Shown one piece after another: positions 1 to 46,699 of a stretch of 46,699 nt of DNA (the first letter of the stretch is position 1; the number at the start of each line of letters is the position of its first letter). Location: positions 1-46,699 of the IMG/VR virus record IMGVR_UViG_3300045108_000011. The stretch is one strand, 5' to 3'. Source of the stretch: a virus. The position numbers and the translations under genes are program-made. The notes under the pieces were generated by a model that saw only the letters and a list, made by a program, of their open reading frames with translations, did not search any database and had not been told where the DNA came from.

Positions 1-7284: not shown

Positions 7285-8612
7285 AAGCCCGCCTGGTCGT
7301 CCCCCGCCTCGCTGACGACGGCGAGCGCGATCGCCTTTGGGCCTACTGCCGTCGCCACTGTGAGACCGAGCTGCCCGCGCTGGAGATCGTCGAGGGCTAC
7401 CACGAGGGCGACGGACCCTTTAACCGCTCTGCCGCGATCAACCGCGCCGCCGAGGGCGAGTGGGACTTCGCGGTGATCCTCGACTCGGACACCATCGTCG
7501 ATGCCGAGCAGGTTCTCGCTGGCATCGAGCTCGCCGAGGAGACCGGCGCCCTGGTCCTCCCCTACAAGCTGCGCAACATGCTCTCCGAAGCGGGGACATC
7601 CGCCATCCTCGACGGCCATGTCGGATCCTGGGAGCCGTGGGTGATAGCCCGCGAACGCAACCGCGTCTCCTGCTGCGTGATCGTGCCGCGCGCCCTCTGG
7701 GACGCTGTCGGGGGATTTGACGAGCGCTTCGAGGGGTGGGGCGGGGAGGACGAAGCCTTCCACGCCGCGTGTGCTGCCCTTGGCGTGGTCAGGCGCCTCG
7801 ACGGTGCCAACTGGCACCTCTGGCACGCACCCTCGCCGCACTACGACACGTCGACCCCGCTGTACCGACAGGCCCTGCGGCTCACCCAGCGCTACCGGCA
7901 GGCTGCGGTCAACGAGTTCGAGATGCGACGGCTTCTGCGAGAGTCGCGCGCGCCCGATCAGGTTGCCCTCGTCGTGCTGACGACCGGTGACCGCGACACG
8001 CTGGCCGCGACGCTTGCCTCGGCAGACGAGAACCTGATCGGGTCGATCGGGCGGCGGGTGATCTGCGTAGACGGCCCGGATCGCAGAGTCGAAGCCGTTG
8101 AAGCGCTCGACCTCGACTGGACCCGCTGGGACACCGAGCAGATCAAGGGCGGCGGATATCCCCGCGCCGTTGCCGCCGGGATGGAGAAGGCGATCGGGTC
8201 CGGACAGCCGTGGATCTTTTGGCTGGAGGACGATTTCACCTTCAACGAGCCGGTCGACCTGACCGAGATGCAGGCGCTGATCGGGCGCCACGATCTCGTC
8301 CAACTTTCGCTCATGCGCCAGCCCTGGTACGAGCATGAGCTTGAGGCCGGGAGCGTCGTCGCCGCCAGACCCGAGGAGTTCACGCAGTGCGACGGCTATA
8401 TCGAGCACCGCGCCTACTGGACGACGAACCCGATGCTGACCCGCCGCCGAACGCTGGCCGAGCACCGGTGGCCGATGGGCCGCAACTCCGAGCTTCGCTT
8501 CGGCCAGTCCGTCTTCGCAGATCCGCGCGCCACCGCTGGCATCTTCGGCTCGATCGAGGACGAGCCCCGCGTCCACCACATCGGGCTCGAGCGGGCGGGC
8601 AGCGGGTACTGA
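7281..8612 (+). CDS. Two-domain glycosyltransferase (GT-A type)
   Basis: A 443-aa protein starting at GTG 7281, which overlaps the methyltransferase stop as GTGA; the longer upstream frame is a shadow. The N-terminal half is GT2/galactosyltransferase-like, with a metal-binding DSD in VILDSDTIV and a WGGEDEAF motif as in Glyco_transf_7C domains. The second half begins near residue 230 (LVVLTTGDRDTL) and has its own acidic motif FWLEDDFTF, so it looks like a second nucleotide-sugar transferase. Together with the next gene it gives three transferase modules in tandem. Likely role: glycosylation of capsid or tail protein; inferred from context. Confidence 0.8.
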   Translation: MKARLVVPRLADDGERDRLWAYCRRHCETELPALEIVEGYHEGDGPFNRSAAINRAAEGEWDFAVILDSDTIVDAEQVLAGIELAEETGALVLPYKLRNMLSEAGTSAILDGHVGSWEPWVIARERNRVSCCVIVPRALWDAVGGFDERFEGWGGEDEAFHAACAALGVVRRLDGANWHLWHAPSPHYDTSTPLYRQALRLTQRYRQAAVNEFEMRRLLRESRAPDQVALVVLTTGDRDTLAATLASADENLIGSIGRRVICVDGPDRRVEAVEALDLDWTRWDTEQIKGGGYPRAVAAGMEKAIGSGQPWIFWLEDDFTFNEPVDLTEMQALIGRHDLVQLSLMRQPWYEHELEAGSVVAARPEEFTQCDGYIEHRAYWTTNPMLTRRRTLAEHRWPMGRNSELRFGQSVFADPRATAGIFGSIEDEPRVHHIGLERAGSGY

Positions 8613-9310
8613 TGGCAACCGTGCTCGTCCCCTGGCGCGGCGGAGATCCGCACAGGGGGCGGGCCTTTCACTGGGTTTGGGCGAAATGGCTGCGGACCTC
8701 GTATGAGGTCTGGCCGTGCCTGCCACCGCCGGGTCCTTGGTGCAAGGCCGCCGCGCTGATGCCGACCGTGCCGAGTTGCGACGACATCGTGATCGTCGCC
8801 GACGCCGACTGTTGGTGCGACGGCATCGGTGCCGCCGTCACCGCGGTCGAGTCCGGCGCCGCCGACTGGGCCGCACCGCATATGAAGGTCCACCGGCTGA
8901 CCGAGAAGGCGACCGAGTACCTGCTCGCTGGCTGCCAGGTCCCGACCTCGTTGGCGATCGAAGAGTGCCCGGTGAACGGCCCCGAGCCCTACAACGGCTT
9001 CGTTGGCGGCGGGATCGTCGTCGTGCGGCGCGATGTGCTGCTCGAGGTGCCCTTCGACCCGCGCTTCCTCGGCTGGGGCGGCGAGGACGCCTCGTGGCGC
9101 GACGCGATGCTGACGCTGATCGGCCCGCCGTGGCGCGGCCGCGACCCCCTCTTCCACCTCTGGCACCCGCCACAGCCTCGACGCAGTCGCAAGGTCGGGA
9201 GTCGCGAGAGCGCGGCGCTGCGTACCCGCTACGTGCGGGCGAACCGGAAACCCGCCCAGATGCGAGCCCTGCTCGCTGAGATCAACGACCTGGAGGTGAG
9301 CCATGCCTGA
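8612..9310 (+). CDS. Glycosyltransferase (Glyco_transf_7C-like)
   Basis: A 232-aa protein with ATG at 8612 overlapping the previous stop as TGATG. It carries a DxD-like acidic motif (VADADCW) and a C-terminal FLGWGGEDASW motif resembling the WGGEDEAF motif of the upstream gene. That suggests duplication and divergence of one galactosyltransferase-type module. It lacks a signal peptide or membrane segment, so it acts in the cytoplasm. It forms an operon-like unit with the methyltransferase and the two-domain transferase, wedged between the capsid gene and the connector genes. Confidence 0.8.
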   Translation: MATVLVPWRGGDPHRGRAFHWVWAKWLRTSYEVWPCLPPPGPWCKAAALMPTVPSCDDIVIVADADCWCDGIGAAVTAVESGAADWAAPHMKVHRLTEKATEYLLAGCQVPTSLAIEECPVNGPEPYNGFVGGGIVVVRRDVLLEVPFDPRFLGWGGEDASWRDAMLTLIGPPWRGRDPLFHLWHPPQPRRSRKVGSRESAALRTRYVRANRKPAQMRALLAEINDLEVSHA

Positions 9311-9731
9311 GCCCTACTACGCGACCGCTGATCAACTCCGGGCCAAGCTGAAGACCTCCAAAGACGTGCTTCCCGACGAGGAGGCGATCGAACTCTTGAC
9401 CGAAGCCGAGGACCTGATCGATGAGCGGCTCGGTGTGCGCACGATCAACGAAGAGACGGGGCGCAAGGTCGACGTCGAGGACGAGACGATCAAATCTTGG
9501 CGGCTGGAAAAGCTGGCCAGCGCCACTGTTGAGGTCGCCGCCGTTATTTTCTCCGACCCGGGGGTTACGTCCCGGCAGCGCGCCCGCTTCAGCTCCGGTG
9601 ATGTGAGCGTGAGCGGCTTCTACGGACCTGCATTCGGGGAGCGTTCCGCCGCCCTGCTAAATCAGTCGGGGCTTGTCGTCAACACGGCGCGGATGAGCGG
9701 CGGGCCTCGTCGCCATCGCCGCTGTCGATAG
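9303..9731 (+). CDS. Head-tail connector (adaptor) protein candidate
   Basis: A 142-aa protein overlapping the preceding glycosyltransferase by 8 nt. The N-terminus (YYATADQLRAKLKTSKDVLPDEEAIELLTEAEDLIDERLG) is the usual opening of gp6/gp15-type adaptor proteins: a short helical bundle with repeated acidic helices that docks below the portal ring. The middle section is a long helix (SWRLEKLASATVEVAAVIF) and the tail is basic. Size and position (after capsid, before MuF-like and stopper genes) agree. The basic C-terminal tail (GGPRRHRRCR) overlaps the next start. Confidence 0.7.
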   Translation: MPEPYYATADQLRAKLKTSKDVLPDEEAIELLTEAEDLIDERLGVRTINEETGRKVDVEDETIKSWRLEKLASATVEVAAVIFSDPGVTSRQRARFSSGDVSVSGFYGPAFGERSAALLNQSGLVVNTARMSGGPRRHRRCR

Positions 9732-10543
9732 TGGCCGCCCCCGCCCGCACCCGTCGCCGGGCTGCCGGCCCCGCCATAGAGCAGTCGCCGCCACAGGCAA
9801 GTTCGGATCTGATCCTGGCCTTCGCCGCACTGGAGCTGCAGCTATCGGAAGTCGCGCAGCAGGGCCTCGCCGGTGAACAGCTCGACACGGTTCTCGGCCG
9901 TCGCCGCGTGCAGCGTCAGTCTCGTCTCCTGATCGACTCCTTCCGCCGCGACTACCGCGAGCGTTTGAGCGACCTGCTGGAGTCTGCCTATGGGTCTGGT
10001 GCCCGCTTGGCAGGCGCTCGCCCCCCTGGCGCCATCCAGCGCGCAGCGATGGCGAAGCTGGTCGGCGCCACCTCACAGCGACTCGATTTCGCCCTCGACA
10101 CGGTCGGCCGCCAGGTCGACGACATCTTCCGTCGCGCCGGGCTAGAGCAAGCCGCCCGCCAGCTTTCCCGCGAGCTGCCCGAAGAGGCCGCCGTCGGCCT
10201 GATGCGCCGCGACCTCCAGCAGCGAGGGGTGACCGGCTTCGTCGATCGCCGCGGCGCCCGGTGGACGCTCTCCAACTACGCCCGAATGGCGCTGACCACG
10301 ACGACCTCCGAGGCCGCAAACCGTGGCGTCGCCGACGCGGTGAAGGCGACCGGGCGCGACCTCGTCCGCGTTTCAGACCACCACTGCAAGCACCACCCGA
10401 ACGATCGGACCAACCCATGCCGAGTCTTCGAGGGCAAGACGCTCTCGCTGACCGGCCGAACCCCGGGAGTCCCCGTGCTGCTGAGGCTTCCCCCTTGGCA
10501 TCCCTTCTGCGAGCACAACATCGGCCCGGCACCCGAACCGTAA
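9731..10543 (+). CDS. Minor capsid protein, MuF/SPP1 gp7-like
   Basis: A 270-aa protein starting at GTG 9731 that shares its first base with the previous TAG. Residues 1-200 are helical and basic. The C-terminal 60 residues hold the conserved pattern of phage head-morphogenesis (MuF) domains: VRVSDHHC, CRVFEGKTLSLTG, and PPWHPFCEHNIGP. The Cys and His residues (DHHC, HPFCEH) probably bind metal. MuF proteins are packaged in the head in a few copies and may be ejected with DNA or act at the portal. No toxin or nuclease domain is fused to the C-terminus here. Confidence 0.78.
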   Translation: MAAPARTRRRAAGPAIEQSPPQASSDLILAFAALELQLSEVAQQGLAGEQLDTVLGRRRVQRQSRLLIDSFRRDYRERLSDLLESAYGSGARLAGARPPGAIQRAAMAKLVGATSQRLDFALDTVGRQVDDIFRRAGLEQAARQLSRELPEEAAVGLMRRDLQQRGVTGFVDRRGARWTLSNYARMALTTTTSEAANRGVADAVKATGRDLVRVSDHHCKHHPNDRTNPCRVFEGKTLSLTGRTPGVPVLLRLPPWHPFCEHNIGPAPEP

Positions 10544-10551
10544 GGAGATCC

Positions 10552-10788
10552 ATGATGGGCATTGCAAGCACCATCGAGAGAAAGAACGCCTCCGGGCGGA
10601 AGTGGAGTGCAGGGCCATACGTTCGCAAGGGCGAGCGCGAGGCCTGGAACGACTTCTACCGTGAGTTCAGCGACGAGCTGAAGGTCTGCGCTGGCTATCC
10701 CGAAGGGGCGAAGTTGACCGAGCAGCAGATCGACGTGCTCGCGTACAACTGCGCCTACCGCGCCATTTGGGCGCTGCGGGAGGCCTAG
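10552..10788 (+). CDS. Small hypothetical protein in head-tail region
   Basis: A 78-aa protein. The start is ATG 10552 (a second ATG follows at 10555), after AAGGAG at 10542-10547. It is hydrophilic, with aromatic residues (WNDFYREF, CAYRAIWALREA) and two predicted helices at the end. No motif is recognised. It lies between the MuF-type gene and the stopper candidate, so a minor structural or assembly role is possible but unproven. Confidence 0.6.
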   Translation: MMGIASTIERKNASGRKWSAGPYVRKGEREAWNDFYREFSDELKVCAGYPEGAKLTEQQIDVLAYNCAYRAIWALREA

Positions 10789-10795
10789 GCACCGC

Positions 10796-11071
10796 ATGAT
10801 CGAGGGCGTAGAGAAGGTGGGCGAGGTCGCTGCCGCGCTCATGGACGCGATCGACGCGCACCTTCACGATTGCGGAGGAGGGGTCGTCAACGTGGTCATC
10901 GCCGCCGAGATCGACCGACACGATGGCGACGACGTATACGTCCAGATGATCGCCAAGTCCTCGACGGACTCGCCCGTCTATCAACGGGGTTTGCTCGTCG
11001 CCGCAATAGAGGTAGTCGGCAGCGGCACCTACAGCAGCGAAGACGGCAGCGGTGAAGTGGGAGGCGACTGA
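10796..11071 (+). CDS. Small acidic hypothetical protein
   Basis: A 91-aa protein beginning ATG 10796 and ending where the next ATG begins (TGATG). It has an N-terminal helix (VGEVAAALMDAIDAHLHDC) and a beta-rich centre (VVNVVIAAEIDRHDGDDVYVQMIAK), ending in an acidic Ser/Gly-rich tail. The family is not recognised. Its tight overlap with the stopper candidate indicates coupled translation in the head-tail operon. Confidence 0.55.
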   Translation: MIEGVEKVGEVAAALMDAIDAHLHDCGGGVVNVVIAAEIDRHDGDDVYVQMIAKSSTDSPVYQRGLLVAAIEVVGSGTYSSEDGSGEVGGD

Positions 11072-11673
11072 TGCGCGGCGTCCCCCTCAACCAGCGCATC
11101 CGCCGCGTCCTCAGCGTCTCCCTGGACGCCGGGAACGCCCTAACCTTCGACACTGACCCTTCGGTCTACTTCCCTGCCCACGTCGCGCAGCCGAGTGGCG
11201 AGAACGCTACGTCGGACATCTCCCCGCGCCAGGCCCGCGCCACGGCAACGCTCTGGCTGGGACCGCGCCCACCGGTGGTGTTCCACCCCTCGGACAGGAT
11301 TGAGGCCGCCGGCGCGACCTACGAGCTGCTCTCGGCGCCACGCGAAGTCACCGAGGGACGCTCGACGGTCGGCTACCGGGCGCTGGTCTTACTGATCGGC
11401 GAGCTGTATCCGCGCGCCGCCTTCGTCCATGCGCTCGGAGACGATGACCCTGCTGGCGAGATCCAGTGCAGCCTCTTCTCCCTCGCCCATCGCAATGCGT
11501 CGCGAGGCGATTACCAGGACTCCTTCGCCGAGGCGCCGGCAGGCGCCCTGGAGCTGCTGAGCGCCGGAAACCACGAGCTGCGCTTCAACGGCGGCGAGCA
11601 ATGGAAGATCACCGACGCCGCTCTGTCGCGCGAGGTGCCCTTCGTGGCGATGACGCTGCGCAAGGTGAGCTGA
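11071..11673 (+). CDS. Head-closure (stopper)-like protein candidate
   Basis: A 200-aa protein. The centre (VVFHPSDRIEAAGATYELLSAPREV) looks like a small beta-barrel of head-tail joining proteins, where 'D.i...g..y.v......' strands recur. It sits where the stopper that seals DNA in the filled head is expected: after the adaptor and MuF-type genes and before the gp10-like neck protein. Its C-terminal half has a separate beta-rich segment. The function is by synteny and weak pattern; a minor tail component is the alternative. Confidence 0.5.
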   Translation: MRGVPLNQRIRRVLSVSLDAGNALTFDTDPSVYFPAHVAQPSGENATSDISPRQARATATLWLGPRPPVVFHPSDRIEAAGATYELLSAPREVTEGRSTVGYRALVLLIGELYPRAAFVHALGDDDPAGEIQCSLFSLAHRNASRGDYQDSFAEAPAGALELLSAGNHELRFNGGEQWKITDAALSREVPFVAMTLRKVS

Positions 11674-11674
11674 C

Positions 11675-12187
11675 TTGGCGACGATCGCGCTCAAGGCCCG
11701 CACGCTCGGGGTCGACGGCGTGCTTCGGCGCTTCCTTGTCGCCGCCGCGCTCCTCCCTTCGGACACCCAGGACGCTGAGCGCGAACTCGGCAAGGCGGCC
11801 GAGGTCGTCTTCGGCGCCTACGTCCCGGTCCTTTCCGGTCGAGAGCTTCGGGGCATCGGCTCCGATGCGAGCGGCGGCGGGGTGACGGTCACCGACTACG
11901 CGAGGAACCCGCAGTCCGGCTTTGACTATGTCGGCGTCACCCGCTGGGGACGCGGCGCTATCCGCCCGAAGCACCGCCAGTTCGGTTCCTACAGCCTCGT
12001 CACCGGCAAGCGTCGGAGCGGCGGTGGGGCGCTGCGATTCACCGTCGGCGGCCGGGTCGTCTTCGTCAAGGAAGTCGGCCCCTGGAAACCCGCATCGGAC
12101 TGGGTAACGGACGCACTCCCCGAGGTCGAGGTGGCCGCACAGGGAGTGGCAACGCGGCTCGGCCGCAAGATCGAATCGAGGTTCTGA
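11675..12187 (+). CDS. HK97 gp10-like neck/tail-completion protein candidate
   Basis: A 170-aa protein starting at TTG 11675, one base after the preceding stop. An N-terminal helix (AERELGKAAEVVFGAYVPVL) is followed by a beta-rich section (SGRELRGIG ... FDYVGVTRWG) and an RPKHRQFG loop. The pattern 'y.p..tG.Lr' seen here as YVPVLSGRELRG is typical of HK97-gp10-type neck proteins, which join head and tail. The order relative to the terminator and tube protein genes fits. Moderate certainty. Confidence 0.6.
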   Translation: MATIALKARTLGVDGVLRRFLVAAALLPSDTQDAERELGKAAEVVFGAYVPVLSGRELRGIGSDASGGGVTVTDYARNPQSGFDYVGVTRWGRGAIRPKHRQFGSYSLVTGKRRSGGGALRFTVGGRVVFVKEVGPWKPASDWVTDALPEVEVAAQGVATRLGRKIESRF

Positions 12188-12188
12188 G

Positions 12189-12443
12189 ATGGCATGGGAG
12201 TTGCTGCTTTACGACGGTTGCTGCAAACGGTGTGGAAAGAACACGAACGGCTTCGCGACCACCGACACGCGAAATCCGCTGACCCACCGGCACATACCCG
12301 TGACGATCGACCCCGCCAAGGCGGAGAAGTGGGGCTTCAAGACGGTCCCGGTTCCGCCAGGGCTTCGGGCCCGTCCGCTCGGGCTGTACGGCAAGCGCTG
12401 CTGGCTGCCGCTTCCACTGCGAGTGCTGACGAGGGTGTTCTGA
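12189..12443 (+). CDS. Small Cys-containing hypothetical protein
   Basis: An 84-aa protein. The N-terminal CCKRCGKN could be half of a Zn knuckle, but only one further Cys (KRCWLP) is present, so metal binding is uncertain. A basic and hydrophobic C-terminus (RCWLPLPLRVLTRVF) follows. It is wedged between neck and terminator genes with 1-nt spacings. The family is unrecognised. Confidence 0.5.
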   Translation: MAWELLLYDGCCKRCGKNTNGFATTDTRNPLTHRHIPVTIDPAKAEKWGFKTVPVPPGLRARPLGLYGKRCWLPLPLRVLTRVF

Positions 12444-12896
12444 GTGGACGCCACCCAAGTCGCCGACGCCCTGGTCGCCTGGGCCATCGACACCCTGCCC
12501 GATCTCCAGGGTACCTACGACCACGACCCTGATTCCAAAACGCAGCCGCTCCCTGATCTGGCGGCGTCGGTCGCCAGCGAGGAAACGCGGGCGAGTGATC
12601 CAACCCTAGGCTTGCCCATCGCCGACTTGGGGATCGAGCAGGCCACCCTTCACTCGCTACGCGCTTCACTGCTGCTGATGGTCGACCCCGGGGACGCTGG
12701 GGCTGCCACGGAGCAGCTACAGAGCTTCGTCCGTGATCTGCGCAAAGCCGTTGAAGCTGACCGGACCCTCGGCGGCCGCGTCCCTGCTGTCTCCCCCTAC
12801 ATCCAGGCGTCCTATGAGCCGCCGTTCGTGGAATTCGACGATGGGACCAAAGGCCGCGCCGCCACTTTCTTGCTCGTCATCGCTGAGCTGATCTGA
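12444..12896 (+). CDS. Tail terminator-like protein candidate
   Basis: A 150-aa protein starting GTG 12444 directly after the preceding stop. It has an N-terminal helix (TQVADALVAWAIDTLPDLQG), a central 'R.sLLLMV' strand, a long helix (ATEQLQSFVRDLRKAVEADRTLGG) and a final beta-strand (GRAATFLLVIAELI). This helix-strand-helix-strand order, including 'l..D.tLgG.v', is what tail-terminator (gpU/gp17-type) proteins show. It caps the tail tube once the tape-measure length is reached. It lies directly before the major tail protein, as expected. Confidence 0.65.
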   Translation: MDATQVADALVAWAIDTLPDLQGTYDHDPDSKTQPLPDLAASVASEETRASDPTLGLPIADLGIEQATLHSLRASLLLMVDPGDAGAATEQLQSFVRDLRKAVEADRTLGGRVPAVSPYIQASYEPPFVEFDDGTKGRAATFLLVIAELI

Positions 12897-12966
12897 CCTT
12901 CACGCGAGCAGCGCTCGCAGAAAGACCAACCGCCCCTCACCGGGCCGCAATAGGAGGAATCATCAC

Positions 12967-13653
12967 ATGGCCGTCGTTACCGGCTTGACCCCGTACGACC
13001 TCTCGAAGCTGCTCGCAGGCCCGTGCCGGGCTCTCTGGGCTGATCCGAGCGTCACTGACATCCCTGAGGACCCACTCGACATCTTCGCGGTCGAGAAAGC
13101 CGACAACTACGCCCCCGCGCCCGGCTACACCGATTTCGGTGCCTTGGTCGAGGGGGCGGCCTACAACCGGTCAATCGAGACCAGCGGCTACGAGATCCAG
13201 AACACGACCGGCACGGTCGCGGAAACGGTCACCGACGTCGTGCGCAGCCTTGCGCTCAATCGAGGTGAGCTGACGGCCGACGCCCTCCAGGAGTTCGAGC
13301 AGGCCCCGGAAGTTGAGGACATCGATGGCGGCGCGGACCGGCGACCCGGGAAGCGGGTCAAGTTCGGTTCGATCGAATCGCTTGGCCGCAAGCGCATCGC
13401 CTTTGCTGCCCGTCGGCCCGTTGGCGTTGGCGCCGACGTGATCGAGCAGGACGGCACGGTTCGAGGCGCTTTCGTTGTCGCCTCGCTCTATACCTGTGGC
13501 CTCCTGGGCGACCAGGCGGCCATCGGCATCGCCAAGGGGCAGCTCTCTTCGGCTCCACTCGGCTTCAAAGCTTTCCCCGAGGGCGGCCAGCCACAGGGCC
13601 AGGAGGTCGGTTGGTGGTTCGAGGAGACGCCCGGCGAGATCGGCGGTAGCTGA
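12967..13653 (+). CDS. Major tail (tube) protein
   Basis: A 228-aa protein with AGGAGG upstream (12953-12958). It is beta-rich with repeated Gly/Thr (NRSIETSGYEIQNTTGTVAETVTDVV), as in siphovirus tube proteins. It lies between the terminator candidate and the frameshifted chaperone pair, the standard place for the tube gene. It is isolated from the preceding gene by a 70-nt gap, consistent with its own strong ribosome site for high expression. The ending (EETPGEIGGS) overlaps the next ATG. Confidence 0.8.
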   Translation: MAVVTGLTPYDLSKLLAGPCRALWADPSVTDIPEDPLDIFAVEKADNYAPAPGYTDFGALVEGAAYNRSIETSGYEIQNTTGTVAETVTDVVRSLALNRGELTADALQEFEQAPEVEDIDGGADRRPGKRVKFGSIESLGRKRIAFAARRPVGVGADVIEQDGTVRGAFVVASLYTCGLLGDQAAIGIAKGQLSSAPLGFKAFPEGGQPQGQEVGWWFEETPGEIGGS

Positions 13654-14174
13654 TGGGGCGCTCGATCACTCTGGGGGCGCACGAATACGACGTGCGCCCC
13701 CAAAAGATCGGCTACCTGATCAACCGGCTCGGCTCCCGCCTCCAGGAGGCGCTCGAGGCCGAGCTGGACGGGGTGGACGGCGCCGCATTGGTCGGGGCGA
13801 AGGCCCACGACGTGCTTAGGGTTTTCATTCCGGACCTGATGCCGGTGCATGAGTTTCTCGGCTACGCCTCCGATGAGGCTATGCGGGCCGGTGACTACAG
13901 CGAGGCGACCGACATATCTCCTGAGCCGCTCCAGATCAAGGATGCCTTCAAGGCAGCCAGCGACGTGAACGGTGGGGAGGTGCTCGGCCACCTAAAAGCA
14001 CTGCTGGGACCGGCTTTGACGCAGAGGGCGGTGGCGGCGATCACCGCAGCGGTCTCGGAGAGCGCCCGCTCGACGATCTCGGCTCCCTCGCCGACCTCGC
14101 AGCCTCCGAATGGGGCATCGGACCCGACGAATTCTGGGACGACTCCCCCAACGTCAGCACCGAGCGCGGCCTAA
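13653..14174 (+). CDS. Tail assembly chaperone, short (gpG-like) product
   Basis: A 173-aa protein overlapping the tube gene by one base. The helical body (residues about 15-135) fits tail chaperones that coat the tape measure before tube assembly. Past residue about 138 the frame turns into a Ser/Thr/Pro low-complexity tail (SAPSPTSQPPNGASDPTNSG). Meanwhile the -1 frame becomes clearly protein-like, the usual signature of a G/GT frameshift. It is followed by the extension and then the tape measure, as in most siphoviruses. Confidence 0.8.
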   Translation: MGRSITLGAHEYDVRPQKIGYLINRLGSRLQEALEAELDGVDGAALVGAKAHDVLRVFIPDLMPVHEFLGYASDEAMRAGDYSEATDISPEPLQIKDAFKAASDVNGGEVLGHLKALLGPALTQRAVAAITAAVSESARSTISAPSPTSQPPNGASDPTNSGTTPPTSAPSAA

Positions 14175-14362
14175 CCGTCCCGCGCTTCTTGGCGCTGTAC
14201 GACGGCTGGCAACGGCGGCGCCACCGCGACCTGCGGGACCTGGCGCTTGCCACGCGGGCCGCGATGGCTGAGGACTCAAAAGCCATCGACCAGGCCCTGC
14301 CCGCACCCAAGCCCCTGATCGGGGTGCAAGACGACGAGTTCGACCGCTCCAAGTGGTGGTGA
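13925..14362 (+). CDS. Tail assembly chaperone -1 frameshift extension (gpT-like)
   Basis: The -1 frame is open from 13925 to the TGA at 14360-14362 and has no plausible start codon before 14264. From about 14072 it reads as real protein (LDDLGSLADLAASEWGIG, then FLALYDGWQRRRHRDL and DDEFDRSKWW), typical of T-domain tails. The gpGT product would be about 235 aa, starting at 13653. No canonical slippery heptamer is visible near the composition change. AAAA at 13994-13997 allows a one-tRNA slip, but it lies rather far upstream. The slip site is therefore unresolved. Confidence 0.75.
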   Translation, partial: AAPDQGCLQGSQRRERWGGARPPKSTAGTGFDAEGGGGDHRSGLGERPLDDLGSLADLAASEWGIGPDEFWDDSPNVSTERGLTVPRFLALYDGWQRRRHRDLRDLALATRAAMAEDSKAIDQALPAPKPLIGVQDDEFDRSKWW

Positions 14363-14387
14363 GGACTCAGAAAGGAATCGCTGCCGC

Positions 14388-16985
14388 GTGGGTCTCTCGA
14401 TCGCCAATGTGCTGCTGCAGATCACCGGGGACTCAGATGACGCCCGGCGCGAGCTGGAGGCCGTCTCCCGTGACCTGGCGCTGTTCGGCCGGGAGACGGC
14501 CGAAGCCGAAGCCGACATCGACACGACGGCGGCGACGTCACACCTCGACGAGCTGAAAGCACGCCTCGCCGAGTTTTCGGCCGATGACCACTCGACTGAG
14601 GTCAACGTCCAGATCGCGAAGGCGCAGGCCGACCTCGCAGTCCTTCAAGTAGAGCTCAAGCGGATCGACGGTGAGAACGTCAAGGTCGACGTCGATGTCC
14701 GGCGAGGCATCGTCGAGAAAATCGCCTCGCTGACGGGCCAGATCGAGCGGCTTGGCCAAGAGACGGAGCGGGTATCGAGTGGGGGCCTGCAGAGCCTCGT
14801 CTCCGGGCTCGGAGACGCCTGGAAAGAGGCCGATATCTTCGGCGTCAGCCTGAGCACGATCGCGCAGGCTGGCCCCGCCGTCGTTGCCGTCCTAGTCGCA
14901 GTGATCGGGCAGATCGTGGCCATTGTCGCCTCCGCCGCGAGCGCAGCAGGGGGGCTTGGGGCGCTGGCCACGTCATTCGTGGCTGCCTTGGTGCCGGGGA
15001 TTTTGCTCGCAATCGGCGCCATCGCTCAGTTCAAAAAGGACTCTGAAACCGCAGGCACGGCGGCTTTTGCGCTAAGCGGCAATGTCACTGATCTGGTCAA
15101 CGTCTTCAAGAAGGCGACGGCCGGCGGCGCCGATGCTGTCTTCAAGGGCATCTCGGATTCGATTCGCGACCTCGCGCCCCTCGTACAGAGCCTCGGCCCG
15201 GCCTTCACTCGCCTCGGCAGGGCAGGGGGCGACGCTTTCCGGTTGCTCGGCGCCCAGTTCTCCTCGCCCGCCTGGCGCAATTTCTTCATCTTCACCACCG
15301 ACTCACTGGCAAAGCTGACGCCGCTGTTCGCTCGTAGCTTCGGCGCCTTCGCCGCGATCTTGCGCAACATCGCCACTGCGGCGATGCCATTCCTGATCCA
15401 GGGCTTCCGGCTGCTCGCTAAGGGCCTCGAAGCGATCGCTGGCAAAACGTCGGACATCCGCAGCCTGCGCGACTCGATCGGCGGGATGGTTGAATCACTG
15501 GGGGCCTGGGGGCATCTGCTCGGCGGGATCGTGAAGCTGGCCGGTGCCTTCGTCGCGGCCTTCGCGCCAATAGGGGACAAGATCGTCGGGGCGTTGGGCG
15601 ACGGCGCCGAAAACCTGGCCAAATGGCTCAGCTCGAGCGAGGGGCTGCGGAAGATCAAGCAGTTCTTCCAAGACACCGGGCCGCTGGCGAGCGAACTGGG
15701 GAAGCTGCTCTTGAATGTCGGCCTGGCGTTGATCCAGCTCGGCCAGTTTGTCGCCCCGGCCTTGACCCCGATGGTGAAGGGCTTCAACGAAGTCTTCGGG
15801 GTGCTGAACAAGATTCTGTCGTGGCTGAACGATCACGTCTCGCCAGGGTTCCGCGCCCTACTCGGGGCCATTGGGCCTGCCGTCGTCGGCCTCGGCAAAT
15901 TCAAGCTTGCAGGATCTGCCATCGCAGCGGTAGCGGGAGTGCTGATCGGTGCTTTGGCAGCCCTTGGCGGTGCGTTCGGCGACGTCGGTAAGGCAATCGG
16001 TGCAGGCTTCAGTAGCGCTCTCTCGACTGTAGTGTCGGTTGCGCGGAATATCGCTACCGCAGCAGTCGACTCCGTTCAAGAAAAGGTCAACGAGGCGACG
16101 ATCGCCGGACGGGCCATCTTTAACGGCGTTCGCGCAGGGTTCAACGCCGCACGCGGCGGCGCACTGAGCATCGCACGGGCGATCGCTCAGGCGGCCGTGG
16201 ATGCGGTCCGCAAGCGAGTCTCTGCTGCCCGGAGCGCAGGACAAGCCATCTTTAACGCCGTGCAGGGCGGCTTCAACGCCGCCCGGGGCGCTGTGGTCGC
16301 TGCTGCGCGGGCAATCGCGCAAGCCTCCGTAAGCGCTGTACGAGCACTGGTCGGCGCGGCGCGAGGAGCTGGTCAAGCGATGATGAACGCCGTGCAGGGC
16401 GGCTTCAACGCCGCCCGGGGCGCTGTGGTCGCTGCTGCCAAGGGTGCCGCTCAGGCCGCTGTCAATGCTGTGCAGGCGGCCGTTGGGGCGGCCGCTGCCG
16501 CCGGACGTGCACTCGCCAGCTCGGTAGCCAGCGGAATCCGAAGCGCGATCGGGGCTGTCACGAGCGCCGCCTCGGCAATCTGGAATGCCGCCAAGTCGAT
16601 CATCGAAGCCCCCTTGCACATCCACATCGACGTGCCGGACATCAAGATCCCGACGCCCCACTTCGCTGCGGGAGTGCGCGGGCGCTCAAGCAGCAGCGTG
16701 GCGCTGGTCGGCGAGCAGGGACCCGAGCTCAGCTTCATCCCTCGAGGTGCCGACGTGTTCACGGCCGGCGAGACCCGCCGCATCCTTCGTGCACTGGCTG
16801 ATGGCGTTGCGCGCCCCATCGGTGGGGGTGGCTCGGCGCCCGCGCTGGCTGGGGCTGGCGGCGGCACTGTGATCGGCGAGCAGAGCTTTCACTTCAGCAC
16901 CCCCGGCACCGGTAACCCGGACCCGCGGGTGGCAATGGCACAAGCGGCGCTCATCCAGCGCCAGAAGGGAAGGAGGAATCGCTGA
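14388..16985 (+). CDS. Tape measure protein
   Basis: An 865-aa protein from GTG 14388 with AAAGGA at 14371-14376. It is the largest tail gene, with an N-terminal coiled coil (about 15-125), a strongly hydrophobic block (about 160-215, VVAVLVAVIGQIVAIVASA) with likely membrane-active helices, and a second helical body. A C-terminal Ala-rich repeat section (about 560-735) comes before a compact end (HIDVPDIKIPTPHFAAG). It sets tail length and may help DNA cross the membrane. By the usual 1.5 angstrom per residue rule, this length predicts a tail of about 130 nm. No lytic or peptidase domain is recognised. Confidence 0.9.
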   Translation: MGLSIANVLLQITGDSDDARRELEAVSRDLALFGRETAEAEADIDTTAATSHLDELKARLAEFSADDHSTEVNVQIAKAQADLAVLQVELKRIDGENVKVDVDVRRGIVEKIASLTGQIERLGQETERVSSGGLQSLVSGLGDAWKEADIFGVSLSTIAQAGPAVVAVLVAVIGQIVAIVASAASAAGGLGALATSFVAALVPGILLAIGAIAQFKKDSETAGTAAFALSGNVTDLVNVFKKATAGGADAVFKGISDSIRDLAPLVQSLGPAFTRLGRAGGDAFRLLGAQFSSPAWRNFFIFTTDSLAKLTPLFARSFGAFAAILRNIATAAMPFLIQGFRLLAKGLEAIAGKTSDIRSLRDSIGGMVESLGAWGHLLGGIVKLAGAFVAAFAPIGDKIVGALGDGAENLAKWLSSSEGLRKIKQFFQDTGPLASELGKLLLNVGLALIQLGQFVAPALTPMVKGFNEVFGVLNKILSWLNDHVSPGFRALLGAIGPAVVGLGKFKLAGSAIAAVAGVLIGALAALGGAFGDVGKAIGAGFSSALSTVVSVARNIATAAVDSVQEKVNEATIAGRAIFNGVRAGFNAARGGALSIARAIAQAAVDAVRKRVSAARSAGQAIFNAVQGGFNAARGAVVAAARAIAQASVSAVRALVGAARGAGQAMMNAVQGGFNAARGAVVAAAKGAAQAAVNAVQAAVGAAAAAGRALASSVASGIRSAIGAVTSAASAIWNAAKSIIEAPLHIHIDVPDIKIPTPHFAAGVRGRSSSSVALVGEQGPELSFIPRGADVFTAGETRRILRALADGVARPIGGGGSAPALAGAGGGTVIGEQSFHFSTPGTGNPDPRVAMAQAALIQRQKGRRNR
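16254..16438 (+). repeat. 53-bp exact direct repeat, 132-bp period, in tape measure gene
   Basis: Bases 16254-16306 recur exactly at 16386-16438. The period of 132 bp equals 44 codons. At protein level about four 42-44-aa units can be aligned, each containing FNAARG- or AVQGG-like blocks (GFNAARGGA, GFNAARGAV twice, then a degenerate copy). DNA identity between two copies implies a recent duplication or gene conversion, which could change tail length by 44-residue steps. Confidence 0.85.
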
Positions 16986-19597
16986 TGGCGCGAGTCGCGC
17001 TGGTCGAAGTTGCACTCGATAGCGTCGAGTCGCCTGCTGCCCGGTTCCTCACCGGTGCGTCCTTTTACGTCTACAGCCGCGGCACCAAAACGGAGGCTGA
17101 TCTTTACGACGATGACTCGGCTGGGTCGAAACTCGATCAGCCGCTCGTCGCCGACCAGAGCGGGCGCATTCGTGGTCAGGATGGAGAGATTGCGTGGGTG
17201 GCCGAGGGCTCCTACGACATTGAATATGGAGACGAGACGATCCCTTGGGAGGCCGCCAAGGGCGGCTCAGGAGGAGGCGGGGGCGGGGCTGTCGATTCGG
17301 TAGCCGGAAAAACCGGCGTGGTCACCCTCGAGCCCGATGACATCGAGGGGCTGAGCGACCGTCTCCCATTCGTCAGCGTCAAGGCCTTCGGCGCGAAAGG
17401 CGACGACGATGACGACACGGAGGCGATCAAAGCGGCGATCGCCAGCTTCGGCGGGGCCGGGAACTCGTTCGGCGATACGGGTGCGGCACAGGAGGCCGGG
17501 GTCCTCTACTTCCCGCCCGGCGTCTTCGTCACCAGTGAGACGCTGAAGATCTTCCCCGGCCTCGTCATTCTCGGCGCCGGCGCCTCGGCCACTCAGCTCA
17601 AGCTCGCCGACGGCGCCGACTGCGACCTGCTGCAGACCGAGGGCTTTGACGAACTCAGCGGCACCGAATCAGAGGAAGGCCCCTTCAAGTTCGCCATCCG
17701 CGACATCTGGCTCGACGGCGGTGAAGGAAGCATCGAAGGTCGGGGGGTGGCGATCTACGGCCGCTACTACCTGATCGACAGCGTGCAGATCAGCGGCTTC
17801 CCCGGGGCCGGCCTGTGGTCGAAGTGGGCGCCCAGCGGGGACCAGATGGAGGCCTCGGTCCGCAACGTGAAGATCATGGGATGTGGGAGCCCGACTGAGC
17901 CCGCGCTCGACTGGCGAGGCCCGCACGACTCCAACTTCCAAGACGTCCAGGTCATCCGTCCCAACGGGGTCGGTATCAGGACGAGCGAAGGGTCGGCGGC
18001 AGGGGCCTCGTTCGTCAACTGCCACGTCTGGGGCGAAACCGAAAACTACAAAATTGGCTGGCTGCTCAATCAGAACGCCTACCTGATCAACTGCCAGGGC
18101 GAGGGAGCTCTGGAGACGCAGCTGCAGATCAACCAGGGCGAGTGCATCGTCATTGGCGGGCACTACTTCGGCTTCGGTGAGGTCGGCGAAGAACTCGACG
18201 AATCCACCGCGATCCGCATCGGGGAAGAAGGCGAACACTTCCCCGAAGGCCTGAGGATTGCAACGCGGGCGTCGGGGTCCAAAGTCTGCGTCGACTTCGA
18301 CCAGGACTCGGGCAAAGGCGAGATCTCGATTCTCTGCGAGCCACGCGAAGGCGGCGAGGTGAGCACCGGAACCCCGGCCACCTCGAGCCATGTCACGCTG
18401 ATCAGCGACTCCCCGGCGACCTCCATGCACCAGGCGCCGAAAGTCAATCGGACCATTGCCTCGGCGACGTCGATCGAAATTCCCCCTGGTGTGGTCTTCG
18501 TCCGGATCTCCGGGTCGGCAGATATCGAGGAAATCGAAGCCAACGCCGATGGGCAGATTCTCATCCTGAAATTCGAGTCGTCGGCGAAAGCCGTGGACAG
18601 CGGGAACCTGCATCTCAACGGCGACTTCGAAGGCGAAGACGCGGTCCTGATGCTGATCTGCGACGGGGCGGACTGGTTTGAGATCGGCAGGGAAGGGGGC
18701 GGCGCGGAACTCGGCTACACCGCGGAGAACGTCGCCAACAAGGACACCGACTCTGCGCTCACCGCCAACTCGGATACCAAGTACCCGAGCCAGAAAGCGA
18801 TTAAGGCCTACGTCGACGGTCTTATCGCCGCCTCTGACGCCGTCGTCTACAAAGGCGCGAAAGACTGCTCCGCCAACCCGAAATTCCCGGCCGCCGATGC
18901 CGGCCATCTCTACAGGGTCTCGGTGGCAGGGAAGATCGGCGGCGGCGCTGGTGTCAACGTCGAGGTCGGCGACACTTTTCTCTGCAACACCGATGGCGCT
19001 GCTGATGGAACCCAAGCCGAAGTCGGCTCGAAATGGAACGTCATTCAGGCCAACATCGACGGGGCGCTCGTAGGCCCGTCGTCGGCCACCAGCGGAAACC
19101 TGGCGACCTTTGAAGGCACCACCGGGAAGGTCGCCAAAGACAGTGGAGTTGCGACCAGCACCGACGGCACCTTGGCCTCCAACAGCGACGCCAAGCTCCC
19201 CACTGAGAAAGCAGTCAAGACCTATGCGCGCCCGGCCGGGGCGATCGTCTGGTACGAGACCAAGACCTTCACGATCCCCGACGCGATCGCCGTACCGAGT
19301 GGGGAAACGGACTTCATCCCGCCGATCATCATCGCCCTGCGGACCGGCCAGACGGCGAAGGTCGTAAAGGCAGTCCACAAGATCAACGCCGGCACCTCCG
19401 CCACGGTCAAGCTCCAGAAGAACGGCGCGGACCTCACCGGCTTCACCGGTATCGAAGTCAAATCCGAAAAGAAAACGACCGACCCCGAAGACCAGTCGGT
19501 CGCGGACGGGGACCTGCTGGCTCTCGTCGTTACCGCGATCAGCGGCTCGCCAAAGAACCTGAGCTTCGCGGTCGTCATCGAGCAAACGGTGGCATGA
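16985..19597 (+). CDS. Beta-helix tail fibre / tailspike-like receptor-binding protein
   Basis: An 870-aa protein overlapping the tape measure stop as TGATG. After an N-terminal attachment domain (residues about 1-90) come a Gly-rich hinge and the motif VKAFGAKGDDDDDTEAI. This motif opens pectate-lyase-3 type right-handed beta-helices of phage tailspikes. Two collar-like motifs near the C-terminal third (ANSDTKYPSQKAIKAYV and SNSDAKLPTEKAVKTYA) recur in phage fibres. The C-terminal domain may be a trimerisation or binding module. It probably binds, and may cleave, a host surface glycan; the enzyme's active site cannot be assigned. Confidence 0.78.
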   Translation: MARVALVEVALDSVESPAARFLTGASFYVYSRGTKTEADLYDDDSAGSKLDQPLVADQSGRIRGQDGEIAWVAEGSYDIEYGDETIPWEAAKGGSGGGGGGAVDSVAGKTGVVTLEPDDIEGLSDRLPFVSVKAFGAKGDDDDDTEAIKAAIASFGGAGNSFGDTGAAQEAGVLYFPPGVFVTSETLKIFPGLVILGAGASATQLKLADGADCDLLQTEGFDELSGTESEEGPFKFAIRDIWLDGGEGSIEGRGVAIYGRYYLIDSVQISGFPGAGLWSKWAPSGDQMEASVRNVKIMGCGSPTEPALDWRGPHDSNFQDVQVIRPNGVGIRTSEGSAAGASFVNCHVWGETENYKIGWLLNQNAYLINCQGEGALETQLQINQGECIVIGGHYFGFGEVGEELDESTAIRIGEEGEHFPEGLRIATRASGSKVCVDFDQDSGKGEISILCEPREGGEVSTGTPATSSHVTLISDSPATSMHQAPKVNRTIASATSIEIPPGVVFVRISGSADIEEIEANADGQILILKFESSAKAVDSGNLHLNGDFEGEDAVLMLICDGADWFEIGREGGGAELGYTAENVANKDTDSALTANSDTKYPSQKAIKAYVDGLIAASDAVVYKGAKDCSANPKFPAADAGHLYRVSVAGKIGGGAGVNVEVGDTFLCNTDGAADGTQAEVGSKWNVIQANIDGALVGPSSATSGNLATFEGTTGKVAKDSGVATSTDGTLASNSDAKLPTEKAVKTYARPAGAIVWYETKTFTIPDAIAVPSGETDFIPPIIIALRTGQTAKVVKAVHKINAGTSATVKLQKNGADLTGFTGIEVKSEKKTTDPEDQSVADGDLLALVVTAISGSPKNLSFAVVIEQTVA

Positions 19598-20262
19598 GCG
19601 TTCCGGCCGAGTATCTCGCCGACAGCCCGGTCAGCTACTGGCGCCTCGGCGAGCCTTCGGGCACCGAAGCCGCTGACGTCAAGGCGGCCAACAACGGCAC
19701 CTACAAAGGCACCCCGACCCTCGGCGCCGCCGGCCTTCTGCTCGCCGATCCCAGCACTGCAGCCACCCTCAACGGGACCACGCAGTACGTCAGTGTCCCG
19801 GACAGCGCTTCCCTTGACCTGGGAGATGTCTTCACCTACGAGGCATGGATCAAGCGGTCGGGTACCGGAAAAACCGACTGCATCATCGACAAGGGCGCGA
19901 ACGCAGCCGTGTTTCGCTTCGACGGGGAAGACCATCTTCTCCTGCGTCGGAACAGCGTGGGCGACATCGCCAAGTCGACCACTAAAATCACCGACACGAA
20001 CGCGCACCACCTCGTGGCGACCAAGAACGGCGCCACGGCAAAGATCTACATCGACGGCGTAGACGTCACCGGCGCGGTCACCAACCAGACCTGCACCAAC
20101 ACCGCCATCGCCTTGGGGATCGGTGCGTCAGACGCCGGCACCGAAGACTTCTTCCGTGGCACGATCGACGAGGCAGCCGTCTATGGGACTGCCCTGAGTG
20201 CCGCTCGTGTGCTCGCCCACTACGAGGCCGGGACCCGCCGGCGCCGCTTGGGGGTGATCTGA
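19594..20262 (+). CDS. LamG/concanavalin-fold tail protein
   Basis: A 222-aa protein overlapping the fibre gene by 4 nt (ATGA). Motifs VSYWRLGEPSGT, YVSVPDSASLDLGDVFTYEAWI and ATAKIYIDGV are typical of LamG-like jelly-roll domains that bind carbohydrate or protein. As a free-standing protein next to the fibre it is likely a second receptor-binding or decoration component. The C-terminus is basic (GTRRRRLGVI). It has no signal peptide, as expected for an assembled tail part. Confidence 0.8.
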   Translation: MSVPAEYLADSPVSYWRLGEPSGTEAADVKAANNGTYKGTPTLGAAGLLLADPSTAATLNGTTQYVSVPDSASLDLGDVFTYEAWIKRSGTGKTDCIIDKGANAAVFRFDGEDHLLLRRNSVGDIAKSTTKITDTNAHHLVATKNGATAKIYIDGVDVTGAVTNQTCTNTAIALGIGASDAGTEDFFRGTIDEAAVYGTALSAARVLAHYEAGTRRRRLGVI

Positions 20263-20263
20263 G

Positions 20264-21214
20264 ATGCCGATCGTCATCGACCCACTGGTCGCAACCGACG
20301 CCGGGATCCTCGGCATCGAGGCTCGCCACCAGTGGAACGACGGCGTGGTGATGGGGGACGAGGGCGCTTCTCCTCGGATCAAGATCGAGGACATCGGTGG
20401 CCTGCGTTCCCTTGCGGAAGCCGAAGACAATCGCGATGCGGCGATGGGCCGACGCGGTGAGAGGGCGCGCAACAGCTTCAGGCGCGGGAAGACGCTCGCC
20501 TATGAACTGCTCCTCCAGGCGCGCTCGCTGGCAGAGCTCCGCCGGCTGGTAACCGACCTAGCTGGCACGTTCGATTCCCTTGCTGAAGGCAGGATGCTCG
20601 TGACGCCGCATCCCGATTATGCGGCCGGCTTCTCGCGCTTCTTCCGTGGTCGTGCGCTCAGCCTCGACGAGGGACCCGAGATCCTAAATCCGAACGCGGC
20701 CTGGCAGTTCCAGCAGCCGTTTGCGCTCGGTATCAGGATGGCCGACGCGCGCTACTACGACCCGCAGGAAGTCATCGACGCGACGGGTGCGATTGCGCTC
20801 ACCGGAGGACTGGCTCCGCCGCTTACGCCGCCATTCACTCTGCCGGACACGGGGGAGGGTGCAGGCAGCGTGACAGTCGAGAACGTCGGCAGCGCGGCGA
20901 CCGATCCGGTCATCGATATCTACGGGCCAGTCCTCAATCCGGTGCTGACCAATCTCACCGTTGAACGAACCCTGGCGTTTCAGGGTCTCGAACTCGACGC
21001 GCCGACCTTCCTGCGCATCGACTTCTTCGCCCGCACGGTGAAGCTGCTCGGGACCTCGGACTACCGCTCGAAGATCGACTGGGACCTGAGCGATTGGTGG
21101 GACCCCGGCGTGGATGGCCTGGCGCCCGGCGACAACTTGATCCAGCTCCGGGGCGACTCGATCGCCGACCCCGCCAAAGCGCAAATCACCTTCAACCCGG
21201 CCTATACGGCCTAG
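20264..21214 (+). CDS. Distal tail protein (Sipho_tail-like)
   Basis: A 316-aa protein. The N-terminal part (NSFRRGKTLAYELLLQARSLAELRRL) and the sequence of strands up to about residue 175 resemble siphovirus distal tail (Dit) proteins. The later half (TVENVGSAATDPVIDIYGPV) is a typical Dit C-terminal galectin-like module, where a 'vtn.G...t.P.i.i.G' pattern is usual. It would link tube to baseplate. Its place after the fibre and LamG genes, rather than right after the tape measure, is atypical and shows module shuffling. Confidence 0.72.
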   Translation: MPIVIDPLVATDAGILGIEARHQWNDGVVMGDEGASPRIKIEDIGGLRSLAEAEDNRDAAMGRRGERARNSFRRGKTLAYELLLQARSLAELRRLVTDLAGTFDSLAEGRMLVTPHPDYAAGFSRFFRGRALSLDEGPEILNPNAAWQFQQPFALGIRMADARYYDPQEVIDATGAIALTGGLAPPLTPPFTLPDTGEGAGSVTVENVGSAATDPVIDIYGPVLNPVLTNLTVERTLAFQGLELDAPTFLRIDFFARTVKLLGTSDYRSKIDWDLSDWWDPGVDGLAPGDNLIQLRGDSIADPAKAQITFNPAYTA

Positions 21215-21222
21215 GAGACCTC

Positions 21223-22314
21223 ATGGCTGAGCTGTCCGTCCAATTTCAGACCAAAGTGGAAGCTACGGCACAGGATCTCCGCCACGCCTACGAGCGCCCC
21301 CTGGGCGAGGGCGTGGAGGGCTACAGCGACATGCTGGTGACGCCGGGGGCCACCGCCGACACGGTTGACGTGACCGCGGGAATCGGGTTCGTGCGAGGCG
21401 ACGGACTGAACGACCTCGGCCTCTACCGCTGTCGAAACGACGCGACGATGAACTCCGCCGCCTTCGAGGCCGGTGGGATCGCTGCCCCGGATGCGACCAA
21501 ACCGCGCCTCGACCAGATCATTGCTCGCGTCTACGACGACGATGTGGACAGCGGTGGACAACGCAAATGGCGTCTGGCGGTACTAAAAGGCACGCCGACG
21601 ACGGGTGACACGCTCGACAAACGCGAAGGTGCGGCGGCCGTGCCGAACTCGGCAATGCTGCTGGCTGACGTGCTGGTCCCGGCAGGAGCGCCCGCTGTGC
21701 TCAAAGCTGAAGCGATCCGTGACCGGCGGCCGTTCTGTTACCCGATTGTGCCGCCGTTGCTGACGGATGTGGACATGGTGCCGTTAGAATTAATCCCCGT
21801 TCGGGACACTGCCTCTGTGTCGTTTGGTACCAACCAAAATCTATTGCAGGCGGCGGTAGCCGTACGTCTACCGAGGCGGATTCTCAATGCCACCAGGTTG
21901 AGATGGAAATACAACCAGGGCAGCGAAGCGATCACTGGAAACTATGTCTTGGCAATTTTCGATGCGAGCGGCCGGAAAATAGTAGACACCGGCTCAATAG
22001 CGTTAACTGGCGCAAAAGACACGACCCAGGTCCGCTCCGACGCAATTTCCGCAACCAACTTCGAAGCTGGCCTCTACTACGTTTTTTTTGGCATCAGCGT
22101 CTCCGGTGGAGTGTCGAGTGCCGCGCGATTCTACGGCGTTGATATGACCCCTACCGCCTCTCGACCAACGGCCTTAGTACCTAACCTCGCTCTGCGATCT
22201 GCCGCTGGTGGGGTCACGGTCCCCTCGACGCTGTTCGGGATGACTGATGTCGTTGGAGTGTCTCTGCTGACGAGCGTTCTGGCGATTCCAGACATCTTCC
22301 TCTCGGTCGGCTAA
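21223..22314 (+). CDS. Baseplate/minor tail protein with AT-richer C-terminal half
   Basis: A 363-aa protein starting ATG 21223 with AGGAGA upstream. The N-terminal half (about 1-180) carries the DVTAGIGFVRGDG, YRCRNDAT and TPTTGDTL patterns of minor tail proteins with a receptor-side domain. From about 21770 to 22200 the base composition drops noticeably, with AT-rich codons and a T8 run at 22082-22089. This C-terminal half was therefore probably exchanged horizontally, as expected for an adhesin tip. The exact fold of the tip is not recognised. Confidence 0.65.
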   Translation: MAELSVQFQTKVEATAQDLRHAYERPLGEGVEGYSDMLVTPGATADTVDVTAGIGFVRGDGLNDLGLYRCRNDATMNSAAFEAGGIAAPDATKPRLDQIIARVYDDDVDSGGQRKWRLAVLKGTPTTGDTLDKREGAAAVPNSAMLLADVLVPAGAPAVLKAEAIRDRRPFCYPIVPPLLTDVDMVPLELIPVRDTASVSFGTNQNLLQAAVAVRLPRRILNATRLRWKYNQGSEAITGNYVLAIFDASGRKIVDTGSIALTGAKDTTQVRSDAISATNFEAGLYYVFFGISVSGGVSSAARFYGVDMTPTASRPTALVPNLALRSAAGGVTVPSTLFGMTDVVGVSLLTSVLAIPDIFLSVG

Positions 22315-23676
22315 ATGCCCCAGCTCCGATGGGCACTCTGTGACTCTCAGGGTCGCCTACTCGCGCCGATAGACCAGTTCGAGGAAGACAACCTCCAGCT
22401 CGGCCTCAACGACATTCGCACCGGCACGGTCACGGTCTCGATCGAGGACCCGATCGTCTCGCTCGTCGCTTCGATGGCCACGCGGCTGAAGGCGTGGCTG
22501 AACGGCTGCATCGTCCTAAACGCGCCAGTCTTCCTGCCCAACCACGAATGCTCGTCCGGAGGACAGGCAGGCACGCTGACCATCAGCGCCACCGACAACC
22601 TGCGCCTAGCGACGGCTTTCACGCGAGCATTCGCCGAACAGATAGGCGTCGACCAGTCCGAGATCATGGCGCTGCTCATGGAGGCGGGAGATGCGACGGC
22701 TGCCGAGAAGGCGGCGGGCGTACTTGGCCACGGCATCATCCGGGGCGCCCTGGCTGCGTCGGTGCTGCGCGATCGCACCTACTACGACCTGACGAATATC
22801 TGGGAAGCGTTGGTCAACATGTCCCAGGTGATCGACGGTCCAGACTTCGAGCTGGAACCCCTGGACCGCGACGACGGGGTCTTCGGGCAGCTCAACACCT
22901 ACTACCCAAAACAGGGCATCGACCGGTCTGGCTCGGTTGCGCTCGAGTACGGGGTCGGCGCGACCAACGCGAGCGGGTTTGGGTGGCAGCCCTCAGGCGA
23001 GCAGCTCTGCAACCGCTTCATCTGCGCAGGCGAAACGCCGGAAGAATCGCCGACGACGCCAGCATGGCTCTCGGAGAATTTGGAGTCCCAGCGCCTCTAC
23101 GGGATCTATGAAGGCAACGAAGTGGACACCGAAGTCAGCGAGGTGCCAACGCTCAAAGAGAAGGCGGACAACGTCGTGGCGACGCGGGCCTTCCCGCTCG
23201 ACTTCGTCACTGTTCAGCCAGCCCTACAAGAGGCCGATCGGGATGAGGTTGAGTTCGGCGTTCCGCCACGCTTCGGGCCGCCGACCGACCCAGACGCCGA
23301 TTTCTGGCTGGGCGACACGCTGGGCATCATCGCCCGCGAGGGAGAGCTGAGCAAGACGCTCATTGGCCGGGCCGTGGTGGTGACGCTGAGCACCGCTGAT
23401 GATGCTGGCAACGTCGCCGTGGCGGTCGGCTTCTCGCCGCCCGATCATGTCGCAGGGGTAACCGGCGAAGAAGTCACTCTCACTCTTGGCCCACCCAACC
23501 AGACGGCAGGCGAAGAATCGACCGTCCCCACCGAAGAACCGCCGCTGCCCGAAGAGGAGTGGGCGCCGGAACCGATTGTCGAAGAAGCTCCCGAAGAATC
23601 AGCGCCATCTGGCGGAGGCGGACGAAGGAAGAAGTTCCGCCGCGGCGACCCCATCAACAAGCGCCCACATCGCTAG
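22315..23676 (+). CDS. Tail hub / minor tail protein
   Basis: A 453-aa protein that begins directly after the previous stop. The start (MPQLRWALCDSQGRLLAPID) and the section to residue about 120 fit the hub family (Gp37-like minor tail proteins of actinophages), where strands repeat 'G...v.i.d'. The C-terminal 60 residues are an acidic Pro/Glu-rich linker ending in a basic patch (GGGGRRKKFRRGDPINKRPHR is visible as a basic tail). Its stop TAG abuts the stop of the reverse-strand gene 23677-24078 with zero bases between them. Confidence 0.65.
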   Translation: MPQLRWALCDSQGRLLAPIDQFEEDNLQLGLNDIRTGTVTVSIEDPIVSLVASMATRLKAWLNGCIVLNAPVFLPNHECSSGGQAGTLTISATDNLRLATAFTRAFAEQIGVDQSEIMALLMEAGDATAAEKAAGVLGHGIIRGALAASVLRDRTYYDLTNIWEALVNMSQVIDGPDFELEPLDRDDGVFGQLNTYYPKQGIDRSGSVALEYGVGATNASGFGWQPSGEQLCNRFICAGETPEESPTTPAWLSENLESQRLYGIYEGNEVDTEVSEVPTLKEKADNVVATRAFPLDFVTVQPALQEADRDEVEFGVPPRFGPPTDPDADFWLGDTLGIIAREGELSKTLIGRAVVVTLSTADDAGNVAVAVGFSPPDHVAGVTGEEVTLTLGPPNQTAGEESTVPTEEPPLPEEEWAPEPIVEEAPEESAPSGGGGRRKKFRRGDPINKRPHR

Positions 23677-24078
23677 CTAGGGGCTGTGGGTCAGCGCGAG
23701 TCGTACTGGCTGGTGTGCCCGTGCCCCCAAGCTCGCATAGCGGACGATTAACCGCGATTCTCCGTTGGTCTCGCAATTGGTCTGATGGGCTAGCACGACG
23801 ACTCCAGCTTCCCCATAGTCGAGGACAGCGCAGCCGCCTTCCAGGCGTGCTTCCGCTAGGTCGATACCTCCGACGTAGACGTGCAGATACAGACCCTTGC
23901 TCGCAACTGCTTCGCTGAACGACCGAGACTTCCACATCTTCACGTGTCGGGTTGCGGTCACTGTCGCGCTGTCGTAGGGTTTGGCCTCCCGCGACCTGTG
24001 GGCTGCCCTTGCTATCGGCGCTACCAAGACAAGCGCCATCGCCGACAGTAGAAGCACGCGGTACATTCGAGAATGCAT
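23677..24078 (-). CDS. Secreted small protein (moron candidate)
   Basis: A 133-aa reverse-strand protein. AGGAGG lies 10 nt before ATG 24078; a second ATG four codons on is an alternative. The N-terminus is a signal peptide (VLLLSAMALVLVAPIARA, cleaved after ARA). The mature part of about 105 residues is beta-rich with two Cys (GGCAVLDY, HQTNCETNG). Reverse orientation inside the late operon, its own ribosome site and a secretion signal suggest expression from the prophage and a role at the host surface, for example blocking superinfection. The family is not recognised. Confidence 0.65.
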   Translation of the reverse strand: MHSRMYRVLLLSAMALVLVAPIARAAHRSREAKPYDSATVTATRHVKMWKSRSFSEAVASKGLYLHVYVGGIDLAEARLEGGCAVLDYGEAGVVVLAHQTNCETNGESRLIVRYASLGARAHQPVRLALTHSP

Positions 24079-24101
24079 CAGGACTCAACCTCCTGTTGCC
24101 G

Positions 24102-24130
24102 GCCCCCGGACGCTTCAACGTCGCGGGGGC
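24102..24130 (-). other. Hairpin between two reverse-strand moron genes
   Basis: GCCCCCG plus GACG (24102-24112) pairs with CGTC plus CGGGGGC (24119-24122 and 24124-24130) around a 6-nt loop with one bulged base. On the reverse strand it follows the 24162-24518 gene and precedes the AGGAGG of the 23677-24078 gene. There is no T-tract, so it may be a weak terminator or an mRNA-stability element. Confidence 0.45.
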
Positions 24131-24161
24131 ATTTGCTTGAAGTGCGCTGAGGATACACCGC

Positions 24162-24518
24162 TTAGCCCGCTTCGGGCAAGGGCGCCTGTCTTGCGGCGAA
24201 GTCATGGCCACAGGCCGAACAGGCAGTGAGCCCCCGCTTTACCTGCTCTCCGCAGGTCGGACAGGTTCGTCCCTTTGGTCGCGACATGAGCCAGATGAGC
24301 GACAAGGCGATGAAGCCGAAGAACCAGATGAACCAGAGCGCCGCAACCCCGATGCCGGTGCCTGCGTTCGAACCTGCTTCGCACGCCCCTCGGTAGGTCT
24401 CATGGGCGCAGTTGCCAGAAGGATCTGCACTAGTGATCGCCGCGACGATCCATACAGCCATCAGTACACACCACACCACGACCACCCACGTCATCTTCCG
24501 CCAGCGCGGCGTCCGCAT
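24162..24518 (-). CDS. Membrane protein with C-terminal zinc ribbon
   Basis: A 118-aa reverse-strand protein. ATG 24518 follows GGGGAG at a good distance; the longer upstream frame is a shadow of gene 24580-24891. Two transmembrane segments are clear (WVVVVWCVLMAVWIVAAI and ALWFIWFFGFIALSLIWLM) flanking an outer loop with two Cys. The C-terminus is a zinc ribbon, CPTCG ... CSACG, facing the cytoplasm. Free-standing TM-Zn-ribbon proteins occur in actinobacteria and their phages without known function. With its reverse-strand partner it forms a moron pair within the late operon. Confidence 0.68.
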   Translation of the reverse strand: MRTPRWRKMTWVVVVWCVLMAVWIVAAITSADPSGNCAHETYRGACEAGSNAGTGIGVAALWFIWFFGFIALSLIWLMSRPKGRTCPTCGEQVKRGLTACSACGHDFAARQAPLPEAG

Positions 24519-24579
24519 TTTGCTCCCCCTTCGATTTGACCGCGCGCATCGTACCCAACCCCGACCCAATGGAGACCAA

Positions 24580-24891
24580 TTGGCCCCCGACGAGAGAGAG
24601 TTTGGAATCCTCATAGGCAAGGTCGAGGGCATCGGCGAGCAGATCTCCGACCTGCGCCGGACCAACTCCGAGGAGCACCGCCATACCGCCGAACGCTTCG
24701 ACAAGCTGGAGAACCTTCTCAGCGGCAAGGCCGACAAGCCGGTCGTCGAGGAGCACACGCGCCAGATCGGCTCCCTCAAGGCCAGCCGCGACCAAATGTC
24801 GGGCGCCCTGCAGCTCGGCGGATTCGCGAAGGGGGTCGCCGTCTTCGTCCTTGCCGCCGCCACCTTCTTCATCGGCGGGGGACACCCGTGA
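24580..24891 (+). CDS. Coiled-coil plus C-terminal TM protein (lysis/holin-type candidate)
   Basis: A 103-aa protein. The start is TTG 24580, with GGAGA at 24571-24575; the longer frame to 24412 antisenses the reverse-strand gene. Residues 5-65 form a charged coiled coil (EQISDLRRTNSEEHRHTAERFDK), and residues about 80-98 form one membrane segment (GVAVFVLAAATFFIGG). This layout matches XhlA/BhlA-type phage proteins that help export or activate endolysin. It opens the lysis block and overlaps the next GTG as GTGA. Confidence 0.65.
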   Translation: MAPDEREFGILIGKVEGIGEQISDLRRTNSEEHRHTAERFDKLENLLSGKADKPVVEEHTRQIGSLKASRDQMSGALQLGGFAKGVAVFVLAAATFFIGGGHP

Positions 24892-25376
24892 GGCGCCGGG
24901 CCCGCGAACTTGGCTGGGGTGGGCTGGGATTCCTCGCAGGCCTCCTGCTCTTCGTTGGCGGCGCAGCCCTCTTGGGCTACCACGTCGAGCGAAGCACTCG
25001 CCAGATCACGATTGAGCGAGTCGCCCCTCACCGGTCAGTAAGACCCGCCGGGGGAGGTGATGCCCTCCAGCCCGCTACTGCGGGCCAGCAACCCGTGCCG
25101 GCACCGGCCGGCGCGACGAGAGGTTCGAAGCCACCGAAGGGTGGCAGCGGGGGGTCGCCAGCGCCGCACGGTCCCGGCACGCATGTGGATCCCGAGCCGC
25201 AATCTCCGGCTCAGGTGCCGCCGGCGCAACCTGTCTCTGGTGAACCTGAGCTTTCGCCAGCTCCGCCAGCCGACTCAACGCCTCCGCCTGAAAGCGAACC
25301 CGAGACGCCCGGACTTCTTACCCCGAATCTCACTGCGGTCTGCTCGATAGCGGACCACCTCGCTCACCTCTGCTGA
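24888..25376 (+). CDS. Single-TM Pro-rich protein of the lysis block
   Basis: A 162-aa protein starting GTG 24888. A strong N-terminal membrane anchor (LGFLAGLLLFVGGAALLGY) is followed by about 110 residues of Pro/Ala/Ser/Gly-rich, probably extended and extracellular sequence. It ends in a short hydrophobic segment with two Cys (AVCSIADHLAHLC). It could be a periplasmic or wall-spanning lysis accessory. The Pro-rich tether followed by a short C-terminal patch resembles a spanin-like or wall-linker layout, though spanins are not needed in monoderms. No family is recognised. Confidence 0.6.
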   Translation: MRRRARELGWGGLGFLAGLLLFVGGAALLGYHVERSTRQITIERVAPHRSVRPAGGGDALQPATAGQQPVPAPAGATRGSKPPKGGSGGSPAPHGPGTHVDPEPQSPAQVPPAQPVSGEPELSPAPPADSTPPPESEPETPGLLTPNLTAVCSIADHLAHLC

Positions 25377-25422
25377 TTCCCGCCTACGGGCGGCTCCCAT
25401 ACCCGAAAGGAGGGGCCTCCAT

Positions 25423-26247
25423 ATGCCCCATCGCCACAGCAAAGCTGTGCATCGACGCCTGCACCTTGTCAGCCCAGAACTCAAGGGAGCGGATGTCCGC
25501 GCCTTGCAGGAGAGCATCAATCACGAATTCGAGCACCGCAAGCTCGAGTGGCACAAGGTCAAGGTCGACGGCGTCTACGGAGGGCGCACCTTCCATGCCT
25601 GCGCCTTCTTGGGCTGGGTGCTCGGCCTCCGTTCGCGGATGGTCAACACCGGCTCCTATGACCGGCCTCTGACGAAGAGGGCGCAGCGACTCCTTCGTAA
25701 CCCCTCGAAGCGGTCTCGACGCGATCGCATGCGAGAGCGAGTGCATAAAGGAAAAGTGGCCAAGCTCCGCCATGCCCACGAGACTGGCCCCAAGGCGGCC
25801 GTGGAGTTCATCCGCAAGCTGGCCAGCGAGGGTGTCCATGAGATCGGCGAAACCAACACCGGCAAGTGGGTGGACAAGTTCACCGGCTTCTTTGGGATCC
25901 ACGCTGTGCCGTGGTGCGGCTGTCTCGCTGGCTATGCCGCGAAAGTGATCGGTGGATCTACGGCGACCACCTGGTTCCCCTATGGCCCGAGCATCATGGC
26001 CGACGCTCAGGCTGGTCGCAACGGCGTTCACGAGGTCGCGTTCGACGACATCCAGGCAGGCGACATCCTCGTGCTCTGGGGAGGCGACCATGTCGTCACC
26101 GCAGCCGGGAGCCCTTTCCAGGACGCGGTCTCAACGGCCGAGGGCAACACCTCCCCGAACGACGGCGACAGCCAGGCCGATGGCGGCTGTGTCGCGATGA
26201 AGACCCGATCCCGCCCGGACGTGTCCTGCGCGGCACGTCCCTACTGA
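25423..26247 (+). CDS. Endolysin with C-terminal CHAP amidase/peptidase domain
   Basis: A 274-aa protein with AAAGGAGG upstream (25405-25412). The N-terminal 80 residues (VSPELKGADVRALQESINHEF, then VDGVYGGRT) look like a peptidoglycan-binding type-1 domain (helix followed by 'vDG.yG..t'). A basic linker comes next, then a CHAP domain: catalytic Cys in VPWCGCLAGY, His in WGGDHVVTAAG, and Asn or acidic partner in TAEGNTS. It cleaves peptidoglycan once the holin opens the membrane. It lacks a signal peptide, so it depends on a holin. It is followed by a small holin-like gene. Confidence 0.88.
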   Translation: MPHRHSKAVHRRLHLVSPELKGADVRALQESINHEFEHRKLEWHKVKVDGVYGGRTFHACAFLGWVLGLRSRMVNTGSYDRPLTKRAQRLLRNPSKRSRRDRMRERVHKGKVAKLRHAHETGPKAAVEFIRKLASEGVHEIGETNTGKWVDKFTGFFGIHAVPWCGCLAGYAAKVIGGSTATTWFPYGPSIMADAQAGRNGVHEVAFDDIQAGDILVLWGGDHVVTAAGSPFQDAVSTAEGNTSPNDGDSQADGGCVAMKTRSRPDVSCAARPY

Positions 26248-26258
26248 AAGGAATGAGC

Positions 26259-26423
26259 ATGCATCCCAAGGTCAAGGTGCCGGCGATCGTCGGCACCGTT
26301 CTCACCCTCGTGTTGGCGGTTGCGGCCGGCGTTGGCGCCGGGGTCCCCGCAGCCATCCCGATCACCACGGCACTCGCCACGGCGATCAACACGACCAGCG
26401 GCTGGCTCACCTACGGGCCGTAG
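26259..26423 (+). CDS. Small two-helix holin candidate
   Basis: A 54-aa protein. ATG 26259 lies 6 nt after GAAAGGA; an upstream in-frame ATG at 26253 touches the ribosome site and is less likely. The chain has a charged start (MHPKVKVPA), one long hydrophobic helix (IVGTVLTLVLAVAAGVGAGV) and a second amphipathic, Ala/Thr-rich helix (PITTALATAINTTSGW). Size and layout fit class II/III holins, which pierce the membrane to release endolysin. It lies directly after the endolysin gene. Its TAG stop is embedded in the second tRNA-like hairpin. Confidence 0.65.
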   Translation: MHPKVKVPAIVGTVLTLVLAVAAGVGAGVPAAIPITTALATAINTTSGWLTYGP

Positions 26424-26461
26424 CCGCCATCCGGGCTCGGGTTCGACTCCCGACCCGGCCA
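26416..26461 (+). other. Second tRNA-like T-arm minihelix overlapping the holin-candidate stop codon
   Basis: Bases 26437-26453 form a perfect T-arm: TCGGG, loop TTCGACT, CCCGA. This runs on into CCCGG and CCA (26454-26461). CCGGG (26431-26435) pairs with CCCGG to give a 10-bp stacked stem interrupted by one bulged base (C26436). An alternative partner, GGCCG (26416-26420), overlaps the TAG at 26421-26423. No D or anticodon arm is present. The arrangement duplicates the one at the portal stop, with different sequence in the stems. Confidence 0.6.
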
Positions 26462-26528
26462 TCTCCTGATTGCCCCCCGACCTGGCGGTCGACGTGCGGG
26501 CGTCCTGTAAACGACGGAAGGAAACTCC

Positions 26529-27104
26529 ATCCGCCGCCTCATCCTGCCCATACTCGGGGCTATTGTCGTGCTCGCCTTGTTCGCGAGTCCGTCGACTGCC
26601 TTTCGTACGACGCTCACCCCAGACCAGTGCCCCCGCCATGTCCTGCCATCGGCATTCGAGGAATTCGCCGAATCGGTGTGGCGTCTCCCGGCTTGGGAAC
26701 GAGGCCCGCCGAAGGCGAAGACGAAGGCCGCGGCGCGCCACCAGATCTACTGCGCTCGAGGAACGGGGCGACGTGGGGCGCTGAAGCAGCGGTGGCGAGA
26801 GGCGCGCCGAGCTTTTTACGAGCATCGTCGACACAAGCTCAAGCAGCGAGCTCGGCTGCGCTACCTGCCTTTCGCCTGTGGTGGGGGAACCAGATCAGCG
26901 ATCCCCTGCTCAATCATGTGGTGCGAGTCAGGTGGGAGCTATAGCGCCCAGAACCCGACCTCATCGGCGCGAGGGAAGTACCAGCTGCTCGACACGACCT
27001 ATGCAGAATGGTGCGTCGCCTGCAATTGGTCGAAGGACGACCAGGACCGAGCTGCTCACGACCTCTACGCCGCAGTGGGAGGATCGCCCTGGGCTTGCGC
27101 CTAG
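26529..27104 (+). CDS. Secreted Rpf/SLT-like transglycosylase (ATC start proposed)
   Basis: The C-terminal domain shows IMWCESGGSYSAQNPTSSARGKYQLLDTTY, the lysozyme-like core of resuscitation-promoting-factor and transglycosylase domains with its catalytic Glu (CESGG). A conventional GTG at 26568 would give 178 aa but cut off the signal peptide. From ATC at 26529 the frame reads IRRLILPILGAIVVLALF and then SPSTA, a full signal peptide with an AxA-like site. GGAAGGA lies 6 nt before that ATC, and no ATG, GTG or TTG exists between the upstream TAA (26508) and 26568. It probably acts as a second, secreted lysis enzyme beside the CHAP endolysin. Confidence 0.75.
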   Translation: MRRLILPILGAIVVLALFASPSTAFRTTLTPDQCPRHVLPSAFEEFAESVWRLPAWERGPPKAKTKAAARHQIYCARGTGRRGALKQRWREARRAFYEHRRHKLKQRARLRYLPFACGGGTRSAIPCSIMWCESGGSYSAQNPTSSARGKYQLLDTTYAEWCVACNWSKDDQDRAAHDLYAAVGGSPWACA

Positions 27105-27126
27105 ATTTCTCGCTTCACGTGACCTG

Positions 27127-27160
27127 AGCCCGTCGTCTCTTCGGAGACGACGGGCTTTTT
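27127..27160 (+). terminator. Strong intrinsic terminator of the late operon
   Basis: A 13-bp perfect stem, AGCCCGTCGTCTC (27127-27139) with GAGACGACGGGCT (27144-27156), is capped by a C(TTCG)G tetraloop and followed by a T run to 27160. It lies 22 bases after the transglycosylase stop and before the convergent reverse-strand gene. There is no A-tract on the other side, so it works in one direction, closing late transcription before the immunity region. Confidence 0.95.
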
Positions 27161-27177
27161 GCGTTCCACGACTGTGT

Positions 27178-27513
27178 TTAGAGCTTCTCTACCATCCGCT
27201 GCAACCGAGCTTCAGCGTGCCCCCGGTCGATGGGGTTGTTCAGCAGGATCGTGTTGAGATCTTCGATCACGTAGACAAGGAGGCCCAGGGTTGGCTCCTT
27301 CTCCTGGACGAAGCGGCCCAGCCAACGGCGGGCCATGCGCTCGAAGCGGTCTCGATCGTGCTGGCCGGCGAGCATCGTGAGGCGGAGCGCGTCCTTGACC
27401 GTCAACCAGGGGAGTGCGAAGGCATGGCGGATAGCCCGGTGATAGTCACCCTTGTTCAGGTAGGCCTCAAAGTAGGCTCTGTCACTGCCTACGTAGTTGC
27501 CAGCGTTGCCCAT
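27178..27513 (-). CDS. Hypothetical alpha-helical protein with SOS-box promoter
   Basis: 111 aa from ATG 27513, which lies directly after a LexA-type box; an upstream ATG at 27570 gives 130 aa but the box would then lie inside the coding region. The chain is almost all helical (YLNKGDYHRAIRHAFALPWL, then RFERMARRWLGRFVQEK and LLVYVIEDLNTILL), rich in Arg and aromatic residues. The family is not recognised. Reverse orientation next to the immunity region and the SOS box suggest damage-induced expression, for example an antirepressor or induction accessory. This is inference only. Confidence 0.6.
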   Translation of the reverse strand: MGNAGNYVGSDRAYFEAYLNKGDYHRAIRHAFALPWLTVKDALRLTMLAGQHDRDRFERMARRWLGRFVQEKEPTLGLLVYVIEDLNTILLNNPIDRGHAEARLQRMVEKL

Positions 27514-27527
27514 CGAACAGATGTTCG
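27514..27527. promoter_or_regulatory. LexA/SOS box
   Basis: CGAAC, AGAT, GTTCG form a perfect inverted repeat matching the actinobacterial and Gram-positive LexA operator (CGAAC-N4-GTTCG). On the reverse strand it is followed immediately by ATG 27513, with a TTGACC hexamer (27539-27534) just upstream. It could also act on the forward gene that starts about 80 bp away. Confidence 0.75.
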
Positions 27528-27606
27528 CACTTGGGTCAAGCTCTCTTGGCCCCACCGTCCATCGGTACATCTCGGTCTACCCAGCGAGGCAATGCGTGGA
27601 TTTTGA

Positions 27607-27837
27607 GTGCCGGGGGCGTGCTACTACGGCGAGGTGCGCGCCGGCGAGAACCCCTTAGCTCGGCTCAGGGAGATCAGAGGAAAGATCCGCGAGCTAGATG
27701 AGCAGCGCGAAGATCTGGTCGAGGGGCGAGACATCCTGATCCGCGAGGCCTCGAAGCAAAAGGTTTCCGAGCGGACGATCGCCGAGTCGGCCGGCCTCAG
27801 CTACGGGCGCGTCAATCAGATCGTGAATAGGCGCTAA
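27607..27837 (+). CDS. Small HTH protein (regulator candidate)
   Basis: 76 aa from GTG 27607; an in-frame GTG at 27634 is also possible and neither has a convincing ribosome site. The N-terminal half is a charged coiled coil (LREIRGKIRELDEQREDLVEGR). The C-terminal half is a helix-turn-helix of the sigma-70 region-4/resolvase type (KVSERTIAESAGLSYGRVNQIV). It is divergent from the SOS-box gene. A role in phage gene control is likely but its target is unknown. Confidence 0.65.
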   Translation: MPGACYYGEVRAGENPLARLREIRGKIRELDEQREDLVEGRDILIREASKQKVSERTIAESAGLSYGRVNQIVNRR

Positions 27838-27847
27838 GCGCTTTTTT
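27829..27847 (+). terminator. Weak intrinsic terminator candidate
   Basis: AGGCGC, TAA, GCGCTT form a six-pair hairpin (one G-T pair) that overlaps the stop codon of the HTH gene and runs into a T6 stretch. The stem is short, so termination may be partial. Confidence 0.4.
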
Positions 27848-27935
27848 GTTGACACCTATTGCCTGCAGGGTTGCCCTGTGATTGGGTCCTGAGCGAGATG
27901 CGTCAAGGAACCTCAGAGGTGCTTGCAGAGGAGCA

Positions 27936-27967
27936 CCCCCGCTGCCATGTGATTAAGGCAGCGGGGG
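27936..27967 (-). terminator. GC-rich 11-bp hairpin after the 19-codon mini-gene
   Basis: CCCCCGCTGCC (27936-27946) pairs perfectly with GGCAGCGGGGG (27957-27967) around a 10-nt loop. On the reverse strand it starts 10 bases after the mini-gene stop. No T-tract follows, but actinobacterial terminators often lack one. Confidence 0.5.
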
Positions 27968-27977
27968 CACAACGGGC

Positions 27978-28037
27978 TCAGCCCATCTTGCCGATCGAAA
28001 GGATCGGCGCTACGACCTTCATGCTCGCCAGCTTCAT
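27978..28037 (-). CDS. 19-residue mini-gene divergent from a regulator
   Basis: The reverse strand reads MKLASMKVVAPILSIGKMG and then TGA. GGAGGGGG lies about 7-10 nt before the ATG at 28037, and a strong hairpin follows the stop, so ribosome site, frame and terminator are all in place. The peptide has no secretion signal and no Cys, so it is not an obvious pheromone or lanthipeptide. It shares the operator region 28088-28177 with the divergent winged-helix gene. It could be a regulatory or leader peptide or a RiPP-like precursor. No modifying enzyme was seen nearby. Confidence 0.45.
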   Translation of the reverse strand: MKLASMKVVAPILSIGKMG

Positions 28038-28087
28038 GTGCTCACCCCCTCCGCCTAACTCGTGGTCAGGTGTCTCACTGGGGGATT

Positions 28088-28119
28088 CTCCAGCGCTGGA
28101 AGACGTTCCAGTGCTGGAG
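28088..28119. promoter_or_regulatory. Operator 1: tandem palindromes
   Basis: CTCCAGCGCTGGAA (28088-28101) and its inverted partner TTCCAGTGCTGGAG (28106-28119) flank a 4-bp spacer. Each arm itself contains a 10-bp palindrome: CCAGCGCTGG at 28090-28099, and CCAGTGCTGG, with one mismatch, at 28108-28117. Centres are 18 bp apart. It is probably the binding site of the winged-helix regulator encoded downstream. Confidence 0.75.
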
Positions 28120-28149
28120 GTGAATCTAGGGCGGGGCGCCCAGTTCCGG

Positions 28150-28177
28150 GCAGCGCTGGACTACGCTCCAGTGCTCA
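28150..28177. promoter_or_regulatory. Operator 2: tandem palindromes
   Basis: A second copy of the same element, 60 bp after the first: GCAGCGCTGG (28150-28159) and CCAGTGCTCA (28168-28177), again with 18 bp between centres. It ends 22 bp before the start codon of the regulator. Two paired operators with fixed phasing suggest cooperative binding and autoregulation. Confidence 0.75.
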
Positions 28178-28199
28178 GGAGCAATTGAGAGGGGAGTCG

Positions 28200-28811
28200 A
28201 TGGCGAGCAAAGTGAAAAAGCGCAAACCGCCGAAACGGCGGACGGCCGGCAGCGAACTGATCGACAATCGGGTCGAGGCTCTCCGCCATCACATCCGCCG
28301 TCAGATCCTCGCTCACCTGATCAACGAGGGACCCAGTAGCGCTTCGAAGATGGGCAAGGCCTTTGGCGAGAGCACCGAGGATGCCGCCTACCACCTCCGG
28401 CGCCTGGTCGAACTTAGATGCGTGGAGGTAGCCGATGAACTTTCCCAAAACGGCCGCCCAGTCCAGAAGATCTACAGGGCAACGGAGCGCTATCTGGTAG
28501 CGACGGAGGATTGGGATGCGCTGGACCCGGCGAGCAAAGAGGGCATCAGCGGGGAATGGGCGCAACTCTTCGTGGATGATCTGGTCGACGGCTTCAAGGC
28601 CGAAACGCTCGGCACGCACAGGCACTTTGCCCTCATCCAGAACCGCATCGCGGTGGATGAGCAGGGCCGGGATGAAGCGCTTGAAATTGAGGAAAGGGCG
28701 ATGCGCGAAATCCAAGATGTGCAAGCCCGCGCATTAGGACGTCTGTCTGCCGAGGAGCCTGGGATCAATATGTCGGTCCTTCAGGCTTGCTTCGAAGTGC
28801 CCCCACGCTAG
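28200..28811 (+). CDS. Winged-helix (ArsR-like) transcriptional regulator
   Basis: A 203-aa protein starting ATG 28200 after GAGGGGAG. A basic N-terminal tail (KVKKRKPPKRR) precedes a winged helix at residues about 20-95: RVEALRHHIRRQILAHLINEG, SSASKMGKAF, then the recognition helix TEDAAYHLRRLVELRCVEV. A C-terminal helical domain (about 110-200, EIEERAMREIQDVQARAL) could dimerise or bind a ligand. There are no Cys clusters for metal sensing. The two operator pairs upstream argue for autoregulation. The divergent 19-codon mini-gene and the nearby switch suggest a role in lysogeny or host-state sensing. Confidence 0.8.
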   Translation: MASKVKKRKPPKRRTAGSELIDNRVEALRHHIRRQILAHLINEGPSSASKMGKAFGESTEDAAYHLRRLVELRCVEVADELSQNGRPVQKIYRATERYLVATEDWDALDPASKEGISGEWAQLFVDDLVDGFKAETLGTHRHFALIQNRIAVDEQGRDEALEIEERAMREIQDVQARALGRLSAEEPGINMSVLQACFEVPPR

Positions 28812-28825
28812 AGATATTTCTAGCG
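28806..28825. promoter_or_regulatory. Perfect palindrome overlapping the regulator stop codon
   Basis: CGCTAGA (28806-28812) and TCTAGCG (28819-28825) form a 7-bp perfect inverted repeat around GATATT. It overlaps the TAG stop. No T-tract follows; it may be an operator or a small terminator. Confidence 0.4.
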
Positions 28826-28944
28826 CCGACCGCTTGCAATCCGCGCAGTGCTCCGCAAGTGTTACGGCAATGCGAGGGGGGAGACAGGGGGGCGGCTACT
28901 TGTGTGGAAGAGCCCGCTGGTGGTCAATTGTTGGGCATCGGCGT

Positions 28945-29295
28945 TTAGCAGCCGTACTTCTGCGCGAGCACCACCACGATGTTGCCCCGCGGCTTCCCTT
29001 GGTTGCAAATCGTGTAGTTGGAGGGGACGATGATCCCGAAGGTCGTGTCGGTGTTCTTGGCCAGGGTCTTGTAGCCAGCCTGCTGGAGCATCTGCTTTGC
29101 CGCAGGCAGGGGGAGGCCCAAGACGTTGGGCGGTTCTGCTTTCGGCGTTGCGGATGCATGTTCGGCGGTGGGGGCTGGAGCGGCTTCAACGGTTTCCGCC
29201 GGCGCTTCCTTGATGACGGTCGTCGTCCCGCTACTTCCACAGGCGGTCAGTGCCATCGCGAAACACAGCAGCGCAGCAAGATTCCAAAGTCGCAT
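28945..29295 (-). CDS. Secreted PASTA-type lipoprotein
   Basis: A 116-aa reverse-strand protein with GGGGAG upstream of ATG 29295. Its lipoprotein signal peptide (LALLCFAMALTACGSSG-like) has the lipobox LTAC, with the acylated Cys near residue 19. A Thr/Ala/Pro-rich spacer (about 22-55) is followed by one PASTA domain (NVLGLPLPAAKQMLQQAGY), which in other proteins binds peptidoglycan or muropeptides. The C-terminus contains CNQGKPRGNIVVVLAQKYGC with two Cys. It probably sits on the outer face of the lysogen's membrane. A superinfection-exclusion or wall-modulating role is possible but not demonstrated. Confidence 0.75.
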   Translation of the reverse strand: MRLWNLAALLCFAMALTACGSSGTTTVIKEAPAETVEAAPAPTAEHASATPKAEPPNVLGLPLPAAKQMLQQAGYKTLAKNTDTTFGIIVPSNYTICNQGKPRGNIVVVLAQKYGC

Positions 29296-29447
29296 CGTTT
29301 CTCCCCTTCGCTAGAGCCCAGAAGATCGCGACGATACCTAAACGGTCTAGGGATTCGTTCGACGAGGTACATAGGTTGCTCGCTAGGTGCCTCGGCATCG
29401 GGTGGGTGGGCGGCATGTATTGTCTACGCCTGCCCGAAGGGCGCCTA

Positions 29448-29696
29448 ATGCCAAATGAGGTGGACAACGAGCCGACACCTGATGCGCAAGAGATTGCGCG
29501 CCGAGAGAATGATGCGTTACGAGACTTAGCAGCAACCGCTCTGTATCACGCCGAGCGCTTGCCGATCAACTCTCGTTGGCGCGAGCCTTTCCTCCAAGTC
29601 GCTTCGTCTCTGCCTCAAGGGCCGCGGCAGCACGAAGTAGCGCCACCGGGTCCGCGTCTGAAGCTTGTGCCTCCGCCGCTTTCTCCGCACGCTTGA
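29448..29696 (+). CDS. Possible small protein overlapping the repressor candidate
   Basis: 82 aa from ATG 29448, with GAAGG seven bases upstream. The first 45 residues (EIARRENDALRDLAATALYHAERL) look protein-like; the last third is Pro-rich and antisense to the 3' end of gene 29566-29943, by 131 bases. Convergent overlap of this size makes it uncertain that both are real. No family is recognised, and I keep it at low confidence. Confidence 0.35.
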   Translation: MPNEVDNEPTPDAQEIARRENDALRDLAATALYHAERLPINSRWREPFLQVASSLPQGPRQHEVAPPGPRLKLVPPPLSPHA

Positions 29697-29943
29697 TAGC
29701 GGCCTTCCAAAGCGCAAACTGATCCTTGCCGGTCTCGAGGGCGATCGCGGCGACATAGCGTTCTACCCCCAGCGCAGTAGGGAAGCTCTCCCTCCGGAAA
29801 TACCGTTTCACTTGCTCCGGAGTGATGTTGCCTAGGTGAGCGCGGACCTGGGGCTCTCCTTTGTCCGCATCCTCAATCGCCTCGCTCAGAACATCCATCA
29901 GCGAGGGGATGACTTCGTAATTCTGGCCTTTCGGTTGCGGCAC
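29566..29943 (-). CDS. CI-like repressor candidate (divergent from XRE gene)
   Basis: 125 aa from GTG 29943, without a clear ribosome site. Helices DVLSEAIEDADKGEPQVRAHLG and TPEQVKRYFRRESFP followed by VERYVAAIALETGKD resemble an HTH of the XRE/lambda-repressor class. The C-terminal part is a helical tail (DADPVALLRAAAALEAETKRL). It is divergent from the XRE-type gene at 30035 across a 91-bp intergenic region that contains a perfect inverted repeat, the standard layout of a phage lysogeny switch. No peptidase domain is present, so induction would not use LexA-type self-cleavage. Confidence 0.6.
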   Translation of the reverse strand: MPQPKGQNYEVIPSLMDVLSEAIEDADKGEPQVRAHLGNITPEQVKRYFRRESFPTALGVERYVAAIALETGKDQFALWKAAIKRAEKAAEAQASDADPVALLRAAAALEAETKRLGGKARANES

Positions 29944-29986
29944 CGGGCGGCACGCTAGCGGGTTTTCCCCTGCTTACATGCATGCT

Positions 29987-30027
29987 GGACATATTGGCTT
30001 GACAAAATATGTCCCATCATCTAGTCT
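29987..30027 (+). promoter_or_regulatory. Lysogeny-switch promoter and operator
   Basis: TTGACA (29999-30004), a 17-bp spacer and TAGTCT (30022-30027, an actinobacterial TAnnnT box) lie 7 bp before ATG 30035, so the mRNA is probably leaderless. A perfect 9-bp inverted repeat, GGACATATT (29987-29995) and AATATGTCC (30006-30014), is centred on the -35 box. A bound repressor would block this promoter. The reverse strand also offers a TTGTCA at nearly the same place. Confidence 0.75.
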
Positions 30028-30034
30028 CGCCCTC

Positions 30035-30268
30035 ATGTCGGGAACAGGAAACCGCCTCGCCGAGCTCAGAGAGGCCCGGGAATGGCACCGCAGCAAGGTG
30101 GGCGCCCAGTTCAATGTCGGCGATAGGACCGTCTACCGCTGGGAGACCGGCGAGACGCCCATCCCATCGGAACTGATTCCTGACCTTGCCGCCCTCTTTG
30201 AGGTGTCAGCCGAACACCTCATGGGCTGGGATCGCGAGCCAGCCGAGACCGGGAAGGCAGCAGCGTGA
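30035..30268 (+). CDS. XRE-family (Cro-like) regulator
   Basis: 77 aa from ATG 30035; the longer frame to 29978 would run through the promoter. A classic XRE helix-turn-helix fills most of it: RLAELREAREWHRSKVGAQF, VGDRTVYRWETGETPIP, then LIPDLAALFEVSAEHLMGW. No C-terminal effector domain is present, so it is Cro-sized. It is divergent from the repressor candidate and probably leaderless. It opens the early operon, with ATG and GTG overlaps to the next genes. Confidence 0.85.
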   Translation: MSGTGNRLAELREAREWHRSKVGAQFNVGDRTVYRWETGETPIPSELIPDLAALFEVSAEHLMGWDREPAETGKAAA

Positions 30269-30528
30269 AGCTCGGCGAGGCCCTAAGCCAGACCGGCCAC
30301 GATCTCCTGATCGGCTTCGCGGTCGTCTGCGTCCTCGGACTTGTGGTGCTGCTCATCACTGGCTGGCACTACACCGAGCACTACCGCAAGCCGCGGTGGG
30401 CGGAACGCGCTGCTCAGCGCGAGCCCGCCGACCACGTCGACTTCTCCAGCGAGATCCGCGTCACCCGCGGTGATCGTCGTGGTCCAGAACCAATCGAGAA
30501 CCACGGCCGCAAGCGAGTGGGGCTATGA
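30265..30528 (+). CDS. Small single-TM early protein
   Basis: An 87-aa protein starting GTG 30265 in a GTGA overlap. One membrane helix (LLIGFAVVCVLGLVVLLITGW) precedes a charged cytoplasmic tail (HYRKPRWAERAAQREPADH). Its position right behind the Cro-like gene suggests early expression, possibly in membrane remodelling or superinfection exclusion. The family is unknown. Confidence 0.6.
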   Translation: MKLGEALSQTGHDLLIGFAVVCVLGLVVLLITGWHYTEHYRKPRWAERAAQREPADHVDFSSEIRVTRGDRRGPEPIENHGRKRVGL

Positions 30529-30710
30529 GAGGCCGCGCGTGGTTCGTCGTCTCGCTCACCTTCTCTGTCTCGGCGATCGTTGAAATCGCCAGCAACAAGA
30601 CGCTCGAGCTGTTTGCGGATTTCGACACTTTGGTCAGGGCCGCTCTCCTTGCCTTCTTCCTTCGTGCAGCGATCGAGTACGTCATCGACTACGCGAGGCG
30701 GCCGCAGTGA
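30525..30710 (+). CDS. Small two-helix membrane protein
   Basis: A 61-aa protein overlapping its neighbours by 4 nt on both sides (ATGA, GTGA). Hydrophobic helices AWFVVSLTFSVSAIVEIA and TLVRAALLAFFLRAAIEYVI surround a short acidic loop (LELFADFD). It is translated in tandem with the preceding TM protein and may partner with it. No known family. Confidence 0.6.
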   Translation: MRGRAWFVVSLTFSVSAIVEIASNKTLELFADFDTLVRAALLAFFLRAAIEYVIDYARRPQ

Positions 30711-31048
30711 CCACCCGCAACTTCAAACGAAACAGCGCCCGCGACGGTGGAACGTCCGGGCGCCCGGCAGACAAGGAGAAGACCTTGCCCGCATCACCAA
30801 CCATAGCCATAGACAAGCAGGCGCGGGAAGAGGCGCTGAAAGCACTCGGCGGTCTCAGCACCGACCTGAACGCCCTCGATCAGCACCTGGCCTACCTCGC
30901 CGGGTTCTTCGGCGACGACTACCCGCTCGCATCGGTGGTTGTCGGAGCAGTGGGGATCAGCGCCGGCGAGATGCGCCAGCAGATCAAGCCCCTTCGCCAG
31001 GCGATCCTCGATTTGCCGTTGATGGATGAGGCGGGTGAGTCTTCGTGA
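30707..31048 (+). CDS. Hypothetical early protein preceding the annealase
   Basis: A 113-aa protein from GTG 30707. The first 30 residues are basic and disordered (TTRNFKRNSARDGGTSGRP). The rest is helical and acidic, with a short hydrophobic stretch (ASVVVGAVGISAGEM) and a conserved-looking tail (RQQIKPLRQAILDLPLMDEA). It overlaps the Rad52-like gene by 4 nt, so it may be part of the recombination unit. The function is unknown. Confidence 0.6.
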   Translation: MTTRNFKRNSARDGGTSGRPADKEKTLPASPTIAIDKQAREEALKALGGLSTDLNALDQHLAYLAGFFGDDYPLASVVVGAVGISAGEMRQQIKPLRQAILDLPLMDEAGESS

Positions 31049-31998
31049 GCGCGGCGACGAAAGCACCGAAGCAGAACGGCGCGGCAGTCGAGGCCGTCGA
31101 GCTAGATCTGCCCGTCGACACCTTCAAAGACGCGGCACTGTTCCTGCGCCGTCCGTTCACCCAGCAGGCGGTGAAGTTCAAGGTGCAGGCGACCTGGGAC
31201 GGCGGCGCCCTGATCGTTCCTTACATCGACGCTCGCCTCGCCATCGAGCGACTGAATGCTGTTTGCCCGCATCTTTGGACCGACAAGTACGAGCCGACCA
31301 ACACCGGACTCATGTGGTGTCACCTGACGGTCGACGGGATCACTCGCTCAGACGTCGGCACCGAGATCGGCAAGGGCGACGCCGGCAAAAAGGGCCTCGT
31401 CTCCGATGCCTTCAAGCGCGCGGCGGTGAAGTTCGGCATCGGCGTCTCGCTCTATGCGATGCCGAAACTTCGGGTCAAGGAGAGCGACGGCCATCTCGCC
31501 TCGGACAGCAACGACAAATACAAGCTGACGCCCAACGGCGAATCGCGCTGTCGCAGCCTGTACGCAGGGTGGCTGGACACGACTGGAATCCAGGCTTTCG
31601 GCAAGCCGCTCAATCATGGCGACGCCGATGATTCGGTCGGCGACGCAGAGGTCGAGCAGCTCGCTGGCACCTCGCCCGCCAAAGCAGAAGCCAAACGTCG
31701 CAACGGACAGGGCGACGGCAAGTCCTCGCAGGCCACTGCGGCCCAGCGGCGCAAAATCCACGCACTCGCCTCTGGCCTCGGCCTCACCGAGCCGCAGTTG
31801 AAGGCCTGGATCGAGTGGAACGCGGGAACCCCGCACACCGACCGGATCGAGAAGGCGGCTGCCTCGAAGCTGATCGAGATGCTCGAAGCCTACGAGGACG
31901 TGGGCGAGGCGCTCTCCGCTTTCAATGCAGCCCTCGAGGCAGAGGACGAGAAGGCTCAGAAGATCGCTGCGAAGTACAGCGGCGGGGGGACGGGCTGA
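31045..31998 (+). CDS. Rad52/Rad22-type single-strand annealing recombinase
   Basis: 317 aa from GTG 31045. Core motifs of the phage Rad52 superfamily are present: YIDARLAIERLNAVCPHLWTD, CHLTVDGITRSDVGTEIGKG, and SDAFKRAAVKFGIGVSLYAM. The domain (about 25-165) anneals complementary single strands during replication and recombination. A C-terminal part (about 225-285, RRKIHALASGLGLTEPQLKAWI) is a further helical module, probably for protein partners or SSB contact. It acts with the nuclease encoded two genes downstream, as in Red-type pairs. Confidence 0.88.
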   Translation: MSAATKAPKQNGAAVEAVELDLPVDTFKDAALFLRRPFTQQAVKFKVQATWDGGALIVPYIDARLAIERLNAVCPHLWTDKYEPTNTGLMWCHLTVDGITRSDVGTEIGKGDAGKKGLVSDAFKRAAVKFGIGVSLYAMPKLRVKESDGHLASDSNDKYKLTPNGESRCRSLYAGWLDTTGIQAFGKPLNHGDADDSVGDAEVEQLAGTSPAKAEAKRRNGQGDGKSSQATAAQRRKIHALASGLGLTEPQLKAWIEWNAGTPHTDRIEKAAASKLIEMLEAYEDVGEALSAFNAALEAEDEKAQKIAAKYSGGGTG

Positions 31999-32171
31999 TG
32001 CGGGTCGAGTTGCAGGCCGTCTATGACGCCGCCGACAAGGGCGACCACGGCGAGGCCGAGCGCATACTCCGAACGCTTGATCTCGGGACGGTCCGCCGCT
32101 TTAACGAAACGCTGCGCATCGCCAAGAGCATGGCGAGCAAGCAGAGCCGACGCAACCAGAGGAACGACTGA
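31998..32171 (+). CDS. Small basic hypothetical protein between annealase and nuclease
   Basis: A 57-aa protein with ATG 31998 overlapping the annealase stop as TGATG. A helical pair (VYDAADKGDHGEAERILRTLD and VRRFNETLRIAKSMAS) ends in a basic tail (KQSRRNQRND). Its length, charge and place suggest a recombination accessory such as a DNA-binding or inhibitor protein; unproven. Confidence 0.55.
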   Translation: MRVELQAVYDAADKGDHGEAERILRTLDLGTVRRFNETLRIAKSMASKQSRRNQRND

Positions 32172-33013
32172 TGGCGCCGAACTTGCCGGTCAGCGCTCTC
32201 TCGGTCTCGGGGATCCGCACGCTCCACATGTGCTCGGAGAAGTGGCGGCGCCAGTACGTCGAGAGCGAATACAGCCCGCCGTCCGGCCCGATGCTCGCCG
32301 GCTCTGCGGCGGGCGCCGCGGCCAACGCGACCGACCACCGCTTCATCGAGGAGGGCGAGTTCCTCGACACCGAGGCAACGCTCGACGTCTTCTCCGACGA
32401 GTGGGAGGAGCGCCTGGAGCGAGAGGGCGAAGACACCGACTGGGGCGAGACCAAGGCGGGCGACCTGAAGGACGCGACGGCGGGCGCGCTCAAGGATTAC
32501 TCCGACCGGTTCCTTTCGACTCTGCCCAAGCCGATTGCCGTCGAGCGAGAGGCCCGCCTTGTCTATGAGGGCGTCGAGTTCGTCGCCTACCTGGACCGCG
32601 AGCAAGAGGACGGCTCGATCGCCGACCGCAAGGTCAAGGGCAAGCGGATGTCTCAGGCCGACGCCGACGCCGACAGCCAGGCCACCGGTTACATGGCCGT
32701 GCGACGCGCAGAGGCCGAGGGCGGCCTGGAGAAAGAGCCAACTGGCTTCGAGTTCCACACGCTGATCCGGCAGAAAACCAAACGCTACGCCGAGGTCATC
32801 CCCACCGAGCGGACCAACGACCAGCTCGATGAGTTCCTTGCCGGCATCTATCGCGCGGCCGAGGAGATCGAGTTTCGGATGGAAGCCGACAACTGGGCCT
32901 ATGCCCCAGACGGTGCTTGGTGGTGCTCGGAGAAGTCCTGCGGCTACTGGAGTCGATGCGTCGGTGGCGGCGGCTTGCGTGCGATTGCGGCCGAGGCGGT
33001 GAAGTCGGCATGA
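32171..33013 (+). CDS. PD-(D/E)XK exonuclease with probable Fe-S cluster (Cas4/RecB-like)
   Basis: A 280-aa protein. The catalytic motif D142 ... D152-R-K154 (YLDREQEDGSIADRKVKG) marks the PD-(D/E)XK fold. Cysteines C21 (LHMCSEKWRR) and the C-terminal set C252, C257 and C263 (WWCSEKSCGYWSRC) match the one-plus-three arrangement that holds a 4Fe-4S cluster in Cas4 and AddB-type nucleases. It would resect DNA ends to make the strand used by the Rad52-like protein. Start ATG overlaps the previous stop. Confidence is high for the nuclease fold and moderate for the cluster. Confidence 0.82.
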   Translation: MAPNLPVSALSVSGIRTLHMCSEKWRRQYVESEYSPPSGPMLAGSAAGAAANATDHRFIEEGEFLDTEATLDVFSDEWEERLEREGEDTDWGETKAGDLKDATAGALKDYSDRFLSTLPKPIAVEREARLVYEGVEFVAYLDREQEDGSIADRKVKGKRMSQADADADSQATGYMAVRRAEAEGGLEKEPTGFEFHTLIRQKTKRYAEVIPTERTNDQLDEFLAGIYRAAEEIEFRMEADNWAYAPDGAWWCSEKSCGYWSRCVGGGGLRAIAAEAVKSA

Positions 33014-33219
33014 CCATCGACCGCGACGCACTCGCCACCGACCTGGAGTCCCTGGGGCTCAAGGCCATCGCCGGAGCCGCCCGTAGAGGGACCCTCGATA
33101 TCGAGCGGGCGATGCGTTCGGTCGAGCGCACACGGGACAAGCGACGGCACGCCGGAGACGCCAAGGGCGCTGAAGCTGCTCAACAGGTTCTGAACCGCTG
33201 GTGGGGGAGCGCGAGCTGA
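33010..33219 (+). CDS. Small helical hypothetical protein
   Basis: A 69-aa protein overlapping the nuclease gene by 4 nt (ATGA). Helices TDLESLGLKAIAGAARRG and ERAMRSVERTRDKRRH end in a Trp pair (VLNRWWGSAS). It is basic and could bind DNA or partner with the nuclease. No family recognised. Confidence 0.55.
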   Translation: MTIDRDALATDLESLGLKAIAGAARRGTLDIERAMRSVERTRDKRRHAGDAKGAEAAQQVLNRWWGSAS

Positions 33220-33704
33220 TGGCCTACGAGTCCACCAGCGTCCCAGTCGAGCGGTCGCAAGGGCAAATCCGCAAGCTGCTTTCCGGCGCAGGCGCCTCGC
33301 GACTCGCGTTCGGGGAGGAACGAGATGACGTCCAGCGCTGGGCAGCCGTCACCTTCGTCATCGGCAGCCACGCTGTTCGCCTCCGCGTCCCGCTCAAGCC
33401 GGTGGACGAGCGCGAGGTCCGGCAGAAAAAGATGAGGGCTCGGACCAAGACGGTCGAGCAGATCCGAGAGGTGCTCTACGAGCAGGAGGACAAGCGCATC
33501 TGGCGCGTCCTCGCTTGGAACCTGAAGGCCCGGATGGTCGCCGTCAACGAGGGTGTCGAGACCTTCGAGGAGGCATTCCTCGCCCATCTGCTCGACCAAC
33601 AGACCGGCCGAACGATCTACGAGCAGCTGGCCGAAACCGGCGCGGTGCAATTGGCCCAGCCGCTACTTGCTCTACCAGCTTCAGCCGGAGGTCCAGAGTT
33701 GTGA
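33219..33704 (+). CDS. Conserved-looking phage hypothetical protein
   Basis: A 161-aa protein. ATG 33219 is chosen, with GGGGGAG 8 nt upstream. The core (VTFVIGSHAVRLRVPLKP ... REVLYEQEDKRIWRVLAWNLKARMVAVNEGVETFEEAFLAHLL) is of the type found in many actinophage early regions, where such proteins often occur near Rad52/exonuclease genes. A mixed beta-alpha fold is apparent. No catalytic residues can be named; the function is unknown. Confidence 0.65.
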   Translation: MAYESTSVPVERSQGQIRKLLSGAGASRLAFGEERDDVQRWAAVTFVIGSHAVRLRVPLKPVDEREVRQKKMRARTKTVEQIREVLYEQEDKRIWRVLAWNLKARMVAVNEGVETFEEAFLAHLLDQQTGRTIYEQLAETGAVQLAQPLLALPASAGGPEL

Positions 33705-33877
33705 CCACCTCCGTAGACGAGGCCATGAAAGACGCCTGGGAGCAGGAGCACGGCTACAACCAGGAGGTCTTCTGCGACAACTGCCCGGAGTCGGCGGTCG
33801 TGCGCTTCTGGGAGGGCGAGGCGGTCTATGCCTCTGACCTGGACTGCGAGTGCGGGGGGAGGTTCGAGGTCCAGTGA
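33701..33877 (+). CDS. Small zinc-ribbon protein
   Basis: 58 aa from GTG 33701 (GTGA overlap). Cys pairs CDNC and CECG, spaced about 28 residues apart, form a zinc ribbon (VFCDNCPESAVV ... LDCECGGRF). The N-terminal part is helical and acidic (VDEAMKDAWEQEHGYNQ). One of several Zn-ribbon mini-proteins in this early block. Confidence 0.6.
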   Translation: MTTSVDEAMKDAWEQEHGYNQEVFCDNCPESAVVRFWEGEAVYASDLDCECGGRFEVQ

Positions 33878-34341
33878 GCCTGCCGGCCGAGAACACCATC
33901 TCCCCGCTGGAGATCGCCGACGCTCGTCAGGCCGCCCACAAGGCCTCCGAGCTACAGCGCGGGGTGGAGGACGGGATCCGCAACGCCTCTCGCAATCTCG
34001 CCGAGGCCGAACGGCAGTATCGACTTGCGCTGGCTAAGGAGATCCTGCGCCTGAAAGCTCAGGACGGCGTCGCCTGGACCGCTTGCGAACACATTGCCCG
34101 GGGTGAGCCGAAGGTCGCCGACCTCCGCTACGCCCGCGACGTCGCCAAGGGCGTCCTCGAGGCGGCCTCCCAGCAGGCGTTCCGCTACGGCGCTGATCGC
34201 AGGGATCTTCACCGGCTGATCGAGTGGAGCCAGCGCCGGGATCTCCGCACCGATGCTCCGCCGGAGCAGTGGCCACAACCCGAGGGCTCCCGCGTCCCGG
34301 CGGGAGTCGACCGCGAGACCGGGGAGCTGAAGGCAGCGTGA
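33874..34341 (+). CDS. Coiled-coil hypothetical protein
   Basis: A 155-aa protein from GTG 33874. A long helix (ISPLEIADARQAAHKASELQ to NASRNLAEAERQYRLALAKEI) is followed by a Cys/His-containing stretch (WTACEHIARGE) and a second helical part (RDLHRLIEWSQRRDLR). It ends in a Pro-rich, acidic tail. It resembles small phage proteins with a helical hairpin near replication genes, but I cannot name a family. Confidence 0.6.
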   Translation: MSLPAENTISPLEIADARQAAHKASELQRGVEDGIRNASRNLAEAERQYRLALAKEILRLKAQDGVAWTACEHIARGEPKVADLRYARDVAKGVLEAASQQAFRYGADRRDLHRLIEWSQRRDLRTDAPPEQWPQPEGSRVPAGVDRETGELKAA

Positions 34342-34481
34342 CCTGCTCAACGACCGGCAAGCGCTGCTTCGATTCGACCCGCCAGGCGCGACGCGGCAGC
34401 CGTAAGGTCGGTAACAGCCTTCGGGTCTACCTCTGCCCGCACTGCCACCGCTTTCACATCACGCGGAGGGCTGGGGCGTGA
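34338..34481 (+). CDS. Zinc-finger mini-protein
   Basis: 47 aa from GTG 34338 in a GTGA overlap. CSTTGKRC ... YLCPHCHRFHIT provides two Cys pairs plus His residues, the layout of short actinophage zinc-finger proteins. The basic linker (RQARRGSRKVGNSLRV) suggests nucleic-acid binding. It is too small to say more. Confidence 0.6.
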   Translation: MTCSTTGKRCFDSTRQARRGSRKVGNSLRVYLCPHCHRFHITRRAGA

Positions 34482-34600
34482 AGCGCCTGGCGTCTTGCTG
34501 CAACTGCGGGCACTCTTGGCGCACCGCGCAGGACCCGGCCCGTTGTACGCGCTGCAATAGCCGCCGTGTGGTCTGGGGGGGGGGCGTTAGTGCTTCCTAG
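34478..34600 (+). CDS. CxxC-CxxC zinc-ribbon mini-protein containing a G10 tract
   Basis: 40 aa from GTG 34478 (GTGA overlap), reading VKRLASCCNCGHSW, then ARCTRCNSRR. The two CxxC knuckles form a rubredoxin-like zinc ribbon. The last residues cross a run of ten G bases (34575-34584), giving Gly-Gly-Gly before SAS and TAG. The length of the run decides where the frame ends. The gene is short, and the real end could differ if the run varies or is misread. Confidence 0.5.
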   Translation: MKRLASCCNCGHSWRTAQDPARCTRCNSRRVVWGGGVSAS

Positions 34601-34633
34601 TCTGGGCAACGCCGTTGTTCGGAGGTCGACGCG

Positions 34634-35272
34634 ATGACCGGCGTGGGGAGTCGCGGCGGAAACGTACGGGATCTCGACACTGCCCGAGACCTCCAGGCGC
34701 AGGTCAAAGACAAGCGCGACTGGCGCGCCGCGATTGACGAACAGATCCGCCTCACCCTGCTCGAAACCGGCTACTTCCACGCGGACGACCTCGATGAGCT
34801 CCGCATCCCACCAGAGCACGCACAGCTCAAAGGAACCCGCAGCGCCTGGTTCCGCAACCAAGGCTTCATGGAGAAGACGGGAGCCGAGCGCAAGGTTGCC
34901 CACAAGGCAGCCAACGGTCGCAAGGCTCCGATACATCGCATCACCCCGAAGGGCCGGCGAGAGCTGACTGTCGGGATGAGCGCTGACGAGGGCCCGTTGG
35001 AGAAGGCGTTTGCGAGTCCGCCTCACTCTGACCCAGAGCCTGCATCACCCGTCAGCGTTCATCCGGGCGAGCCGCAACGCCCCATTGGTGCTCCGTTACC
35101 GAAAGGTCCGGACAGGTCCACAAACCCACCTATACCGAGCGCCAGTGCTACCAACTCCCCGGCGGTTGATTCTGCCTCCCAGGTCGCCGCCGGGGAGTCT
35201 GGTCAGTTGTTCGAGATGGACCAGGCACGGCCCAAGGCCCTCAGCGCCCACCGCGATCCGGAGGCAGCTTGA
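34634..35272 (+). CDS. Hypothetical DNA-binding protein with disordered tail
   Basis: A 212-aa protein with GGAGGTCG 6 nt before ATG 34634. The folded part (about 15-115) has helices ARDLQAQVKDKRDWRAAIDEQI and TRSAWFRNQGFMEKTGAERK, then a basic strand (KAPIHRITPKGRREL) that looks like a winged-helix. The second half is Pro/Ser-rich and disordered. It precedes the replication genes and could be a replication accessory or regulator. Unconfirmed. Confidence 0.6.
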   Translation: MTGVGSRGGNVRDLDTARDLQAQVKDKRDWRAAIDEQIRLTLLETGYFHADDLDELRIPPEHAQLKGTRSAWFRNQGFMEKTGAERKVAHKAANGRKAPIHRITPKGRRELTVGMSADEGPLEKAFASPPHSDPEPASPVSVHPGEPQRPIGAPLPKGPDRSTNPPIPSASATNSPAVDSASQVAAGESGQLFEMDQARPKALSAHRDPEAA

Positions 35273-35326
35273 GGGGCAATGCCGTGGTGGGGATCAATCA
35301 ACAGCTCCGCAGGGGTGGGTCGCTAG

Positions 35327-35704
35327 ATGGCGAGCGATCTCCCCTTCATGAAACTTTGGGTGGACGACGCCCTGGCCGACGCGATGGAGATGGGGTTGGA
35401 CGACGAGGAGTTCGGCGTCTACTGGAAGCTCCTGCTGATCTCCTGGCAGCGCGGTCCGATCTTTGCGGACGTCAAACGGAACGCTCGCTGGCTCAGTTGC
35501 TCGGAGGCCCGGCTGAAAAAACTCTGGCCGTCGTTCGCCCACAAGTGGCACCCGGACGGCAACGGCGGTTTGGTGAATCGCAAGATGGAGAAGGTTCGGG
35601 CCGAGGCACTTGCCAAGTCCGCCAAGGCCAAGCAGGCGGCCGACGAACGGTGGGAGCGGGAACGGGCTCGCAAGGCAGCCGAAGAGAAAGAGCTGGCTGC
35701 CTGA
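35327..35704 (+). CDS. DUF1376-like replication protein
   Basis: A 125-aa protein. The N-terminus (LPFMKLWVDDALADAMEMGLDDEEFGVYWKLLLISWQRG) and the later WLSCSEARLKKLWPSFAH plus DGNGGLVNRKMEKV follow the DUF1376/YdaU pattern found in phage replication modules, where it fuses to or precedes an initiator. The C-terminal 35 residues are a charged helix (AKAKQAADERWERERARKA). It overlaps the next gene by one base (TGATG). Confidence 0.75.
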   Translation: MASDLPFMKLWVDDALADAMEMGLDDEEFGVYWKLLLISWQRGPIFADVKRNARWLSCSEARLKKLWPSFAHKWHPDGNGGLVNRKMEKVRAEALAKSAKAKQAADERWERERARKAAEEKELAA

Positions 35705-36165
35705 TGCGAACGCAAAGCGAACGCATATGCGAACGCACTAAAGACGCATATGCAACAGCAGATGCAACCGGACATGCAACGGCGGATGCCAGTCCAAAGT
35801 CCAAAGTCCAGAAGTCCAGAACTAGGGGAAGGACTACCGATCAGGTTGATAGCCCTTCCCCTAACCCTACGGGCCGTGAGGTTTGGCAGATCCTTCTCGG
35901 TGGTCTCCACTCGCTCTCGCTAAATGACTACGGCCGCCCGTGGCCGTACCCACGCCGCGACGTACTTGCCCGTCTGTTTGCCGAGCACGACGACGACCTC
36001 TGCCTCAAGGCAGCTCGAGAGGCTCGCGAGATCGTCGTATCCCAAGACCGCGCGCCGAACATCACCGGCCTGTACGCGAAGAAGCTCGCCGACTTGGCCG
36101 AGGTCCGCAACACCGTGCGAGGCTCACTCGACGTCGAGTTCGTCTCGGCAGGGGAGGGGCGATGA
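35704..36165 (+). CDS. Replication initiator-like protein carrying iterons in its coding region
   Basis: A 153-aa protein from ATG 35704. Residues 1-55 are low-complexity and correspond to the iteron DNA. The conserved part (about 55-150, WQILLGGLHSLSLNDYGRPW ... VLARLFAEHDDDLCLKAAREAREIV) resembles the C-terminal half of phage replisome organisers and helicase-loader partners. Together with the DUF1376 gene it may form one split initiator. No helicase, primase or polymerase is present, so replication depends on the host. Lambda O has its origin in the same place, inside the initiator gene. Confidence 0.65.
   Translation: MRTQSERICERTKDAYATADATGHATADASPKSKVQKSRTRGRTTDQVDSPSPNPTGREVWQILLGGLHSLSLNDYGRPWPYPRRDVLARLFAEHDDDLCLKAAREAREIVVSQDRAPNITGLYAKKLADLAEVRNTVRGSLDVEFVSAGEGR
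35706..35863 (+). other. Probable replication origin: iterons and hairpin
   Basis: GCGAACGCA occurs three times (35706, 35717, 35729; spacing 11 and 12 bp). ATGCAAC occurs at 35750, 35762 and 35774, with a degenerate copy (ATGCC) at 35786, all 12 bp apart. AGTCC recurs at 35791, 35798, 35805 and 35813. A 10-bp stem, TAGGGGAAGG (35823-35832) with CCTTCCCCTA (35854-35863), closes the array. The section is AT-richer than its surroundings. Helical-turn spacing of repeats is typical of initiator binding sites. Confidence 0.7.
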
Positions 36166-36539
36166 CCGAGCCCCAGCACATGCAGGCCTTGGCCCGCGCC
36201 AACCGGGTGCGGCTCGCCAGAGCGGAGCTGAGGCGATCGATCAGGAGAGGCGACGTGGATGTCGCCGGTCTTCTTGCGCCGGATAGCGCCATCCCCTGGG
36301 AGGCCCGTTCAATGACCTTCGGCGCGCTACTCGCTTCGCAGTATCGATGGGGAACGGCCAGAGCTCGCAAACTGGCGACGCGACTCGGCATTCCGGAGCG
36401 CCGAGCGCTGGAGAGTCTGACTAAGCGCGAGCGTAGAAAGCTCGTTGGCGCTCTCCATGGCCACCAGGCTTTGGGTGAGTCGACCCTGCCACATAGACAG
36501 GAAGTCGTTCAGGGATTTGGACCGGGGATGTTGGGCTGA
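36162..36539 (+). CDS. mIHF-like integration host factor
   Basis: A 125-aa protein with GGGGAGG before ATG 36162. The order MQALARANRVRLARAELRRSI, then WEARSMTFGALLASQYRWG, then ARKLATRLGIPERRALESLTKRERRKLV reproduces the actinobacterial mIHF/sIHF fold: a long N-terminal helix, then a helix-two-turn-helix. Host mIHF bends DNA and is used by phages such as L5 in integration. A phage copy beside the iterons could act at the origin and at the att site. The C-terminal 20 residues extend beyond the core. Family call is good; targets are inferred. Confidence 0.78.
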   Translation: MTEPQHMQALARANRVRLARAELRRSIRRGDVDVAGLLAPDSAIPWEARSMTFGALLASQYRWGTARARKLATRLGIPERRALESLTKRERRKLVGALHGHQALGESTLPHRQEVVQGFGPGMLG

Positions 36540-36595
36540 TGCAGCAAGCAGAGGAGACCTGGGTAGACATAGAGGCTGGGGGTGGGGGCGAATGA
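36539..36595 (+). CDS. 18-residue coupled mini-ORF
   Basis: ATG 36539 overlaps the mIHF stop (TGATG), and its own TGA overlaps the next ATG (AATGA). It reads MQQAEETWVDIEAGGGGE. It may be a real peptide or only a translational bridge that carries ribosomes to the next gene. It was too short for standard ORF calling. Confidence 0.3.
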   Translation: MQQAEETWVDIEAGGGGE

Positions 36596-36867
36596 GGATC
36601 AGGAACGGCGCACTCGATATCTCGAACCACCTTTCACCACGGCCGACCTGGGGCGAATTTGCCGCAGTCATCAAGGAATTGTGCGAGCGAGGAGAGGCCA
36701 CCGAACAGTTTCCAGTCTTCGTCACCAGCCAGCAGGGAGCGACTATCGCTTTCACCTCGCAGGCGACGGTCTTGGGCCCGGGTCACATCCTGACCCCGAT
36801 CTGCACGGTGTGGACCGAGGACTCCGAGGAAATGCGCGAGGACGGGGCGGCTGAGTCTCATGGGTGA
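36592..36867 (+). CDS. Small hypothetical protein
   Basis: 91 aa from ATG 36592. Beta-alpha pattern: DISNHLSPRPTWGEFAAVIKELCERGE, FPVFVTSQQGATIAFTSQATV, then HILTPICTVWTED. The end is acidic. It overlaps the next gene by 8 nt. No family recognised. Confidence 0.55.
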   Translation: MRIRNGALDISNHLSPRPTWGEFAAVIKELCERGEATEQFPVFVTSQQGATIAFTSQATVLGPGHILTPICTVWTEDSEEMREDGAAESHG

Positions 36868-37195
36868 GCCAACGCGGCTTCCATTCGAGGATCTGGACGC
36901 GGACCTGTACCTGCATCAGCCAGACCGGGATGACCTCCTGGAGCAGCGCTCCGGGTTGGACGGCGGCACCCGCTTCTACCTGCCCGTTGAGAAGTTCATG
37001 GAGATTCAGCGCCAGCGAGATCAATACCGCCGAGCAATATCGCTGATCAATGGATGGCGGCTGCGGTCGCGGCGTGATGAGCGGACGCTGGTGCGCCTTC
37101 TCGAAGGCGTCGGGTTGACCGACCGAGATGGCGACGCAATCAACCAGATCGTGCGCCAATTCACCGAGCAAGCAGAGGGGAAGGGGTCGAAGTGA
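36860..37195 (+). CDS. Small hypothetical protein with coiled coil
   Basis: A 111-aa protein. The N-terminal part is acidic and aromatic (LPFEDLDADLYLHQPDRDD). A helix then carries MEIQRQRDQYRRAISLINGWRLRSRRDERTLV, followed by a terminal helix (DAINQIVRQFTEQAEG). It overlaps both neighbours. It belongs to the accessory gene train and its function is unknown. Confidence 0.55.
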   Translation: MGEPTRLPFEDLDADLYLHQPDRDDLLEQRSGLDGGTRFYLPVEKFMEIQRQRDQYRRAISLINGWRLRSRRDERTLVRLLEGVGLTDRDGDAINQIVRQFTEQAEGKGSK

Positions 37196-37683
37196 GGCAC
37201 GAAGCGACCGCCTGCGGCTGCACCAAGGACATCGGCATGTCCAAGGCCTCGACCCCGCACTTCTGCGAGCACCAGAATCTCCTGGTCTACGTCCACGGGC
37301 TCGGTTCAAAGGGGCGGAGTGGCTCAACCATGTCTCCTGGACGGGGCTTCGCCGCTTCGCCGGCTCAGCAAGCAAAGGTCAAGGGCCGCCCCTGCATCGT
37401 CTGCGGCCTCGACCGCTTCGAGGCCCAGATCCACGCCGCCCACGTCTACCCGCGTCGCTTCCAATCCTGCAATTGCGCCGAGGGAGTCGTGCCGCTCTGC
37501 TCTAAGCACCACCACCTCTACGACGACCAGAACCAGCACTTCGACCTTCTTCCATATCTCGTAGCTCGGGGATGCCACACCGAGCTAGTACACGCAGTAG
37601 CGGTCCACCAGGTCTCCCTTAGCCACCTTCAGGAACAGGTGACGGGCGTGGAGTGGAAGCCGGTTGGGGCGGTGGCGGCGTGA
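37192..37683 (+). CDS. HNH-type nuclease candidate
   Basis: 163 aa from GTG 37192. Zn-binding and catalytic pattern: CIVCGLDRFEAQIHAAHVYPRRF, then CNCAEGVVPLCSKHHHLYDD, with the CxxC pair, the HAAH first catalytic His and the LCSKHHHLYDD end that define HNH/His-Me finger proteins. An N-terminal Cys-rich part (CGCTKDIGMSKASTPHFC) may bind a second metal. It could nick phage DNA for packaging or attack invading DNA. It is not next to the terminase, so it is more likely an accessory nuclease. Confidence 0.72.
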   Translation: MRHEATACGCTKDIGMSKASTPHFCEHQNLLVYVHGLGSKGRSGSTMSPGRGFAASPAQQAKVKGRPCIVCGLDRFEAQIHAAHVYPRRFQSCNCAEGVVPLCSKHHHLYDDQNQHFDLLPYLVARGCHTELVHAVAVHQVSLSHLQEQVTGVEWKPVGAVAA

Positions 37684-38159
37684 TCCCGGTCGAGCAGACG
37701 ATCACTGTGCCACCGCGGGGCGACTGCTTCGGGGCCTGTGTGGCTTCGATCTTGGAGCTGCCCATCGGCGACGTTCCAAACCCAGCGCCGGAGGAGCACT
37801 GGTGGGACGCCTGGAACGAGTGGCTGCTCCTTCGCGGCTTGCAGCTTGTGCAATGGGAAGCGCCAGAGGGAGATCGCCCCGACGGCCACCGAGTCTGCTG
37901 CCGGCTTAGCGGCTATTGGATCGCCACGGTCCCTTCGCTAAACGCGCAGGCGGACCCAGCCAAGCCTGCGACCTGGGGACGGCATTGCATCGTCATGAAT
38001 GGCGACAGCGTCGCCTGGGACCCGTCACCCGGCATCAAGCGCACCGACGAGAACTGGCCAGAGGGCGACCGCATTTTCGAAGTCACCGCGCTCCTGCCAC
38101 TTAACCCACTTCAAACCGCAAAAGAGGCGGCTACCAGCTGCCAGGAAGGAAGCCCATGA
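37680..38159 (+). CDS. Papain-like cysteine peptidase-fold protein
   Basis: 159 aa from GTG 37680 (GTGA overlap). The GDCFGACVASIL start (C16 or C20 as nucleophile), H102 in GRHCIVM and D114 in AWDPSPG give the Cys-His-Asp triad spacing of C39-like and papain-like folds. It lacks a signal peptide or propeptide, so it acts inside the cell or in an assembled complex. Possible roles are processing a phage or host protein, or deamidation. The substrate is unknown, and the triad call is from spacing only. Confidence 0.6.
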   Translation: MIPVEQTITVPPRGDCFGACVASILELPIGDVPNPAPEEHWWDAWNEWLLLRGLQLVQWEAPEGDRPDGHRVCCRLSGYWIATVPSLNAQADPAKPATWGRHCIVMNGDSVAWDPSPGIKRTDENWPEGDRIFEVTALLPLNPLQTAKEAATSCQEGSP

Positions 38160-38914
38160 CTGCTACCGCAACTGATCCACTACGCGCTTTCCACGGCGAC
38201 CAGGAGGTGAAGGACAAGCTTCTCGCTCGGGTTACCGCCCATGAGAAGGCCGACGCGATAGTTCAGGGCACGTACGGCAGGAAGGTCAACGGCCACTATG
38301 AGCGCTGTGCAGTTGGGTGCTCGGTCCATGACCTGACCCAGAAACAGCGCAAGGACGACGACCTGCACTCCCTGTACCCCGAGCTGTTGGGCATCCCGGA
38401 GTGGCTCGCCCACCTTGAGGATCGCATTTTCGAGGGCCTGCCGAAGGACAAGGCTGGCGAATGGCCGCGGCGTTTCTCGGATGCCATCCCCGTAGGTGCC
38501 GACTTCGGTGGCTTGGCCGACCGCCTGGCTATCCGGCGCCTGAAGGAGGAGTGCCTACCCCTCAGCGGTCAGTGGCCTGAGTCGGTTCGAGCAGAGGTAG
38601 TCGCCTCGATCGAGCTGACCATTGCCGCGCTCGAAGGAAAGAAAAGTTTGGAGTCGGCGGAGTCGGCGGCGAGGTCGGCGGCGGAGTCGGCGGCGTGGTC
38701 GGCGGCGGAGTCGGCGGCGTGGTCGGCGAGGTCGGCGGCGTGGTCGGCGGCGAGGTCGGCGGCGGAGTCGGCGGCGGCGTGGTCGGCGTGGTTGGCGGAG
38801 TCGGCGGCGGAGTCGGCGGCGGCGTGGTCGGCGAGGTCGGCGGCGTTCGAACGCGAAGCTGATCGCCTCATTGCTGAGTTGGAAGCTCTCCCGGTTTTGG
38901 AGCCGGCCGCGTGA
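38156..38914 (+). CDS. Protein with Ala/Ser/Trp/Arg tandem-repeat domain
   Basis: A 252-aa protein. Residues 1-160 are an ordinary mixed fold (VTAHEKADAIVQGTYGRKVNGHYERCAVGCSVHD, where two Cys lie close). Residues about 165-230 are short repeats such as ESAAWSAARSAAESAAW, which form a Trp-studded helix. It ends with an acidic helix (READRLIAELEALPVL). Such SAAW/SAAR repeats occur in various bacterial and phage proteins of unknown function. The DNA behind the repeats is a near-perfect GC-rich tandem array. Confidence 0.65.
   Translation: MTATATDPLRAFHGDQEVKDKLLARVTAHEKADAIVQGTYGRKVNGHYERCAVGCSVHDLTQKQRKDDDLHSLYPELLGIPEWLAHLEDRIFEGLPKDKAGEWPRRFSDAIPVGADFGGLADRLAIRRLKEECLPLSGQWPESVRAEVVASIELTIAALEGKKSLESAESAARSAAESAAWSAAESAAWSARSAAWSAARSAAESAAAWSAWLAESAAESAAAWSARSAAFEREADRLIAELEALPVLEPAA
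38648..38850 (+). repeat. GC-rich tandem array (gcggcg/gtcg units)
   Basis: Trinucleotide-rich units built from GTCGGCGGC, GGAGTCG and GGTCGGCG repeat about twenty times in imperfect order over roughly 200 bp, all inside one reading frame. Copies differ by 3-nt steps, which suits slippage-driven length change without a frameshift. Confidence 0.8.
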
Positions 38915-39144
38915 AGCGGTCGGCCGCCTTCCTTCGAGCCGAGCGCAAGCGCCGGCGGCACCTACCCGTCTCCAAGACACAGAAGGGATATCTCAAACGC
39001 CTCGCTGAGGACGTAGGCGTAGAGGTTCCTCAGGTCCACTCGCTCGAGGAAGCCACTCGGGCCATCGAACGCCTGGAGGAGATCAGGCGCCAGCCGGTGC
39101 TCGCTGGGTTCTCAGCTTCTACAGGAGGTTCCGATGCAGCCTGA
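38911..39144 (+). CDS. DUF3072-like small protein
   Basis: 77 aa from GTG 38911 (GTGA overlap). After a basic start (KRSAAFLRAERKRRRHLP) comes the conserved part TQKGYLKRLAEDVGVEVPQVHSLEEA, with a final helix TRAIERLEEIRRQ. This 'Q..yL..L....g......lt..eA...I..L' pattern matches DUF3072-type proteins common in actinobacteria and phages. The function is unknown. Confidence 0.6.
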   Translation: MKRSAAFLRAERKRRRHLPVSKTQKGYLKRLAEDVGVEVPQVHSLEEATRAIERLEEIRRQPVLAGFSASTGGSDAA

Positions 39145-40753
39145 CCCTAAGCAGGTACCGGAGCGGGGGGCTGGAGAGTCCGGCTCCCCGCTACCTGAAA
39201 AGCACATCACGCCGAACGCGCTTCGCGATGCTGCGGCCGAAGCAGCACGTCTCGCCGCTCCGGTCTTTAAGGCGGCTGGCTACAAGTGGGAAGAACGCAC
39301 CCCTGACGTGGCGACGATCGCAGCAACTCTTGCTCCCCTGGCCGAGCGCGCGAGCAAGATGGAGTGTGGTTCCAGCGGTACTGGTCGCTTCCAAGTCCAC
39401 CACTGGTTCGAGGACGGCTGGGAGCAGTACTCGATCACCCTGGAGATGGCGAGCGTTATCGGCGAAGCACGCGCCGACATTGTCTCCACCCAGCCCCAGC
39501 CTGAGTCCGGCTCGGAGTGGAAGTACGACGCGATCAGGATGGGCCGTCGCTGGTACGCGAAGCGGTTCATCCCCGGCGGCCCGGTTGAATTCTGGGAGAG
39601 CCGCGAGTGGCACCCCTACTCGATTGCTGCCTTTCAAGAGCGCGAGAGGGCGGCTGGTCTGCTCGGGAAGCGGCCTGAGTCCGGCTCTGGGGAGGAGGGG
39701 GACGAAGCGCAACCAGAAGAAGGCGTGTGCCCCGAGTGCGATCACGACATTCGCCCCCATGCCTGGCACGCCCGCGGCTGCTCGCGGCATCCGTTCAACC
39801 AGCCACCGCCCCCCACCCCCACCCAGCCTCTCCAGGAATCAGAGCTAGAGCGGCTTCAAGAAGTCGAACTGGAGCGTCGTGCCCAGGCCGAACGAGCAGA
39901 GAGACTCCAGACCAAGCTCCAGCGAGTAGAAGAGGAGAAGGACGAGAAGGAGCGAGCGATCAGTCAGTGGCGCAACAAGGCCAAGAACGCCGAGGGGCGC
40001 TCTTGCGACTACGCAGCCCGGGCCACCCAAGCAGAGGCCCGCATCGACCAGGCAGCCAAGGAGGTCGAAGGCTTCCAGCAAGAAGCAGAAGCCAACGAGG
40101 TCCCCTGTGCGGTCGCGTCCTACAAGCGGGTGCTCTCCTTCCTCCGCTCCCAGTCCTCTTCTGAGGTAGGGGAGGCCGAATTCACCGTCAACGCTCCCGA
40201 GCTTCCGCTGAGCGAAGACGACCAGCGAGAGATCGAGAGACTGGTTCGCGCGGCCTACAAAAGGATGCGGGATGGTGACGACCGCGACGAGTGTGGCCGC
40301 CCGCCCGCTGGCTGGCGCTGCACTCGCGAGCCAGGGCATGACGGACCCTGCGCTGCGTCCCCAAGCTTCGGCTGCCCTGACTGCAAGCAGGAGGACCTCG
40401 CAGGACGCCGCGAACGCGCTGTCGACGAGCTACTTGAGATCGCAAAGCTTGCTCACGACGACGCGATGCGCGAGGAGCTGGAGCAGCTCGCCAGCCGCCT
40501 TTCCCTGCCTCCTTCGTCCTCAGAGGTAGAGGAGGGGACGGTCCGTGTCTTCGCCTGCGACCAGACCTACGAGTCCGCGTTCTCGGAGATCAGCCACCTG
40601 ATCCACGCTGCCAACCCCGGCCAATCGCTTGTGATCGAGCTGCACCACATCGACCGTGATGGCAAGTACTTCACGGTCACGACCAAGCCCTACGAAACCG
40701 AGGTCCAAGCCGCCTCCCCAAGCACCCCAAGGGATGAGGAGGAGAGCAAGTGA
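39134..40753 (+). CDS. Large hypothetical protein with coiled coil and Cys pairs
   Basis: A 539-aa protein overlapping the DUF3072-like gene. Modules in order: a helical start, an FQVHHWFEDGWEQYSIT region, a tryptophan-rich part (YKWEER, WYAKRF, FWESREW), a CPECDHDIRPHAWHARGCSRH zinc knuckle, a Pro linker (PPPPTPTQP), a long coiled coil (about 235-320) and a further Cys part (CGRPPAGWRCTREPGHDGPC). It looks like several small phage proteins fused together. No catalytic motif; the function is unknown. Confidence 0.6.
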   Translation: MQPDPKQVPERGAGESGSPLPEKHITPNALRDAAAEAARLAAPVFKAAGYKWEERTPDVATIAATLAPLAERASKMECGSSGTGRFQVHHWFEDGWEQYSITLEMASVIGEARADIVSTQPQPESGSEWKYDAIRMGRRWYAKRFIPGGPVEFWESREWHPYSIAAFQERERAAGLLGKRPESGSGEEGDEAQPEEGVCPECDHDIRPHAWHARGCSRHPFNQPPPPTPTQPLQESELERLQEVELERRAQAERAERLQTKLQRVEEEKDEKERAISQWRNKAKNAEGRSCDYAARATQAEARIDQAAKEVEGFQQEAEANEVPCAVASYKRVLSFLRSQSSSEVGEAEFTVNAPELPLSEDDQREIERLVRAAYKRMRDGDDRDECGRPPAGWRCTREPGHDGPCAASPSFGCPDCKQEDLAGRRERAVDELLEIAKLAHDDAMREELEQLASRLSLPPSSSEVEEGTVRVFACDQTYESAFSEISHLIHAANPGQSLVIELHHIDRDGKYFTVTTKPYETEVQAASPSTPRDEEESK

Positions 40754-41025
40754 GCGAGCATCGAGATTTCGGCGACGCACTGGCCTGGATCGAGGGGGCC
40801 GAGGACCAGGGCTTCCCGAATGAACACGCGGCCCTGGTCGAGTACTGCTTTGCCCCGCCCGAGAGCTACGACGACGCATGGCTGAACAAACTCTGGGAGG
40901 TCTACGAGTACGTTGAGGGTCAGCCTTGCGTGTGCACCGAACCAGCGGTCGATCAATACAACGCCTGCCCTCGCTGCCGCCTCCTAAACCGCGAGTTCGA
41001 CAAGTACGTGGGGCATGGCCGATGA
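40750..41025 (+). CDS. Small Cys-rich hypothetical protein
   Basis: 91 aa from GTG 40750 (GTGA overlap). An acidic aromatic N-terminal half (DFGDALAWIEGAEDQGFPNEHAALVEYCF) is followed by CVCTEPAVDQYNACPRC, four Cys likely to bind zinc. No recognised family. Confidence 0.55.
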   Translation: MSEHRDFGDALAWIEGAEDQGFPNEHAALVEYCFAPPESYDDAWLNKLWEVYEYVEGQPCVCTEPAVDQYNACPRCRLLNREFDKYVGHGR

Positions 41026-41053
41026 CCGTCCTCGGGGATAAGGAGGAGGGGCG

Positions 41054-41704
41054 GTGAGCGGCTTCTACGAGGATCTTCGAGCGGTCGGGCGGAGGGTCAC
41101 CAAGAGCTCGGCCGAGGAAGCGGCCGTGGAGCGGATGGCCCTCGACTGTGCCCTTGACGCGCTCCGTCTTTCGGCCCGCCGGCTCGCCGACAGCATCCGG
41201 AGTTACCCGCTACCGGAGAACCCCGGCATCCTCTACGACGGCTACGAAGGCGAGTGGGAAGAAACCGCCTTCGTCCCGGTCCGGATGGCCTCGACCGCGA
41301 AGGCCGCGAAGCAGGCGATCCCGGCGGTCGCCAAGCAGTACGCCCGCGAAGAGCCCGGCTTCTACCTGCTCTGCAGTCACCGCTGCTTCCTCGCCCCGAG
41401 CGAATACTCCCACGGCGAGGAAGACTGGCGCTACTCGCACTGCCGTGAGCACGACGCCGGCGCGATCGAGTTCTGGCGGGTCGAAATTGCCGAGCGCCGC
41501 CTCTCCCTGCGTCGCAAGGCGTCCAACCTGAAGTTGGGCATCCGCGCCTACCGTCGCCAGCGCAAGCAAGGAGTCGGGCGTTGGAAGGCGAGCTTCTCCT
41601 TGCGACTGCACCTCGGCCCCCAACTGATTCGCATGGCGCGTTTTCGGTGGAACCGCTGGCAGAAGAGACGCGCCGCCACCCCCAAGGGACAAGACCATGA
41701 CTGA
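41054..41704 (+). CDS. Hypothetical basic protein
   Basis: 216 aa from GTG 41054 with AGGAGG nearby (41042-41047). The N-terminal half is helical (KSSAEEAAVERMALDCALDALRLSARRLAD). The centre holds YLLCSHRCFLAPSEYSHGEEDWRYSHCREHDAG with Cys/His that could bind metal. The C-terminal 60 residues are strongly basic (RKASNLKLGIRAYRRQRK) and probably bind nucleic acid. No known family. Confidence 0.55.
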   Translation: MSGFYEDLRAVGRRVTKSSAEEAAVERMALDCALDALRLSARRLADSIRSYPLPENPGILYDGYEGEWEETAFVPVRMASTAKAAKQAIPAVAKQYAREEPGFYLLCSHRCFLAPSEYSHGEEDWRYSHCREHDAGAIEFWRVEIAERRLSLRRKASNLKLGIRAYRRQRKQGVGRWKASFSLRLHLGPQLIRMARFRWNRWQKRRAATPKGQDHD

Positions 41705-42017
41705 GGGCCAGTACGAAAACCAGCACTGCAAGCACCTACGCGATCTCTGCCGCCGTCTTCACATCGAGATCCCACAGGTCCTCAACGAGGCAATTACGGC
41801 AACCGGAAGGGAGCTCGAGCGCCTTCTTCACGAGCAGGCACGAGAGAACACGCGCTTCAACCGCGAGGCCCAAATGCGCAAAGAGCTACTCGACGTCATT
41901 GCCACGACGCAGGGCTACGGCTCTTCAGGCTCATTGCAGGACATACATGCGGTAGCGGATAAGCAGGTAGACGAAGACAGCGAAGTCCTCTCCGCCCTGG
42001 GAGCCCAACGTGCCTGA
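41697..42017 (+). CDS. Small coiled-coil hypothetical protein
   Basis: A 106-aa protein overlapping the previous gene by 8 nt. A Cys/His start (NQHCKHLRDLCRRLH) is followed by a long helix (LNEAITATGRELERLLHEQ to EAQMRKELLDVIAT). No motif of known function. Part of the coupled accessory train. Confidence 0.5.
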   Translation: MTEGQYENQHCKHLRDLCRRLHIEIPQVLNEAITATGRELERLLHEQARENTRFNREAQMRKELLDVIATTQGYGSSGSLQDIHAVADKQVDEDSEVLSALGAQRA

Positions 42018-42354
42018 CCACCCAGAGGGGCTGGAGGAGGGCGTCAAGGCGCTCAACCGTTTCAACGAACTGAGCGATGCGCCGCTGGCTGAAACGGCTC
42101 TCGCCGCGAAGCACGTGATTGAGGCCGCTGCCCCTGCCATCCGCAAGCAGGAGCGCCAGCGGATAAGAGAGGCGCTGCTGAGCGAGAAGGCGATTGAGGC
42201 AGCAGGCCACGCTAGTCGAACCTTCGCCCCCTTTTCGCCCACTTCGCCGCAGACCTGGGAGTCAGTTCCTGATCGCGACAAAGCCCGGATCAGAGAATCC
42301 GCTCGCATTTACATAGGGGCCGCCCTCGACACCCTGGAGCACTCAGATGCCTGA
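42010..42354 (+). CDS. Small hypothetical protein
   Basis: 114 aa from GTG 42010, overlapping both neighbours by 8 nt. Helical segments ALNRFNELSDAPLAETALAA, IRKQERQRIREALLSEKAIEAA and a final ARIYIGAALDTLEHSD. 'AIEAA' modules ending in 'AR..I.AAL' recur in several genes of this train, suggesting duplication from one ancestor. The function is unknown. Confidence 0.5.
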   Translation: MPDHPEGLEEGVKALNRFNELSDAPLAETALAAKHVIEAAAPAIRKQERQRIREALLSEKAIEAAGHASRTFAPFSPTSPQTWESVPDRDKARIRESARIYIGAALDTLEHSDA

Positions 42355-42760
42355 GACCGGGAAGGAGCGACGGTGGAGGCTAGCTGAAGCGTTCAGTGGG
42401 GCTCGCTCCGTACACGGACCTCGTGTCGGGTGTGTGCACAGAGTCGAAGTCATGCCCGTCTCAGAGCACGACGCCACGGTAAGGATGTACAGGGACAATC
42501 TGCGTGACACGAAAGCAGCAGGTGAGCAAGCCGCCGAACGCGCCAACGATTTCCAGGATCGTCTAGAGAAAGCCGAGGCAGCCCTAGCAAAGGCCCGTAA
42601 GGAGGGGCGAGAGGAAGTACGGGAGCGGCAGGCCGTGGTGGTGGACTTCCTCGACTCTTGGCGCTTCTGCCCGGTGTCTGAAGCCCCGGCCGCTTCGCGC
42701 TCATGTCTCGAAGACGCCGCCAAGCAACTGCTCGACTCCCTGACGAAGGAGGGGAGCTGA
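42347..42760 (+). CDS. Small charged hypothetical protein
   Basis: A 137-aa protein. A basic N-terminus is followed by a long heptad helix (RMYRDNLRDTKAAGEQ to RLEKAEAALAKARKEG) and a C-terminal part with two Cys (RFCPVSEAP ... SRSCLEDAAK). A later ATG at 42452 could also start it. No family is recognised. Confidence 0.5.
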   Translation: MPETGKERRWRLAEAFSGARSVHGPRVGCVHRVEVMPVSEHDATVRMYRDNLRDTKAAGEQAAERANDFQDRLEKAEAALAKARKEGREEVRERQAVVVDFLDSWRFCPVSEAPAASRSCLEDAAKQLLDSLTKEGS

Positions 42761-42761
42761 G

Positions 42762-42965
42762 GTGGCAAGGAACGCGATCAGCAACGAGCGGGCCAACCGG
42801 ATCATCCACCACCTCGCTGAGTGCCACCGGGAGATCGTCGCTGCGGCCGAGGCCGATGAACTCGACACGTTCACGGCGGCCGACCTCGGCAGATATATCG
42901 ATAGGCCGAGGGACGAAATCAACCGCCGTCGCGCAGTAGAGGAGACCCTCGATGCCAAGGGCTGA
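42762..42965 (+). CDS. Small hypothetical protein
   Basis: 67 aa from GTG 42762 after GGAGG. Helical (NERANRIIHHLAECHREIVAAAEA), then DTFTAADLGRYIDRPRDEINRR, which resembles a short HTH recognition pattern. A DNA-binding role is possible. Overlaps the next gene by 14 nt. Confidence 0.5.
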   Translation: MARNAISNERANRIIHHLAECHREIVAAAEADELDTFTAADLGRYIDRPRDEINRRRAVEETLDAKG

Positions 42966-43278
42966 GATACCGGAGTCGGTGGAGCAGTACGAGCTTGCGA
43001 TCGAAATCGGCCGCTCGATGTTCAAAGATCGCGCCATCGGCAGTCCGGCACCAGACGGCGGCTGGCTGAAGGTAGAGGACATTCCCAAGCTCCACCAGCA
43101 CTGGCTAGAGCAGCTCAAGGAGGAGCTGCTGGAGGATGCGGTGTGTTGGGCAGCCTACGAGGCTGCGATCGGCGATCTGCCCGATGGGGGCCGGCAAAAC
43201 GGGATCGAGACCGCCCGCGCCTTGATTCAAGCCGCAATCGCCTCCATCCCCATAGAGGAGGGCGAGGCACGTGGCTGA
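42952..43278 (+). CDS. Small hypothetical protein
   Basis: A 108-aa protein. Acidic helices (VEQYELAIEIGRSMFKDRA) are followed by a DGGWLKVEDIPKLHQHWLEQL strand-helix unit. The ending IETARALIQAAIASIP resembles the 'AR..I.AAL' ends of neighbours in this train. No known family. Confidence 0.5.
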   Translation: MPRAEIPESVEQYELAIEIGRSMFKDRAIGSPAPDGGWLKVEDIPKLHQHWLEQLKEELLEDAVCWAAYEAAIGDLPDGGRQNGIETARALIQAAIASIPIEEGEARG

Positions 43279-43573
43279 TCCCCGGATAGACGAGGCCGTG
43301 CTCTGGGAGGCGATTGAAGCTCTGCGCTCAGAGATGGGGGAGCACCACGGCGGGGGGCACCCAGTCTGGAAAGCGTGGTGCGAGAAGAACGGCGTCGATT
43401 GGGATGCGCTTCGAGCCGCTGGCAACGCCTACCTGCCGTCTTTCAAGCAGTGGCTGGACAACGGCTGCCTGCGCGAGGCGGCGGTCGACATGTGGCTCCA
43501 CGCATTCCAGGTCGGGTTGCTGGTTGGTCGCCGCAACCTGGACTCCACCAGTACAGAGGGGGAGGGGAAGTGA
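43271..43573 (+). CDS. Small hypothetical protein
   Basis: 100 aa from GTG 43271 (8-nt overlap). Trp-rich helices (VLWEAIEALRSEMGEHHGGG, WKAWCEKNGVDWDALRAAG, SFKQWLDNGCLREAAVDMWLHAFQ). It precedes and is coupled to the cytosine methyltransferase by a GTGA overlap. No function assigned. Confidence 0.5.
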   Translation: MADPRIDEAVLWEAIEALRSEMGEHHGGGHPVWKAWCEKNGVDWDALRAAGNAYLPSFKQWLDNGCLREAAVDMWLHAFQVGLLVGRRNLDSTSTEGEGK

Positions 43574-44313
43574 AGCCGATCCTCCTCGATCTCATGTGCG
43601 GCGCCGGCGGCTGCACCGAGGGCTATCAGGAAGCGGGCTTCTATGTGGTCGGCGTTGACTCCAAGCCGCAGCGGAACTACTGCGGCGGCGAGTTCGTGCA
43701 GGGCGACGCGCTGGTCGTCCTTGCCCTGCTCCTGGCGGGCGAGGAATGGAACGGCTACGTCCTCGCTGACTTCGCTGCCATCCACGCCTCTCCGCCATGC
43801 CAGGCGTCGAGCTCGCTTCGCAGGCTCTCTCCTCACATCGACTACCCCGAACTGATCCCGGCGAGTCGGGAACTGCTCAAGCTTTCGAAGTTGCCCTGGG
43901 TGATCGAGAACGTGGTCGGCGCCGCGCTGCTCAACCCGGTGACGGTATGCGGCTCGACCTACTGCCCGACGATCGTCGACGAGGGCACGCGGTTTGTCAT
44001 TCGTCGCCACCGCCTGTTCGAGACGAACTTCCCGGTGATGGTCGAGCCCTGCACGTGCTCGCCGCACAAGGGCACGACGCTCGGCATCTACGGCGGCGGC
44101 ACTTACCAGGGCACGAGGGCCGAGGCAAACCCCGGCGGCGGCAACACCCGCAAGGCCAACAAAGCCCAGGCGTCCGCCCTCATGGGCATCGACTGGATGA
44201 CGCGGACCGAGATGTGCCAGGCGATCCCCCCCGCCTACACCCGCCACATCGGCTCCTACCTGCTCGCTCATCTGGAAGCAACCGCATCCTCGACTACGAG
44301 AGGGACGGCCTGA
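43570..44313 (+). CDS. C5-cytosine DNA methyltransferase
   Basis: 247 aa from GTG 43570, after GGAGGGG. Motif I is LDLMCGAGGCTEGYQEAG, and motif IV (SPPCQ, residues 74-78) carries the catalytic C77. Motif VI is IENV (112-115), and motif VIII-like RRHRLFETNF follows. It methylates cytosine in host or phage DNA at an unknown site. The target-recognition region is short, as in phage orphan enzymes. No restriction nuclease is encoded beside it, so protection from host restriction or epigenetic control is likely. Confidence 0.88.
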   Translation: MKPILLDLMCGAGGCTEGYQEAGFYVVGVDSKPQRNYCGGEFVQGDALVVLALLLAGEEWNGYVLADFAAIHASPPCQASSSLRRLSPHIDYPELIPASRELLKLSKLPWVIENVVGAALLNPVTVCGSTYCPTIVDEGTRFVIRRHRLFETNFPVMVEPCTCSPHKGTTLGIYGGGTYQGTRAEANPGGGNTRKANKAQASALMGIDWMTRTEMCQAIPPAYTRHIGSYLLAHLEATASSTTRGTA

Positions 44314-44314
44314 C

Positions 44315-45139
44315 GTGAGCTGGGAGATCCGCCAAGGCGATGCACTGGAGCGGCTTCGCGAGATGCCCGACGAGTCGGTGCAGTGCTGCGTCACCTCGCC
44401 GCCCTACTGGTTGCAGCGCGACTACGGCGTCGAGGGCCAGCTAGGGATGGAGGAGACGCCAGAGGAGTTCGTTGCCAACCTTGTCGAGGTCCTCGCAGAG
44501 GTGCGCCGGGTCTTGCGCAGTGACGGGACGCTTTGGGTCAACCTCGGCGACTCATACGCAGGGGCGCGGGGTGGGGGCCAGGGCAAGGACGGCCAGATGG
44601 CCACTCGCGCGGCCTCTCTCAACGGGTCGCGTGAGCGGGCGGTGGCTCGGCTGGCGCCGGGGCTGAAGCCCAAGGATCTCGTCGGGATTCCGTGGATGGT
44701 CGCTTTTGCGCTGCGCGCCGACGGCTGGTACCTCCGCGCCGAGAACATCTGGCACAAGCTGACCCCGATGCCCGAGTCGGTCAAGGACCGTACGACTCGA
44801 AGCCACGAGCAGGTCTTCCTTCTGTCGAGGTCCTCGCGTTACTTCTATGACGCCGACGCGATCCGGACGCCGCTTGCTGCGAAGACGCTCACCACCTTTG
44901 GCACCCAGCGCGAGCAGAACGGCGGCGGCGAGAGAGTCAAGGCCGACAATTGGGCGAGAGACGTTCCGGACCGAAAGCCACGGCTCGGTGAGGACGGGGA
45001 GCCGGCCGGAGCCAACTTACGGTCGGTCTGGTCGCTCGCATCTCGGCCCTACCCAGATGCCCACTTCGCCACCTTCCCACCTGACCTTGTCGAGCCCTGC
45101 ATCCTGGCCGGCGCACCGGGGGGGGGCAACGGTGCTTGA
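44315..45139 (+). CDS. N4/N6-type DNA methyltransferase, N-terminal part before a G9 frameshift
   Basis: A 274-aa frame. TSPPYW (motif IV) with an acidic N-terminus (WEIRQGDALERLREMPDESV) and later domains (LGDSYAG, GIPWMVAFALRADGWYLR, EQVFLLSRSSRYFYDAD) match beta-class amino-methyltransferases, where motif IV precedes motif I. Motif I (DPFAG) is missing from this frame: the run of nine G at 45118-45126 shifts it to a quick stop at 45139. The intact protein would be about 326 aa and end at 45296. The gene follows the C5 enzyme by two bases. Confidence 0.8.
   Translation: MSWEIRQGDALERLREMPDESVQCCVTSPPYWLQRDYGVEGQLGMEETPEEFVANLVEVLAEVRRVLRSDGTLWVNLGDSYAGARGGGQGKDGQMATRAASLNGSRERAVARLAPGLKPKDLVGIPWMVAFALRADGWYLRAENIWHKLTPMPESVKDRTTRSHEQVFLLSRSSRYFYDADAIRTPLAAKTLTTFGTQREQNGGGERVKADNWARDVPDRKPRLGEDGEPAGANLRSVWSLASRPYPDAHFATFPPDLVEPCILAGAPGGGNGA
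45118..45126 (+). repeat. G9 homopolymer that breaks the methyltransferase frame
   Basis: Nine G bases follow GCACC. Removing one G joins the TSPPY half to VLDPFAGAATTG in frame. Such runs slip during replication, transcription or sequencing. Confidence 0.85.
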
Positions 45140-45296
45140 TCCATTCGCCGGGGCTGCGACCACCGGTCTCGTCGCCACCCGCCTCGATCGTGACTTCATC
45201 GGCATAGAGCTGAACCCGGAGTACGTCGAGCTGGGCCGCAACCGGATCCGCGACGACGCCCCGCTGCTCAACCACCCAGCAGAGGTCGCTGCGTGA
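45126..45296 (+). pseudogene. C-terminal fragment of the DNA methyltransferase (motif I)
   Basis: In the +1 frame relative to the gene start the sequence reads ATVLDPFAGAATTGLVAT, then FIGIELNPEYVELGRNRI. This is the SAM-binding motif I and adjoining helix of the same beta-class methyltransferase. It has no start codon of its own near the break. It is either the second half of a phase-variable gene or of one misread by a base. Confidence 0.8.
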
Positions 45297-45312
45297 TCTT
45301 CAGGGTCCAGCC

Positions 45313-45420
45313 ATGAGCAAGAGGGCGGCGGTGAACACCGTCTCAGACGGTGCTGGGAGTGCCCAGGTACGCCCTCTTGCTGATGGTTGGCCAACAAATG
45401 ACAAGGGGCGCGGGAGGTGA
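45313..45420 (+). CDS. 35-residue mini-ORF containing a cruciform sequence
   Basis: ATG 45313 to TGA 45420 reads MSKRAAVNTVSDGAGSAQVR ... and its stop overlaps the GTG of the excisionase-like gene. No good ribosome site precedes it. The inverted repeats at 45316-45381 fill most of the frame, so the DNA or RNA structure rather than the peptide may be what matters. Confidence 0.3.
   Translation: MSKRAAVNTVSDGAGSAQVRPLADGWPTNDKGRGR
45316..45381 (+). other. Three-way-junction inverted repeats next to xis/int
   Basis: A perfect 12-bp outer stem, AGCAAGAGGGCG (45316-45327) with CGCCCTCTTGCT (45370-45381), encloses two hairpins. These are CACCGTC-TCA-GACGGTG (45336-45352) and CTGGG-AGTG-CCCAG (45353-45366). 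The place just ahead of the excisionase and integrase genes makes an attachment-site or regulatory-RNA role plausible. Confidence 0.7.
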
Positions 45421-45629
45421 GCGAGGTAATCCCCCTGGAGCCGTGGCTGGACAAGCGAGGCATCGCGGGCCACTTCAAATGCTCGCCGCGATGGATCGAG
45501 CGGCGGATGGAGGAAGGTTTGCCGCACACGCACATCGCCGGAAGGGCTAAGTTTCACGTGTCGGAGGTCGAGCCTTGGCTAGAGGCGCACGGCCATATCG
45601 AACGGCGCGGGGAGGCAGCGGCGGCTTGA
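45417..45629 (+). CDS. Excisionase / AlpA-like HTH protein
   Basis: 70 aa from GTG 45417. A MerR-like winged helix (HTH_17 type) is visible: DKRGIAGHFKCSPRWIERRMEEGLPH, then AGRAKFHVSEVEPWLEAHG. These small proteins direct tyrosine integrases toward excision. The stop overlaps the integrase TTG start (TTGA), so both are translated together. It could also act as a transcription regulator. Confidence 0.8.
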   Translation: MSEVIPLEPWLDKRGIAGHFKCSPRWIERRMEEGLPHTHIAGRAKFHVSEVEPWLEAHGHIERRGEAAAA

Positions 45630-46699
45630 GTAAGAAGAAGCGGTGGGAGGGCAGGATCTATCTCGGCCGCGACGAGGAAGGCAAGCAACGTTTTCATTGG
45701 GTCGGGCGCTTCGACACGAAGCGGGAACGCGACGACGCAGTAGCCGAGGCCCGGATCCGCCTTAAGCGTGGGGGCGACCCGGCACTGCCGACCTGTGATG
45801 AATACGTCGATCGCTACCTAGCGGACTATGCCCGCCGTTGGGACGAGTCCTCCTGGCAGTCCAAGAAGGAGCGGCTGGCTCGGTTTCGCAAAGATTTTGC
45901 AGGGCGCTCCCTCGACATCCCACGGGCAGAGTTGAAGGACTGGATCAACGGCGAAGGCAAGTGGTCGCACCGGGATCCGGTAAGCCCTGGCTATATCCCG
46001 GGGATCGTCTCGCTCTACAACTACGCGATCGACGAAGATGATCTCCCCTTGGAGCGCAACCCAGCGCGCAGACTGAGCAAACGGTCCAAGGGCCGCGCAG
46101 ACGAACCTCCGCCGACCGAGGCCGAGTTCCAAGCGCTCGTCGAGGCCTGCTCTGCCTTGGGGGATCACGCAAAGTCGATGCGCGCCCTCCTCCTCTTTGC
46201 CGCATTCACGCTTATGCGGCCCGGTGAGCTCTACGCGCTCGAATGGACTGACATCGACTTCAGCACCATGCGTATCGGAAAGCGCCGGCGTCTCTATCGC
46301 GGCTTGATCGGGGAGCCTAAGACCGGACCGAAAACGATCGCCCTCACGCCACCTGCTCGTGACGCAATCATGGGCTTGCCCAGAGACAGCCATCTGGTCT
46401 TTCTTTCAAAGACCAAGAGGCGCTTGGCGCAGAGCACGCTCTCGGGCTACTGGTCGCAGGTCAAGGCCAGGGCCGAGCTCGACTTCGACTTCTACCACGC
46501 AACTAAGCACTATGGCGTCCACTACATGTGGACGAAGCTCGGCATGTCGTCGCGGGCGATAGCTGCGCAGGCAGGCTGGAGCCTGCGGACCGTCGAGGAG
46601 ATGTTGGAGGTCTATGGGCACGGCGATGTGGGCGCTCTCGAGGAGGTCGACGCGGCCTTCAAAAGCACCGAAATCCCGCCGCTTCGCGCAGTAGAGTGA
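45626..46699 (+). CDS. int: Tyrosine integrase
   Basis: 357 aa from TTG 45626. An N-terminal arm-binding domain (WEGRIYLGRDEEGKQRFHWVG) and a SAM-like core-binding domain (about 55-145) precede the catalytic domain. Catalytic residues are R198 (MRPGELYALEW), Lys in the EPKTGPKT hairpin, H291 in HATK, W318 (AGWSLRT) and nucleophile Y330 (EVYGHGD). The usual second Arg of HxxR is Lys (K294). The gene ends exactly at the window edge, so the attachment site beyond it is not visible. It mediates site-specific integration; the target is unknown. Confidence 0.9.
   Translation: MSKKKRWEGRIYLGRDEEGKQRFHWVGRFDTKRERDDAVAEARIRLKRGGDPALPTCDEYVDRYLADYARRWDESSWQSKKERLARFRKDFAGRSLDIPRAELKDWINGEGKWSHRDPVSPGYIPGIVSLYNYAIDEDDLPLERNPARRLSKRSKGRADEPPPTEAEFQALVEACSALGDHAKSMRALLLFAAFTLMRPGELYALEWTDIDFSTMRIGKRRRLYRGLIGEPKTGPKTIALTPPARDAIMGLPRDSHLVFLSKTKRRLAQSTLSGYWSQVKARAELDFDFYHATKHYGVHYMWTKLGMSSRAIAAQAGWSLRTVEEMLEVYGHGDVGALEEVDAAFKSTEIPPLRAVE

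Follow-up and report, generated by a model that had tools for sequence, protein, structure and literature searches.

Genomic setting of the elements

The window analysed here is a stretch of 46,699 bases comprising the whole of IMG/VR record IMGVR_UViG_3300045108_000011, which carries genes in a siphophage-type order (TerL, portal, capsid, tape measure, endolysin, integrase). The genes and signals relevant to the present analysis are as follows.

3333–4772, + strand: portal protein gene (phrog_533, E 8.2e-34), ending at element 1 (see below)
5641–6630, + strand: major capsid protein gene (phrog_1328, E 7.9e-96)
25423–26247, + strand: endolysin gene (phrog_21825, E 3.5e-10)
26259–26423, + strand: holin candidate of 54 aa, with a homologue in matching position in phage L004 (58% identity)
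26421–26423, + strand: TAG stop codon of the holin candidate, read from the sequence
26529–27104, + strand: transglycosylase-like gene that apparently encodes a signal peptide (PF06737, E 0.0014, below the cut-off)
27126–27157, + strand: terminator-like hairpin with a T run, 3' of the lysis genes (terminator scan)
45575–46699: integrase gene (profile match)

The holin candidate has no family match in PHROGs or Pfam. Among ten ORFs of the early region searched for tRNA-related functions, only an exonuclease, DNA methyltransferases and a weak hit to an uncharacterised family were recognised. From the TAA upstream of the transglycosylase-like gene to its apparent signal peptide (RRLILPILGAIVVLALFASPSTA) there is no in-frame ATG, GTG or TTG, and the motif GGAAGGA lies 6 nt upstream of an ATC at 26529 (window positions 26516–26540). 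Because a usual in-frame start is lacking and this motif precedes the ATC, the gene may begin at an AUC codon at 26529, or its original start codon may have been damaged.

A tRNA-like element between the lysis genes

The stretch that separates the endolysin/holin pair from the transglycosylase-like gene contains the element highlighted by the initial annotation, here termed element 2, with the following parts.

26416–26461, + strand: element 2, a putative tRNA-like remnant with an acceptor and a T-arm and with neither D arm nor anticodon arm
26416–26420, + strand: GGCCG, candidate 5' acceptor strand within the final holin codons, pairing with 26456–26460
26431–26458, + strand: local hairpin of 10 bp with one bulge, the minihelix of the initial annotation (−18.2 kcal/mol)
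26437–26453, + strand: T-arm with a perfect 5-bp stem and a TTCGACT loop (TCGGG-TTCGACT-CCCGA)
26454–26461, + strand: acceptor 3' strand CCCGGCC and discriminator A, assigned by analogy with the alignment of the L003 tRNA

A tRNA-like hairpin directly following the holin TAG, as originally described, can thus be recognised from its T-arm, acceptor 3' strand and outer stem. T-arms of tRNAs usually carry a G53-C61 pair and a TTCRA loop, and element 2 has both, together with a 7-nt 3' strand and a discriminator, i.e. the parts expected of a tRNA remnant. The predicted local fold, CCGGG-c-TCGGG(loop)CCCGACCCGG, has 10 pairs and a single bulged C, and corresponds to the acceptor/T-arm half of a tRNA that is recognised by RNase P, in agreement with the earlier comparison to minimal RNase P substrates. 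An alternative, tRNA-type pairing of GGCCG (26416–26420) with CGGCC (26456–26460) was recovered in a low-threshold Rfam alignment; in this register just 5 of the 7 acceptor pairs form, and the local hairpin competes with it. The holin TAG follows directly upon the 5-nt 5' acceptor strand, at what we take to be the place of the conserved U8-A9-G10 of tRNAs, a coincidence that hints at a tRNA origin of the element but is suggestive only. The bases CCA that had been read as a tRNA-like 3' terminus are in fact the last acceptor-strand bases followed by the discriminator A at 26461; the next bases are TCT, such that neither a 3' CCA nor an RCCA is encoded.

Element 2 is not a canonical tRNA gene, with no match in ARAGORN and none in Rfam at the gathering score. 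At low threshold, 26416–26460 matched the mascRNA family at 20.4 bits (E 0.023, below the gathering score) and the T-arm matched tmRNA (E 0.0057). Nor does it resemble an intrinsic terminator, as the hairpin lacks a T run and does not appear in the terminator scan.

A shortened tRNA-Met behind the portal gene

The pairing of element 2 with a first element, proposed in the initial annotation, was borne out: 5-bp stems that are fully paired and capped by a TTC[AG]A loop occur only twice in the window, at 4784 and 26437, both on the + strand and both after a TAG. The first of these belongs to element 1, and a second conserved block lies downstream of it.

4771–4808, + strand: element 1, a tRNA-Met(CAU) remnant with 6 of 7 acceptor pairs, a 6-nt linker, a T-arm and a discriminator
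4898–4975, + strand: second conserved island, in the leader of the scaffold gene (matching L003 at 72 of 78 columns)

Element 1, 3' of the portal stop, reads AGCGCCG-6 nt-GCAGG TTCGAGT CCTGC-CGGCGCC-A. It scores as a truncated tRNA at 20.6 bits (E 0.043, below the Rfam gathering score of 29) and is missed by ARAGORN. Its origin was resolved by comparison with L003, the nearest relative (83% portal protein identity) and the only one found with a similar portal besides contig L002, whose portal is 100% identical to that of the window. At the site of element 1, L003 holds a complete tRNA-Met(CAU) (full tRNA at 4340–4411; 4339–4412 by ARAGORN; Rfam tRNA 62.9 bits, E 1e-13), which likewise stops at the discriminator A without an encoded CCA. 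In an ungapped comparison (MAFFT having misaligned this part), window positions 4774–4810 differed from L003 4377–4413 at 2 of 37 positions, which together form one compensatory change of a T-stem pair from A-T to G-C. By contrast, the portal genes of the two phages differ at 82 of 203 fourfold sites, a rate at which two or fewer changes in 37 nt would be expected with P = 1.6e-6. Given the intact tRNA at the same site and the 2 differences in 37 nt, element 1 is, on this comparison, a tRNA-Met gene shortened in place by a deletion that took out the D arm and the greater part of the anticodon arm. Its remaining part would have been under constraint at least until the deletion, and that constraint may date from the whole-tRNA stage. 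The position of element 1 at the site of the L003 tRNA-Met also indicates that a tRNA gene was part of the late region in this phage lineage.

The spacer following element 1 cannot be aligned with that of L003 (38 of 90 columns). Between it and the scaffold start codon lies the non-coding block 4898–4975 (L003 about 4470–4546), TCGCCGAGACCAGCTAGGCGCGGGCGTAGGAGCCCG, for which Rfam gave matches at chance level only and which may be a promoter, a structured leader or a site for a regulator.

Chance expectation and fold energy

Shuffled sequences were used to estimate how readily such structures arise. Strict T-arms occurred at a mean of 0.13 per shuffled window (both strands, 300 shuffles) and loose T-arms at 0.64. 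Loose T-arms combined with any outer stem of at least 5 bp occurred at a mean of 0.10 per shuffled window, with at least one in 30 of the 300 shuffles and at least two in 1 of 300. In 20,000 shuffles of the holin–transglycosylase intergenic stretch, which was picked post hoc, a strict T-arm arose once and a strict T-arm with a coaxial outer stem of at least 5 bp not at all.

The fold energy of element 2 was ordinary (z −0.9 and −2.2). A hand-placed stretch of 101 nt over the element reached z −3.5, ranking 14 of 933 windows, and the grid windows 26351 and 26401 covering it gave z −1.6 and 0.05. The window-wide scan does not single element 2 out, and fold energy was dropped as a line of support. 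An outer stem paired over a free linker also says little, since in many real tRNAs 6 of 7 such pairs form by chance.

Relatives of element 2

No relative of element 2 was recovered. The lysis region gave no match in 50,697 phage records, the T-arm/acceptor sequence had no exact match in the viral contigs, and none of 296 actinobacterial genomes carried its 25 nt, even with 1 mismatch allowed. L004 is the sole relative found with the endolysin–holin pair, and behind its holin there is neither a tRNA nor a T-arm hairpin, an ORF start instead overlapping the holin stop. The layout of two elements that the initial annotation had suggested seeking in relatives was consequently not recovered, as no other genome was found with element 2. 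The search with the transglycosylase-like gene gave no relatives, and the loci of weak endolysin matches contained no related T-arm, with one unrelated T-arm-like match (L080).

Shortened tRNAs in other phages

A relaxed pattern derived from element 2 (24 positions, two of them free) matched 11 viral loci. Four of these lie inside full tRNAs (L025, L029, L034 and L035). In six of the remaining seven (L026, L027, L028, L030, L032 and L033), a 5' strand located 8 to 17 nt from the T-arm pairs with the acceptor at 6 or 7 of 7 positions. The seventh, L031, matches the T-arm pattern without a 5' strand that pairs with the acceptor.

Two of the six, L026 and L030, resemble shortened tRNAs and occur in other genomic settings. 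On the − strand of L026, two similar shortened tRNA-like elements lie about 280 nt apart (1446 and 1728) and share the linker GGCACACAG. On the − strand of L030 (10237–10483), a shortened tRNA-Leu-like element is followed by an apparently enlarged tRNA-Leu gene with an insert.

The other four (L027, L028, L032 and L033) come from related phages, the capsid protein of L032 being 58% identical to that of the window, and in each the minihelix is positioned about 110–115 nt upstream of the scaffold ATG. Their 5' GGCCG strand and the leader are conserved and the linker is variable. Agreement among the four in the T-arm and 3' strand was required by the search pattern, leaving the 5' strand as the sole unbiased part; it forms 7 of 7 pairs in L027, L028 and L033 and 6 of 7 in L032. 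As four of the five rows of the minihelix alignment were found with the pattern derived from element 2, scoring element 2 with a covariance model based on that alignment would involve circular reasoning; in addition, the acceptor of element 1 was misplaced there by MAFFT. The linker of L033 retains CTCATAT, resembling a Met anticodon loop (compare L036).

Among other relatives by capsid, 20 loci had no T-arm ahead of the scaffold gene (L010–L017, L019, L020, L023, L024, L038 and L073–L079). Genes for tRNA-Met occur elsewhere in this set: L016, a Cryobacterium prophage, has a complete tRNA-Met(CAU) at 6246–6319, just after the capsid gene and ahead of the following gene, and in L079 a tRNA-Met precedes the capsid gene by about 5 kb. 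A DNA search with the leader of L032 matched 60 of 396 genomes, and the 20 loci read were mostly ordinary tRNA 3' ends. Fragments of tRNA-Leu 3' ends without the 5' half were seen in actinobacterial genomes (L046 and L047), and are probably integration scars.

Origin and possible role of element 2

Element 2 is real and in all likelihood tRNA-derived. The preferred explanation, to which a probability of roughly 0.6 was assigned, is that it represents a decayed phage tRNA gene without a fixed role. A phage-borne tRNA gene would once have sat between the holin and transglycosylase genes; after a deletion of its D and anticodon arms, the T-arm would have survived together with the acceptor 3' strand and some of the 5' acceptor strand. 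These remains are of the same kind as those of element 1 but of a different tRNA sequence, and the six other phage contigs carrying similarly shortened tRNAs provide a supporting precedent. The searches yielded no homologue of element 2, and we infer its descent from a tRNA from its structure and from the example of element 1. The remnant would presumably be transcribed together with the lysis genes, as the terminator scan lists no terminator between the holin candidate and the next gene, and is predicted to fold as a minihelix. Host RNase P, on the 5' side, or a 3' tRNA-processing nuclease may occasionally bind or cut it. Neither remnant can decode, given the absence of a D arm and of a usable anticodon arm.

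A role as a retained processing mark is doubtful. Both minihelices would then be kept as cut sites for RNase P (perhaps together with a 3' tRNase) in a late polycistronic mRNA, separating portal from scaffold/capsid messages and holin from transglycosylase messages and thereby setting their stabilities. This arrangement, termed 'tRNA punctuation', is known from mitochondria. Element 2 has the shape of an RNase P substrate, with a predicted acceptor stacked on a T-stem with a T-loop (10 pairs, one bulge). According to PMC11221534, the acceptor and stacked T-stem form the contact of bacterial RNase P, the remainder of the tRNA being dispensable for binding, and PMC11143913 describes RNase P as also processing some mRNAs and the phage C4 antisense RNA; a minihelix in a late transcript could accordingly be cut. 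Consistent with retention are the T-stem of element 1, preserved through a compensatory pair, the survival at 4771 and in L033 of a 5' strand with pairing potential for the 3' side of the acceptor, and the conserved GGCCG and similar placement of the minihelix before the scaffold gene in the four phages with a homologous capsid. Against it, the distribution is patchy, with 20 loci of the same capsid family lacking a T-arm at this position, and the four additional carriers were found by the T-arm pattern itself. The constraint on element 1 may likewise stem from the whole-tRNA stage, and element 2 has no relatives and no encoded CCA, whose addition would be possible only after 3' trimming. The initial annotation had argued that conservation of shape with change of sequence is what selection would produce; as element 1 is the remnant of a tRNA that is complete in L003, the shared shape is accounted for by inheritance from tRNAs and need not reflect selection on the minihelix. 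The broader proposition, that tRNA genes were repeatedly shortened in actinobacterial siphophages of one capsid family and kept as RNase P cut sites in late mRNAs before the scaffold/capsid genes, and here also between lysis genes, is slightly more doubtful still.

It is improbable that element 2 is an ordinary stem-loop that resembles a T-arm by chance and that, if it had any function, would follow the holin message as a 3'-end or stability hairpin. This reading would account for a strong G+C hairpin immediately 3' of a stop codon with a fold energy no greater than the regional norm, and loose T-arms are common in shuffled windows. The strict T-arm is rare in local shuffles, the same genome has a tRNA remnant with an intact homologue, and the scan places a terminator behind the next gene and not at element 2. 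Chance as the main reading was rejected on the local shuffles, despite the ease with which chance meets loose criteria, and a terminator was ruled out by the missing T run. Far less probable again is an attachment-site-like tRNA 3' end, either an attP or an integration scar. Integrases often use tRNA 3' ends and this phage encodes one; prokaryotic tRNA 3' fragments commonly come from integration according to PMC9897764. The integrase gene is, however, 19 kb from element 2 and not adjacent to it, none of the 296 actinobacterial genomes shares the 25 nt, and element 1 occupies the position at which L003 has a whole tRNA. In Propionibacterium phage B22 (L022), a tRNA-Gly-like 3' half adjoins the integrase gene at about 20766 on the − strand and is a probable attP; unlike element 2, it has no 5' acceptor partner (best 4 of 7 pairs). 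The attP reading was rejected on the distance of the integrase and the lack of a 5' partner in the B22 example.

Should the minihelices prove to be retained, the phage would be using natural minimal RNase P substrates to divide an mRNA, and such cut sites in the late mRNA would constitute a phage form of mitochondrial tRNA punctuation. If they are mere remnants, they show the decay of phage tRNA genes in structural operons, with leftovers that are invisible to standard tRNA finders. No report of such remnants or minihelices in phages was found in searches of open-licence papers.

Comparison with known systems

The closest counterpart is the L003 tRNA-Met(CAU), of which element 1 is the direct homologue and which shares the T-arm, discriminator, acceptor 3' strand and site behind a head gene; the window elements differ from it in lacking a D arm or usable anticodon arm and in being missed by ARAGORN. 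The eukaryotic mascRNA / MEN beta family (RF01684), which gave element 2 its highest Rfam bit score, is similarly a tRNA-like element within a longer transcript, although with 20.4 bits against a gathering score of 42.5 the resemblance is one of shape. As in the prokaryotic tRNA gene fragments described in PMC9897764, just the T-arm and acceptor are recognisable, whereas those fragments derive from integration or CRISPR spacers and element 1 from an in-place deletion. RNase P model substrates such as pATSer, as presented in PMC11221534, also have the acceptor stacked on the T-stem and keep the T-loop; relative to these, the window elements have an outer stem of 5–6 pairs rather than 7, a 5'-side bulge or linker and no encoded CCA, and their cleavage is putative.

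Other structured regions in the window

The fold scan also drew attention to two regions away from the elements. A large imperfect inverted repeat at 45300–45400, directly upstream of the integrase gene, has the window's most over-stable fold (z −7.9) and is possibly an att or control site. Very stable folds were also found at 38651–38850, where GGCGGC/GGAGTC/GTGGTC repeats lie within an ORF.

Follow-up and report, generated by a model that had tools for sequence, protein, structure and literature searches.

A mini-gene of 19 codons that looks like a genuine, strongly translated peptide gene lies on the minus strand of the IMG/VR virus record IMGVR_UViG_3300045108_000011, divergent from the gene of a winged-helix-type regulator with which it has a control region in common. 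The record comprises 46,699 bases and is identical to the window, i.e., the whole stretch of DNA that was analysed. With a probability of about 0.36, we consider the two genes to be a self-contained cassette whose peptide would have an intracellular repressor or regulator as its target, as in transcription factor-smORF modules. The features of the cassette are given below.

27978..28037, minus strand: mini-gene, 19 codons followed by TGA, peptide MKLASMKVVAPILSIGKMG (from translation, Shine-Dalgarno rank and coding-like codons)
28041..28052, minus strand: ribosome-binding site GGAGGGGGTGAG (from sequence; duplex energy -16.8 kcal/mol)
27933..27970 (core 27936-27967), minus strand: strong hairpin of 14 pairs, 3' of the mini-gene stop (from RNA folding)
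28091..28116, no strand assigned: operator-like dyad O1, CAGCGCTGGA-N6-TCCAGTGCTG, adjoining the only TANNNT box of the mini-gene
28151..28176, no strand assigned: operator-like dyad O2, CAGCGCTGGA-N6-TCCAGTGCTC, holding the only TANNNT box of the regulator
28123..28128, minus strand: candidate -10 box TAGATT of the mini-gene, weak, with no convincing -35 and about seven bases from O1
28162..28167, plus strand: candidate -10 box TACGCT of the regulator, weak, within O2 and with no convincing -35
28200..28811, plus strand: winged-helix-type regulator of 203 aa, HTH_20/ArsR-like at residues ~25-98 (from weak profile matches)

Mini-gene and transcript

The open reading frame and the ribosome site ascribed to the mini-gene in the initial annotation read exactly as claimed. 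ORF listings with ATG, GTG, and TTG starts contain no longer in-frame version, and the leader reads GGAGGGGGTGAGCAC-ATG. The anti-Shine-Dalgarno duplex, calculated with what we take to be the 16S tail, ranks first among the 862 ATGs in the window and surpasses all 43 hand-picked, scorable gene starts, the best of which reaches -15.2. Dinucleotide shuffling of the region 27838-28199 produced a start with a duplex energy of -16.8 or lower in 0/2000 cases, and an energy of -12 or lower together with a hairpin of -20 or lower was equally absent from the 2000 shuffles. The codons are phage-like, with a GC3 of 0.89. Their usage score is attained by 5 of 618 non-gene mini-ORFs of 14-30 aa (the mini-gene itself included), while the codon and Shine-Dalgarno scores are jointly attained by the mini-gene alone. 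The sum of Shine-Dalgarno and hairpin energies is the best among 7,659 mini-ORFs from 50 records (585,580 bases), a set whose members are not independent, since some loci overlap and the window is included more than once. One ORF of this set, in L040, combines a stronger Shine-Dalgarno sequence (-17.2) with a weaker hairpin (-16.2). With a pI of 10.3 and a GRAVY of 0.98, the peptide is cationic and of moderate hydrophobicity; it contains two Ser and neither Cys nor Thr. Inspection by eye showed a short hydrophobic run and nothing that clearly resembles a cleavage site or an export signal.

The strong hairpin that had been reported after the stop was borne out as well, with an energy of -31.4 kcal/mol as minus-strand RNA against -26.2 as plus-strand RNA. 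It is stronger on the minus strand because two of its pairs are G-U there, and by these wobble pairs the hairpin favours the transcript of the mini-gene. It is likely a terminator or a 3'-end stabiliser; as it has no U-tract and is missing from the list of a consensus terminator scan, termination itself is something we infer. The 192-nt minus-strand RNA from 28116 to 27925, which has hairpins at both ends, folds with a z-score of -5.0, and 0/200 shuffles were as good. O1 is also able to form an RNA hairpin, which may have a role at the 5' end of the mini-gene. No meaningful match was found in an Rfam search. Convergent on the mini-gene is a small HTH-type plus-strand ORF at 27607-27837 (phrog_686, E 1.1e-5), for which a T-tailed terminator of its own lies at 27829-27843.

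Regulator and shared control region

The profile matches of the regulator stay below the curated cut-offs, both with HTH_20 (E 6.4e-4, 20.1 bits against a cut-off of 27 bits) and with the NCBIfam ArsR subfamily NF033788 (1.6e-5, 24.6 against 55 bits), so that these matches point weakly to a resemblance to the ArsR/HTH_20 family rather than to membership. PADLOC matched residues 14-124 to Csa3 with an E-value of 1.1e-6. BLASTP revealed 33% identity over residues 3-98, i.e., the winged-helix region, to the HTH_20/ArsR-like helix-turn-helix protein WP_331749346.1 from a Streptomyces antimycoticus plasmid, with no match to this protein in the C-terminal half; the ~100 residues beyond the HTH region have no good family match. 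In two annotated Streptomyces loci the regulator genes precede an MFS transporter gene, unlike the layout with the mini-gene. Matches to the regulator at E ≤ 1 were found in 48 of 72,556 plasmid records and are relatives of the winged-helix part only. The Streptomyces relative matches 1 of 50,697 phage records at E ≤ 1e-3, and the regulator type therefore seems rare in the phage collection. Comparison with solved structures gave nothing under E 0.29, and the AlphaFold model, made with no alignment, has a mean pLDDT of 42.8, which is too low for use.

The starts of the two genes are separated by 162 bp. Within this gap, O1 and O2 have the common form CAGCGCTGGA-N6-TCCAGTGCT(G/C), span 26 bp each and are 60 bp apart. 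As a direct repeat they agree in 22 of 25 bases and the best palindrome matches in 13 of 14 positions, neither value being attained in 200 shuffles. With at most three mismatches the dyad occurs at these two sites only in the window (four strand-matches, 0.04 expected). The region 27700-28200 has one TANNNT box per strand, each in or beside a dyad, and a convincing promoter was found for neither gene. The position of O1 at the candidate transcription start of the mini-gene would suit repression, and the dyads and boxes together fit autoregulation and shared control. The operator region that the initial annotation assigned to both genes is thus real as sequence. Its description of the regulator as an autoregulated winged-helix protein stands less firmly, autoregulation being suggested by position and the winged-helix call by the sub-threshold profile matches. 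A search of viral contigs with the operator pattern returned 13 stretches with one site apiece, near which blastp detected no relatives of the regulator at E ≤ 1. A palindrome, AGCGCTGGA-N6-TCCAGCGCT, recurs within a 127-aa ORF of five viral contigs (L097, L098, L101, L103, and L104); this ORF shows no kinship with the regulator by blastp.

Separate immunity-type switch

The sole match in the window to a TTGACA-N17-TANNNT promoter lies at 29999-30027 and is overlapped by a perfect dyad, GGACATATT-N10-AATATGTCC, at 29987-30014. Directly beyond this promoter, at 30035, is the possible start of an HTH gene (30035-30268), which is apparently leaderless. Divergent from it is an ORF of 125 aa (29566-29943) that lacks a good family match, and no autoproteolytic repressor was identified. 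The region 29566-30268 is likely the immunity switch of the phage. As the sole promoter of this type, with a dyad of its own, is found elsewhere, the pair of mini-gene and regulator is, judged by this arrangement, a second unit with its own operators ~1.2 kb from the switch, and not the main immunity switch. The cassette lies amid other reverse-strand genes, with the lysis genes on one side and the switch on the other. Another minus-strand gene, at 28945-29295, encodes a putative lipoprotein; its lipobox-like start and PASTA-like C-terminal part were recognised by eye, and no Pfam match lies above the cut-off.

Searches for relatives

Searches of phages, plasmids, 31 related viral records and NCBIfam brought up nothing matching the peptide, and the full-length regulator likewise lacks relatives among the viral contigs, phages and plasmids searched. 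A close-relative search with the regulator in viral_contigs and genome_contigs returned pattern matches and no relative. Relatives of the phage itself were obtained at three loci via the terminase and at 31 loci via the capsid. In the 31 capsid-related records, peptide and regulator were each found in 0/31, while both queries recovered the window itself as a control. The regulator was likewise not found in six records (L002-L007), one of which is among the 31. HTH_20 was detected in 5 of the 31 related records, in two of them above the cut-off; of eight loci taken from HTH_20-bearing records, four have mini-ORFs with a Shine-Dalgarno energy of -12 or lower, none resembling the peptide. Two degenerate DNA scans aimed at the peptide returned 3 and 39 stretches, none of them convincing; on single inspection, the 39 contained no short ORF with a strong Shine-Dalgarno sequence and none continued like the query. 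No match was obtained for the terminase aligned against genome_contigs, and no relatives for the exonuclease ORF 32171-33013 in viral_contigs or for the neighbouring ORF 27178-27570. The single-protein locus search reaches close relatives only and a query as short as the peptide is close to the limit of what tblastn can handle, so that these empty results are weaker than they appear.

Conservation accordingly lends the peptide gene no support: as neither the peptide nor the full-length regulator has a relative in the collections searched, there is no evidence of selection on the ORF. A lack of conservation had been named in the initial annotation as an argument against its own proposal, and this is what was found as far as searched; for orphan phage smORFs it is not decisive. 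The literature was also searched for phage peptides with winged-helix or ArsR regulators, and nothing relevant was found.

Comparison with known systems

In the modules described by Silpe et al. 2023 (PMC10432266), among them VqmA-Qtip, TF72/TF63-smORF and XRE-LuxR-smORF, a phage transcription factor activates a divergent smORF that has no homologues, and the smORF product inactivates the phage cI repressor and leads to lysis. Two of the smORFs given there measure 183 and 156 nt (about 60 and 51 aa), and Qtip has 79 aa. The 156-nt smORF, an Aeromonas case, was unannotated and lies ~150 nt upstream of its regulators. The search in that work started from linear plasmid-like phages.

The present pair shares with these modules a phage-encoded transcription factor gene (DNA binding being suggested here by the weak HTH_20/ArsR matches), a divergent small ORF at 162 bp from the regulator start, and a smORF for which neither homologues nor domains were found, which as an absence is weak support. 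The separate repressor switch of those phages may have its counterpart in the candidate switch at 29566-30268. Nevertheless, the regulator is ArsR-like and not one of the regulator types described in PMC10432266, and the peptide has 19 aa against about 51-79 aa. Moreover, the dyads are duplicated and possibly repressing, whereas the regulators described there activate the smORF, and the phage carries an integrase, the starting set there being linear plasmid-like phages. In layout, spacing, and orphan status the pair appears closest to the phage transcription factor-smORF modules. We do not count it among them, since the functions that define membership (smORF activation and repressor inactivation) are beyond sequence analysis. 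The idea of a peptide gene paired with a regulator is to be divided. Its anatomy, a translated-looking ORF and common operators, is well supported. A role of the intracellular peptide in a phage decision is plausible, and a precedent for the layout has been published (PMC10432266). The decision-making systems that came to mind in the initial annotation were peptide-controlled ones.

Arbitrium (AimR-AimP) and other RRNPP systems place a small peptide gene beside a DNA-binding regulator in temperate phages. Here too, a small peptide gene adjoins the gene of a DNA-binding-type regulator in what is probably a temperate phage. The RRNPP criteria set out in PMC10075063 comprise a receptor of 250-500 aa with TPRs and a secreted propeptide of 10-100 aa. 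The 19-aa peptide falls within the latter range and, by eye, has no clear export signal. The regulator, with 203 aa and no TPR family in Pfam to E 0.1, differs from these receptors. An arbitrium or RRNPP reading was rejected on receptor size and TPR, and control by a peptide in the arbitrium sense is not upheld.

Proposed working and alternatives

The sequence supports the peptide ORF with its start signal and the hairpin that follows it, the two dyads, and a switch apart from them. On this basis, the following working can be proposed. The winged-helix regulator would bind both dyads in the 162-bp gap and set, by activation or repression, its own transcription as well as that of the divergent peptide gene. 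Upon a change in the state of the regulator, the peptide would be made in quantity and might act intracellularly on a phage or host protein. The target would most likely be a regulator, for instance the phage's own repressor at the switch ~1.2 kb away. The more specific version, in which the intracellular 19-residue peptide is released by the ArsR-like phage regulator and inactivates the phage repressor or the regulator itself, is put forward tentatively.

Lysogenic conversion is a somewhat unlikely alternative, in which an ArsR-like regulator of host origin would silence the intracellular peptide until stress and the peptide would act on the membrane or growth of the host. The regulator does resemble chromosome- and plasmid-type regulators (the 48 plasmid records at E ≤ 1), its Streptomyces relative matches a single phage record, the cassette lies between lysis genes and switch with other reverse-strand genes, and the peptide combines positive charge with moderate hydrophobicity. 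However, the hydrophobic run appears by eye too short to span a membrane, and homology to a toxin or a host-acting peptide is absent. The 192-nt RNA, which folds far better than its shuffles and has terminal hairpins, might itself be the active product, as a regulatory RNA or leader, with the ORF translated or not. This is an unlikely though live rival: an RNA would need neither the strongest Shine-Dalgarno sequence of the window nor phage-like codons, a meaningful Rfam match is absent, and the folding is partly due to O1, a DNA dyad that is repeated at O2.

The intracellular switch envisaged in the initial annotation, with the peptide as a ligand that releases its own winged-helix regulator from the operators in a feedback loop, is quite unlikely in our estimation. 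Divergent pairing and common operators would agree with it, as would the ~100 residues past the HTH that have no good family match, but a known peptide-binding domain is absent, the structure model is too poor to help, and no precedent for ArsR-type proteins was found in the literature searched. It is improbable that the ORF arose by chance, as a random ATG behind a purine-rich run and ahead of a terminator serving the convergent gene. The hairpin could serve that gene and conservation was not found; however, the shuffles (0/2000), the top codon and Shine-Dalgarno scores, the greater strength of the hairpin on the minus strand, and the convergent gene's own terminator all speak against it. A RiPP-type precursor, as was also suggested at first, or an exported pheromone has little but small size in its favour and is hardly credible. 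None of the seven neighbouring proteins scanned against Pfam matches a modifying enzyme, and the peptide has no Cys or Thr, two Ser, and no cleavage site or export signal obvious by eye.

Should the peptide prove to be produced and to act on a regulator, the proposed cassette would illustrate how little protein a phage decision module needs as its effector, at about one third of the published size. It would extend the transcription factor-smORF type of module past the known regulator classes, and carry the logic of such modules over from the plasmid-like phages, where it was first looked for, to a phage that integrates. Genes of 19 codons are below the usual limits of gene finders, and a combined search for start signal, hairpin, and shared dyads near phage regulators could therefore reveal more of them. 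The length of 19 aa also makes binding tests with the synthetic peptide simple.

The phage

Apart from the cassette, the window contains genes for terminase, portal, major head protein, tape measure, endolysin, an Erf-like annealing protein, exonuclease, and integrase (phrog_1, E 6e-41). With the integrase and this structural gene set, the phage is likely temperate. No tRNA genes were found in the window. The G+C content is 61-68% per 2 kb, which, along with the Streptomyces relative of the regulator, suggests a host of actinobacterial kind. Within the ORF 38156-38914, ESAARSAAWSAA-like low-complexity repeats occupy 38620-38860. A contig of 4,408 bases from another metagenome, L005, carries a terminase identical to that of the window, so that this phage, or one very close to it, is also present elsewhere.
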